In this document: positions 1 to 64,000 of the stretch, piece by piece
Layout of the letters: the number at the start of each line of letters is the position of its first letter
Numbering within the stretch: the first letter of the stretch is position 1
Source: Caenorhabditis elegans
Taxonomy: Eukaryota > Nematoda > Chromadorea > Rhabditida > Rhabditidae
Direction: 5' to 3'
DNA length: 64,000 nt
NCBI RefSeq assembly: GCF_000002985.6
Contig: NC_003283.11
Location: 4,960,001 to 5,024,000, forward strand
Notes under the pieces: model-generated
Told to the model about the DNA's origin: nothing
The model's database searches: none
What the model saw: the letters and a program-made list of their open reading frames with translations, nothing else
Made by a program: the position numbers and the translations under genes

Positions 1-89
1 TTCGACACCACAATAAGAATCAACAATATATTACAATACCAGTATAGTCAAAAATTAGTATTATTAGTAGATCAAAAAATAATTGCATG

Positions 90-2994
90 CTACTCACGAG
101 GAATGTCAGCGGGTGCTGCTGGATCGACAGCATTTTGTACCATTTGATCCTCCGCCACGATTTCATCAGCCAACTGTTGGAATTGTCGATCGTTCATCGC
201 TTGTAGATCAATTTGTTGCAGTTGCTGCTGCTGCTGGATTGGCGGTCTGAACGGTTGCGCACGTGGTTGCGGCTGTTGTTGCTGCTGCACTTGAAGCTGC
301 TGATGATACTGCTGCATCTGCTGTTGATGATTCTGTATACGTTGTGGTGGTGGTGGCGGTGGTCCCTGTTGGAATTGCTGCCCTTCGTTGGGATGACGTT
401 GCTGCTGCTGTTGCTGTGGATGAGCTGGCATTTGCGGTGGCATCGGAACATTGGCATTGTTGTGCATATGCTGTTGGAATGCGATTTGCATGTTTCCATG
501 CATTATATTGTTCATGTTCGGTTGCTGCATTCGTTGATGCTGACGCTGCATCTGATCTTCCACCTGATGCATCGGATGATGTTGCTGATGCATATACATC
601 ATACGCGGTGGACCTTGTTGCATTTGATGATGCATCGGTGGAGGATGGCCCATAATGTACTGTCCCGGGCGCCCACCAACTTGAGCCATCATTGGTTGAT
701 TCATCCGTTGTGGTTGTGGACCTCCCCAGAGCCGTTGGGCCTGCATATGTTGTGGTGGAGGCATCGCGGGTGGAGGCATCACAAGTTGATGTGGTGGTGG
801 TGGTGGGAGAAATGGAAGATCCTGCTGCTGCTGGACTCCTCGCGCCTGACGATTTCGATTACGAGCCACTTGTGCGAAATGATTGAGCGCGCCTCGTAAA
901 TTTCTGGCATTCTGTGGAATAGGTCTGCCTGCTGCGGGAGCTGCGACCTCGTTCACTCGTTCGGCTCCTCCCTCCGAGGCAGGAATCTGATTCACTGAAC
1001 CAGTAGGCTCGTCGATTTGGAATCCCATTTCTTGCTTGAGTTTCTGAAAATAAAATCCTGAGTGTGGAGAAACGTTTAAAAAAAAAATAAAAATTTGTTT
1101 TTTTTTACTTTCTTTCGTGTTCCAGTTGAGCGAAAAAAAAATTGTGGAACAAGATTGTTGTAGATTTTTGTATATTTTTTTAATCAACAAACCTCAAAAG
1201 GATCCCAATAGGAATTGAACGCCGATTCGATAGCCGTAAGCATCACATCAACACGTCCACCAGCTTCCGAGTAGACTTTTGAAATTTTTTCCGCCTTTTT
1301 CACTTCCTCCATCAGCTCGTCCATTGTCGAATTCTCCTTGATCTTCGAATCGAATGTGCTGAGCATGAACTCGAAGATTTTGATGAGCGAGGTGAGCTTC
1401 TGAAATTTTTTTTTTTTTTTTTCTATGAACTCTGAAACTCACATCTAAAGCTTTTGCTTCTATAGTTCCACCAACAGATTGCAGTCTTGGCTTCAAATTT
1501 TCAAGCGATTGAAATGCAGCATGTGATGCATCACTGATCTTTTGCTTCATCTCTCGAACATCATCCGACGTCAGCGCCTTCTTCTCAACCAGCTGATGTC
1601 CATTGTGCAATCGGATCGCGCATGTCGAACAGATCTTTCGGCCAGTCTCCTCACACTGTGAACAATCGAAATAGACACCCTGACTGAGAACAGCTTCACA
1701 CTGATTGCACAGCTTGACCAGATGGCGATCCTTGAAGAGTGGAGCAACTTTTTGCACAATTTCCTGAACTCGATAGTTGACAGGTAGGCCATCCGCCGGC
1801 ACCAGCGTCGGCTTTCTACACTCTGGACACTTGATCTCTGTGGCGCGAGCTTCTGGTCCACGTCTCGGTAGGACTACAATTCCACGCACCATATTCGGAT
1901 CGTTTGGGTTCATTCGTGGATCTAGACGGGGAAGATCTATGAAATGTGGTTGATCTTCCTGATCGGCAAACCCGCCAAGGCCTCCGAAGCCTGGACCTAT
2001 ATCGTCGGGATGTAGAAGTGGGCCACGTGGGCGGCCGAGTTCTTCTGCCATGTTGGTTTTCACTTGATCTACCTGTAATTTTAAGTTTCATTGGAGATGG
2101 AAGAAGTTAAAAATATGAAAATTTGCTAGAAAATAGCAAATTTATTTTGTAAAATAAGGTTGCCACGCGTTTTCTAGAGGTCACTTCAGGTAAATTACCA
2201 ATTTTATCACGTTTTTTATCAAAAAATAGTTCAACATATAGAAAATCAGTTGATTTATCTGAAAATATCATTTTTCCACATAAAATCTCAAAGAAAGTGC
2301 TCAAAATTGGCGAATTCCTCAATGTTTCAGCTGAAATAAATGTTACTTCCCGATAAACCAAGTGATTTTCTATATTTTGGCATTAATTTTCATAGGAAAA
2401 CGTTTAATAATTGCAGAAAATTGTGAAAACTTTCAGAAAAACATAAAAATCGTTTTTTTTTTCTCAAATTTCAAGAAGAAATTGAACTTTTAAGTGGAAA
2501 ATCAGTAAAAATATATGAATTTTAGCTCCAAGCGTCTCAAAATCACTGAAAATGTCAGAACAATGACATTTTTTAAGTCGAATTTCGAGAAAAAGCGTGG
2601 TTTTAACTTCAAAAACGCTTTAATGACATGAAAATGCCTGAAAATGTGATTTGTATCTCAGAAATTACCTTTTTCTGTTAAAAAAAAAGCAAAAAACTGA
2701 GAATTTTGTTTAAAAAAACGGCAGAAAATATAACTTTCCCTTCAAATTTTGACCATTTCGACCTGAAAAAGCTCAAAATTATCAATCAACCTACCAATCT
2801 TCCAATACACGTTGAGCATAGCGTGTGTCCGCATCCCATCTGCATCGGTTTATCATAAATGTTGTAGCAAATCGGGCATTCGACGACGTGAGCCCATTGT
2901 TGCTGAAAATTCAAAAATTATATTGATTTTAATCATTTTTATTTTCACACAAACTTACATAATTACTGGTACCACTTGTGCCCGGAATGTCCAT
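90..2994 (-). CDS. RING/B-box (TRIM-like) protein with Q-rich C-terminus
   Basis: Five exons are predicted: 2959-2994, 2795-2902, 1443-2072, 1193-1399 and 90-1043, giving 644 residues if the TAG at 90-92 is used. All junctions keep frame. Residues 13-48 carry CPIC and a C-x-H-x2-C-x2-C cluster. The closing CPEC pair comes only about 85 residues later, so the RING is split by a Gly/Pro/Asp-rich insert. A B-box-like Cys/His cluster follows (NQCEAVL, CSQC, CSTC, HNGHQ), then a helical, probably coiled-coil stretch, then about 250 residues rich in Gln, Pro, Met and His. The order matches E3 ubiquitin ligases of the TRIM/RBCC type, so ubiquitin ligation is an inference. The Q-rich tail is prion-like in composition. 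The last codons contain a strong donor (GTGAGT at 93-98), so the true C-terminus may lie beyond the window. The specific gene was not recognised. Confidence 0.8.
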
Positions 2995-3095
2995 TATTGC
3001 TTTTTATTTATACAAAAATATATTCAAATATTCCAATAAAAATGTGAATAATCGGTTTTGAACCCGATTTGCCCGTCAGGCGGAATCCAAATTAC

Positions 3096-3108
3096 CCTGA
3101 AAAAAAAT
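3096..3108 (-). promoter_or_regulatory. 3' splice / trans-splice acceptor in 5' UTR of the RING gene
   Basis: Read on the minus strand, a poly-T run ends in CAG and is followed by about 100 bases of leader reaching the ATG at 2994. It is the expected acceptor for SL1 trans-splicing or for an upstream non-coding exon. Sequence alone cannot separate the two. Confidence 0.4.
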
Positions 3109-6100
3109 GAGAAAAATCAATAATGTTTGAAAAACGAACGGGGAGAACGCTGTGGGGCGTAGTTGCAAAGAATCAAAAAGTGAGAGAGGAAAACGCACAG
3201 AGAGAGACACAGACAAAACAAGCACTTTGCGATGAAAAGGGGCTTTTTGGGTGGATGAGGATGAGGGTGCACGAGAGATGGCGTGTTTATGATTGAGAAA
3301 ATTGCTGTCTAAATCAATAAAGACTGGAGGAAATTTGTTTTGTGAGTGAGTGATCTCTTTTGATGTTTTCGCTGTGAAAAATACGAAAAGACTAAAAAAT
3401 TTCGAAATGCTATTTACGAAATAAGAAGAATCTCGCGCTGCAAGAAAAAAAAAAGTTTGTTTTTGTGATATTACGAAAAAAAGACTGAAAAATGTCATTT
3501 TCTGGGCAAACACACGAGAAAATATTGTAAAATAATTTTTTTAAGTTGTATTCAGGCATTTTATTGATGAAAATTGATGATTCATCGGCGGAAAAGTGGA
3601 AAAAATCGGAGAAAAAGAAAAATAAAAAATGTTTATTAATCAACCGTAGTTTGATCATGGCGAGACCCAAATTATAAATTGGGTCATGCGCCTTTAAAAT
3701 GTACGGTAGGGTTTTGCGATTTTTTTTTTGAGTTTTGTGTTAAAAATCGTATTCTATTTTCAAACTGAATTCAAATTATTGAATAAATGAATTTAAAACA
3801 TACTTCCAAAATTTTTTTTTGTAAAAACTATGATTCATTGACGAAAGTTGGAGAAAAATAGATCAATTTCGGCTTAATCATCAACCGTAGTTCAGATCGT
3901 GGCGAGAACCAAATTCAACAATGGTCCATGCGCCTTTAGAAATACAGTAGTTTTTGGCAATTTTTTGAAAAATTGCGAGATTGAATGAATAAAAACCCAG
4001 AAAAATAAGAGAGCCGACGAAAATTAAAGTGAGAAAAGAGTGGAAAGAAGAAGAAGAGTCGGGTCATATATTCATCAAATTGTGCGTGCATGAATCAAGT
4101 GAAAAGACAACGCGTCTATTCCTCGCTTCGATTGTTTCAGGGGGGACCACGATAATAGGATAATAGGTCTCGCAGTTGGAAAGAAAGAAATGGTGACGAA
4201 AAACGAAGACGGAAAATCGATGAGAATGGTTGTCTGTCATATGTGTATGTGTGTGTGTGTGTGCACCGGGATAATCTCCACCACTTCTCTATTGGTTTAC
4301 ACCGAGACGGGGGGAAGAAAACGAACCTTCCCGTCCGGCAGACACATCCCACGGGGCGGCAGCAGCCACCGAGGGTCATGATTATTTTTCATTGAGCTCT
4401 CCGCGCGCGAGCCGTGGTGGCTCGGATTAAAGCAACCACCACACAGCTGCTCGACAGAGAGCATGACTTCCTTAAAGACAAAAGGTGTTCGGTAATTGCG
4501 AAGAATACATAACAGCAGTTGGACCAAGACACCGGAGGGAATGGAATGCAAATTGAAGTGCTGGTGGAGGCTCAATTTAGATGATTTTATGGCGAGAGGA
4601 GAGAGGTTGCAGGCGTCGAAGAAGAGGCAACTAGAGAAAAGGATGGAAATTTAATAAAAACGTTGTGAAGTGAGAAGAAGAAGAAGACCGATGATGACAG
4701 ACGAACGAATACCTCGGCACCGTCGCTCTGATGTTTGACAAAAACATCTGTGTGCTTAGAGACGCAGAATAGGTCAAATCATAATATTGATTCTTATCGT
4801 CGTCTTTTACGTTGTTGAGAGAGAGAGAGCATGTTTCTAATTCCGCTAGGAAAACATTTCAGTTGACAACAATACTGATGCAATGTTATTATTTTGTGAT
4901 CACATTGATTACACATCAATAACACAATTGCGTAATAGCTTTTAAAAAGGAAAATAACAAAGAGAGTGGCATTGTGCAACAATACAGAGTGTATGTGTCT
5001 GGAGACTTGTGTGGTGAGGATGGGGGTACAAAAATTTCCATTCCACTCGTCTTTCTAATACCCTCTAGGGGTCTCTTTTGACAAAATGCATTGAAAATGA
5101 TAAGACATATGCGATTTGTGTGTCAAAACATAATATTGAATGGGATTATTTCTTGGTTGAATATTGAACAAAAAAACGATGATGACTATTGCATCAGAGA
5201 AGAACTGAGTGGAAATTTTTTTGATAGTCTATCACATGTGATTTCAGATAGGGAATGATAAGACAATTCCACACCTGAAAGGAATAGGGAATTGAGGTCA
5301 GAGTTCAATTAAGTGATTGGGAAAAACTGCAGAGGTTTCAGCCCTTGAAAAGTTGAAAAATGACGTGAAAATATATTTGAATCAATAATTTGCAACGGGA
5401 TTTAACTTCATGCGACATTTGCGACAGACAGCTCCGGGAAATTCAGATTTTTCATCAGATATCTCCCAGGACCATTTCTAATTATAGACATCGTCACCAC
5501 CACCACAACGACGTTACAAACAATTAAAATAGGTTGAAGGTCGGTACAGGCCACCTTACCGATCATCGTCACTCTCGCTTGAAGGAATTAGTAGTGAAAT
5601 AGGGCTGGTTCTGATTGTTGTGACTAAGAATGACGAGTACGAAGTGAAAATGAAAATGTTATTTCGTTTTGCGATTAATTTATAAATAGAAGGATTATAT
5701 AGAGAAGGTGGGAGGTGGAGTAGAGTGGGAAAAATAGTTGGAAACCTAAACCTAGTGACCATGAAAAATTAGGAAATCAGATGTTTAAATAGAGGAAAAA
5801 ATTGAGAACTCTGAGGAAGAAATTCTCGAGTTCTGTTCTTCATCACAGCCGGTGGTGTACACACTATAACAAAAACTGTAATGTCATCGAGACAAGAACT
5901 CGAGAGAGAGGAGATTTAGAGAAAACCGGGGCAAAGGGAGTGAGAGATATGAAGAGTGATAAGATGTTGGAGACGTGAAGAAGTAGAGAAAGATTGGGAC
6001 TGGTCAGATCTTGGGGGAGGAGATGAAATGGGAAAGATAATTACACAGTAATTGGGGTTGTAAACTCACACATTGGGTTGTGAGGGGTGAGAATTTGGAA

Positions 6101-6529
6101 TAACTGGGAAATCATTAAAGTCGATTTTTTGAGAAACTGGAGCCAAATATCTCAAATCTCAAAGATCAACGAAAAATATGTTTTTGGCTCCAATTTCCTA
6201 CGGCAATCAAAATCCAAACTCTTCTTATAATCCCACAAATATAAGAAAAGACATAAAATAGCTATTTCACAAGCGAACCAGACAGGAAATTGCAGAGGAA
6301 AATGACAAATGATTGAGGTTTATATGTTATGAAAAGATTGCTGAAGAGAGACGCCTGAGAAGAAATGAATTTGAATAGAATTTGGAGAACGAGACGAAGA
6401 ATACCACCACCACCAATGTTGTATAGTTCCGCTTTCGCTATTGAAATTGAAATTAGCCTGCGGTTCTTTGGGTTTTGAACTATATGTGTGAAAGGGGAAA
6501 TATAAACGTTTTTTTCAGTTTCGTTTCAC

Positions 6530-6716
6530 CACGTGGTGTCAGAGTGTCTCTTTTCGGCTTGATCTACTTAGATCTACAAAAAATGCGGGAGAAGAGAAGC
6601 AGAGTTCTCATCTGATTTCGCATGCTTAAAAACGTGCTGACAGCACATTTTTTTAGGCAAAAAATTCCCGCATTTTTTGTAGATCAAACCTTAATGGGAC
6701 AGCCTCGCACCACGTG
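6530..6716. mobile_element. Palindromic MITE-like element, copy 1
   Basis: A 187-bp unit starts and ends with CACGTG. Its inverted arms contain TTTGATCTAC, AAAAAATGCGGGA and a central GCATG/CAGCACGT region. The same unit occurs in opposite orientation at 28059-28244. A short terminal fragment lies near 15108-15130. It has no coding capacity, so it is a non-autonomous DNA transposon or a foldback repeat. The family name was not assigned. Confidence 0.75.
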
Positions 6717-7790
6717 CATCACAAAAATTGAAAAAGGTACCAAAAAGTTCCCTGTTTCACTGTTCAACTTTGACAGCGAATATCTCAGTTGCCATTTGTT
6801 CTATTAAAAAAATGCCAACTGGCAAAATATTTGTTAGTTCTTTTTCTTTAGATTTGCAGTTTAGAGTTTATTGATATCTCTCAAATGAACCGAGATATAA
6901 GCTTTTATAGTGAAGTAGTTGGGTGCAACACGAGTATACGGTAGTGTGAGATTATACAGCAACCAACATCTTTCGGGTTCCGTTCACCAAAATTTTTGGG
7001 AGAGGCTTGCATACGCTCTTTTCACACCAAGTTTATGCAAAGTCACATTATATGTAAATTACTACAAGTGGAGTAATTTACATACCAACAGAAAATGCAA
7101 TTTCACTCTAAAACCGAACCTAATTTCAAACAATCATGGGAAATGCTATTTTGTACTTTGATGAAATTTTGAGTGGAACATGCCGAGGACATTTAGAAAT
7201 TTCACAGGTTTATGAAGTTTTAATTAAATAATTCAAGGTATTTTGAACAACAGGTGGTTCACAAATATCCAATTATTATAATTTCATAGCAATTTTATTG
7301 TTATTTCCCAACCTAATCCCTATTAAAGAGTCCTGTCACATATCCCAAAAACAAAAACAACGATGGTGGCTCACTAAACAATTAGAGCGTACATGGTGCC
7401 TCCCATATGCCTTTATATGGGTGTTAAAGAAAGGAGGTCCCGAGACAATTGCACGTAATGAATAAATTAGATCTCGTGGGTCGTGGGTGATGGTGACCAG
7501 ATAAAGAGACCGACATTACAAATAGAGAAGAGAGACTTTGGATTATTCTCGTATTATTCGACCATTATTATACTTGTTTGAGAGTGAAGGGTGTCAAATG
7601 AATTGATTGTGAAATTCACAATGTGAATTGAAGGCAGTATACTACTTCCAATTAGTATTGTTCTAGAAAATGTGAGACCACTGACAATAAAATTATTTGA
7701 AAAAAAGGGAGCTTATTTTGAGAAAACTTTGGATTTTGAATGTTTCGAATAATGGGAACCTTATTCTTAAAATCTTTCCGACACACACAA

Positions 7791-7855
7791 TTAAGCATAA
7801 GCCTAAGCCTAAGCCTAAGCTTCAGCCTAAGTCTAAGCACAAAGCTTAAGCCTAA
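7791..7855. repeat. Interstitial telomere-like repeat (GCCTAA)n
   Basis: Several perfect and imperfect GCCTAA hexamers run here, with variants such as TTCAGCCTAA and GTCTAA. The reverse complement is the nematode telomere unit TTAGGC. C. elegans chromosomes are known to contain such internal tracts. This one is short and decayed. Confidence 0.85.
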
Positions 7856-10067
7856 AACCAAATATCGAAATAACGCAATCCAAAAGTTTTTAGATTTGTC
7901 CAAACTTTTAGTCAAAGTTTTTGGAAAATTGTTAAATTTTCAAAAATTCTACAAATCTATTTCTAAAATTATGTTTTAACGTTTTGCAGTTTATAAGTCG
8001 TTTTTAGCAGCTTTCCTACTGAAGATACTCTATTTTTCACTAAATCTCCTAGAAATTCCAAAACTACGCAATTTCGAAAATCCGAAAATGCAATTGAATT
8101 TCTCACAAGGCCTACCAATATTATTCAAATTACATATTGTAGTATGAAATGTGACAACTCGGCAGAAAAATGCAATATGAATTGATGTGTACTCGAGTGA
8201 ATACTACTTGGGAAAGGAAAAATGGAAATGAGGGGTATGTGTGTGTATATGTGAATGGGTGCGGTGGGGGGACAAGTCATAAATTGGGACATTTGGAGGA
8301 ATAGACGAAAAGAAAATTGAAGGGAGAAGAAGGCAGAGCCTCCGTCTCTGTCATTGCCCTCCAGATAGATAAATTGAGGGTTTTAGAAATGAGTGAGAGG
8401 GTCATATAGACGATAAGTAGAAAATAGCCGATGGGGTGTCGGATCATGTTTGGATCAGGGGGGTACAAATCTCATATAGCCATGATGGATTTTTTAGGGA
8501 TTTGCCAAGTCTAGATATCAATTATATATTGCATTGACAAATAGAGTGGGGGATTGGAATCTGATGTCTATCAAATCTTAGGCGTACGTGCCTACACCTT
8601 CTACCTGCCTGCCTACTGCCTATTTTTGTTATTTTGGAATGAAGTCACAATTTTCGCTGTTAGGGCAGATTGAAAGATTGATGATTTTCCAAATTTACTG
8701 TTCATATTTTTTCTAATAAAATTGCCCCATTCTACTATATTTTGAAAAGTCATAACTCGGCCCCTATTCGAATATTAGTTCTTCCTATTTGTTCATCACA
8801 CCTGTTGTCTAACACAGTATCCCTAAAAAAGACTATCCAAGGATCTTTGATTTCTACCGCAACCTGCAGGAGGTGTCAAAAAAAAATAATTGACAGGTTA
8901 TTGAATGAGAAAATGAGGAGTGAAAATTTAGGACTAACTGATAATAATCGAATGTTATCTAGATAACAAAATTAATATGTTGGTAGATTTAGATATTAGA
9001 CGACAATCTCGGAACAGGTGTTTATCTAGGGGAATCGGACGACGATTAAAGTCAGGCATCCTCCATCCAACCTCACCAGGTGGTCTCTTTCTCGGCTTAT
9101 TTATCAAAGAGGACTAGACAGCGATTGAGCATAATTTTGGATGAGCACCAGATAAATCGGGTGAGCCAGCAGTGAAGATGAGAGTTGAGTGTGCTTGTGA
9201 CAAGTATTACTTGGAAAATTGTATTTGTAAATTGGATAGATTCGGATTGAAGATATATATGTGCCACATGTCACTGGAAATTTATAGGAAAGATTTAGGA
9301 GATCTGGATTTTTAAATAATACCGAAAATATTCAGAAATTCGGATTAACTGCATGTTTTCTAGGTCTACAGACTTCTTCAGACTACAGAATTACAACAAT
9401 ATACAAAAAACTATTGTAATTAAATTAGTAAATTTCGGGTAAAATTATTAAAAATTATATTAAATTTAGATTTTAAAAAATTCATAGTCAAAGTTTTGAC
9501 AAATTGCCAAAATTTCCAAAATTTTCTTTTTTTATTTTCTTCTATTTACAACACATTTATTTGGCGACTTGTTCTCCTCACAACTAAAAAATTGACAAAA
9601 CGTGTATCTAATTCGATATTAAATTGTGTCTCTCTCTCTCTCGGACTGATTAGTCTCACTTGTTGACAAAAGCGAAGGTAACAATGTGGTCTTTGAAAAG
9701 TTGTGAAAGTGTACCTAATGGTGCGAGTAGTCAGGTGTTTGTGCAGGAGGTACATGGGAAAATGACAAGGGATTTGCGTGTCTCGGATCAAATGAACAAT
9801 GTATAATGTAGGCATATGTATTTGCAGAGTGGCATACAATGGGAATTTCCTGAGATCAAAAAATAATAGCTTGGAGACAGGGATGTGACTTCTACTAAAA
9901 TTTTTGTTTTTGCATCAGGACAGTTTTCCCCTATCATAATTTTGGGAAACTTTAGCCAGTAAAACTTTTTTCTACGATTTGTGAATTCTAATCATGTTTT
10001 AGTAAAGCATTAAAAATTTAGAAATCAAGGTAAAATACACAAAACAAATAAAATTGATTCGGAAAGT

Positions 10068-10919
10068 CTACGCCTGCTGTCCGTCTCGATAAGGAACCTG
10101 CTGTCTATTTGGTAATACAGATGTTATTGTGGCAGAAGTTATCATGTTCTTGTTATCTGTATGTGTTTTTAAATTGTCCTCTCGTCTGGACAAGCAGTTA
10201 TTTTTGTTTTTTTTCTGAAATCGCTTCTCGGTATGAAATATGGGAAACAAAATGGGGACTTCTCTGCAAACATTTTGTGAAAAAACCCTTGCAACGGCTG
10301 AAACTCGCCAATTTACAATTCACATGCAATGTTTGGAAAATTTGGAAAGTACCAGCAAATCACACATGGCAAAACGCTAGAAACTATAGGAACCAAGGTT
10401 TGAATAGTTAATGCTCTCAAAATTTCAACTTGCAGTTTTGAAAATTTTTGACTCATGTTACGCGTCAATTTATTCAGCCTCTACATAATCTGTAATGAAA
10501 TTCTTTTTTTTCAATTGTTGAAGCTTTTCAGTATTTTACTTACCAATCCTGCTAATACCGTATATGCCGCCATAGACGCAATTGATATTGATGACCAAAT
10601 AGTTATAGTTAATAGTTATAAGAAATAGTTAAATAGTCGACGTTGAGTTTCATCGGACCCTTCCTGAAACGAGAGACGATAATTTATTTTTTATATATTT
10701 TTATATTTCTATACTCGTAAAAATTACATTAAATAACGTGCCAATCATGTTGAAATTCATTGAATCAGTCTCGTAATAGTCCCAGAAATCATTACGAACA
10801 TATTCTCGGACTTCTGTATTGGCACGTCCAAAGTAGAAGCATGTAGCGTGCCAACAATAGGAATAAATACCACAAATAACAAAACACCCGCTCATGTACC
10901 AATGGAAGTGTTCATGAGT
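10068..10919 (-). pseudogene. Decayed STR-superfamily chemoreceptor
   Basis: The minus strand at about 10733-10912 encodes a segment resembling the C-terminal half of extracellular loop 2 of STR/SRD-type receptors, including ANTEVREYVRNDFWDYY and DSMNFNMIGTLF. It ends at a GTAAT donor. After a TTTCAG acceptor, 10550-10674 reads DETQRRLFNYFL and then an in-frame stop before a hydrophobic stretch ending at a GTAAGT donor. A possible last exon at 10068-10214 follows a TTTCAG acceptor and has the polar Ser/Thr/Arg tail usual for these receptors. No N-terminal half was found. The internal stop and the missing 5' exons point to a pseudogene. Confidence 0.55.
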
Positions 10920-11490
10920 AAAACTTGAACTTTTAATGAACTTTAAGATAGAGGAAATGCGTTAAAAGAAGCCCGTAGCATAAAGCCATTAGCGAGCAGC
11001 GGATTAACATCACTTGAAAATTGAAGTCAGAGTGTTCAGTAAACAAACCGTGTCTTACAATTAATAAATAACAGTATCGATAATTGTGAATTTTCTATAA
11101 AAAATTCTAGAAAAAATTCAAATCTGTTGAAGCCTACGTTGAAGCCGTAAAAATCAAAAGTACAAAAATAAGGTTTACAATGAAAGTTATTCCACAGAAA
11201 AGTTTTGGCACAACTGTATAAATCAAATCGTCAAGCTTCGTGTTATGTTCTGCATTGAAAAAAAAATGATTAGTGTGCTGTGGTGAAGGCAGCTGTTTTT
11301 ATTCTCAGAAACGATAAGAACGAAACGAAGAATTGTTTTTAATAAGCGTTTTGGGAACAAAAAATCTGTTCGCTGAAATGTTTTTGGTTTTTATTATAAT
11401 AATTAGAAAAAACGTAATATTTTATAAAGTATAAAGTGTACATACATTTACTTCATTGAAATAGCGATAATGTTTCAAAACTCTAAAGTA
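10920..11490. other. Intergenic region, nothing recognised
   Basis: AT-rich sequence between the decayed chemoreceptor and the TA-flanked MITE. No supported gene or repeat was found by eye. Confidence 0.4.
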
Positions 11491-11699
11491 GGGCTGTTAT
11501 GGAAGGACGTCCCCTTCACCCCCTGATTTTTATACCGGAGTGCTCGTGATCGGAAATTGAATTTTGTCATCAGGAATCGATTTAACGACCTCATATTACT
11601 CAGATTCACTTTTGGGGCTTCCATTTCGTCCAAGGGGGACGCCGGAATTGGCTCCCAAAAATCGAGGGGGACGAGAGGGGACGTCCCCCATAACAGCCA
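11491..11699. mobile_element. Mariner-type MITE with TA target duplication
   Basis: About 209 bp flanked by TA on each side. The terminal inverted repeats are about 22 bp (GGGCTGTTATGG at the left, CCATAACAGCCA at the right) and both ends carry GGACGTCCCC. The inside is not coding. TA duplication with short inverted repeats fits a non-autonomous Tc1/mariner derivative. Direct copies of CTCTAAAG also lie just outside both TA sites. Confidence 0.7.
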
Positions 11700-11769
11700 T
11701 ACTCTAAAGAATAAACAAAAATAATTGAAATGTTTCGCCCAAAACCTGCGTCAAATTAAATTCAATTAA

Positions 11770-13043
11770 TTATACAAGAGAATGGGTATAAAAAACGGTT
11801 AAAGCATTTTCATTAGTTCTTTCTGGGTACCAAATGTTTTTAAATTGCTTTCGATATTCTTTACTTTTCCACAGTGTCACGTAAAATGTGTTGCTGTATG
11901 ACAGAGACATGAGAAACGACTGTAAAAGAAAATGAAATTATTACAAACTGTAAAACTTACATTGTGCATGTAAATAATGTTTTCCCAACTTGACGACGAA
12001 TATTGTTTCAGAATGAGCAGTGCAATAATTTGGCTGAAAAACCACGTGAAGATAAAAATGGACACAGAAAACTGAAGGCCTTTTATCGTTTTCAATGACG
12101 TCAAATTTCCAGTTTGCTTTTTCAGGTGAAATGTTCGAATGAGAATAACATATACCACAGTCACAATAATATTTATAAAAATGATAAATAACTTGTAGAC
12201 AGTACTTGCTTGATTGCTGAGCACAAACATTGGAACACATGTGTTAATAACTTCCTCATTCACACTATAATAACTATAAGCAGTTACTACGGTTGAACAC
12301 ATAAGAACAGGAAAGCTAGTTGCAATTAAATAAGTGGAAAACGATATACTTCTGTAGCTGAAAAAGTTAAGTTGAGCCGATATTTCTAGTTAATTTTTCA
12401 ATTAAAAAAATGCAGTATCTTCAGCCTCGAAATTGTTTAAAACCGATTCTATAGTGCTAAATTCTCTCAGTTTTCAGCTATAGAAATTCGAACTTTTACC
12501 AAAAATTTTGATTGAAACTTTTGAATTTTGAATCTAAATATTTTTTGAAGAATTTTTCGATTATTTTTGGTTATTATGAGTACAATTAAACTAAATCCCA
12601 CTGACGAAACTACTCCAGTTTTGAAAAAAATTCAAAAAAATTAAGTTAGTGTCACTTACAAAAATGGATATTTTACAAATATTAAAATATCTATCACAAT
12701 TACAAGCATAATAATTCCCTGAGCAGCTTGAAAAAATATATAAAAAGAAATTTGCCAAAAACACTCTCTCCGATTAAATGAGTGGCCTAAATTGATAATC
12801 CCGTCAAATAGTGTTCCAAAGAGGCAAAACGTTTGAAACGAGCATTGGAAGCATTGCAACACAGCTTTAAGAGCAGATTTATTTGCATTTAAAAGTTTTT
12901 TAAAACCACCTACAAGTTCTTGTTTGAAGTTGTTTTCTTTTGAAAATTAAATGAATAAATAAAGAGTTACCGATGGTACCAAAAACTATGAACAAAATCT
13001 TATAAACTACAACGAAATATAGATTTAGAGTAAGGAATTCCAT
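11770..13043 (-). CDS. SRSX-like chemoreceptor GPCR 1
   Basis: Four exons: 12914-13043 (130 nt), 12660-12864 (205), 11961-12357 (397) and 11770-11919 (150), giving 293 residues with frame kept throughout. Seven hydrophobic segments are present. TM1 contains IGNSLFIHLIF. TM3 ends in a degenerate DRY region (DILIFVKYP). A Cys after TM4 (INTCVPMF) can pair with one at the top of TM3. TM6 contains RTF..LQFSVSIFIFTWFFSQ and TM7 ends SNTFYVTLWKSKEYR. These are rhodopsin-like traits of the nematode SRSX class, which act as chemosensory receptors in ciliated neurons. Class assignment is by pattern memory, with SRX/SRBC as alternatives. It is first of five tandem copies. Confidence 0.75.
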
Positions 13044-13313
13044 TTCGTAGAGGAGTGAGTGTTGAATTTTTGATGTCTGTTCTAGTTTTTACAGGGCTTT
13101 ATGAGTTCACATCAGATGTCACAGACGTCGAAGCATAAAACACGTTTTCAGATAGATGCTCAAAGAGCTTGAAATAATGACGCATTGTGAATTTAGAAAG
13201 TTTTGGTAATATTTAGAAAACTTTGAATTCTCTGAACTTATCCAAAATTTATTCTCGATTACAGTTTACAATTTATTAATTTTGTAATAATAATAAGAAG
13301 TAATACGATTTAT

Positions 13314-14777
13314 TTACATAAATGTATTCGGATTTGTAGTGCTTACTCTCCGCTTAAATCCCCATTCCAAACGAAAATTATTTCGATATTCGTCACTTTG
13401 CCATATTGCCACATAAAAAGTATTGCTAAATGAGAGCAATGTTAGAAAGGACTGGAAAATACAATTATTAAATGAAGAATTCAACCACTCCAAACTTACA
13501 TTATGAACATACAATATAATTTCCCATGTTGTTTGGAAGTCTCTTTCCCGAAGGAAAAGCGCGATTGCTTGACTGAAAAACCAAGTGAAAATAAATATTG
13601 CCACCGAAAACTGGAGACGTTTCATTGTTTTCAGGGAGTTTTGATTTCCAGTCTGATTTTTTAAATAGAAAATGCAGATTAAAATTATATAGACAAAAGT
13701 GACAATCCCATTGAGGAATAGTGTTAAAATTTTGTGGATGATACTCGAAAAAGTATCCAAAACAAACATTGGTGCACAATCTGGTATATATTCATAATTT
13801 GCCACATAATAGCTATATACAGTTATAGCGCAAGATGTAATGAAAACAGGAAACCCCGTGAAGAAAATATATTTGATTTTTGAAATGCGCATGTATCTGA
13901 AATTCTAACTTTGAGCAAAAATTGTAACATCAGAAAATTCTAAAAAATCATGTTGTGATCTTAGAACTAAGGAGTAGGACCGTATGAACCCTAAACTTTT
14001 CGTCAAAAAATTATTTCGTGCTTTTGACGGTAAGGTCAGTCTTACAGAACTGAAACAAAAAACTGGAGGTTGAATTTTTATAGAAAGATGGCAATTTTTT
14101 CGAAGTTAAAAAACAACTAAAATATTAGAAATTGATGCTTTCTACAAAGCTTCGTGCTTTCATGGTAGGCAGGCGCGGCGTATTGAGGCGAGAGGCAGGC
14201 GGGTATCGCCTTAAGGTCAGGCACGCAGGCGTTTTAATGCTTTAATGGAAACACTAAAATATATCTATTACTCGGAAACAATATTCAGATTCAATCCCCT
14301 TTGAATAAATTTTTCTAGTTCAGAATGCACTGTCATAGTTAATCTAAACTTTTCCTTCTGTTAGGCCGGTAATTGACAACTCACAAAAAAGGAAACTGAA
14401 CAAAACACAAAATATCTAGTACAATAATCAACATAATGATATCTTGAGCAGTTTGCGAAAATATAAAATACGAAATAAACCAAAAGCATTTGTATCGGTT
14501 CATTGGATTCATAAAGTTTAACGCTCCTTCAAAAATTGATCCGAATAGGCAAAATATGTGAAAAGCACATTGAAAACATTGTAGAACTGCTGAAAAATAG
14601 ATTTTTAAAAGCAAGTTATTCATTTTCAAAAACAAGTTAAAACGGACAAGTTCTTGATCGCAGTTGTTTTCTTCTGAAATTCAAGTGAATGAATAGTAAA
14701 TTACCAATAGTTCCAAAAGTGATGAAGAACACTTTATAAGCTGCAGCAAAATATAGGTTTGTGGTTAAAAAGCTCAT
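13314..14777 (-). CDS. SRSX-like chemoreceptor GPCR 2
   Basis: Four exons: 14648-14777 (130 nt), 14385-14589 (205), 13500-13896 (397) and 13314-13451 (138), giving 289 residues. Motifs match its neighbours: GTIGNLLFIHLNF in TM1, DILCFVQFP after TM3, IPDCAPMF before TM5, KTMKRLQFSVAIFIFTWFF in TM6 and SNTFYVAIWQSDEYR at the end of TM7. The first intron has a poor donor, GTCCGT, where the paralogues have GTAGGT or GTAAGT. Reading through it meets a stop after four codons. The gene is otherwise intact, so it may be functional with weak splicing or at an early stage of decay. Confidence 0.7.
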
Positions 14778-15483
14778 TGTTCTGTGAAAAACCCAAGAAT
14801 TTTCAAAGTTTTAATATATACGTCTATGAAAATTCTCTGATGTCAGAAGTCCAGTTCAAAGAATCAGACGTACTCAGAAAATGTTTGATCACCGTTTGCA
14901 GACATGGAAAACATTATGACAGTTGAAAAAGGGTATGCAGAAAAAATTAAAAAAAAAACTAGCCTTTTATAGATTGTTCAAGTGGACAAATTCAAAATAA
15001 CTCAGTTCTGTGTCATTTTACTAAATTGCCGTGGTGGGCAACTTCGGCGAATTCGGCAAATTTGTCGCACACCCCTGGTAAAAAAATTACTGCAATTTTG
15101 TAGCCGTGATGGGACAGCCTGACTCCACGTGGATTATGCCTTAATATCTTCATGATATTTTTTTTCATTGTAGACTCGTCGAATTTTCAGAACGGAAAAC
15201 GTAAAAAGGAAAAAAAAATTTTCTAGGCCTGTATTCTTCACCATTCATAGAATCGATAAAAGTACACACCACCCTCCCCCTTACACGACACCACCACCGC
15301 GAAATAGATCAATTTCTGCGCGCGCATATTGGAAACAATAATAAAGAACCGCCAAAAAATGGCTATTACCTTATTTGTGACACTTTTGTTCTTTCATTCT
15401 CAAGTTTTCTATCTTTTTCGAAACTTGGAAATTGTTGAGATTCCCAAAAAACTCAATAGATTTTTTGAAATTTTACTTTTTCA
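14778..15483. other. Divergent intergenic region
   Basis: This separates the minus-strand receptor 2 from the plus-strand gene at 15494. It holds a CGGCGAATTCGGCAAATTTG repeat near 15042-15061, of the same kind as at 55735-55795. It also holds a fragment of the CACGTGG palindromic MITE near 15108-15130. A TTTTTCAG at 15477-15484, just before the ATG at 15494, is a likely SL trans-splice acceptor. Confidence 0.5.
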
Positions 15484-15493
15484 GTTGCAAACC

Positions 15494-17424
15494 ATGGACA
15501 AAAACTTTGAGGCAGCAATGCTCTATAAAATATGTAAGTTTGTTTTTTAAATACCACCAAATTGCAAAAAAAATTATTTATTTTTTAGGCTACATGGCTC
15601 AAAGTGTTCAAGCTGGTGTACCGTTGGGGCTTGCCACGAGTGCACACAGATCGGCTCCAAATGCTCTTACTGCAACAAAAACCATTTCTGAGGGAAGAGT
15701 TAAAAACCTATTGCAAGACGGAACTTTGCAAAATCAGCCGATTTCTGAGCAACTTGGCGAAACTCGTGCTTCTACACATTCTGGCTCAATTCCGTTGGAA
15801 ACGAAAAATGTCAATCCGTCAGCCCGCTCAGGTGAGTTACTTAGTAACTGAGATTTGGAAGATTAGGAAAGTTATAGTTTCAGGTTGCTCCGGGTCTCGA
15901 GTGGATTTGCCAAGAAAGCCTGCACCTCCTGCAGATCATTCAAATAAGGAACTTCCACTCTTGAAATCGTCAAAGTCTGAAATTCGCGAGGGAGGAAATC
16001 AAGCTGCTACCCAACATATTCAAGAATCCCTCTCCATGCCTCTGCAATTCAAAGCTCAAACTGCTGCAGAACAGGAAATTACCGGTTTCCTACTTTTGAA
16101 ACTGTGGAGACACACTATTCATCAATATCAAGAGAATTTTCTCCAAGGAACCAAAATCCCCACTTCAGTGATTGATAAAGCATTACGATGCTTATTTGAA
16201 AGAAGGATTTCACAGAAGTCGGATCCCACAAAATCTCTGCAAGATGTTCCTGAAACCGTTAACCAACCGGAAATTGCATTCTTCAATAGTCTTCCTCAAT
16301 CCATAATAGATCACTACGAAACTTGGGCTACAGGATTGTTCATGGCGCGCCAATCGATCCCACAAAACGAATGCCAAATTCGCATGCAGACCAGTTTTGA
16401 ACAAATGCTCACCGATTTTCAAAGTCCTCTTCAACCGATGGTTCATCAAGAACGTGTGCCACAACTTCAACAACTACAGATCGAAAAGAAGACTCTAAAG
16501 GGCTCTCGGGAACAAGGTATGGAGCAATCAAATTCATTGGCTGTGCATCCAACAACAGTCCAAGCCGAGTCCCAAACCGTCTCCAAAGATTCGTGCACAC
16601 CTGGATCCCGAGCACTGCAGCAACCAGCTCAATCGATTGACATCGTTGATAAGGAACTACACAATTCTCCAGCAAAAATCCTGAATCTCTTTGATGAACT
16701 TCCAAAGGACACTCTATTGAAGATGCTACAAATGTTGAACCAGAAAAAGGAACACGAAGAGCTTCACCAGTCCGAGAAGTACATGTTGGATTCGATACTG
16801 AAATCTTTGTCAGTACGAATCGATCTTGGGCCAGCTGAGGTCGAATCTACACCAAGAAATCACCCAGCCAAGAAGGATCAATTGGGTGAACCTATCCCTT
16901 CCCGATCTTCGGTCCCGACTCCAGGTAAATTTACTTGCTTCAGATTGATGTTCATATTTAAATAATTGTCTGATTTCTTTCGTTTGTAGATAAATTTTTT
17001 TCAGGATATCTCACCCAAGAGCCACTTCCATCTTCACTTCCATTTCAAATCGATAAAACCACTTTGCAACAAGATTCCAACGTTATCAACCATTTTGCAG
17101 TGACCAAACATCAGATGGAGCAATTGGATTTGCGTCCCGAAACTGTGCGATCAAACTCAAAAGGTGATTAGATTTAAGAAGAACATATTGATTAAATCAT
17201 CTAATTTTTCAGATCAGAAACACCTGGACAGCTCCGACTTTAGTTGGGCTGTAGACCAAGAAAGCTATGAGACAGACGATGAAGATATTGAGGAAGACTA
17301 TGAGCTTGCAAACTTGGACGACATACCACTTCCACCACTTCCGTTCTACCCACGTGTACGCTCCGCACCAAAGTATATTCGAAAAGCTGCTCTGATTGCT
17401 CTTAAAATGGAAAATCTTTTGTAA
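15494..17424 (+). CDS. Unrecognised 564-residue protein, mostly disordered, acidic tail
   Basis: Five exons: 15494-15533, 15589-15831, 15884-16924, 17005-17163 and 17213-17424. All introns are phase 1 with good signals. A TTTTTCAG ten bases before the ATG suggests trans-splicing. There is no signal peptide or membrane segment. Most of the protein is polar (Gln, Ser, Pro, Lys). Two leucine-rich helical patches stand out: around residues 165-200 (ITGFLLLKLWRHTIHQY and on to CLFERRIS) and around residues 355-395 (LFDELPKDTLLKMLQMLNQK, then YMLDSILKSL). The C-terminus is strongly acidic (ETDDEDIEEDYE) and then turns proline-rich and basic. I recognise no family. It could be a nuclear or germ-granule scaffold, but that is a guess. 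A longer single-frame reading of the large exon from 15604 is wrong in its first part. Confidence 0.75.
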
Positions 17425-17993
17425 TGTATTTGTTTATATGTGCCATTGAATATTTATTTTGTATATGTTTTATTATTTGAAGAAATCAAGGTTCTGGCAT
17501 CTACAGTCTATTATGTTAAACTATTCACAAGCAGACCTGAAAGGGAACGAACTACCAAGATGTCTTGCAAAAGTGCACTTCTAGATGGTTTATGGAATAT
17601 CCACCAGCTTATTAGACGAAGAACAAATAATGTGAAAGTTAAAATATCTTTTACGGGGTCACGATCATGTATGACGTAGCACTCTCTCAGTATTTGTGTC
17701 ACAAATTCTATGAATGTGCTATTCAAAGTTTTTCCTAAAATGAGTATTTTCATTTTCATTTCAAGTATGTGCACGATTGAAATTCTTCGTATCACATTAT
17801 GTATCAACTCCTCGATCATTCAAGCAGAAATTTGATCTCATTGTTGTTTGAAACTTGAAATCTGTGAACATTAGAGATCTTAAAACAATTTTCGAACCGT
17901 TTATGCAAATCTGATTTTTAACGACCTTAATTATTTAACAAAACCAATTTATATACAACGTTAATAAGAATATAAAACCAGCAAATAAAGAAT
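17425..17993. other. Intergenic region with one unassigned minus-strand frame
   Basis: This holds the 3' UTR of the plus-strand gene and downstream sequence of receptor 3. A 102-codon minus-strand frame (17511-17819) has more even base composition than its surroundings. It has no recognisable domain and no flanking exons. It is recorded here rather than called as a gene. Confidence 0.3.
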
Positions 17994-19160
17994 TCAGTAG
18001 CTCCCATTCAGACGACTCGCAGAAAAATCCATTGTAGAGGATTTATGCAAAATAAAGTTTGTGTGAAAAACAATAGCGGATGAAGTTTGTACTTTTTTCG
18101 GCCACCAGACACTATAAAATTGTTTTCGATATTCTTTGCTCCTCCACATGGTCACATAAAACGTGTTACTATATGCCAAAGATGTGAGTAATGACTGAAA
18201 AATTAGGTAAGATTAAAATTTTGAGATACTGAACTATTTATAGGGACATTATGAAGTCTTCTCTCTTCTCAAAGAAGAATGCTTCCGTATCAACTCTAAC
18301 TATTTCTACTTACGTTATGCGCGAATAGACTCGCTTCAAATGCAGTATACTCTGTCATTTGAAGAATGATCAGTCCGAAAATTTGGCTAAAGAACCATGT
18401 AAAAATGAAAATTCCCACGGAAAACTGAAGACGTTTCATGGTCTTTAATGAACTTGAATTCTCGTGATGTCCTTTTAAATAAAAAGTTCTAATCAGAACA
18501 GCATATATCACAGTGACAAAAACACTCATAAGGAGTATAAAAAGTTTGTAAATTCGGCTTGCTTCAATGGTAAATGCAAATCCCGGAGTACACGCGGGAA
18601 TCCAGTCCTCATTTGTTGCAGTATAACCGTAAACTGTAATGATAATAGAGCAAGTAATAACTGGAAAGGTTGTCACAAAAATGTATTGGGATTTCGAGAT
18701 ATTTCTATAGCTGAAAATTATTGACCTTAATAATTAATTTGGATTTTGATTGATTTAAATAGCACTTACAAAGTTGGGAACTTCACGAAAATTAAAATAT
18801 CCAGAACAATAACCACCATAATAACACTTTGAGCACTTTGAAACAAAACATAAAACGCAATTATTTGATAACATTCTTCTCGATTCAACTGATTTCCCAA
18901 GGTGATATTCCCATCAAACATAGTCCCAACTTGACAGATTATATGGAAAACGCATTGAACACATTGCAATGCGGCTAAAACTCAAAAAATCCAATTAAAA
19001 TAATTTTTTTAAATTGGAAATTTAACTAACATGTTCTAGTTTGAAGGCTTTTTCTTTTAAATGTAAGATGAATAAACAAAACGTTTCCAATTGCTCCGAA
19101 AAAGAGGAATAACAATTTATAAGATGTCACAACGTAAAGATTAATAGTTCGAGAGTCCAT
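17994..19160 (-). CDS. SRSX-like chemoreceptor GPCR 3
   Basis: Four exons: 19031-19160 (130 nt), 18770-18974 (205), 18314-18710 (397) and 17994-18194 (201), giving 310 residues. TM1 contains GAIGNVLFIHLTF. TM3 ends DILIFVKFPTLYRN. The loop before TM5 has WIPACTPGF. TM6 has KTMKRLQFSVGIFIFTWFFSQ and TM7 ends SNTFYVTMWRSKEYR. The first donor is GTTAGT. The last exon is the longest of the five paralogues and gives an extended Ser/Thr-rich cytoplasmic tail of about 40 residues after the conserved EYRKQF. Otherwise it is a normal member of the array. Confidence 0.75.
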
Positions 19161-19946
19161 ACCAACGGAAAAAAAAGATAATGAGACTTGTGTCTCATAT
19201 AATCAGTTTTTCTGCCAAAACCAGACTGATCAGACTTTACGGTTCACTGAATTTTGTTTTTTTTTACCATTGGACTTTTCCTACGAAAAACCATAAATCT
19301 GTCTAAATGATCTGTTGATTATGTAGTCAAATACGAAATAATGTAGTTTATGAGTCTAAATATTTAATAAGCGATGTGTGTATAAAGCCTGATTTTGTTG
19401 CCATGTGTGCACCGTACGTCCACGATTCAAATATTCCGAAATTCCTGATAGACAGACATCGCAAACCTACTGTGGAGATTTTGTGGTGAACGGAAAATGT
19501 CGTGACATTAGTTTTTTTATATGTATTTTCAATTGAATATCAAAATAAGTTTTTCGCAATATATATCTAAATTTTAAATTGTTAAAATTCAAAAGCATTT
19601 TCATGTTCATCTTACAAAAACATTTTTCAAATTTATTTCTAGCTCTGCAAGATTCTCTGTTTTGAAATTTATTTTGCAATTTCAGACAAGTCTCAGCAAA
19701 ATTCAGCAAAAACTCCGCAGAATTGGAAATTTGGCTTATCATCGGAGTAGACAGTTTTTGTTCGAAACTTTTTTTGTTTCACCTATTTTCAAATTAAAAT
19801 TTTCAATTTTTTGACCCTAAACATTCGGTTTAAAAAAATTAATTTTGATGCAGCAGCAGGTAAAAAACATTAATTTCTATATGAACTTGTCACAAAGCAA
19901 ATACAACTTCCGGATGTCTAGAAAAAAAGTTTATTAGTCAGAGAGT
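19161..19946. other. Intergenic region, nothing recognised
   Basis: AT-rich sequence upstream of receptor 3 and downstream of receptor 4. A 91-codon minus-strand frame (19467-19742) is Lys/Asn/Phe-rich and looks like chance. No repeat was recognised. Confidence 0.4.
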
Positions 19947-20973
19947 TTACGATAAATTCATTGTATTCCGGCTTGCAACAATAACCTTCCGATTCAATCC
20001 CCACACCGAACGGAAATTTTTTCGATACTCTCCACTTTTCCACATTGTCACGTAAAATGTATTGCTGTAGGATAGGACAATGAAAAAGGACTGCAAATAA
20101 TATTTTAGGGTTTTAAATTGTCTTTTAAATGCCACATGTCTTACATTATGAACGAAAACAATTTTCTCCCAATGTATGGATCCATCATCGTGCAGGAAAA
20201 CCATTGCCAAGGCTTGACTAACCAGCCACGTAAAAACAAAAATAACTACAGAAAGCTGAAGACGTCTCATGATTTTTATAGAGTCCTTGTTGCGACTTTT
20301 ATTTTTATTCTTGAAAATCCTTATCATAACTATATAGATAATTAAAGTCAATAAGCTCAAAATGAGCATTGAACTTTTGAAAGTATATCTAGATGTTAAT
20401 GCGAACGCAAATAACGGATTGCAAGCATGAATTATATCATCATTTGTAGTAAGATATCCGTATAAAATCACAGTTGAAGAATACAGAAAAACGAAAATGA
20501 AACAACTGGAAAAATATTTCCAATTTGCAAGATTTCTATAGCTGAATTTTTTTTTAAATTTAAAATTCGTATGTAAAACCCGAAAACTTACAATAATGGA
20601 AACTTGACAAAAATCAGCACATCTATCATAATCAATAGCATTAATAATCCTTGAGCTGCCTGGGAAAATATATAAAAAGATATGAAAATGAAACATTCAT
20701 CTCTTCTAATTTCAGTTATAAAAGTCAAAGCTGAGACAAGAATCGTTCCGACAAGACATAAATTTTGGAAAGCGCACTGAACACATTGGAGCAATGCTGA
20801 AAATTTATAAGCTCCTCGTTCGAACATGAAAATACAAACTTACTTGATCGAGAACGCAGTTTTTGTTTTTTGAAAATTAGGTGAATAAAAAGCGAATTTC
20901 CAACAATTCCGATCACAAAAAATGAAAACTTGTATACCGTGACAATGATATTATTAACGGACTCGACGCTCAT
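19947..20973 (-). CDS. SRSX-like chemoreceptor GPCR 4
   Basis: Four exons: 20844-20973 (130 nt), 20592-20796 (205), 20145-20541 (397) and 19947-20090 (144), giving 291 residues. The start was set at the MSVES methionine because it gives the same 130-nt first exon as all paralogues. An in-frame ATG eight codons upstream, at 20997, is possible. Motifs: GIVGNSLFIHLIF, DVLIFVKFPLLYRN, IIHACNPLFA, IMRRLQLSVVIFVFTW and SNTFYVTMWKSGEYR. With receptor 5 it forms a closer pair, sharing YLTTNDD and LHDxGxxxWEK in the loops. Confidence 0.77.
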
Positions 20974-21808
20974 TTCTAGTAGCTTATAGTTTTGCACTTG
21001 CTACGGGAAGTAGAAAATCGGGCAGGTGAGTGATTTCAGAAAACCATGAATGATTTTTTTGGAGGTGAAAACGTTAGGGTACATTTCATTTGTTTGCTTT
21101 GTTCCAAGAAAACACTTGATTGTTTTCTAATTAAAAATTTCTCAACGAGCAAAACTCAGAAAAAAAAACAAGGAAACAAATGTCTACTGATGCTTTGATC
21201 AAAGAACTGAAATTTTATTTTGGTGTGAAAAACTTTTAGAAAAATGATTCATTTTCATGTATAAGTTCAATTATTTTACAGGCAAGAGTTCACACTGTTT
21301 CGGGCCAATCCCTTTTTGTATCCCTTTTAAGTTTAATTTTTTTGCAATTATGTTGCAGATTTTTCAAACGATTATTTCTCTGAAACCAGAAATTCAAAAA
21401 ATTGTTCAACTGACAAAATAATGTTCATAATTGTGTCGTCTTGCTTTTTTAAAAGTTTTCCTTGTTGGAAAAGATTTTGGAAAGTAAATAAAGTGGCCGA
21501 CATCTTGTGAGTCCATTTTGATGAGTGTTACTATATCGACTGTTTTTATTATTTGCTATTATTAACGTTTTCGTAAAATCGCCAAAAAACTTCAAACAAG
21601 AATAGTAAGGCCATTTTGAGCCCATTTGTCACAAATCGCTAATAATATTTATGAATTATTTATTTATTTCAAGTTAAAGTTTAAAGTTAGAGCCCAGATA
21701 GGAACATAACTTTTGAACTTTCTGAAGAGTGTTTCGTGTGACACTTAAACAATCACAAAAAAACAAAAATATCCCAGATTTATTTTTCAAACAACAAATA
21801 ATGTACAT
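20974..21808. other. Intergenic region, nothing recognised
   Basis: Upstream region of receptor 4 and 3' flank of receptor 5. AT-rich, with no supported gene or repeat. Confidence 0.4.
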
Positions 21809-23191
21809 TTAAAACATCGCCAATGTGCTTGACCTTTTAACATCGAAACGCTTGTTAAGTCCCCATAGTGAACGAAAATGTTTTCGGTATTCTTCGCTTT
21901 TCCACATTGTCACGTAAAATGTGTTGCTGTTTGACAAAACTATGAAAAATGCCTGAAATATGTAAAAAATTTCTATTTGAATTTTAACATATAAACCTGA
22001 TTACATTGTGTGTGAACAACATCTTCTCCCATTTTACAGTTCCATTATCGTGCAGGAATAAAATTGCAAAGATTTGATTGACAAACCATGTAAAAATATA
22101 GATGACAACCAAAACTTTCAGACGGTTCAGAATTTTTGAAGAATCATCATTTCGTCCATCTTTTTTCTTTTTATACAATATTATTATAATTATGTACACG
22201 AATAAGGTAATTGAGCTCATGAACAATATTAAACTTTTTGAAATCAAACTGGCTGTGGTGTTCAGTGCAAAAACTGGATTGCAAACATGGATGGTATCAT
22301 CATTTGTTGTGAGATATCCAAATAGAGTGACACTTGATGAATATAAAATAACAAGCATAAAACTTACAAAAAGGTATTTCCGACTAGCAATGTTCATGTA
22401 TCTGAAATATAAAATGAAAATTCACAGTTCATTTGCAACTAAAAGTTTTGTCAAAATACGCGCCCCTCTTTCTCTCATTTCAGTAAAACAGTGATCATTT
22501 TAAAAAATCTTGCTGAATTCCGAAAAACACTTCAATTAGTTTTCAGAAACCATGAAATTCCGCAAAATCTGTCTGAATCAGTGTGACTCACTGTAGTGGG
22601 AATTTGATTAATATCAACAAGTCCAGCATAATTATTAACATCAGCACGCCTTGAGCAGCTTGCGAATAGACATAAAACGAAATATACATGAAACATTCTC
22701 TTCGTTTGATATTGAGTTTCAGTGTTAGTAGAGCACAAAGAGAAGTTCCAAATAAGCATAAAGTTTGGAATACACATTGGGCAGATTGGAGGAGGGCTGA
22801 AAGCATTTAAATTCGAATATTTATAGAAAATTCAGTATTGCTGGAAAACGCCAAGATGTCAAAAATGACCTCACGTATTTGCGCGGGAATGGGAATTCAG
22901 AAAGAATTCGGCTCTGTTTATTTTTATCTTGCAAAATTGAAAAATCATAAAAACTAAGAAATTTTTTAAATCTTTTCAAAACAGTTATATTTGGAATATT
23001 GAGATTCAATTTTGAAAAAAAAACTCAGAAACTATACTCCGCCATAAAAAAAACAACTTACATGATCTCGAACGAAGTTGTTTCACTTTAAAAATCAAAT
23101 GAATAAACAGGCAGTTACCAATTGTCCCAATAAAAAGAAACAAAAATTTATAGAACGTGGCTACTTGATTATTGATGTAATCGATATCCAT
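21809..23191 (-). CDS. SRSX-like chemoreceptor GPCR 5
   Basis: Four exons: 23062-23191 (130 nt), 22592-22796 (205), 22005-22401 (397) and 21809-21952 (144), giving 291 residues. Motifs: GTIGNCLFIHLIF, DLLILIKFPLQYMN, IHVCNPVFA, ILNRLKVLVVIYIFTWFVNQ and SNTFYVTMWKSEEYR. The TM3 region starts LLQSAQCVF rather than LLQCVQC, so one of two cysteines shared by the paralogues is lost. All splice sites are acceptable. It is the last member of the array and is followed upstream by the exchanger pair. Confidence 0.77.
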
Positions 23192-23909
23192 GTTGAATAT
23201 GTATTTGCAATTTTGGGCGAAAATGTAAAAACACGTTGTGTTCTGAATTTTGTTTTTTTACAATATCTCTCACGCACTGCGAATGATTTTTATCAATCAG
23301 AAATTGTTGTTGCCGCTTCTGGAAATAATCTATGTGTCTAGATTTCTAATTGAAATCTGCGTAAACACGAACGAATCCTAATTAGACACCACACATTTAC
23401 CTTTTACGTAACAGAAAAATTATATATTGCAAGTCTAACCTTCCTGGAAAAATGGTTATGACTAAAAATACTATTTTCTAGCTCAAAGTGTATCGCTGAA
23501 TTTTTAAAAAAATTTTTTAGAAAAGTTTTCTTTCGATCGGCAGGTTTCATTAAAAACCTTATTTCAGACAGAAGGACGTGCCCTGTAAATAAAATAGCCA
23601 AAGAAAAACCTTCAAAAAATCTTTTAAATTTATCGAATCTTTCTTTGAAAAAAATGCATTTCAGATTTTGTTTTGAATTTTCGACAAGCAGGTACTGCGC
23701 GCTTTCTTCGAACTCATTTTAAGAACAAAAGTTATGTATTTCAAAATAAATCTGTACACTTTATTTTATTTCACAATGGCAAAAAATTTCAAATTAAAAC
23801 TACAATTGGGAAGACAGGGTTTCTGAGGATCAATCACAACAAATACACGTTTTAGAGACATGCTAACTTTTGGGGGGAAGATGCGTAGGCAAACTGATTC
23901 CTATAATAT
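23192..23909. other. Intergenic region, nothing recognised
   Basis: Sequence upstream of receptor 5 and the 3' flank of the first exchanger gene. Short Phe/Lys-rich frames only. Confidence 0.4.
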
Positions 23910-26900
23910 CTAATTCCACTCGAGAACGTGGAACTCGGCAAGACACACAAAAATCACAAAATTGATGAAAATGAAAATAAGAGCAACTGCGTGGGGCCAT
24001 CTCACGGTGAACCTTTCGATGAAAAGTGCCACAAATGTTGTGACAAGAGAGATTCCAAGAAAGAGGAGAAGAATACGGTATACTGGATTGATAATAAGGT
24101 CAATTTGTTTTCCTTGCGCGGAAGCAATAGTGAATGGGAGTCCGAATCCAATGAGCAAGTCTGAAAAAAAATAAACATGTTGATATAGTTTTTACAACAA
24201 AAAATTTCGTAGAACTTCATAGATCACAAAAATAATATTGGAGAAACTCCAAACAGTCTACTTGTTTGTTTATTCACTTTTCTCAATTTTGTTTGGAATG
24301 TTTTTAGTTTGTAAAAATATCAAAATTCTTTGCACTGGGGATCTGGAATTCAGGAACCACATTCCTGATGGTGTTCTCCAAGCCGGGGACTGTGGCCTGT
24401 AATCCACCCGTAGATTTCTCCACTTCCCAGTTAAGTTCTAGATTGCTAGCGGACTCCACTATCAAGTTGTCACCGCTTATTTGTTTCACAATATACTCTA
24501 AAGACTTACTGAAAAGCGGGCCTCCAATTGCAGCAGCCATAGCCATCTTTGGGTATCCTTGCTTGATAACCGCAATATCCGCGACAATATCCCCAATGCA
24601 ATCACTCCATGACATCACAGTCAATCCCAACAATTCTTGCGACAATCCAGTCACGACACCGACCATTGTCATTACACTAATAATTTCATTTGCGGTTGCG
24701 TAGATCCATGCTATTGACATAAGAAAACCAAGGTACGAGTATACTTCCTTGTGGTATTTTAACTCTTTGTTGAGTGGGAGAAAGCATAGAGCCAACAAAG
24801 CAATGGTTGCGGAAAATGCGAGTCCGTAGAGCCAGAGGCCAGGGCTCCCGTCGAATGGCTTCAAGTTGATTACTGAAATTTAGATGAAGAATGATATGGG
24901 TAAAACTTGAGATATCCTTACTTTGAATAGAAAATAACGCAAATTGAATTGAAGCGAAGCAATGAAGAAGAAATAGGGGCTTGCACCAGCTCATTTCATT
25001 TGAAGGAATTGTCATTTTCATAAAGAATGATGGAATAATCTGAAAATTAAAATATTCCTAACTTCAATTGGATACCGGGAAACTTACTCTGATGATCATG
25101 ATAATCTTCACAAAAATATTCATCTCGCTGAACTCCTCACGTGATGGCCATGGCTTCAGGTGATAAAGAAGATCGATGATCCAGTCTCGAGATCTCCATG
25201 TTGTAAGCTCTCGGAACTCAAATTCAGTAGCAGCCAAACTCATTTGATCGTGAGAAGTGAAGACTGTATGATGAGCATACGCGAACTCTTCTTCTCTTCC
25301 TTCATCATCGCTGCTTTCCATTTCATCAAGAGTTTTCATACTTTCAAGATCAGTGTCTAAGGTTTCTGAAAATTAAATTAATTTAAAATTTCAATATGAA
25401 CTAACTATCAAACTCACTATTTCTAAAGATCAATGAAATCATTCTGTTGCGCTTCAGTGTAAGCTCATCTGCATCCAAACTTTCACTGAACCCTTCATTC
25501 ACAAATCCTTGCTTCTTATTTTCGATGGATTGTATCTTGTTGGTTCTGTTCAATTTCTTCATGAATCGAGATAGTCCAACCATAACATGAAACAAAGTGG
25601 AGACGGACATGCTCTCCGTTTTCTTTTCCAACTTTTCACAGATTGGCATGTTAGAGGCAACACTTTCTGGTCGGGAAATGGCCGATTCATCATCTTTTTC
25701 ACTTTCCAGCTGCTTCTTCTTTTTCAAGTTCTTCCGCCGAGTACGGTAGATACTGAAAGCGATTACAGTCAACAAATAAACTGCGTAGATTCCCAGGAAT
25801 GCTGAAAATTATGGTATAAAGATTAGGATATTGAATTTTATTCTTACTTGCTGGCATCCAAACTTCAATCTTGTCAAATTTCAAGAAACAGAATGTAATG
25901 AAAGCAAGAGTGATCATGTAGAAAATCAAGTCTCGAAGAGTTGGAATAATCTGAAACCAATAAGAATTTATTTTTTGAATGGTTTTCTTTTTAACTTACG
26001 GCAACTTTAAAAGATTTTGTAAAAATAATGATGGCAAGAACCACAGTAGTAACAAAAATACTTGTACCAAATAAATCACCGAGAGCCAGGGCAGCCTTGG
26101 GTTTAGGAGTTGATAAAACAGATGAAATAGATCCAAAAACATCTGGAGCTCCATTTCCAAACGCCAGAAATGTGACACCCTGGAATTGTTTAATAAAATG
26201 GGGAGCCTTAAAGTAGGGTACATACCGCTATAGATTCACTCATTTTTAGATGAGTTACAATTCCAGAAATAGAAGGACAGAAGAAATCATCAGCGATGGT
26301 TGACATAACAACAAAAAGGAAGATGAGATATATGATTCCAACGATGATTAAGACGACCTGAAAAGTTTTATTTTAAATCAAAATCTTTTGCTTGAGAAAA
26401 AATAGTTTTCATCGAAAATTATAATTTCTAAAGGGTACTGAAAAGTATGATCATGTCAGTAGGGAAATTTGTTTAATTTCAATTTTTGTTATGAAAAGTT
26501 TCCAAAAAAATTTTGAATTTTTCAATTTATTTTGGTGATGTGGTAAATATTGGTAAAGACTTTCCCTTAATTAAAAAAAAATCTACAAATTTTGCATTTT
26601 AAATGCGTTCAAACCACTTGTGCTTGAACATGGTAAGCCTACAATTATGCTCGAAATAACTCAAAAATCCCATATTTTTGGAAAATTTAGAAATTTACCA
26701 AACTTTGACTGAAAATTTTTAAAGCAATTGATAGTAATATTAACTCATGGTGGACCTTCTTTAAACTTTTCAGAAACCCACCCTAGCTCCAATATTGTAC
26801 TGACACTTGACATAATGGGACCATGTAAGGTATCCACCGCCTTCACAGGAATCTTGATTACATTTGATATATGCACATTTTTCTGAATGCTTTTAAATTT

Positions 26901-27156
26901 ATATTTTAAATTGAAAGAATTTAAATATAATTTTCTGAAACTCCAAAAGCATACCTTCCGACGTCCAACCTTTGTGCAATTCACATTCAGAAGCTGCACA
27001 CATTTCCGCAGTGAACGGCATTCCATCGTACATGGAAGCATTTCTGGCCATAGTAATCGTTGGATAGTCATAATTTTCATATTCGTATCCAAGGAGAGAA
27101 TTTGTACCAACAATTGATATACTCAAAAGCCCAAAGAGCCATATTATTTTCCCCAT
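23910..27156 (-). CDS. NCLX-type mitochondrial Na+/Ca2+ exchanger, copy A
   Basis: Ten exons: 26955-27156, 26782-26882, 26226-26357, 26000-26179, 25848-25950, 25418-25801, 25088-25365, 24922-25039, 24510-24872 and 23910-24160, giving 703 residues. An N-terminal signal-like helix is followed by a Cys-rich segment (ECELHKGW, KCNQDSCEGGGYL). The first alpha repeat has VTFLAFGNGAPDVFGSI. A long charged loop with Lys-rich and acidic parts follows. The second alpha repeat reads MSWSDCIGDIVAD, and the protein ends in four or five membrane helices. Family knowledge: CCX/NCLX exchangers move Ca2+ against Na+ or Li+ across the inner mitochondrial membrane. The pair with copy B is probably C. elegans ncx-8 and ncx-9. 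Which is which I cannot resolve. An Asp stands at residue 590 where copy B has Asn. Confidence 0.88.
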
Positions 27157-27189
27157 GAGAAGGAGTTTGAAATTTAGTTGAAACGAGGA

Positions 27190-27247
27190 AAAGTAATAAT
27201 TGTTTGTCCGTGTTCTTCGATATTTATACGGTAGGGAAGGTGGGGCC
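27190..27247 (-). promoter_or_regulatory. Conserved core promoter of exchanger A
   Basis: Read on the minus strand, GGCCCCACCTTCCC is followed by a TATA-like CGTATAAATATCG, then ACGGACAAACAATTATTAC, ending about 35 bases before the ATG. The same block, with few changes, stands before exchanger B at 35261-35325, although the flanks differ. Conservation between paralogues beyond the coding region suggests a shared promoter or leader element. Confidence 0.55.
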
Positions 27248-28058
27248 TAACTCTAAGAAAAGACGAAAAGAACACAAGATCTTCGGGGAAAAAACCAAAT
27301 AATGACCAACCTCCTTGCAACCTATTCTCAGACGAGGAGAAGTAGTAGGTCAAACTTTTGTCAATCGTAGAACACAATTCTGTAGCCTACGATGAATGAA
27401 TAAAAGAAATAAGTCAGGTGAGAAGGAGTGGGAAGTTATGTTAATTGAAACAAATAAAATGTGTACCCATGGGGTATTTTAAAATTACTACCGGTCGTTG
27501 AATGGACTTTAGCAAACAGTTAGTGGGACAGTCTGTAGACGCGATACCTGTGGGTTTCAAGCTTTTCTGCATACAATGTATATGTGTTGTAGAACAATGA
27601 GTAATTTAAATTGATCGAGAGATGATCTACTAATTCTCATGTAGCCAACTGATTCTGATTCACCATATTTTTCGATTTTGAAAAGTTTTGTTTTGATGAT
27701 CCGATTGGTTTTGAGTTTGAATGTCATTTTTAAAGGTGAGTAATACAGTGTAATCCTACAAGGGATTACTTTTGTTTATTTTTACTATCATCAGTAAATT
27801 ACAACTTTTAACTTTGCTTATAACAGATAATTCAATGATCACTTCCGAACCTGGCAAAAACTACTGCTTCACTTTGACAGCTGATATCTTGGTTGTTTGG
27901 CTTTCATTAGTTTTTTCAAAAAATTTCAAACTGTGAAATTAAGATAAAAAAGAATATAATAATATGTATTCGTGTTTGTATTTTTAAATGTTTTTGATAA
28001 GATCAAAGATAACGGAGATGAGAGCTGCTGAAGTAGAGCAAAGAAATAGAGCAAATCT
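27248..28058. other. Upstream region of exchanger A
   Basis: Non-coding, with no recognised repeat. It probably holds distal regulatory sequence for the exchanger gene. Confidence 0.35.
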
Positions 28059-28244
28059 CACGTGGTGTCAGGCTGTCCCATAACGGTTTGATCTACAAAA
28101 AATGCGGGAATTTTTTCACCAAAAAATGGGACGTCAGCACGTTCTTAACCATGCGAAATCAGTTTAGAAGTCTGCGTCTAAACTCCCGCGATTCTCGTAG
28201 ATCTACGTAGATCAAACCCAAATGGGACTCTCCGACACCACGTG
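28059..28244. mobile_element. Palindromic MITE-like element, copy 2
   Basis: A 186-bp unit bounded by CACGTG. It is the inverted-orientation relative of the element at 6530-6716, with the same arms (TTTGATCTAC, AAAAAATGCGGGA, GTAGATCTACGTAGATC) and centre. Not coding. Confidence 0.75.
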
Positions 28245-30234
28245 GAATCTGCGATATATGCACTTGTTATGTAAAAACCGCGATATTCAAATGGATTGCA
28301 ATTGTGGTCTTCAATTTTTTTTCTTCAAAATTTATTAAAAACCAATATGCCCAAAATTGTCATTTTCAAGAATTTTCTCTACTACAATTCTTGGATTTCC
28401 AAAATTAGATAAAACCTTTCTAAATTCTACTAAAAAGTGTGAAAATTTCCGAACCAATTTGATTATTTTCCAAGTTAACATTTTTTGTATAGACAAGACT
28501 ATTGAAGGCGTTCAATCAATAATATTGGAATTCGCTACCTCGTGTCTTTGATCAAGGATTAAATTTCTTTTTTTTAATGATACGTCTTTAGGTATTGATA
28601 GGAAAGTAGAAAATAAAACAATGGAAAAAAAACCATTTGTTGGCCTGTGTGATGAACGATAGGCACGGCAAAAATGAGTGCGCTAGGGGGGAACATTGTA
28701 GGTTTGAAAAATCTATAAATGAAAGTGTATCAAAAAGTCAAACTAAACTCTGGTTAAATATTTCAGCGATATTTTTACTTTAGAGAGTACATGATGGCAG
28801 GTTTCTAGAAAAAGCAAAGAAAAACCAAACTGTTTAGACTAGATCAACACTAAATTTAATTCTTCTTCGAATTTTAAAAAATTTAAAAAAAAATAGGTAC
28901 TTGTGCAAGGTATCTCTTTTTAAAATAATTCATTTTGAAAAATAAAAATTTGATTAATTTCAAAAAAAAAAAAAACATTATACAACCACCTGAAAAATTA
29001 AAAAAAAACTGTGAAGCAAATAGGAAAAGTTTAAATTTTGATGTTTAAAGATTTTTCAAAATTTATGGTCAAAGTTATAGCCAAATGTCAAAAAAAGAGA
29101 AGTTTTTTTGAGTAATTTCGAACACCGCAGGCTTCAACCATTAAAATGTTTAAACACAAAAATTAAAATGCAATTTGAAAAATGAAACTCGTATAAAAAT
29201 ATTGAATTTTTACACTTTTGACTGTGACACATCAAAAATTAAAATTTTTTGAAACGATTTTCTGTAATTTTTTAACATTTCAGACGATTTTATTCTCCAT
29301 TTTAAGATTTTTGATCTATTTCGTTCCAACTTATCAAGTGCAAACGGAACTAAAAAATGTGATGCTCTCTTTGATAAGTAGTAAAAACAGAGTAATTCTT
29401 TGTTAATCTGGGGTTTCCTCATTAAAACCAACTTCCTTTTCTCTTTCCTTAACTGGTACACGGCTTCACGGAACAGGTACAAGTGAAAACCGAAAAGTTT
29501 GCTCCGCGGAAAATACGCTGTTGATTGTTTTTTTATTGGTAAGAGCTCAGACAGTCCGAGGACAAATGAAAAAGTGTAGGTGAAAAACAAGCAATAATAC
29601 TGAGATTGTTGACTGACTTCTTGTATTTGACATACTTCACATAGTTTTTCAATGGTTTCTGTTGACATCATTTTTAGGGTACAGAAACACGTGAAGCGGG
29701 GGATGACCATAGAACGAGAGTTCACGGTGAGAAGAAGAAAGTTTTTAAAGATATTTTTATGTTTCCTATAAAATGTAGAGTCTCAATCAATTCAGTTAAA
29801 GTGGTGATAAAAAATATTGAGTCCACAGAAAAGGTACCTAAATAATTTCTGACATAGTTGGAAGACTACCAAATTTTCCAGAAAATTTGTATTAGAAACA
29901 TAAATTCGAGCACTTCTGCAGGCCCTCAGAATGTTCAAAACCAATAAAAATCGGAACGCAATTAAAAATATAAAACACGTAGAAATTTTTTTCGGCCGTT
30001 TTTCGACCGTTAATACAAAATTTGAAATTTTTCCAGAAGCGTTGTTCTATGATAGCTGACGATTTTAGCATATAAGCTGGTTTTATTAATGTTTAAGAAG
30101 AACAAGAGACAACAAATTTTGTATATCGAAACGTCAATATGATGTTAAAATACAAAAAATTGACTGTGAAAATCAATTTAATGAATACTCGTATAATGAT
30201 TATGCAAAAAAAAGCAAAAGCTAAGAGTGAGTCT
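28245..30234. other. Intergenic region with one long unassigned frame
   Basis: Mostly AT-rich. A 171-codon minus-strand frame (29210-29725) is Lys/Phe/Tyr-rich, matches no family I know and has no splice partners. It is more likely chance or an old relic than a gene. Confidence 0.3.
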
Positions 30235-30735
30235 CTAGTTCCAAACCAAAATTTGGAATTCGGACAAGCAGATAAAAACTACAAAGGCTACAAAAATGGA
30301 AATCAATAGATATGCGTGAGGACGTCGAACAGTAAAACCTTGTGAAAAGGGCGATGAAAGTTGTTACCAAAGAAATTCCAAGGAAAAGCATTAGTAATCT
30401 GTAAACTGGGCTACTTTGAAAACTCAGTTGTTAAAATTTTCATTTCAAAAAATTTCAAGAAATTTTTAATTTTCAGAATGTTATAATAGTACATCATTCA
30501 GCAGAACATCGAATCAATTCTAGATATTTAAAAAATTTACAGGTGCTACACCTCATTTTGAGTCAATGTTAAAGTCATATCTTAGATTTAAAAATTCCAG
30601 AATATCCACTTTGATAATTAGGGGTTTATTGAAAGTTCTCAAAATGAAAAAAAAAACCCTGTTCATATCACTGTAGACTTACTGAAAAGAGGTTCACCGA
30701 TAGCAGCTGCCATTGCCATTTTCGAGTATCCCTTT
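30235..30735 (-). pseudogene. Relic of a third NCLX-type exchanger (last two exons)
   Basis: About 30235-30415 is clearly homologous to the last exon of copies A and B. On the plus strand it shares blocks such as GGACGTCG.ACAGTAAA and ATTCCAAGGAAAAGCAT. 30680-30735 matches the end of exon 9, including the ACTTACTGAAAAG donor region and the GCAGCTGCCATTGCCATTTT block that encodes KMAMAAAIG. The body between is interrupted and carries stops. The relic ends at a poly-T tract at 30736 that starts a tandem repeat. It shows that the exchanger array once had three members. Confidence 0.75.
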
Positions 30736-31050
30736 TTTTTTTTTTTTTTTTAAATAAACTTCTGTACAAGCTAGCATATTTCGTTTAGCATTTTCTGGTA
30801 CATTTGACTATGCTGAACAGTTTTTTGAAATAAAAAAAAAAGACTTCATATGATTTTCCCATACTTTTAAATTTTTGAAAATAGCAGCTTCTGGTTAATT
30901 TCTGAATTTTTTAAAATAAACTTCCGTACAAGCTAGCATACTTCGTTGAGCATTTTCTGGTATATTTGACTATGCTGAACAGTTTTTTGAAATAAAAAAG
31001 AATGACTTCATATGATTTTCAATTTGAATGTTCCACAGATTTTAAAAATG
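30736..31050. repeat. Tandem repeat of about 160 bp, two copies
   Basis: Units contain GTACAAGCTAGCATA, TTTCTGGTA, CATGCTGAACAG-like and CATATGATTTT blocks. Two copies are about 160 bp apart. The same unit occurs as three copies at 62497-62935. It directly abuts the broken end of the exchanger relic. Confidence 0.7.
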
Positions 31051-31504
31051 ACCGAACAAAAAAAATAGTACCTTTAAAAAACTGGAAAATTTGTACTTCA
31101 CAATAAAACAAAATAAATTGAGTCAAAGTTTTGGGATGTGGCCAAATCTTCTGCAAATGTGGACTTCTGGAGTCATCTACATTGTTCGAATACAATTTGA
31201 ACGCAAAAAGTATGAAATTCGTTTAATGAAAATTGTTCCAAAATCTACAACACTGAAACACTATAGACTCGGAAACAGACAATTGCCGAATACAGAAATG
31301 TTACAAAAATGTTTTCAATTTCTTTTATCAACACAAAACTAAAAAATATTTTATTAGCTTTTCAAATAAATGCATAATTGGAAAGGGACAGAATAACATG
31401 AATATCGTTTTCAAAATAAAAGTTTCAGTTCACAAATACTCGTAGTGAAAAATATGCTGGAATGAGGTCAGAACACATAACTGAATTCACAAATATTGAA
31501 TTTC
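31051..31504. other. Intergenic region, nothing recognised
   Basis: 3' flank of exchanger B. An 83-codon plus-strand frame here has no recognisable features. Confidence 0.35.
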
Positions 31505-34500
31505 CTAATTCCATTCAAGAACATGGAACTCTGCAAGACAGATGAATATTAAAAATACAACGAAAATGAAGATGAGTAGGACTGCATGCGGACGTCGGAC
31601 AGTAAAGCGTTGAATAAAAAGAGCGACGAAGGTAGTGACAAGAGATATTCCAAGGAAAAGCATCAATAATCGATACACTGGATTGATGAGAAGTTCCATT
31701 TCTTTGCCTTGTGCAGCGGCAATAGTAAATGGGAGGCCAAATCCAATAAGCAGATCTGAAATAAAAAATTTTATTAACCCACTTGCTTTTCCAGAAGGTA
31801 ACATCGCGCAAATTATTTCACGAGGAAATTCAAGTTTCGTTAAACATGTTAATGTTCACATTTTATTGTGCTTTACAAAATAGCTAAAACATATAATTTG
31901 CTTTAATCCAAAAAAAATGTAATTGAAAAAATAATTTTCTGAAAATTAATCAATTGTGCGGAAATTCAAATTTTAAAGAAATTTCCATCTACTTTTTCTC
32001 ATTTTCAACGGCATTTTTCAGCATTGTAAATGGTACTGTAAATAATGTAATTATTCACAATACTCCTTTTAATTTTAAAACGTACTGAAAAGTGGACCAC
32101 CAATTGCAGCTGCCATTGCCATTTTTGGGTAACCCTGCTTCACAACTGCAATATCTGCCACAATATCCCCGATGCAATTGCTCCAGGCCATAATTGTTAA
32201 TCCCAATAACTCCATAGATAATCCAGTTACAACTCCGATCATAGTAACAACACTGACAATTTCATTTGATGTAGCATAAATCCATGCTATTGACATAAGA
32301 AAACCAAGGTAAGAGTATATTTCTTTATAGTATTTTTGCTCTTTGCTCAATGGTAAAAAGTACATAGCAACCATTGCGAGAATAGCTGAAAACCCGAGAC
32401 CGTAAAGCCAGAGGCCGGGACTTCCGTCGAATGGTTTCAATGTTATTACTGAAAAAATATTCAAAATTTTCTTAATGATTCAAAGTTTCAACGCTCACTT
32501 TGAATTGAAAAAAGAGCAAATTGAATGGAAGCAAAACAGTGAAGAATGAATAGTGGCTTACACCAACTCATTTCATTAGATGGAACTGTCAATTTAAAAA
32601 AGAATACTGGTACAACCTTAAAATTAATTCAGCCTTTTATCTTTCTTTTAAACCAAAAACTAACTTTTATAACCGTAACAATTTTGATGAAAATGTTCAT
32701 TTCGCTAAATTCGTCTCGACTTGGCCATGATTTCAAATGATTGAATAGATCCCACACCCAATCCCAAGATCGCCACGTTGTTATTTCAATTTCTTCAATT
32801 TCAGATGCAACCAAACTAATTTGGTCGTGAGAAGTGAACACAGTATGGTGGGCATATCCAAATTTCTCTTCTCTTCCCTCATCATCACTGCCATCCAAAT
32901 CAGCAAGACTTTCAAGACTTTCAAGGTCGGTTTCGAAAGTATCTGAAACTTATAGATTATATGAATGTTTAAGCAGTTTTCTGTTGTATTTCAGCTTGAA
33001 ACTTAATAAGCATGCGAAGGATGTCAAAGAAATGCCAGATGTTCAAACTAGGCCAACACAATAATTTTCCGATTTTTAGCGCGAATAAACATTTTTAAAA
33101 AGCTATACTTACTCTTTTTGAAGCAATTCTGCGTGTTCTAAATGCGTGAAAAAATGTACAGAAAATATTTCTGATAGCACTTCAATTTTTTTTGCTGTCA
33201 GAGAATAAATTTTGGGAGCTAACTTGTATATTTTCGCCATTTAGTTTTTTTTTAAATTTCACATACATTTTTCTTGATGAAAGTCAAGTACGAACTGTAT
33301 TCATTTCACCAGTTTATTTATTTTTCAAAAAAAAAAATCGATTTAACAGTAAAAAACTATTCTAAAAATTCGGGAGACCACTGCAAAGATTTCATAGATT
33401 CAATACTCACTTTGTTTGAAAATCGTTGATATTTTCCGTTCCGATGGAATGGAATAAGGTTCGCTGAATCCTAGATTCACAATTCCACGTTTTTCATTCT
33501 TATTGTCGTTATTGTTATTATTTGTAGTTCTCTTCAGATTTGCCCTAGTAAGATTCTTGATAAATTGCGAATATCCTATCATAAAATGAAACAAAGCTGA
33601 AACTGATATGGTCTCCTCTTTTAACTTCATGGCTCCAAAAATCGGAGTAGTCGAAGCAGCACTTGACGGTCGGGACAAAAAATCTTCCAATTCTTTATTT
33701 TTCTTTTTCAAATTTCGTTTTTTGCGATGAGTTCGATAGATTCCGAGTATAATCACTGTTACAACGTAGACTCCATATATTCCGAGAAACGCTGAACACA
33801 TTAATTTTGTTAAAGGTGAGTAACTTTAAGACATACTTGCAGGCATCCAAACTTCAATTTTATCAAACTTTAAAAAGCAGAAAACTATGAACGCCAGAGT
33901 AGTCATGTAGAAAATCAAGTCACGGAGAGTTGGAATGATCTGAAACAGATATATTATTGATTTAAAAACATTAGCATTTTATGACTCAAACTCACAGCCA
34001 CTTTGAAAGATTTCGTAAAAATGATTATTGCAAGAACTACAGTAGTGACAAAAATACTTGTTCCAAACAAATCTCCTAAAGCTAAATCGGCTTTAGGTTT
34101 TGGTGTAGTCAAAACTGAAGAAATTGAGCTAAAAACATCGGGCGCCCCGTTGCCAAAAGCCAAAAATGTTACTCCCTGAAAAATATCATTGGCTACTATT
34201 ATTGGTTGAAAAATATCATTGGACATACCGCAATAGATTCACTCATTCTCAAATGACTAACAATTCCAGAAATTGCTGGGCAGAAAAAGTCATCGGCAAT
34301 GGATGACATTATCACAAAAAGTATAATCAGATAGAGAATACCGAGAATTATTAGGATGACCTGAAATATATCGGATGAAAGTTTAGAGGAAAGTTACTCT
34401 GCAAATATTTAAAATATGTGTTTGAGAAGTTTTTGATAGAATTTTCAATTTTCTGGCCACAAAATTGTATAGTTAATTGCAATTTGTTTCTAAAAATATG

Positions 34501-35214
34501 TTATTTGCTCAATGAAAATAAATATAACATTAGAAATAAACCTGAAGTTTATTATCAGATTTTCGAGTGGCTGGAAGTGTTTACTTTCGGTGAATCAAAA
34601 TAATAATAGTTTTCAAAAAATCAATTTTGGTGGACTACCAAAATTATTAGTGACGAGCTTGACTATGAGTAGTTGATACATTTTCGGTTTATTGGGAGCA
34701 TAAAAATGTATTCTTTTTTGCAGGAAAAATTTGTAAAAAAAGGTAGAGAAAAAAATTTGATTTCTAAAAAAAACTGGCTCGAATATCATTGTGTAAAAGG
34801 TTTGATCATTTCCGTTGAAATTACTGTAGCATTAACTTGTAAAAAGGATTTGATTATCTCACCCTGACTCCAATATTATACTGACACTTTACATAATGAG
34901 ACCAAGTCAGGTATCCACCGCCTTCACAAGAATCTTGGTTGCATTTTATGTATTCGCATTTTTCTGGAAAAACAATTTAATAAAAATGCACGTTTTTTTC
35001 AAATAACAAATTTACCCTCTGAAGTCCATGACTTATCGATTAAACACTCTTCCGATGAGCACATTTCCTCATCAAAAGGGAATCCATCATAAATCGAAAA
35101 GTTTGTAGATCCGGGACTGGGATAGTCATAGCTCTGGTCGTATTCGTAAATTGAGCTGACTTCTATCAAAAAACAAAATATAAGAATCCACGAAAACCAT
35201 TTCAGTTTCCCCAT
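31505..35214 (-). CDS. NCLX-type mitochondrial Na+/Ca2+ exchanger, copy B
   Basis: Ten exons: 35016-35214, 34863-34963, 34229-34360, 33996-34175, 33837-33939, 33411-33791, 32665-32942, 32499-32616, 32086-32448 and 31505-31755, giving 701 residues. Exon lengths equal those of copy A except for exon 1 and exon 6, which are 3 nt shorter each. It has the same layout: signal-like N-terminus, Cys-rich lumenal segment, alpha-1 with GNGAPDVFSSI, a charged loop that here contains an Asn run, and alpha-2 with MAWSNCIGDIVAD. The acceptor of exon 8 is TTTTAAG rather than TTTCAG. A TTG triplet three codons upstream of the ATG keeps the frame open, but the ATG at 35214 aligns with copy A. One of the probable ncx-8/ncx-9 pair. 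Confidence 0.88.
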
Positions 35215-35260
35215 GTAACTCAATTGAGATGTAATTATAATAATAAAGTGTTTGGAAGAG

Positions 35261-35325
35261 TAAAAGTAGTAGTTGTTTGTCCGCGCGTTTTCACCGATAT
35301 TTATACGGAAGCGAGGGAGGGGCCT
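35261..35325 (-). promoter_or_regulatory. Conserved core promoter of exchanger B
   Basis: The minus strand carries GGCCCCTCCCTCGC, then CGTATAAATATCGG, then GGACAAACAACTACTAC. Order and spacing are as in the block before exchanger A (27190-27247). Confidence 0.55.
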
Positions 35326-37047
35326 ATCTGCTCAGTGAAGAAATGAGCACCGGGTCTTCTAACAAAACCAAACAAAATATAACTAACCCCTTACTTTTTT
35401 TCAGACAGGTCAATTGAACTTTCAACAAAGAACATATATTCTTATGCTAGTCTAGCGTAATCGTTTGGGGGTGGAAGAAGAGGAAGATTATGCAAATTAA
35501 ACTGAAAAGTGCATCCTGGTCGTTTGGTGGTCTTCCGTAAAGGTGAGTGGGTCGGTGGTAGCAAACGATATCAGTTTCGAACGGAGTATGTACTCAATTG
35601 ATGATATCATCAATGCGTGGTCAACTGTGAGAGATACAGAGAAAAAGGCTTCGATCAGCTGAGAAATATCACAGTTTCACAAAAAAGTACCCGGATTAAA
35701 TTGAGACCAAGCTTCTTGGCATATATTTGAATTGTCACTTTAATGACAATAATGAGTAATAATAATATAATAATTGATCTATAGATGAGCTTGCATTGTT
35801 ATGAGAATCTTTGATCGCAATACGTTGAGAGGGGCGTACTAAATTTGGACGAGAATTTTTGGAATGGGTTCCCATTTTTTTTAACGTTATCACAAAAATT
35901 AATGAATTTTCCTGACAACTCTGGAAACATTCATAGCATTAGTTTGATTTTGCAGCTTGAAATTGAATTTCCCGAGTAGCCAACGAAATTTACTAAACCA
36001 AATTTTACCGGAGAACTTCGACACTGGGTTGGCGATTTTTAGAGGCACTGGAACGCTTGAATGCCTGCCTAATTTCAAGCTTAATTGTTTTATTTTCAAC
36101 TAATTGATTGGAATGAGAGAATTAGAAGTTTGTCAATTTACAAAATAATGCAGAAAAGAGGCAAGAGGCCAGTAGGTTTCAGGCAGGCCCTCAAGCCGCG
36201 CCTGCCTTTTTTGGAAGCCCTAAACCAGGCATATAACATCATGATTTAAAATGCCTGACAGTTTGAAATCCAAATTTCCAAAGGGCCATACGAAAAACAA
36301 TAATGACTGTAATTTGTTTATGTATAAATTTCCGATAATACACAATTTTACCAATTTCTGATGTCACTTTTTCTGCTGAACCGTATGAACTCTCGAGCTC
36401 CACAACCCACGCGGGACACATACTTTGATCTCCAACTTCGCTTCGGGCCTTGATGTCTGTCTACCAGGCTGCCATTGCAAACATGATGTTCTTTCAAAAA
36501 TTAGTAAATACACACATTCAAATAATACAAGGAGATCAGTAAATTATGTTTGTTTTTCAGATCAACAAGTTGAGGTTCGTCGGAAGTCGGTATGGCATTT
36601 TTTTAGGTTTGTTTTTTTTGTGTTCTTCGGTGGGTTTGAAATAAAAATGATGTTCAGTGAGTGGTGGAAAGGAATTGAGTTACACAAGTTCAAGTAAATA
36701 TTTCAATTAAAACAATGATGTCTTATGGAAAAAATGGGATTCAGGGAACCCAATAACATGAAGTAAGTATCGGTAGGCACATCGATATGGAGGAAAGTAA
36801 GCGAGTAGGCAGGCACGTAGGTGTTTGTGAAGGTGTTACTTGTCGCTACTTGCTACTTGCTACTTGCGCTGTGTTGCCCGCTATCGCCTGCCAAAAGAGA
36901 CCTAAAAAACCAGAGTGGCCCAAAAACGGCGACGATTTTCATGACAGCTCTAATTGTTCAATTTTTACATTTTGGAAAGCTTATGACATAAAGAAATTGG
37001 GCCAATATGGCTGAGACCATAATAAATTTAACTATTTCATTTTCAAA
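35326..37047. other. Intergenic region between exchanger B and the UGT
   Basis: This holds AGGCAGGC-type low-complexity repeats near 36140-36220 and 36780-36820. It also holds the 3' flank of the UGT gene from about 36900, which is itself duplicated at 38213 onward. Short frames near 36239-36421 and 36425-36697 have no recognisable domain. Confidence 0.4.
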
Positions 37048-40000
37048 TCATTCCATTTTCGATTTAGACCTAACCGAACAAATAACGTAAGTTATCCAAT
37101 AAACAAACAACGCAGACAACATGAATAAAATGAGCAAAGTAGCCACAATATCCAAAAAGAAGAATTGAAAGAAATTGAGATGCCTCGAGTATGGATCAAG
37201 TTCGGGAAGTTTCTTGAATTCTGCTGCAAACTCGGCATGCTTCACAAGTCGTTCGATTGGATTAATTGGTTGTTTTTGAAGAAGATTGGATAGCTTTTTG
37301 GCGTTCGCCAGATATTTTGGATTTTGAATCATATTTTGAATAACTTTCTTCAGTTTTTTAGCATTTGAAAGTTCAAATTTCGAATAAACTTCGGCTCCGC
37401 CATGTCTTCGAAGCATTTCTCCATTCATCGGCTGATCGAAAAATAGGGGAATCACAATTGCTGGTTTTCCAGAATACGCAACTTCCATAATACTTCCAAG
37501 ACCGCCATGAGTAATAAACAGGGAAACACGTGAATCGGCTGAAAGATACAAATGAATTAGAGAACTTTGTTGCCTGTTCTTGTAAATATTGACAGGTGTT
37601 TGAGAAATCGTTTTCGCGCGTTGAAAAAGTGCACAGTTATACTTTTACATTTTGGTTTCGGAGTCGAACTGAATTTTTGAACTTGAAGTCACGGTTTTCA
37701 GATTTAGAGAGGGAAGTACCCCCTCAAATTATTTCACTAGGGGAGGATGAAAGTTGTTCTTCTATTTTCATTTAAAAAAGGTTTTTATTATAATATTTGG
37801 CCTAAAGTTATGAAAACTTAATACATCTTCCAATAAAAAAATGCAAAAAAATCATAAAATCATATATATGCCTGAAATTTAGTTTTTTGATTAAACTGAA
37901 AGCTTCTGGCACCTAGAAAAATTTTTTAATTAAATTCTGAAAGCGCTTGAAATTTGAAACAAGTCCCCGAAGAAACATTTTTAAAAATTGTTAAATTTCA
38001 AATTGTGCACTAAAATTTATGAAAATCCACTTTTTCTTCTTGAACTCAGCGGATATGAAACTTTTTTCAAATGCTAAAAAACTGAAGGAAGTTATTCAAA
38101 ATATGATTCAAAATCCAAAATATCTGGCGAACGCCAAAAAGCTATCCAATCTTCTTCAAAAACAACCAATTAATCCAATCGAACGACTTGTGAAGCATGC
38201 CGAGTTTGCAGCCCTAAAAAACCAGAGTGGCCCAAAAACGGCGACGATTTTCATGACAGCTCTAATTGTTCAATTTTTACATTTTGAAACGTTTATGACA
38301 TAAAGAAATTGGGCCAATATGGCTGAGACCATAATAAATTTAACTATTTCATTTTCAAATCATTCCATTTTTGATTTAGACCTAACCGAACAAATAACGT
38401 AAGTTATCCAATAAACAAACAACGCAGACAACATGAATAAAATGAGCAAAGTAGCCACAATATCCAAAAAGAAGAATTGAAAGAAATTGAGATGCCTCGA
38501 GTATGGATCAAGTTCGGGAAGTTTCTTGAACTCAGCGGATATGAAACTTTTTATGGCTACGGGAATTTTGAAAATAGTTAGTTTGAAGTCAGATATTAAT
38601 TTTTAAAGTTAAGAAAACTAAATAAATCTTCCAATAAAAAAATGCGGTCATATATATGCCTGATATTTAGATTTTTTTTTATTGAACTGGAAGTTTCTGG
38701 CACCTAGAAAAATTTTGTAATTAAGTTCGGAATGCGCTTAAAATTTGAAACAAGCCCCCGAAGAAACATTTTTAAAAAAGTTCATTTTAAATCAGTTTTT
38801 AATTTTTAAAGTTTAAAATCGACCCCAACAAATTATTATGCACCTACCAAGTAATGCTGGCTGCGGTAACCACTTCATCAAATGTACATTTTCTGGAATG
38901 TTTCCCCTCATCTCTTCATCTTTCTCGTCTTCATACTTCCAGATGAATGTAACGTCTGACATCAATTTTGTAACTTCAATTATTGCATTTCTGAAAACTG
39001 CTCAATATTTTCAGAATTCAAATTAAAATGATCGTACTTGTATTCTTGTGGCATATCAGCTGATCTGATCACTGATCCAAATGAAATGAAAACGGTGTTT
39101 GGTCGTTTTTGAAGAATATTTTTCAAATTTTCAGGCAAGTTTTCAGATTTCCAATTGGTAGTATTCATTGAAAATCCGCCGATCGGGACACATTTCGTGA
39201 GAGATGGAAAGGGAAAATCAAGATATGGATTTGAGTTGTAAAATAAGTATGCACTTTCGGCCACGATTTCCTGGAAAATACATTTTACTTTGGTTTTCAG
39301 CAGAAAATAATGCTATCTTACATCAATATTTCTGATTTCAAGACCAGTTTTAAATCTTAGTTTATCTAAAAGATTCCAATAAACTGCTCGAAACATTCGA
39401 GTTCTCATAAAAAACATCCAAACATTGTTAATACGATCCCAAACACCAGACTCTTCGCCATACTTGCTATCTGGTCCAGGTATAAAGTTTAGACCGCTAG
39501 GCTGCCCCAGAGCCCACTGAACTGGGTCAATTCTAGATGAAGCCATTGCAACAATGGTTGATGGAATTTTTAGATAGTCTCCAAGATCTGAAAATGGGTT
39601 ATTTCGCTGGAAAGGAAGAGAAAAATTAAGCACTTACAAAGACCACAAGGATCAAATGGTTCCGCAAGTAAAACATCAAAATGTTCTGATTTTAGCATTG
39701 TGTGAAGAGATTTGTCTTCGAAAACTTCTGAAAATATTGCAAGTTGGAAAAAAAAATACAGGAGTCCGAAAATATTCAGAAGCTTGTTCAAATTTTTTAA
39801 GTTTACTCAAAAACTGGACAAAATTTCAGCCTGCCAAAAACTGGGCATATTGCAAAGTTAAGTCAGAGTTTCAGCAACTTGTAAAGCATTTCAGTTAAAA
39901 ATTTAATAATTTTCAAGAAGTACAATGTAAATTTCTGAAAAAAACTGTTAGACAACAAGATGAAAATGGGATTTTTTTGCGGAAAAATGTGCTTTATTTA

Positions 40001-40558
40001 GAAATGTTTGTGACAAGCGGCATTTATCCAGAAAATTCCAATTAATTTTTCTGATGTTTTTAATTTGATTATTGTGAAGATATTCCTCTAAATTAATCCG
40101 AAAAAATATACTTACGTAGACACATATGCTCCAAGTCCTTGCTCATCGCCTCTGCAAACTGATCTGCCGCCGATGGATTTGCGGCCTGATTGGTAGTCCA
40201 ATATTTGGTAACTGAACTTTTCGGGCGGTTACGGTAGAACTCTTTTCCAGCAGTGTTAGCTTCATAGTTGATAATCTGAAAACGAATTGATATATTCTTC
40301 ACCTTTATTTTAAACATCCGTACGGTTTTTCAAACCAAAGACACTCACTTTTATATCTGGATTTTTGATAACTTTTTTATCTCGCAAAGCTTCAACAATT
40401 TGCTGTTGAAATACAACAACTTCATGCCCATGATCTGCAAGTGTATCAGCAATGTTACTCATAAACTTCACATGACTGTAGCTGTATATTGGGGAAATAA
40501 TTAAATATTTAAAAGCATAAGAATATTGCAAGAAAAAAGTTAAGAACACGAGACGCAT
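37048..40558 (-). CDS. UDP-glucuronosyltransferase (UGT)
   Basis: Seven exons: 40349-40558, 40116-40275, 39638-39727, 39322-39587, 39038-39270, 38848-38990 and 37048-37538, giving 530 residues, the usual size. An N-terminal signal peptide (MRLVFLTFFLQYSYAF) targets the ER. The donor-sugar signature is MKWLPQPALL, then FITHGGLGSIMEVAYSGKPAIVIPLFFDQPMN. A C-terminal membrane helix near residues 495-520 is followed by a tail ending KSKME, a KxKxx-type ER retrieval signal. The enzyme conjugates sugars to small lipophilic molecules and faces the ER lumen. Exon 5 uses a GTACGA donor. The last intron (37539-38847) contains a rearranged copy of the last exon. The family is certain. I did not assign the specific ugt number. 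Confidence 0.88.
38037..38555. repeat. Rearranged partial copy of the UGT last exon inside its own intron
   Basis: 38055-38212 is an inverted copy of about 37222-37371, encoding SNAKKLK to EFAA in the UGT. It is joined directly to 38213-38530, a direct copy of about 36901-37216 (the C-terminal codons, stop and 3' flank). The phrase CTTGAACTCAGCGGATATGAAAC appears on both sides, near 38039 and 38526. This is a nested inverted-plus-direct duplication. The copied coding sequence is not in a usable splice context. Confidence 0.85.
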
Positions 40559-41685
40559 GGCGAATAAGAAAAATGACGATTACTTTTTAGGCAATGATGA
40601 TAAAGAAACGTATTATCTTATCATTAAGAAGTTCAGAGACGGAAGTTACAAAATCAACTTTTGGAAATTGTTTTTTTAGTGCCAGCTTTCCTAGTTCACT
40701 GATGACTCATTACTTTCAGTCATAGAAAATATGCACAGAAAGTTTGCTCACTTGCTAGGATTGAATGACTTGCAGGATATAGAAATCTATAAATAGTAAA
40801 TATTGAAGAAAAGTAAATTTTTCAGCAATGTTGATTTTTCAGCGTATGAATAATAATTTGGACCGAAAATTGTGACATGGAAAATGGAAAACATTCGGTC
40901 AAAAAATTTGAATTCTTTTGAATAAAAAACTAGTTCTCGAAAATTTCTAAAAATCATTCCATGTCTATGAATTTTAATAAAATCAATATGAACCATTTAT
41001 TTTCGTTAAAAAGTGAGTTGAAAGTTCATTCAAATATACTTCATTTCTGATTTAAAATTTTATATACAGCTAAATTTTAGCTTAAAAAAATAATATCACT
41101 TCTACAGTATGTGCATGCAACTTACAAAACCGAAGTCGAATTTGATTTTTAATAGGAGTTCTATAAAGGTCAAAAATAATCAAATTTATTTCAAAAATTT
41201 TGAGTAGTTTCGAAAACATTACTCGTCCCCAAAAAACTAAAAGCAAACAAAATATTGGTCAGCACAACAATGAGGTGAAAATATTTAAAAGCCGAATTGT
41301 TTCAATTCTCAAATTCTCGAAACATTCATTGCTCACAGAGCGTCGCAATGAAACAACCGCGTGTATTATTAAAAAACTATCTCTCAGGTCATATCACCAA
41401 GTTGAGTATCTATAATCTCCTTTAAAATGACTCACAACCACAACGAATCATACAAAATGTACCCAACATTTTTGTCGTGGATCTTCCTGGTATGTATTGC
41501 AACTTATTGGTCGCTGCTCCCTACGTCTGCGTCTCTTTGGTTTACTTTCCGTCTGCTCCGTTTTGTATGATTTGTGCTAGCAGGCCGAGGCTTATGAAAA
41601 CAATTCAACGAATAGATATAAAGGTTGGAAAATTTTTGAAAATAGTAGAGTTTTCAAATAAAACTTTAAAACATACACAGTAACA
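40559..41685. other. Divergent promoter region between UGT and receptor A
   Basis: It separates oppositely transcribed genes. A 47-codon frame at 41427-41570 begins in a good context and looks like a signal or membrane anchor (FLSWIFLVCIATYW). It lacks a family and could equally be an upstream ORF of receptor A or chance. Nothing else was recognised. Confidence 0.35.
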
Positions 41686-43345
41686 ATGTCAACTCTTCCT
41701 GTATCTTCCTTCGATGGTAATTCTCAGTTTCTAGTTTTCAAAGTACTATTTTCCATTTTCAGATGACACACCATCTGACTTACTTGGTCCATTCAGATTC
41801 CTGGTGAAAGCTTCTTTGCTAGACTGCTCCACAAAATCTAAGTGTTGTTCTGTTTTCACATGTCTTTTGGGAGTTGTTATGGTTGTGGTAACGCTAATAA
41901 GAATCTCATTTTTAATGGAAGCAGTTGGAGCTGTAAGTGTGCACTGTATATAAAAATTAAATTAACTTATTTACAGCCGTTAGAATTAGGATGGGGAGAA
42001 GGAATTTTCTTCGGGTATCCTGGTTTAACTGGATTTGTATTTTCCCTATGCCTTTTTGGATGGACTAAAAATGGTTTGATCCCAAAGTTTTGCAAGCGAC
42101 TGGTTCGGGTTCGAATGTTAAGACAGGCGGCAAACTCAAAATTAGATAAATTCCGAATCCTACATGGTCTTGCACTTGGCTTCTCAATTCCTTGGTTTGT
42201 AGCAATGATGTCTTGGATAATTTACAATTTTGTTCATGGAAAAGTTTATTATGGAGGGTAAGTGAGTTCTTTGAAAATGTTATCCAAATCATCGTCAAAT
42301 AAAATAAAATTGTAGCAAACAGACAAATCGTGTTTTTTTTTCCTATTTTAATTTTGTTAATACTATGGAGTGTAACACTAATAGGGAGTGCAATATAATT
42401 TCAAAATTTCAGCCCTGAACAAAGTATTGCCAAACGCATCTTCCTTATCATATCCAACTTCTACGTTTGGTTTATTTCTACTGTTTGCCTTGCAATTTAC
42501 ATATTCATCTCGGCCGCTTTAAATCGGGAAGTCAGCTATTTCAATGAAGAGCTGAAAAAAGCCAAAGAAGAAAAAACGCTGAGAAATATTGGTGTTCTGG
42601 AGAAATTCGATTTCCGCCAGAATCAGATTCTCGAGATGATCTTGTTTGCTCATGAGTCACTGTCAAGTCTTGGTGGATTTGTTCCGTTGTTCATGTACTG
42701 GGGTCTGGCCAATGGCGTCTACCTTACATCGTAAGTAAAAGTCATACTTTGTGTGTTCTGGGAGCCAAACGGATTTCCCCGTTCAACTGATGTTGGGCTT
42801 CACATTCTCATGAGCAGAAAATCTGTGACTTGCTGATTAATCTTTTGAGCCAACAATCATATATATCAAATCAAGCAGGCAAATAAAAAACTTTTGCGGA
42901 AGAAATTTTAGAAGTGTGTAAATTTGTAAAAGACCACTATTTTAGTCTTTGCTCCGGGAAAACAACAAAATTTAATCGAACTTTCAGATTCGTCTACGAC
43001 GTGCCTCTTCTCTACGCTATAATAGTTGGCTTCAACCTTGCCTCCATAATCTTCTACAATGTATTCGTTATGTTCCCCGCAATAATTTTACAGGAACATC
43101 TGAAAACTACCACGAGAATTTTGATCAATAATGATGAGTTTGAATGCTCAAAAGATCCAATTGTATACCAAACTTATCGTATTATGATTGATCGCTTCCA
43201 AAAAGTTAACACTAACATTTCAATTATTGCTTCCCTACCAATAACAGTTCAAACTTTTGCTGCTTGTTCATTTGTAGCTCCAAATTTGGGTTTTCTGTTG
43301 ATAATGGTCAAAAATGTTATTCTTGTAAATGGTGGTCACGTTTGA
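41686..43345 (+). CDS. SRR/gustatory-receptor-like 7TM receptor A
   Basis: Five exons: 41686-41716, 41763-41932, 41977-42257, 42413-42730 and 42988-43345, giving 385 residues. All frames are continuous. A short N-terminus (SDLLGPFRFLVK) precedes seven hydrophobic segments. Family marks seen in all four copies are the LxGPF or LLGF start, CLFGWTKN after TM2, EVSYFNEELKKAKEEK and FDFRQNQILEMI in the long loop after TM4, ILINNDEFECSKD and QTYRIMIDRF before TM7, and APNLGFLL at the end. The layout (long intracellular loops, TM7 near the C-terminus) resembles the nematode SRR and gustatory-like receptors. This class name is from memory. AATAAA lies at 43395-43400. Probably a sensory receptor. Confidence 0.72.
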
Positions 43346-44063
43346 TTTGAATGATCTCAATGTTTTCTTTTACATGACATTATGTACATATGTGAATAAA
43401 TGTGTTTTCATTTAGAAATTGTGTCGGCCAATCTGATATTCTTACTGGCAAGTTGCAAACCAGAAGCTAAACAATAAGCAAATTTCTGTATGAAATGTTT
43501 TCAAGCCATTTAATCACTCCATTCGGGTCCGTTAAATGGTTCTAAATGATTTTCTGGAACTTTTTTTTTTTTGATAAAGCGTAGGAATTTTTGGATTGAT
43601 GAGTGAAACATTTTTTTAAATAAAAAACAAATTCCAAAAAAACTGCCAAAATCGTTATCTACTCCAAACAGAATCAAAAGTGCGAAAAACTACATTTGAA
43701 TTAAAAAAAAGGAATTGTAAGAAGAGAAAAATGCAGAGACAAATTCCGGATTTCAAATTTACCAACTTCAAATAACTCCACTGCAACTGAAATTTTTGAA
43801 ATGACTTATATGAAACTTCCACTTTTAAGCTTCATTCGGAAGTCCACTATTCTGCTATCATGGACGAAATTTGTTACAATTTATGTTTCTTCTAAGTTTT
43901 AGAACTGATTTGTGCTTCATTGAATTTACCCATTGAATTAAAAATTCTGCAAATTGAAGAACTCGTGTTCCAAATCAAGAACACACTTTTTGTGTTGAAT
44001 ATTTCTCATGCGAACAGATTTTTTTTTCAATTATTCCAATACTCTACGTAAAATCTCTAAAAA
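43346..44063. other. Intergenic region, nothing recognised
   Basis: 3' UTR of receptor A, then AT-rich sequence up to the 5' TC of the Helitron at 44064. Confidence 0.4.
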
Positions 44064-44149
44064 TCATTTACTATATATAAAGCGCGTGTCCTTCCGCCCG
44101 TTTGTAGTTTGTAGTTTGATCTTTGATCTTTCAACTCTCTTTTCTGTAG

Positions 44150-45735
44150 TTGGAAGAGGTATTGGGTTAAGAGTTGGTGAGGGATAATGTCAAGGTACTG
44201 TAGTGGTACTGTAGGAGTACTGTAGGTATACGGTAGGGTTACTGTAGTTTAGGAAAAATCAAATTTTAAACATTTTAAGAGGTATTGGCTTGGAAGTTGG
44301 TGAAAGATAATGTCAAGGTACTGTAATGGTACTGTAGGAGTACTGTAGGATTACTGTAGGGTTACTGTAGTTTGGGAAAAATTGAGTTTTAGTCTACAGA
44401 AGGGGTATTGGGTTGGGAGTTGCCGGGGGATAATGTCAAGGTACTGTAGTGGTACTGTAGGAGTACTGTAGGTATACGGTAGGGTTACTGTAGTTTGGGA
44501 AAAATTGAGTTTTAGTCTACAGAAGGGGTATTGGGTTGGGAGTTGCCGGGGGATAATGTCAAGGTACTGTAGTAGTACTGTAGGAGTACTGTAGGTATAC
44601 GGTAGGGTTACTGTAGTTTGGGAAAAATTGAGTTTTTGTCTACAGAAGAGGTATTGGGTTGGGAGTTGCCGGGGGATAATGTCAAGGTACTGTAGTGGTA
44701 CTGTAGGAGTACTGTAGGTATACGGTAGGGTTACTGTAGTTTGGGAAAAATTGAGTTTTAGTCTACAGAAGAGGTATTGGGTTGGGAGTTGCCGGGGGAT
44801 AATGTCAAGGTACTGTAGTAGTACTGTAGGAGTACTGTAGGTATACGATAGGGTTACTGTAGTTTGGGAAAAATTGAGTTTTTGTCTACAGAAGAGGTAT
44901 TGGGTTGGGAGTTGCCGGGGGATAATGTCAAGGTACTGTAGTGGTACTGTAGGAGTACTGTAGGTATACGGTAGGGTTACTGTAGTTTGGGAAAAATTGA
45001 GTTTTAGTCTACAGAAGAGGTATTGGGTTGGGAGTTGCCGGGGGATAATGTCAAGGTACTGTAGTAGTACTGTAGGAGTACTGTAGGTATACGATAGGGT
45101 TACTGTAGTTTAGAAAAAATTGAGTTTTTGTCTACAGAAGAGGTATTGGGTTGGGAGTTGGTGAGGGATAATGTCAAGGTACTGTAGTGGTACTGTAGGA
45201 GTACTGAAGGTATACGGTAGGGTTACTGTAGTTTAGAAATAATTGAATTTTAAACATTTTAAGAGGTATTGGCTTGGAAGTTGGTGGAGGATAATGTCAA
45301 GGTACTGTAGTGGTACTGTAGGAGTACTGTAGGTATACGGTAGGGTTACTGTAGTTTGGGAAAAATTGAGTTTTAGTCTACAGAAGGGGTATTGGGTTGG
45401 GAGTTGCCGGGGGATAATGTCAAGGTACTGTAGTGGTACTGTAGGAGTACTGAAGGTATACGGTAGGGTTACTGTAGTTTAGAAATAATTGAATTTTAAA
45501 CATTTTAAGAGGTATTGGCTTGGAAGTTGGTGGAGGATAATGTCAAGGTACTGAGTGGTACTGTAGGAGTACTGAAGGTATACGGTAGGGTTACTGTAGT
45601 TTAGAAAAAATCAAATTTTAAACATTTTAAGAGGTATTGGCTTGGAAGTTGGTGAAAGATAATGTCAAGGTACTGTAATGGTACTGTAGGAGTACTGTAG
45701 GATTACTGTAGGGTTACTGTAGTAAGGAAGAATTT
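44150..45735 (+). repeat. Minisatellite with a period of about 122 bp
   Basis: About 13 units, each with TAATGTCAAGGTACTGTAG, then GTACTGTAGGAGTACTGTAG, a TATACGGTAGGG block, a GGGAAAAATTGAG block and GGTATTGGGTTGGGAG. Units carry an inner GTACTGTAG subrepeat. Variants alternate (GTAGTGG/GTAGTAG, CGGTAGG/CGATAGG), which suggests higher-order dimers of about 245 bp. Confidence 0.85.
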
Positions 45736-45825
45736 GAATTTTAAGCATTTGAAAACATTTTGGCGGGAATTCAAATTTTAATTTTTTGAAAGTAATTTGG
45801 CGGTAATTGAATTCTCGTGGAATTC

Positions 45826-46785
45826 ACCTTTCGTGGTAAGACCCTTCGTGGTGAGACCCATCGTGGTGAGACTCTTCGTGGTGAGATCTTTCGTGGTGAG
45901 ACCCATCGTGGTGAGACCTTTCGTGGTGAGACCTTTCGTGTTGAGGCCCATCGTGGTGAGACCTTTCGTGGTGAGACCCATCGTGGTAAGACCCTTCGTG
46001 GTGAGACCCATCGTGGTGAGACTCTTCGTGATGAGATCTTTCGTGTTGAGACCCATCGTGGTGAGACCTTTCGTGTTGAGACCCTCCGTGGTGAGACCTT
46101 TCGTGTTGAGACCCATCGTGGTGAGACCTTTCGTGGTGAGACCCATCGTGGTGAGACCCATCGTGCTGAGACTCTTCGTGGTGAGATCTTTCGTGTTGAG
46201 ACCCATCGTGGTGAGACCTTTCGTGTTGAGACCCTCCGTGGTGAGACCTTTCGTGTTGAGACCCATCGTGGTGAGACCTTTCGTGGTAAGACCCTTCGCG
46301 GTGAGACCCGTCGTGGTAAGACCCTTCGTGGTGAGTCCCATCGTGGTAAGACCCATCGTGGTGAGACCCATCGTGGTGAGATCTTTCGTGATGAGACCTT
46401 TCGTGGTGAGACCCATCGTGGTGAGACCTTTCGCGGTGAGACCTTTCGTGTTGAGACCCTCCGTGGTGAGACCTTTCGTGTTGAGACCCATCGTGGTGAG
46501 ACCTTTCGTGGTAAGACCCTTCGCGGTGAGACCCGTCGTGGTAAGACCCTTCGTGGTGAGTCCCATCGTGGTGAGACCCATCGTGGTGAGATCTTTCGTG
46601 GTGAGACCTTTCGTGGTGAGACCCATCGTGGTGAGACCTTTCGTGGTGAGATCTTTCGTGGTGAGACCCATTGTGGTGAGAACTTTCGCGGTGAGACCTT
46701 TCGTATTGAGACCCATCGTGGTAAGACCCATCGTGGTGAGGCCCATCGTGGTGAGACCCTTCGTGAGGAGACTCTTCGTGTTTGA
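45826..46785 (+). repeat. 15-bp minisatellite, about 64 units
   Basis: Units are ACCCATCGTGGTGAG and ACCTTTCGTGGTGAG with variants (CTTCG, CTCCG, TTGAG, AAGAC). The length is a multiple of three and units lack stops, so several frames on both strands stay open for over 300 codons. These are not genes. A short array of the same unit in reverse orientation lies at 50548-50672. Confidence 0.9.
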
Positions 46786-49244
46786 TATTATATTAGCTAA
46801 GGAGTTGGTGGGGGATAATGTCAAGGTACTCTAGGGGTATTGTGGAATTGCTGTAGGGTTACTGTAGTTCAGGAAAAATTGACTTTGTGCTTTTGAAGAG
46901 GTATTGGCTCGAGAGTTAGAGAGGTGGAAGCTTCTGTGATATTTTTTAGCCTCCAGGATGTTTGAAAAAGAAAAGTTTTCACCTGTTTTCAAGTGACATT
47001 GTTTTTTATGGTGTTTTATGTGTCGAACACTTTAAATGTCGCCAGTCGTTGGCCGCGCCGTAGGCGCGGTCAGCGGCTGGTTAATAATATCCTGTCACGT
47101 ATTGCTTGCTCTCACACCAGTTCACCAAAATGTGTGATTTGTGATAAAGATTAGGATAACCAAAATTTCATATAAAAACTGCTGATATTTCCTGATATTG
47201 GCAACTATTATTATTATTATTCTAAACAATGTTCACGTCGTCAACTGAAGTTCAAAAAATTCCTCCTGGCACGTTTTGCGCTGATATTACACCAGCAGCC
47301 AAAGAAGTTTTTACAGAGGATAACTTTTTGGGACCTTATAGTATTATTTTAAAGTAAGCTATTTTTAAAAATTTTTATCGGTTTTGTAAACTTGATTGTT
47401 CGGAACATGTCAAAACAAAACATTTACTTTTCTTCTTACATAATTTAATTGTTTCAGTATTTCGTGAGTGATTTTCTCACGCATATACCAAATATTTTGA
47501 AATTTCTTTGAGTTTATCTTCAAAAGTTATATTACAAAATACATGTGTACACCTAAAAATCTATAGAACTGTGTTTTTTTAAATATTTTTTACAATTCAT
47601 GTTTTTTTGAAATGGTCAGCAATCGGCAGTTTTTATTTTTAGTTTTTATTTTCAATTTTATTTTTAGTATTTTTAATCAAGTCCCATCAGAAAATTTGGT
47701 CTTCGAGGGCCGTTTTAATTTTTTACAGTGTTAAATTATCCTGGAAAATTTTGAATCAGTATTTTATGTTTGTACCCTAAAATATTAATATACAAATTCA
47801 ATAATGTGAAAGATTCTAAAATATATTTTTTTAAGTTATCAAAAATTTGACAACGTCAATGACAATAAACATCAAACCATTTTTATTGGCATCTAAAAAT
47901 TCTAACAACCAGTAAAATTCCAGATTCAGCGGGTTAGATTGCTCACGAGTTTCCCAATCTAAAACTGACAATGTGTCACGCCTCAAATCATGGATCACAC
48001 AACTTGTGCCATTACTCATCATTGCTCTAACCGTTCTGCGATGCTATACACTATTCCAGTTAGAAGCTCGCTCAATGTCTTTTCAATGGGCAGAATGTAG
48101 TATGTTCGCGTATATGGGAGTTCAGTCTGTCGAATATGCATATAGTTTGTATAGTTGGAGCAAAAAACATTTTATATCAAGCCATCTTGAGAGTCTGGAG
48201 AATATTCGGTTACTTCGGCTGAAAGATAACAAAAATATCGACAATTGTTTAAAGTCTCATATCAAAATTTTTATTTGGTCGTGCTTATGGATAGTCGGTG
48301 TAATGGCTCACGCAATATGTAGTTCGATTAATGAAAAAATATTTTTAAGCTTGTGAGACCTTTCTAAAACTAAAAAATATTATTTTTGATCCGTTTATTC
48401 CAGCCCTTCAATAATTCCAGTCCTGTATTATACAATGCCATTTGTAACTATGTGGGTTTCTGTAATTGTCATCAATTGCCTGGCTTATTATCATATTGTA
48501 AACCAGCCGTTCGCACGCGCTGAAGCGCGTGCTCCGACTGGCGTACTCAAAATTGAAATCAAATTCTAAATTTTCTAAGCCTTCTTTGCAGATGGAACGT
48601 TTTTTCCCTGGTTACCGGAAATTTTCGAGCAACATAAATATTATATAACTAAGTTCTGAGCAATTACAACTTAAAACCTCAAGTTTCCTGGAACTATTTC
48701 TAAATTTCTTGAACGTATAATTTTCTCTATGTTCTTCAAATCATATGAAACATTTTCCGGTCCTTTCCGAAAGTTTTTGGCGAGCGTTTCTGAAAATTAT
48801 AACAATTTTTGATAGTTTTTTAAAATTATTGAAACTTCAGAATATTCTAGGAGTATCAAAACTTGAAGAAACACCGTCACGCGCAAATGCATACACTTTT
48901 TTCAACGCGCTGCGTGAAAATTCCTCTTGCGATTTCAAAGTTTTTTTCCCGCCATTTCAGTGTCCAATGGAGCGCGGGGTCGAGCCAGAACCCCGTGTAG
49001 AACTTTGCAGAAGTTTCTTGAATTTTTCCACGAAATTGAACATTTCAGAATTTTATCGGATTTTCTAGAAAGTTCTGGAATATTCCAGAGTTTTCCCGAA
49101 TTTTCTAGAAAATTCTGGACCATTCCAGAACTTTCTAGAATTTTCTAGAAAATTCTGGACCATTCCGGAATTTTCTCGAATTTTCTAGAAACTTCTGGAA
49201 CATTGCAGACATTTCTCGATTTTTCTCAGAAATTGGAATTTTCC

Positions 49245-50540
49245 GCCAAAATTGTTTTTCACTGAAAATTTGAATTTCCCGCCAAAATTGTTTTTCACTG
49301 AAAATTTGAATTTCCCGCCAAAATTTTTTTCACTGAAAATTTGAATTTCCCGCCAAAATTTTTTTCACTGAAAATTTTAATTTCCCGCCAAAATTTTTTT
49401 CACTTAAAATTTGAATTTCCCGCCAAAATTTTTTTCACAGAAAATTTGAATTTCCCGCCAAAATGTTTTACACTGCAAATTTGAATTTCCCGCTAAAATT
49501 TTTTTCACTGAAAATTTGAATTTCCCGCCAAAAATTTTTTTCACTGAAAATTTGAATTTCCCGCCAAAATTTTTTTCACTGAAAATTTGAATTTCCCGCC
49601 AAAATTGTTTTTCACTGAAAATTTGAATTTCTCGCCAAAATTTTTTTCACTGAAAATTTGAATTTCCCACCAAAATTTTTTTCACTGAAAATTTGAATTT
49701 CCCGCCAAAATTTTTTTCACTGAAAATTTGAATTTCCCGCCAAAATGTTTTTCACTGAAAATTTGAATTTCCCGCCAAAATTTTTTTCACTGAAAATTTG
49801 AATTTCCCGCCAAAATTTTTTTCACAGAAAATTTGAATTTCCCGCCAAAATGTTTTACACTGCAAATTTGAATTTCCCGCTAAAATTTTTTTCACTTAAA
49901 ATTTGAATTTCCCGCCAAAATTTTTTTCACAGAAAATTTGAATTTCCCGCCAAAATTTTTTACACTGCAAATTTGAATTTCCCGCTAAAATTTTTTTCAC
50001 TTAAAATTTGAATTTCCCGCCAAAATTATTTTTCACTGAAAATTTGAATTTCCCGCTAAAATTTTTTTCACTGAAAATTTGAATTTCCCGGCAAAAATTT
50101 TTCACTGAAAATTTGAATTTCCCGCCAAAATTTTTTTCACTGAAAATTTGAATTTCCCGCCAAAATTTTTTTCACTGAAAATTTTAATTTCCCGCCAACA
50201 TTTTTTTCACTGAAAATTTGAATTTCCCGCCAAAAATTTTTTCACTGAAAATTTGAATTTCCCGCCAAAATTTTTTTCACTGAAAATTTGAATTTCCCGC
50301 CAAAATTTTTTCACTGAAAATTTGAATTTCCCGCCAAAATTTTTTCACTGAAAATTTGAATTTCCCGCCAAAATTTTTTCACTGAAAATTTGAATTTCCC
50401 GCCAACATTTTTTTCACTGAAAATTTGAATTTCCCGCCAAAATTTTTTTCACTTAAAATTTGAATTTCCCGCCAAAATTTTTTCACTGAAAATTTGAATT
50501 TCCCGCCAAAATTTTTTCACTGAAAATTTGAATTTTGTGC
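49245..50540 (+). repeat. 35-bp minisatellite, about 37 units
   Basis: Units of about 34-36 bp read TTTTTTTCACTGAAAATTTG then AATTTCCCGCCAAAA. Variants (CACAGAAAA, CACTTAAAA, TACACTGCAA, CCCGCTAAAA) recur in the same order, for example near 49430-49510 and 49815-49895, which points to duplication of multi-unit blocks. Confidence 0.9.
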
Positions 50541-50547
50541 CAAAAAT

Positions 50548-50672
50548 GTGGGTCTCACCGCGAAGGGTCTCACCACGATGGGTCTCACCACGAAGGGTCT
50601 CACCACGATGGGTCTCACCACGATGGGTCTCACCACGAAGGGTATCACCACGATGGGTCTCACCACGAAGGT
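50548..50672 (-). repeat. Short 15-bp minisatellite array, inverted relative to 45826-46785
   Basis: About eight units of GGTCTCACCACGATG/GGTCTCACCACGAAG, the reverse complement of the unit in Helitron 1. Because the two elements lie in opposite orientation, the arrays can pair as a long inverted repeat. Confidence 0.88.
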
Positions 50673-51702
50673 GACAGGCCCCGCCCACAACTCTCACTGA
50701 CTTTGGGTGTGACGTCACAGACTACAAAGACTACATAGACTACAAACTATGGACAGACGAACTGTATTTTTTTATATATAAGTAATGATATTTCACTAAA
50801 ACGAGAAATTGAATATTTCAACGTTGAACTAGAAGAAGCCCAGACAACAAAAACTCTTCATAAGTCTGATGCTCTACAAAGGTTTTGTCACAGACAGAAG
50901 GAATTGATTGGTCTAGTCAGAAAAGCGAACAAACATCTGGGAGATTATACTGGGACAACTCCAATTGCATGTTTCAATGCTTGTGTCAATGGTACTTACA
51001 TGTGGTTTGGGTTAGTTTTTTACTTTCAGTTTTTTTTCATCTTTTAAAACGCAATTGCGGGCAGCTGGAAATTTTGACAATTTTCATACTTAACTATATT
51101 TCGAAAATTCTAAAACTTAACCAAACTCTCATTTTCGTAGCAATCAGAAATTTCCAATTGTTGACCTTAACTTTATACTTCAAAAAAATTCAATTGCCGC
51201 CCACCTAATTCGTGATTTTAGCTAAAATACTGCAATTTAAATAGTATTAAGCACGTCAAATTACCACGGCTCAAATTTTCTCTGCATTAACAATTTTTAT
51301 TACCAAATTTGATCTACATGACTGTTTGTTTATTTTACAATTTTCCCATCTTTTCCCATGTCCACATATAAAAGTTTATACGTATTCAGGTTTCATGATT
51401 TTCCTATGGACTCTTCGATTTCATCAATAATTCTTAAATATAACATATTTGCTGTTTTGTTTATCACATTCTTCTCTCTTCGACCAGCGAGCAATGTGCA
51501 ATTTCAACTGGCAGACACTGCTCGTATACTAATGGAAAATGAGGAATTCGGAAAAACAAAAGATTCGGAAGTAGTCAATACTTATCACACGATGATTGAT
51601 AGATCACTCAGGCATACAGCACGGCTCCGAGTTCATGGTGGAATACCTATTTATCCAAAAACTGTCAATATTGCTATGTTTTTTATTCCAATGATTGTTT
51701 GA

Positions 51703-52993
51703 ATAAGGTATGAAATGTGATCTTTGTCTGGAAATTAATATTAAGAAAAAATTGCATGGGATCGCAAAAAATGTTACACATTCCAAATGCCGCATCATCT
51801 TTTTCCAAAAAACCTGAAAAGAAATTTTTAAAGGAAAATTTTATAAAATGGATAGCTTTTTAATCAAACTTTCCAAAATTTTGGAACACTTTTTAGGTAT
51901 TTTAGAAGTTCTTGCCATTGTCGGAATATTTGTCAAGTGGCGAGGACTTTTAAATAGTTCAATTTTGAATGAAAATGTAGAAGAAAAGCGAAAAAACACT
52001 GACAAGAAATGACAAAACAAATTTAAAAAATTGATGAGATTTCGCGCGAAAATTCAAGAATAATTGGGGTTAAAATTTTGAATAACCAAGAATTTTTAAA
52101 ATTTTTATGGAAGGCATTTTTAATATTTTCAGTCGGTTGGCAACTAACACCGGAAAAAAACATGCAGTTTTGTAAACTGAACTTTAAATTTTTTTGCAGC
52201 ATTTCTAGAAATATGATTAGGTAGAACACAGAAAGACGAAAATCCCACAAAATCACAATTAGTCTTAACATAAAAGTGACGCAGTTCCCATGATCTAAAA
52301 GTTTCTTATCACGTCAGCTGGAGCTTAATTATTGAACACATCAATTGTGTTATCAGTAGCCATAATTATGAATATGATGTCAATATGTAGATCAAAAACT
52401 AAACAAAACAAAAACTGACTAATATAAACAGCGTAGGCAGAGCCATCAGTGGAAAATAATCTGCACAATAAAACAATGATGTCAGTCGGAACTTACAGAT
52501 CAAAAATTATCAGTACTTACTCCCCCTGTGACTATCAACTCAAGAATGATTCATAAAGGTTCATAGTGAATCATTCAAAAACAAAATACCGTTTTATCGT
52601 ATAAATACATATATATTTGCCTCTCTGCATTCATTCTCTTCATATTTCTGTTGATCCTGACAGAAATCACAGTTTCAAAAAATCGCTGACTCATCTTTCG
52701 CTGCAGTGACAATTGTTCCGTGATTGTTTGCATAAATCTAATTGATATTCTTTGCAAAAACAAATAAAAACGCGTTCTGCATCTGCTCCATTCTTCACTT
52801 TCATAATTGTAGAGTCAAATAACGCCTGAGCTCTTCCTCCGTTGAGAATATCGAATCGTGATTTGTGTCTAGATAAGGAAGGGCGCGGAAGTGGACGGGT
52901 AGCTGCGCCTGCTGTTACATTCATCTATATAAACACCTTGTACAAGAGCTCTATTTGAATTTTTTTGGTGTTTCTACTTTTACTTTTTCAACA
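51703..52993. other. Intergenic region, nothing recognised
   Basis: Between receptor B and receptor C. A 77-codon minus-strand frame at 52691-52924 has no recognisable domain. The promoter of receptor C should lie at the right end. Confidence 0.4.
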
Positions 52994-55059
52994 ATGATTA
53001 CTCCAAGTCCTGAAGTCGTGGGTGACGAGGTTTCGTGTCCATCTATTATTGAAATACCTTCAACAAAAGAACCTTTGTCAGAGAATGCTTTACTTGGACC
53101 ATTTCGTAAAATTATTAAGTGAGTTTTTTTTCAATTTTTAATATTTAATTCTTAATTTCTTTTTTTTTCAGTGTTTATATAATGTTCTTCAAACTGAATT
53201 CTTTCACATTTTTGCAAATAATTAAACTTCTCAAAAACTTGAAATTGGTTTTCAACTGATTTACAATTATTCTAGGAAAATTTTTTAAATTAATATTAAC
53301 TCCTTATAACTGAGACATACATAGTTTTTAATTTCACAATTTTGAATACCTTCACTTTATTAGAGCTGTGATGTAGGCACTTTTTCACCAGGCCATTGAA
53401 CAATATAAGGAAAAGTCATTTTCATAAATTGAGTACTTTCCAGAGTTAAGACGATTCCAAAAAACTAAAACTGGCCTGAAACCGTATGAGACATCTCAGA
53501 AATTTCATGTAAAATTTTTGGACAATGATCCTTTTTTCTCAAAACTTTGAGCAGCTATAATAACGTTTTGAGAAATTTCTAAAACTTCCTACTTCAGAAT
53601 CACCGGACTCGACTGCTCTCTGATTGCTCGTGCCGAGTTCAATCCATCCCTACGAATCAAGTCGATTCTGACAAGAATAGTGGCTTTAGTCGTCGTTGCA
53701 ATTGTTTTCTTTCGAATGGCAATTTACTCAAAAGCAGAAGGAGCATGTCTATCACTTGCCTGGGCAGAAGGAAACATGTTCCAGTTTATGGCACTTCAAA
53801 CAATTGTCTGTGCACTTTGTCTTTTTGGATGGACAAAAAATTCGTTTATTTCAAAGCATCTCGGGAGGCTCGAGAAAGTCAGATCTCTACGAATCAAGGA
53901 AAATATTGAAATGGATAACTACTCCAACACACATCGAAAAGCTTTCATATGGTCTGGATTTTATATTGCGGCGATAATGAGCCATGCAATCATGAGTTCT
54001 ATAGCTCAAAAAATTTTAATTGCAAAGTGAGTTTTGTTTTATTATTCAGTTTTAAATATTCATATATTTTTTCAGCAAAACAGTCATAGCTCCCTTGTAC
54101 ATCGCAATGGTTTTTATAAATCTTCTGTCATGTTTCATAGTTGCAATTTGTCTCATTTATTATTTTCTGGTCAATCTTTCTCTGAGTCGAGAAATTCGAT
54201 ATTTTAATACTGAATTGGAAGACGCAAAACAAGGAAGACGCCTACAGATTTCTGGAGTTTTATCTGATTTCTGTCATCGACAAGCAGAATTGATCCGCGT
54301 TGTTAGAGAAACCAATGAATCGCTGCAGAGTTATGCTACTGTTGCTCCGTTATTTGCATTCAATAGTTTAATTAATGCAGTTTTTATTGCCAGTGGGTAA
54401 GTGGAGTTTGTTTTATTGTTTTTATTAAAAATGATTGAAAATGAAACTGTAATTTATCAAAAACAAATTTCGATTTCGAAATGTAAAAACAGTTCATCAT
54501 TGAAAACTGTTAACAGTTTTTCACATGATTTATTTTTACCATCAACTTTTCATAAAAAAACATAAATATTTTGGAAAATATGAACTGTGTACATTTTTTG
54601 AATTTTTAAATCCCCTTTTCTTATTTTCTGTAATTTTGGACAAAAAAACTCAAAAACTCCCAATTTTCCGTAAATTTCTTTTAATTTTTGAATATTTTCA
54701 GATTCAGCAGTTCACTTCCCCCTGTCGTTTTTGGCGTACTTCTTTTTGATTTGTTCGCTGTAATTGGCCTAACATTCTTCACACTGCGACCAGCTAGCAA
54801 TGTCCAATACGACCTAGCTCAGACAGCCAGAATACTGATGGACAGCGAAGAATTCGAAGGATCACAGGACGTAGAAGTATTCAAGGCTTATCAAGTGATG
54901 ATCAACAGATCTCTGAAGCATACTGCCCATATTCGAGTTGTTGGAGCCATTCCAATTTATCCAACAAGTGCTCATTTTGCCTTCCTTCTTATTCCAAATT
55001 TGGGAAATATACTCGCAATTGTTAGAAAAGTTCTTGTAGAACAAGGAATTCAGATTTGA
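52994..55059 (+). CDS. SRR/gustatory-receptor-like 7TM receptor C
   Basis: Four exons: 52994-53118, 53598-54026, 54076-54396 and 54702-55059, giving 410 residues. It is the cleanest copy and served as the model for the others. The N-terminus has ENALLGPFRKII. TM1 is LVVVAIVFFRMAIY, TM2 ends CALCLFGWTKN, TM4 is a long hydrophobic stretch ending YYFLVNLSLSREIRYFN, the loop has DFCHRQAELIRVVRETNESLQ, and TM7 contains FLLIPNLGNIL. A conserved ILMDSEEFE and YQVMINRSLKHT segment precedes TM7. AATAAA lies at 55197-55202. A chemosensory role is inferred from the family. Confidence 0.78.
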
Positions 55060-58000
55060 GTTTATAGTTTGAAAAGTTTAAATATTTATTCTTGTTATGC
55101 CTCCACATTCTTGCCATTTTCGAAATTTACTTTGCTTAATACTACCAATGATCTCTCCACGTCTTTTTTTCAATTTTTTTGTATACCTTTCTTGTAAATA
55201 AAAAATTTAATTTCAAAAAATTTATGAGTACATAACAAAAATTGGAAGTTTTTTTAAGACCGGAAGTAAAATATGGGAGAGACAAATCAGTGTAATTGAT
55301 AAAATTTCCGGGAGCATAAAACCATTTCAACGGAAAAAAAAATCAGATGAAAAAAATGGGTCGATATGATCGAATACAACTGTAAAAAAATGTATAGAAA
55401 ATTTCTAAATTTTTTATGATTTTATATATTAAAAAAAACTTTCAAAATGATTTTTGAATTTTAATTTTTTTTGACATTTTAAAATTCATTTATTTGTCTC
55501 AATTTTTTGTTTAATGTTTTCAAACCTGAAAGACTAGACAATACAATTGCATCGCAGGCCTTCGGCCTGCCCAGCTGGAAGTGAGGTTAAAATTTTCGAA
55601 TAGTGCGGTCCAGGGGTGCGGCAAATCTCAAAATTTTGATTAACCATCACTATAACTCAATTTTGTGCCATTTTACTAAACTTTTGTAGACCAATAGTTT
55701 TTGTCAAAATTGCACTGCCAAATTTTTTACGTGTGCGGCAAACTTCAAAATTTGCCGAGCTCGGCAATTTTGGCAAATTTGCCACACCCCCTGGTGCAAT
55801 TTTCAATAGGATTAGAAAAAAGTAGAAATCTCGAAATATCTTAAAAATTAAATTCTCCTCACGTTATAAAAATAAGAAATGAAATTGATCATTTTCCTCT
55901 CATAAATAGAGAGAGAGAGAGAGTGGTAGAAAAATTTTTCACGTTTAATCCATCCTTTTAATTTTGCAAAATTTAAATGATGGCCTACATTTTGGAAAGT
56001 TGGTCAATTTTTTTCCAAATAGTTTCAAAAAATTGGTAATTCGCAGTTCACTCTTGTGCTCAAATTGGAACCGAATGTCAGAAAAACTGCTCGTATGGGA
56101 TTAAAAATATAAAACTCTTCAGTACAAAGAAAATATTCAATTTTCGCGGTCTCCAGAAACCCGCGCAAATTAGTGTTCTACCCTTCCCAAAACCAATCCC
56201 CTCAATAATGGCCATGGTGGGGCAACTATTTTTGAGTCATTCGCACTTAGTGAATGCAAAAGCGCCAGCTATGAGCCAAGTTATACTTCAAAATTGACGT
56301 AAAAGTGATAATCACACATTAACTTGTATTTTTTTGCGAAAAAAATGACCTAAAATTGACAAACGGTGTTTCAAATCAAATTTAAAAAAATAGTGAAAAC
56401 GGATGAATTTAACAAAAAAAAGCAAAAATTTCAGAACTATGTAGGTCATTCATCTGTAATTAGAATTGTTTTTTTTTAATTTTTGTAAAATTGAACAAAA
56501 CATAAAAAATTAAGAACTTTAAAAAACGTTTTTTGTGAAACGGAGAATTTGGCCAATGCTGAAAAAAATCGCGTTTACAATGATAATTTTTTTGTAAAAA
56601 TTTCTAAGTTTATTTCAAGTCTATTTCTATTTCAAGTAAAAATCATAATTTTCCTGAAACTTATCGAAATTCTGAATGTGTCCTATAAGTTATGCGATCT
56701 CAACCCAAACCTGTTGTTCCAATGTATCAATAACTTTTCATTTATTGACTCTCAAAAACAAATCATAATTTTTTTTCTCGAAAATAAGAAAATCGTGAGA
56801 AATTCTCAGATATTTTCAATTATCCCCTAATCACTTCAAACATCAGAACACAGAAAATGTGACTGCCGTATAGCAGTTGACACGCCCCTTCATTATATAC
56901 CACCTGCCAGATATACAACCTGATAATTTTATCCATTTCCCCTTTAATTTATTTTTGGTGGCCACTGCTCATGGTGGCGAGTTGCCACGGAAACCTTGGC
57001 TCCGAAGCTTTACGAAATTTTAAAAAAGGGGGCAACAACCTCCTTCACGTTTCTAACAATAGAAGAGCAAGAGGAGGGCATAAGTAATCATAGAGTGTTT
57101 GCTTTTCTTTTTATTTGACTTTGGCAATCTTTTTTTTGCTCGTGTAGTTTCTGTGCGACTTATATTTCCCATTCATCTTTGAATTTGAAATTTCATGGTT
57201 TTTCTTTGATGATGGTTTACACGTTATTGCGCAATTAAATGATGTGATTAGAAAAATGGCCTTGCCAAGTCTGTTATAATCACTTATCGTTCAACAAACC
57301 ACATTTTGATCTTCAACAAGAGTATATCACTGTTTTTTTCTAATGGTTTTAATATTTTATTTCGGAATTTTTTAATGTTCCTTTTTTTTAGAAAGATTTT
57401 GATTTGAATTTATTTTAGAAAATTAGATGGGCTCAGCATATTTTTTTGGTCCAATTTTTTGCTATTCTTGCGAGATTCTTATTATATTATTGAAAAACTC
57501 TTCACACAGTTTTTGGAAAATTTTTCATTTTGTCAAAAAATGGCAATTACTGAGTTTTTGCTTTTTGAGAAAACTATAATCCCTGCAATGTTTGAGTAAT
57601 AAAATTTGAAACATTAGGCCAAAACAAATTAAGTACAAAAAAAATACAAAAACTGAGTAATTGCCACTTTTTTCAACAAAGATAAAAAATTTTCAAATAA
57701 TTGTTGAGATGTTTTACTATGATATTTGGTTATTTTAGCAGATAAGACACGATTTTGAAAATTTATTAAACCAGCCACTGGGTATTAATTTTTAAGTAAG
57801 AAATTTTAATCCCGGCTTTTACTTGCTCAGAGCCAAAAGATCAATCTCCGTTTCGAGTCATTCTCTCTCATAATCCACATTTGTCATCATTTCAATATTT
57901 CAACATTACTACCTAGCTCCCGCTATTAGCCTTACCTTCTGCACCAAACATCACAATATCATATTTTGTTGGCTCAGCTGCAGTCGCTCGGATTGATCTG

Positions 58001-59239
58001 TGCTCATTTTGCTTTCAAGTCACAAAATAATCTTACTTCGAGCCTTGTAACCTACAATTCAATTTGTTTCTTTGAACTTTCCGATAGCAATTGAAATTTG
58101 ATTTTAGAAGTAAAAAATAGGTTATGTTTGTTTAGTAAGTCTAGCGTTTCCCATGTACTTCTATCTATTTTTCAAACATCTTTTCTATTATTACTATTTC
58201 CGTCGGGTTTCATGCTTTTATCACTTTTTCGTATTTTTGTAGTTTTGTGCATTTTGTGCTCGACTATATCAATCATCTGAGCTTCTTATCTTAACATTTT
58301 CACACCTTTTCATATAAATAAGATGTTTAAACATATAATAACATGGGTTTCCTATCAGACTGTGATTTCTGTTCATTCAGTCCCGTTTTATTCATTTCAC
58401 ACATTTGTAAGACCAGTTTTGTCCGGTCGGCTAATCGTTTAATGTCCGACCAAAAACTTTTTTCGTATTTTTGTCTGCGCACAAACTCCATTTTATTGAG
58501 TGGCTGCAAACTGGTAGTACGTATGAGCAGTTTAATGTTATGTTATGTTTATATTATTTGGAAGTATTTTTAAAAAAATTTGAGAGGGACTGTGCAGTAG
58601 TTTTGGATTTTGAGAAAATTTAAGTTTGGAAAAAAGTTACTGAATTTTTTTAAATAATTGATTTGAAACATAATTTTTTGAAATGTTTAGAAATTAAGCA
58701 GCAAATAAAACTGAAAAATTTCATTTCTAGAAATTTCAAATTAATTCTACTTTTCACAGTTTCTCTCTAATACTTGAAGAAGTTTTGAAAATTATGATTT
58801 CAAAAATTGTTAGGCTCATGTAATTATTTTTAACTTTTTCTCAAAGCTGTCCTACCACCTGCTGTTTTCATTACCAACACCTGACCCCTTTATCACATCA
58901 CCATGATCTCTGGCGTGAGAATATCTTTCAATTTCACAACCTCAATTTGGAAGTGAAGTCGGAAGAGATGTCTTTATGATGACAAATTTGTTCTCCTATC
59001 TCTCATTCTATTGTTATATTTCCAATAGAAAAGTGCATGAATTGTAATGACTCAGAGTTTCTGACACCTTTTTGACCACAAGTCACACAATTTCGGGCAA
59101 GAGCACAAAACATGCCGGGTTTCCTAGTTTCCTAGTTTGTAGGTTTTGAATTTCATTTACATATTGTCTATCTTCTGCCACCCATTTCACTTTGTGAATT
59201 CAAAAATAATCAAACGTTTTCAGTGAGTCAAAGTTGTTC
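55060..59239. other. Intergenic region with dispersed repeats
   Basis: About 4.2 kb without a supported gene. It contains a hairpin GCAGGCCTTCGGCCTGC at about 55563, palindromic CGGCAAATTTG-type repeats at 55735-55795 that also occur near 15042, and a GAGAGA run near 55908-55923. Open frames (for example 56549-56830 and 58098-58280) are short and compositionally biased. The upstream control region of receptor D lies at the right end. Confidence 0.45.
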
Positions 59240-62200
59240 ATGAACGGAATGAAAACTGACGAGGTGCATCAAACGGAGGAGCTTGTCGACGGCTCAATTC
59301 GTAAGTTTTTTTTTCCGAATTCAATATAATGTTCTTTGAAATTTTCATTTGAAATTGTTTTTTTTAACTACATTTTCTACAAAGCTTCGCTATTTTCAAT
59401 TTTTGAATGTATTGCTAAAGTTAGTGAATGTCAGAGAAAGTTCGAATATATATACCATTGTTTTGTAGTTTTTCAATAGCTAAAAAATTACAGTAATATA
59501 CCAAAAATCACTGTGAATAATTTATGGGGGGTTTTTTTTTAATTTTGCAACAAAACATTAGTAAGAACTGAATTATTTTTAAATTCCCGCAGAAATGAAC
59601 GACCTAGTTTTGACATTTTTGCATTTTCCTGCTATATTTACTGGTTTCTCTTCATTTTTCTCTGTTATGCACTCTGAAATTTAATTTTTAAAAAATCTGA
59701 ATTTCAGACTATTTCTCACAGGTTTCTGTAAAAAAACAGTCAACATTTCAAAAATAAATGGAAAAAACTATCAATATAGTCGGAACATGTTTTTTAAAAA
59801 TTCAAAAAGAGTTTGAAAAAAATCTAACATTTTCTTATTATGGCAAGATTACACCCAAAGCCCTTTTTTGAAAACTACTGGAATAAAAAAATGTCTAAAC
59901 TGAAAAATGAGCAAAATGAGCAGCGAAATAACCGGTAATACTTCCGGCTAGAATGTCGTGAGTTTGCTTTTTCATTTTACTATCCTGAGCTCCTCCTCCT
60001 CCCCATCACGTTTGTGGTCTGTGCTTTACCGTTCCGAAACCAATTAGTTAGTCACTCCGCAAGAAAACACTGAAAATTGCTCGTAGCGTCGTAAAAGCTC
60101 ACATATTTCCTTGGCTGTGACTCAAAGAAAATGAAGGAGAAAGGTTCGATACTTGGATTCACCCCCACATCATTTATCAATGGTTTGTGCTGCTCTTTTG
60201 CTCTTTTTATATCAAATGACTAATTCCTGATCAGTATCAAAAAAATTAACAAAACTTACTAGTTAGATTTCCAATTTGGCCATTTTAAAATTCTGAAAAA
60301 TGAGTCTAAACTCTCCAAGTTCGGTCTTAAAAATAGTTTTTTTTAATTTTCAAAGGTAAAAAAATTTAATCATCCATTGTTATTGCGGTTTCCCCCCGTT
60401 CCAATTCATTTTCTTATTCTTATCAATGATGTGATTTTGGCCACGCCTTTTTGTGGGTTGTTTGAGCTGTACCACTTTAAAATATTGTATATAAAGAGCA
60501 AAAACAATTACTTTTTATTCCAAAAAAAATTAATTAAAATTATTTTTCTAAAAAAAAAAACAACACCGAGCTATGATCAGTCCCGAGTCGAAACCACGAT
60601 CATTTTCAGACAAGTCGGAAGGAATCGATCTTCTGGGATTTTTGAAGTATACAACAAAGTGAGCTTTTTTGAATTTTTGAATTTTAAATCAAATAATAAT
60701 TGCTTACTTTTCAGACTAACTGGGCTTGACTGTACGGCTTGTGCGGCTGCGAAAAATGGAAATGGGTCAAAAATTTGCGGATTTTTGGCAAGGTATGTAG
60801 GCAAAACCGGGCAAAACTGTTAATTTCGTGTAGAAAATTGTTTGCAAAATCCCTTGTTGTGGTTTTTTTGTATTATTTTGAAAAAAAAAACAAATTAATT
60901 CAAGCACTTTCCTACATTTCGGTATAAATTTTTCAATTCAAAAATAAGGTGATCATACTGAAATGTGAACGTTTGCCAAAAAGATTTGCGGCAGAGCTTA
61001 TCATAAAACAACAGTTTTGAACATTTGAGCTCGATTCTAAATTACTTTCAGACTTTTCTCAATTGTCGTGATACTTTCCATGCTCTACCGAGCAATTACA
61101 TTTCTTGGTGAAGAAGGAAAACTGCTAACATTCAATTGGTCCGAATCCAATTCGTTCGGTTTCATGGGCCTTCACGCGTTTGTCTGCAGTCTGTGTGTTA
61201 TGGGTTGGACTGCCAATGCTCGTTTTCCAAACCACATTAAGCGGCTGAATGAAGTACGAGTGCTCCGTGTTGAGCCAAATGAAGAAATCGATGATTATAG
61301 TGGATTCAGAAAGAAAGCCTTCTTTTTCTCGTTACCATGGTTGGCGACACTTGTTTCTACTGCTCTGTTCAATGCTCTCCAAGAAAAGATCTTATTCTCT
61401 GGGTGAGTTGTTGAGAAAACAATTTGATATTTCAAATTTTTACCGTAGCATAATATATATCATAACCTGCCGAACATAAATGTTAATTAAGGGGTTCAAA
61501 AAACATCGAATCCCATCACTTATAAGGGCAATATGTTCATCAAACTCGATTTTCAGAGCTGTGGTACCTGCTTACAAGTACTCTTTGTTCCCGGCTCTTG
61601 CATTCATCGTCTGGATGACCACCTCGACATGTCTTGCTTTTTATGCCCTCTTCCAGTTTTCTATGGTCCGCGAGACTGAGTATTTCAACAAGGAATTGCA
61701 AAAGGCCAGCGAGGATAAGAAGCTTAAGGTTGGTAATATTTAGCGTAACATTTATAAACTATACAAATTACAATTTCAGGATCCCACTGTAATTGCTGAC
61801 TTCAGTTACCGCCAGAGAGAACTTTTGAAGCTGGTTAATGAAACAAACGAATTCCTTCAAAGCTACGCAAAAGTCGCACCACTTTTCTGCTTCTTCTCCA
61901 TCATCAATGCCATCTTCAACCTCAGCTTCTTTTCCTTTGTCCCCGTTCCATACGCTATTATGTTGGTTTTCCTGTTGGCGTGCATCATCGGAATGATCAT
62001 TCTCTCTTTGCTACCAGCTGCCAAAGTTCAAGATCAAATTGTTGCAACATCAAAAATTTTGATGGAAAGCGAAGACTTTGAAAATGCGGAAAATCAGAAA
62101 GTATACCAAACATATAGGCTCATGGTGGACCGCTCGCTAAAGTCTGAAACGAGAATCTTTGTTGTGAACGCATTTGGAATCAACTCCAACAACTTAAACA

Positions 62201-62289
62201 TTGCCATGTTCGTCATTCCTAACTTGGGTCCACTCTTGATGATGCTCGAAAAGTTGATCGATTCGAATGGATACAGCTCATCACACTGA
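59240..62289 (+). CDS. SRR/gustatory-receptor-like 7TM receptor D
   Basis: Six exons: 59240-59300, 60610-60658, 60715-60792, 61052-61402, 61557-61728 and 61780-62289, giving 406 residues. Exon 1 is preceded by GTTTTCAG at 59216-59223, a likely trans-splice acceptor, and is joined by a 1.3-kb intron. An alternative start is the ATG at 60573, which reads straight into exon 2 without splicing. The donor of exon 5 is GTTGGT, chosen because it alone keeps frame with DPTVIADFSYRQ. Family marks: LTGLDCT, CVMGWTAN, ETEYFNKELQKASEDKK, NETNEFLQSYAKVAPLF, ILMESEDFE, YRLMVDRSLK and VIPNLGPLL. It lacks the intron that splits the corresponding part of copies A to C. AATAAA lies at 62345-62350. Confidence 0.75.
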
Positions 62290-62496
62290 TCTTTTTTGTA
62301 AAAACATTTATTCAATTTGTCATAATACAATTGGAAAAACATACAATAAAGCTTTAAAACTTTTTTAAAAAACCCATACCTCGAAGTGCACTGAGCCACT
62401 TTTTCTGGTTTCTGACTCGATCTTGTGTCTTCTAAATTTTGATATAAAGTTTAAAAACTGTGTAAGCTTGTTTCATAAAAGAAAAAAATCGCTTCA

Positions 62497-62935
62497 TATG
62501 ATTTTGCAGTACTTTTGAATTTTTGAAAATAACAGCTTTTGGTTAAATTCTGAATTTTTAAAAATAATCTTCCGTACAAGCTAGCATAATTTGCTTAGTA
62601 TTTTCTGGTATATTTGATCATGCTGAACAGTTTTATGGAAGAAAAAAGAATTGCTCCATATGATTTTGCCGTACTTTTGAATTTTTGAAAATAACAGCTT
62701 TTGGTTAAATTCTGAATTTTTAAAAATAATCTTCCGTACAAGCTAGCATAATTTGCTTGGTATTTTCTGGTATATTTGATCATGCTGAACAGTTTTATGG
62801 AAGAAAAAAATCGCTCCATATGATTTTGTAGTACTTTTGAATTTTTTGAAAACAACAGCTTTTGATTAAATTCTGCAATTTTTAAGATAATTTTCCGTAC
62901 AAGCTAGCGTAACTTGCTTGGTATTTTCTGGTATA
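62497..62935. repeat. Tandem repeat of about 160 bp, three copies
   Basis: Units start at CATATGATTTTG (about 62497, 62657 and 62818) and contain CTTCCGTACAAGCTAGC, TATTTTCTGGTATA and CATGCTGAACAGTTTTATGG. Two older copies occur at 30736-31050. The array runs directly into a Helitron fragment. Confidence 0.75.
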
Positions 62936-63245
62936 CGGGAAATTCAAACTTTATGAGAAAATTTTTCGGCGGGACATTTGAATTTTCTGAAAGAAATGTA
63001 CAATTCTAATGTGTCCAGAACTTTTTTTCTAGAACCTTCTGAAAAATTCGAGCAAATTCTTGAATTATCTTCTCGAAAGTTCAAGAACTTAGTTTTAATA
63101 TTGGTAACTTAGTTATAATATTTATTTTGCTCGAATACTTCTGACAAAATTGTGAAAAACGTTCCATCTGATGAGAAAGGCGTAGAAATTTTAGAGTTTA
63201 ATTTTAATTTTGAGGATGCCTGGCAGATCACGCGTTTTAGCGCCT
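62936..63245 (+). mobile_element. Truncated Helitron 3' fragment
   Basis: It is homologous to the 3' part of Helitron 2 (reverse complement of about 48530-48720 and minisatellite-like GGGAAATTCAAA at its start). It shares ACGTTCCATCTG, CTCGAATA, the TTCTAGAA-rich part and a decayed terminal hairpin near 63228. The final CTGG is missing. It is an older copy of the same family. Confidence 0.65.
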
Positions 63246-63774
63246 GCGTATTTTTATAATTTATATTTTTTTCCTATTTTTCTCTTATTTTCACGTTCAA
63301 ATAAACGTATGTATTAAAAAATAAAATAAAATAATGTCCAATTATACAAACTTCGCTCAAGGAAAAAATGAAAATTTTCAAAAGTTGCCGCGCAGTTTTT
63401 CATTTGAAATATATTTTCTAATTGAACTTGGTGAATCGAAAACATGAAGAAATCCCCTAATTAGGTTTTTATACTAGTTTCTCAATTTTCCGCGCGCTGA
63501 ACCAATATTGCGTCATCGACTGACTGGGTGTAGCAGGCGTGTAGCAGGCGTCATCGACTGACTGGGTGTAGCAGGTTTTCCGCGCGCTGAACCAATATTG
63601 CGTCATCGACTGACTGGGTGTCAAGGCCTGAAACCGCGCCTGCCTGCCTGCCGATAAATCATAACGACAGTTGGGAGCATTAGTACAAATTAATGAAATC
63701 ATTATCAAACATAAAAATAAATTTATAACAATACAACCATAAATACAAACAATATTCACATTTCTCCAGTAACT
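63246..63774. other. Intergenic region with a small tandem duplication
   Basis: A 46-bp unit with CGCGCGCTGAACCAATATTG and CGTCATCGACTGACTGGGTG occurs at 63486-63531 and 63576-63621, with a partial third copy between. An AGGC-rich tract follows. It is the 3' flank of the acyltransferase gene. Confidence 0.6.
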
Positions 63775-64000
63775 TTAAACATTTTTCGACACATTATTAT
63801 TGCTTGGCTCATCGTCGAACAAATCGGCAAGTGTATGAATTGCTTCACGCAAATGTTGACCAAACCTATCAGAATCAGTTGCTGGAGATGAGTGGTAGGA
63901 AGTGATGTGAACCATTATCGCTCGATTTCCTGCAAACCGATAGCAAATTCCATATCCATCTTGGGCAACTGCGCCGAAGGATGCTCCGAGCATAATGTTG
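63775..64000 (-). CDS. Carnitine/choline acyltransferase, C-terminal part
   Basis: Partial: the window holds the last 75 codons, and the rest lies beyond the right edge. The segment GASFGAVAQDGYGICYRF is the C-terminal signature of carnitine palmitoyl-/acetyltransferases, where Ser-Phe-Gly and the DGYG turn line the carnitine pocket. It is followed by HITSYHSS and a helix (FGQHLREAIHTLADLF). These enzymes move acyl groups between CoA and carnitine. The acidic, Asn-rich tail is short. Given the suspected location it may be cpt-4, but I could not verify this and give no symbol. Confidence 0.85.
   Translation of the reverse strand, partial: NIMLGASFGAVAQDGYGICYRFAGNRAIMVHITSYHSSPATDSDRFGQHLREAIHTLADLFDDEPSNNNVSKNV

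Follow-up and report, generated by a model that had tools for sequence, protein, structure and literature searches.

The window analyzed here, a 64,000-nucleotide stretch of the Caenorhabditis elegans genome (NC_003283.11, positions 4,960,001 to 5,024,000), carries on its plus strand an interrupted DUF267 receptor-like gene and an uninterrupted paralogue, receptor C (52994..55059), which encodes 410 amino acids in exons of 125, 429, 321, and 358 nt. The interrupted gene consists of exon 1 (47229..47353, 125 nt), exon 2 (47924..48352, 429 nt), an exon 3 split into a part before the insert (48404..48502, 99 nt) and a part after it (50789..51010, 222 nt), and exon 4 with the stop codon (51390..51702). 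Exons 1 and 2 match those of paralogue C in length, and the two parts of exon 3 add up, as the preliminary description had calculated, to 99 + 222 = 321 nt, the size of the corresponding paralogue exon (54076-54396, 321 nt); with the insert removed, the junction codon also becomes Asn, as in paralogue C. In the alignment of the two proteins, 170 of 397 positions (43%) carry the same residue, and no gap falls within exons 2-3.

Assignment of both genes to DUF267 (PF03268) is supported at the curated cutoff of 25 by scores of 487.9 bits for paralogue C (E 2.1e-146) and 148.9 bits for the 140-residue exon 2 peptide of the interrupted gene. We take DUF267 to be the srr chemoreceptor family. Eight loci similar to paralogue C were found, the interrupted gene and paralogue C included, and two of them were run against Pfam; the srr family of C. 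elegans has been described as comprising 10 genes (PMC2576165). The insertion point is read through in all seven of the other family members found, namely, paralogue C, genes at 42.4 and 61.6 kb of the window, and genes on contig 5 at 7.74 Mb (two), 15.13 Mb, and 13.05 Mb. A conserved intron at this position was rejected on the basis of these seven uninterrupted members, and a chance equality of exon lengths was rejected given that exons 1, 2, and 3 all agree and that the ends of the insert recur in other copies. A literature search conducted without the gene's own name retrieved no publication on the disrupted gene among the matches listed.

Canonical Helitrons begin with TC and end with CTRR, insert between A and T without target duplication, and carry a short GC-rich hairpin a few bases upstream of the CTRR. 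The insert in exon 3 is a two-ended, nonautonomous Helitron of 2286 bp that occupies window positions 48503-50788 on the minus strand, antisense to the receptor gene, exactly where the preliminary description had placed it. Read on that strand, the element follows an A, begins TCATTACTT, and runs through the hairpin to a terminal CTGG, after which comes a T; with its flanks, the 5′ junction reads GTGAAATA followed by TCATTACTTATATATAAAAAAATACAG, and the 3′ junction reads GCACGCGCTTCAGCGCGTGC GAACGG CTGG followed by TTTACAAT. The 3′ end (48503..48548, minus strand) contains the hairpin GCACGCGCT-TC-AGCGCGTGC, then GAACGG and the terminal CTGG, such that the 9-bp stem ends 6 nt before the CTGG. 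Folding of the last 46 nt gave -16.6 kcal/mol (z -3.48), and none of 200 shuffled sequences folded as well; Rfam returned no match in the window at gathering scores. The 5′ end (50672..50788, minus strand), which starts TCATTACTT, is 93% identical to the 5′ ends located beside Rep genes on contig 2. The insert lies between A and T, and 0 bp are common across it. The earlier identification of a Helitron with TC, hairpin, and CTGG ends at an A/T site is upheld by the shared ends, the hairpin fold, and the further copies described below.

It had also been stated that the boundaries are fixed to the base by the paralogue. The exon arithmetic behind that statement holds, but comparison with the paralogue leaves the border uncertain by 1 nt: because A48502 and A50788 are the same base, two placements yield an identical joined exon, and exon 3 of the paralogue, at 54% nucleotide identity, cannot separate them. 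Any element with an initial T that inserts ahead of another T will show such a pair of equivalent placements. It is the TC and CTGG ends, common to other copies, that set the border exactly.

Whether the same TC and CTGG ends occur elsewhere in the genome had been left to a search, which returned at least 40 matches for each; the refuting case proposed beforehand, a lack of further copies with these ends, therefore fails. The 140-bp 3′ end gave at least 40 matches (best 40 of 93 candidates), eight of them at 100%, and the 117-bp 5′ end likewise gave at least 40 (best 40 of 325 candidates), with seven at 100% over 117 bp; both sets include the focal copy. The whole element gave at least 195 matches, which represent pieces of copies on both strands (best 40 of 1154 candidates scored). 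Two-ended loci were paired from the focal locus and 20 fetched stretches, leaving out L043 (three 3′ ends), L044 and L045 (two 5′ ends each), and L046 and L047 (no 5′-end row). All 16 resulting copies, the focal one included, have A before and T after the element; the pairing presupposes that the two ends belong together, an assumption that is uncertain for long composite copies (L034 and L042, for example). Sequence common across the insert amounts to 2 bp in eight of the 16 and is absent from the other eight, among them the focal copy; it never exceeds 2 bp. One of the 16, L039, starts with TA rather than TC. Over all kept rows, in which the focal copy enters a single time, A precedes the 5′ end in 33 of 34 (the exception, L062, has C), T follows the 3′ end in 30 of 30, and all 30 extracted 3′-end rows end in GAACGGCTGG; several of these rows have a common flank and are thus not independent, and rows not reaching an end were dropped. 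Over the 535-bp 3′ part, L033 is the most similar of the fetched copies; its 99.6% identity points to recent spread of the family and does not date the focal insertion.

Several arrangements of these ends deserve mention in their own right. At L043 (contig 5, 6295667-6300333), three successive focal-type 3′ ends, each with the same downstream flank, accompany one 5′ end, an arrangement that could be either a local tandem duplication of part of an element plus flank or a rolling-circle product. Focal-type 5′ ends also stand behind the same 14-bp flank at four places (L056, L057, and L058), including two on contig 2 near 15.14 Mb, which suggests that this 5′ end also travels inside a larger repeat. 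Within the window itself, a decayed relative of the focal 3′ end lies on the plus strand at 63117-63248 (77% over 132 positions) and lacks the last bases.

Helitrons transpose by a rolling-circle mechanism, with nonautonomous copies relying on an autonomous partner that encodes Rep and a PIF1-type helicase and has matching ends. A genome search with the Helitron_like_N domain yielded 13 matches, which group into seven places: contig 2 has six (0.85, 1.966, 1.974, 1.982, 2.005, and 2.597 Mb), and contig 6 has the seventh. A few kilobases from each of the six contig 2 places stands a 5′ end that matches the focal one at 93% identity over 117 bp. The three that we fetched (L048, L049, and L050) are among the 16 two-ended copies; they span 7201, 8257, and 7115 bp between their ends, are likewise flanked by A and T, and match the focal 3′ end at 90% identity over their last 40 bp. 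Rep-type and PIF1 helicase domains were both found in L048, the one element checked for PIF1, so that this element has the gene content and matching ends of an autonomous partner. These protein-coding elements are most likely the enzyme source for the focal copy, supplying Rep/helicase in trans. The seventh Helitron_like_N place, on contig 6 (L070, 16947000-16951000), has one stop within the match.

Helitrons of this group in C. elegans, their heat-shock elements, and their variation among strains have already been published. Six complete elements, all on chromosome II and 7115-8956 nt long, have been reported, a range, printed for Helitron1_CE, into which L048-L050 fall; the complete elements carry 15-, 31-, and 32-nt satellites, the 32-nt one being placed in a family whose repeat measures 35 nt (PMC9918286). 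In the table of the same source, a position covered by one of our matches (C2:14993455-14994098, 94%) is labeled as part of Helitron1_CE, and a position covered by another (C5:14154996-14156420, 81%) as part of HelitronY1A_CE. These two labeled positions support placing the focal copy in the Helitron1_CE/HelitronY1A_CE group, as do the satellite pattern and the ends, which agree with the printed account. The focal copy resembles Helitron1_CE in its 5′ and 3′ ends and in its 15-nt and 32-35-nt satellites; unlike the protein-coding Helitron1_CE, it has no Rep/helicase gene and measures only 2286 bp (PMC9918286). With HelitronY1A_CE and other nonautonomous C. elegans Helitrons it shares the nonautonomous state and arrays of heat-shock elements (PMC6927752).

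Some nonautonomous C. elegans Helitrons are reported to be absent from wild isolates, and the verified strain-variable examples lie in promoters (str-96, nhr-247, and fbxa-102), whereas the focal copy lies in an exon (PMC6927752). Many chemoreceptor genes are defective in the reference strain N2 (PMC2576165). The gene described here is likewise a receptor-family gene broken in the reference strain, the difference from the N2 alleles as described there being that a Helitron breaks it (PMC2576165). The insertion is an ordinary case of a well-described process that leaves general views unchanged, and it adds one more gene-disrupting example to a setting in which Helitrons are already known for heat-shock rewiring and wild-strain differences. 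Its value lies in the clean footprint it leaves in coding sequence: both ends, the target site, and the exon it interrupts are directly legible, and an uninterrupted neighbor displays the prior state.

We are highly confident in the reading that combines the observed ends, target site, copies, ends in common with Rep-bearing elements, and break in frame: a nonautonomous copy of the Helitron1_CE/HelitronY1A_CE group inserted in an AT dinucleotide of DUF267 exon 3, with Rep/helicase acting in trans and a null allele as the expected outcome. The element would have been copied into the AT dinucleotide in antisense orientation and without target duplication, by a rolling-circle mechanism presumed from family membership. 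Rep/helicase would have come from the contig 2 Helitrons with the same 5′ TC and 3′ hairpin-CTGG ends. With the insert in place, the reading frame meets a stop after codon 239, 21 codons past the junction, which bears out the earlier claim of an exonic insertion that breaks the frame. To judge from the sequence, loss of function is probable, and the genome analyzed here is expected to carry a null allele.

The preliminary description further regarded the locus as the record of one disrupting event. The Helitron does break the frame; that it is the single lesion is not certain, because the last exon also ends early, 17 codons before that of paralogue C. The gene may accordingly carry a second lesion; impairment before the insertion, or a different 3′ end, is also possible. 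One possible account, which we regard as doubtful, is that the gene was already a pseudogene with a shortened C-terminus and that the Helitron landed later in unconstrained sequence, an order of events compatible with the preferred explanation. It draws on the observation that exon 4 of the interrupted gene stops after ...FIPMIV, while the six other matched exon 4 sequences, that of paralogue C included, continue PNLGNILAIVRKVLVEQG or similar. Against it, exons 1-4 are otherwise open with GT/AG sites, and third codon positions are the least conserved relative to paralogue C on both sides of the insert: identical sites at codon positions 1, 2, and 3 number 99, 118, and 67 of 176 for exon 2 together with exon 3 up to the insert, and 41, 47, and 34 of 74 for the second part of exon 3. 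This pattern indicates constraint before the insertion and cannot order the insertion relative to the early stop.

Far less probable is tolerance of the element through its removal within a new intron, leaving a shortened yet working receptor. Among 61 frame-keeping, stop-free pairs of splice sites, the best (donor 48452, acceptor 50893) would also remove 52 codons, and it scores 0.7 versus sums of 6.7, 6.5, and 4.7 for the gene's own three introns, in a rough scan with matrices drawn from general knowledge. That the insert is some other repeat whose borders coincide by chance with those of a Helitron has a negligible probability: over half of it is indeed minisatellite, but its ends are common to Rep-bearing elements and the A/T target is found in 16 of 16 two-ended copies.

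The Helitron at 48503-50788 contains, as more than half of its length, minisatellite sequence, with a 35-bp unit in 37.3 copies (49230..50535) and a 15-bp unit in 8.1 copies (50550..50671). The element has 18 three-unit heat-shock-element motifs (TTCnnGAAnnTTC or GAAnnTTCnnGAA), 17 of which fall in a further tandem array (49038..49232). Against these 18, 1000 first-order simulations produced 0.18 motifs on average and 3 at most; because tandem repeats are not reproduced in such simulations, the departure from chance is overstated. Outside the element, and with the second Helitron-like stretch left out, the remaining 58,783 bases of the window contain 10 such motifs. By way of this exonic array, heat stress could conceivably drive transcripts from either the broken gene or its intact paralogue, which lies about 2.2 kb downstream of the element; we consider this quite improbable. 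If true, the insert would both inactivate a receptor and create a possible strain-specific switch from receptor function to heat-induced expression.

The second Helitron-like repeat, of a different kind, lies on the plus strand upstream of the interrupted gene (about 44150-47080). No 5′ end was found for it. The repeat ends at 47080 in a 7-bp hairpin and CTGG followed by T, leaving 148 bases to the interrupted gene's start codon, and 123-bp and 30/45-bp tandem arrays lie upstream of this end. Its last 300 bp gave 262 matches, of which eight, located elsewhere and at 82-92% identity, are near full length.
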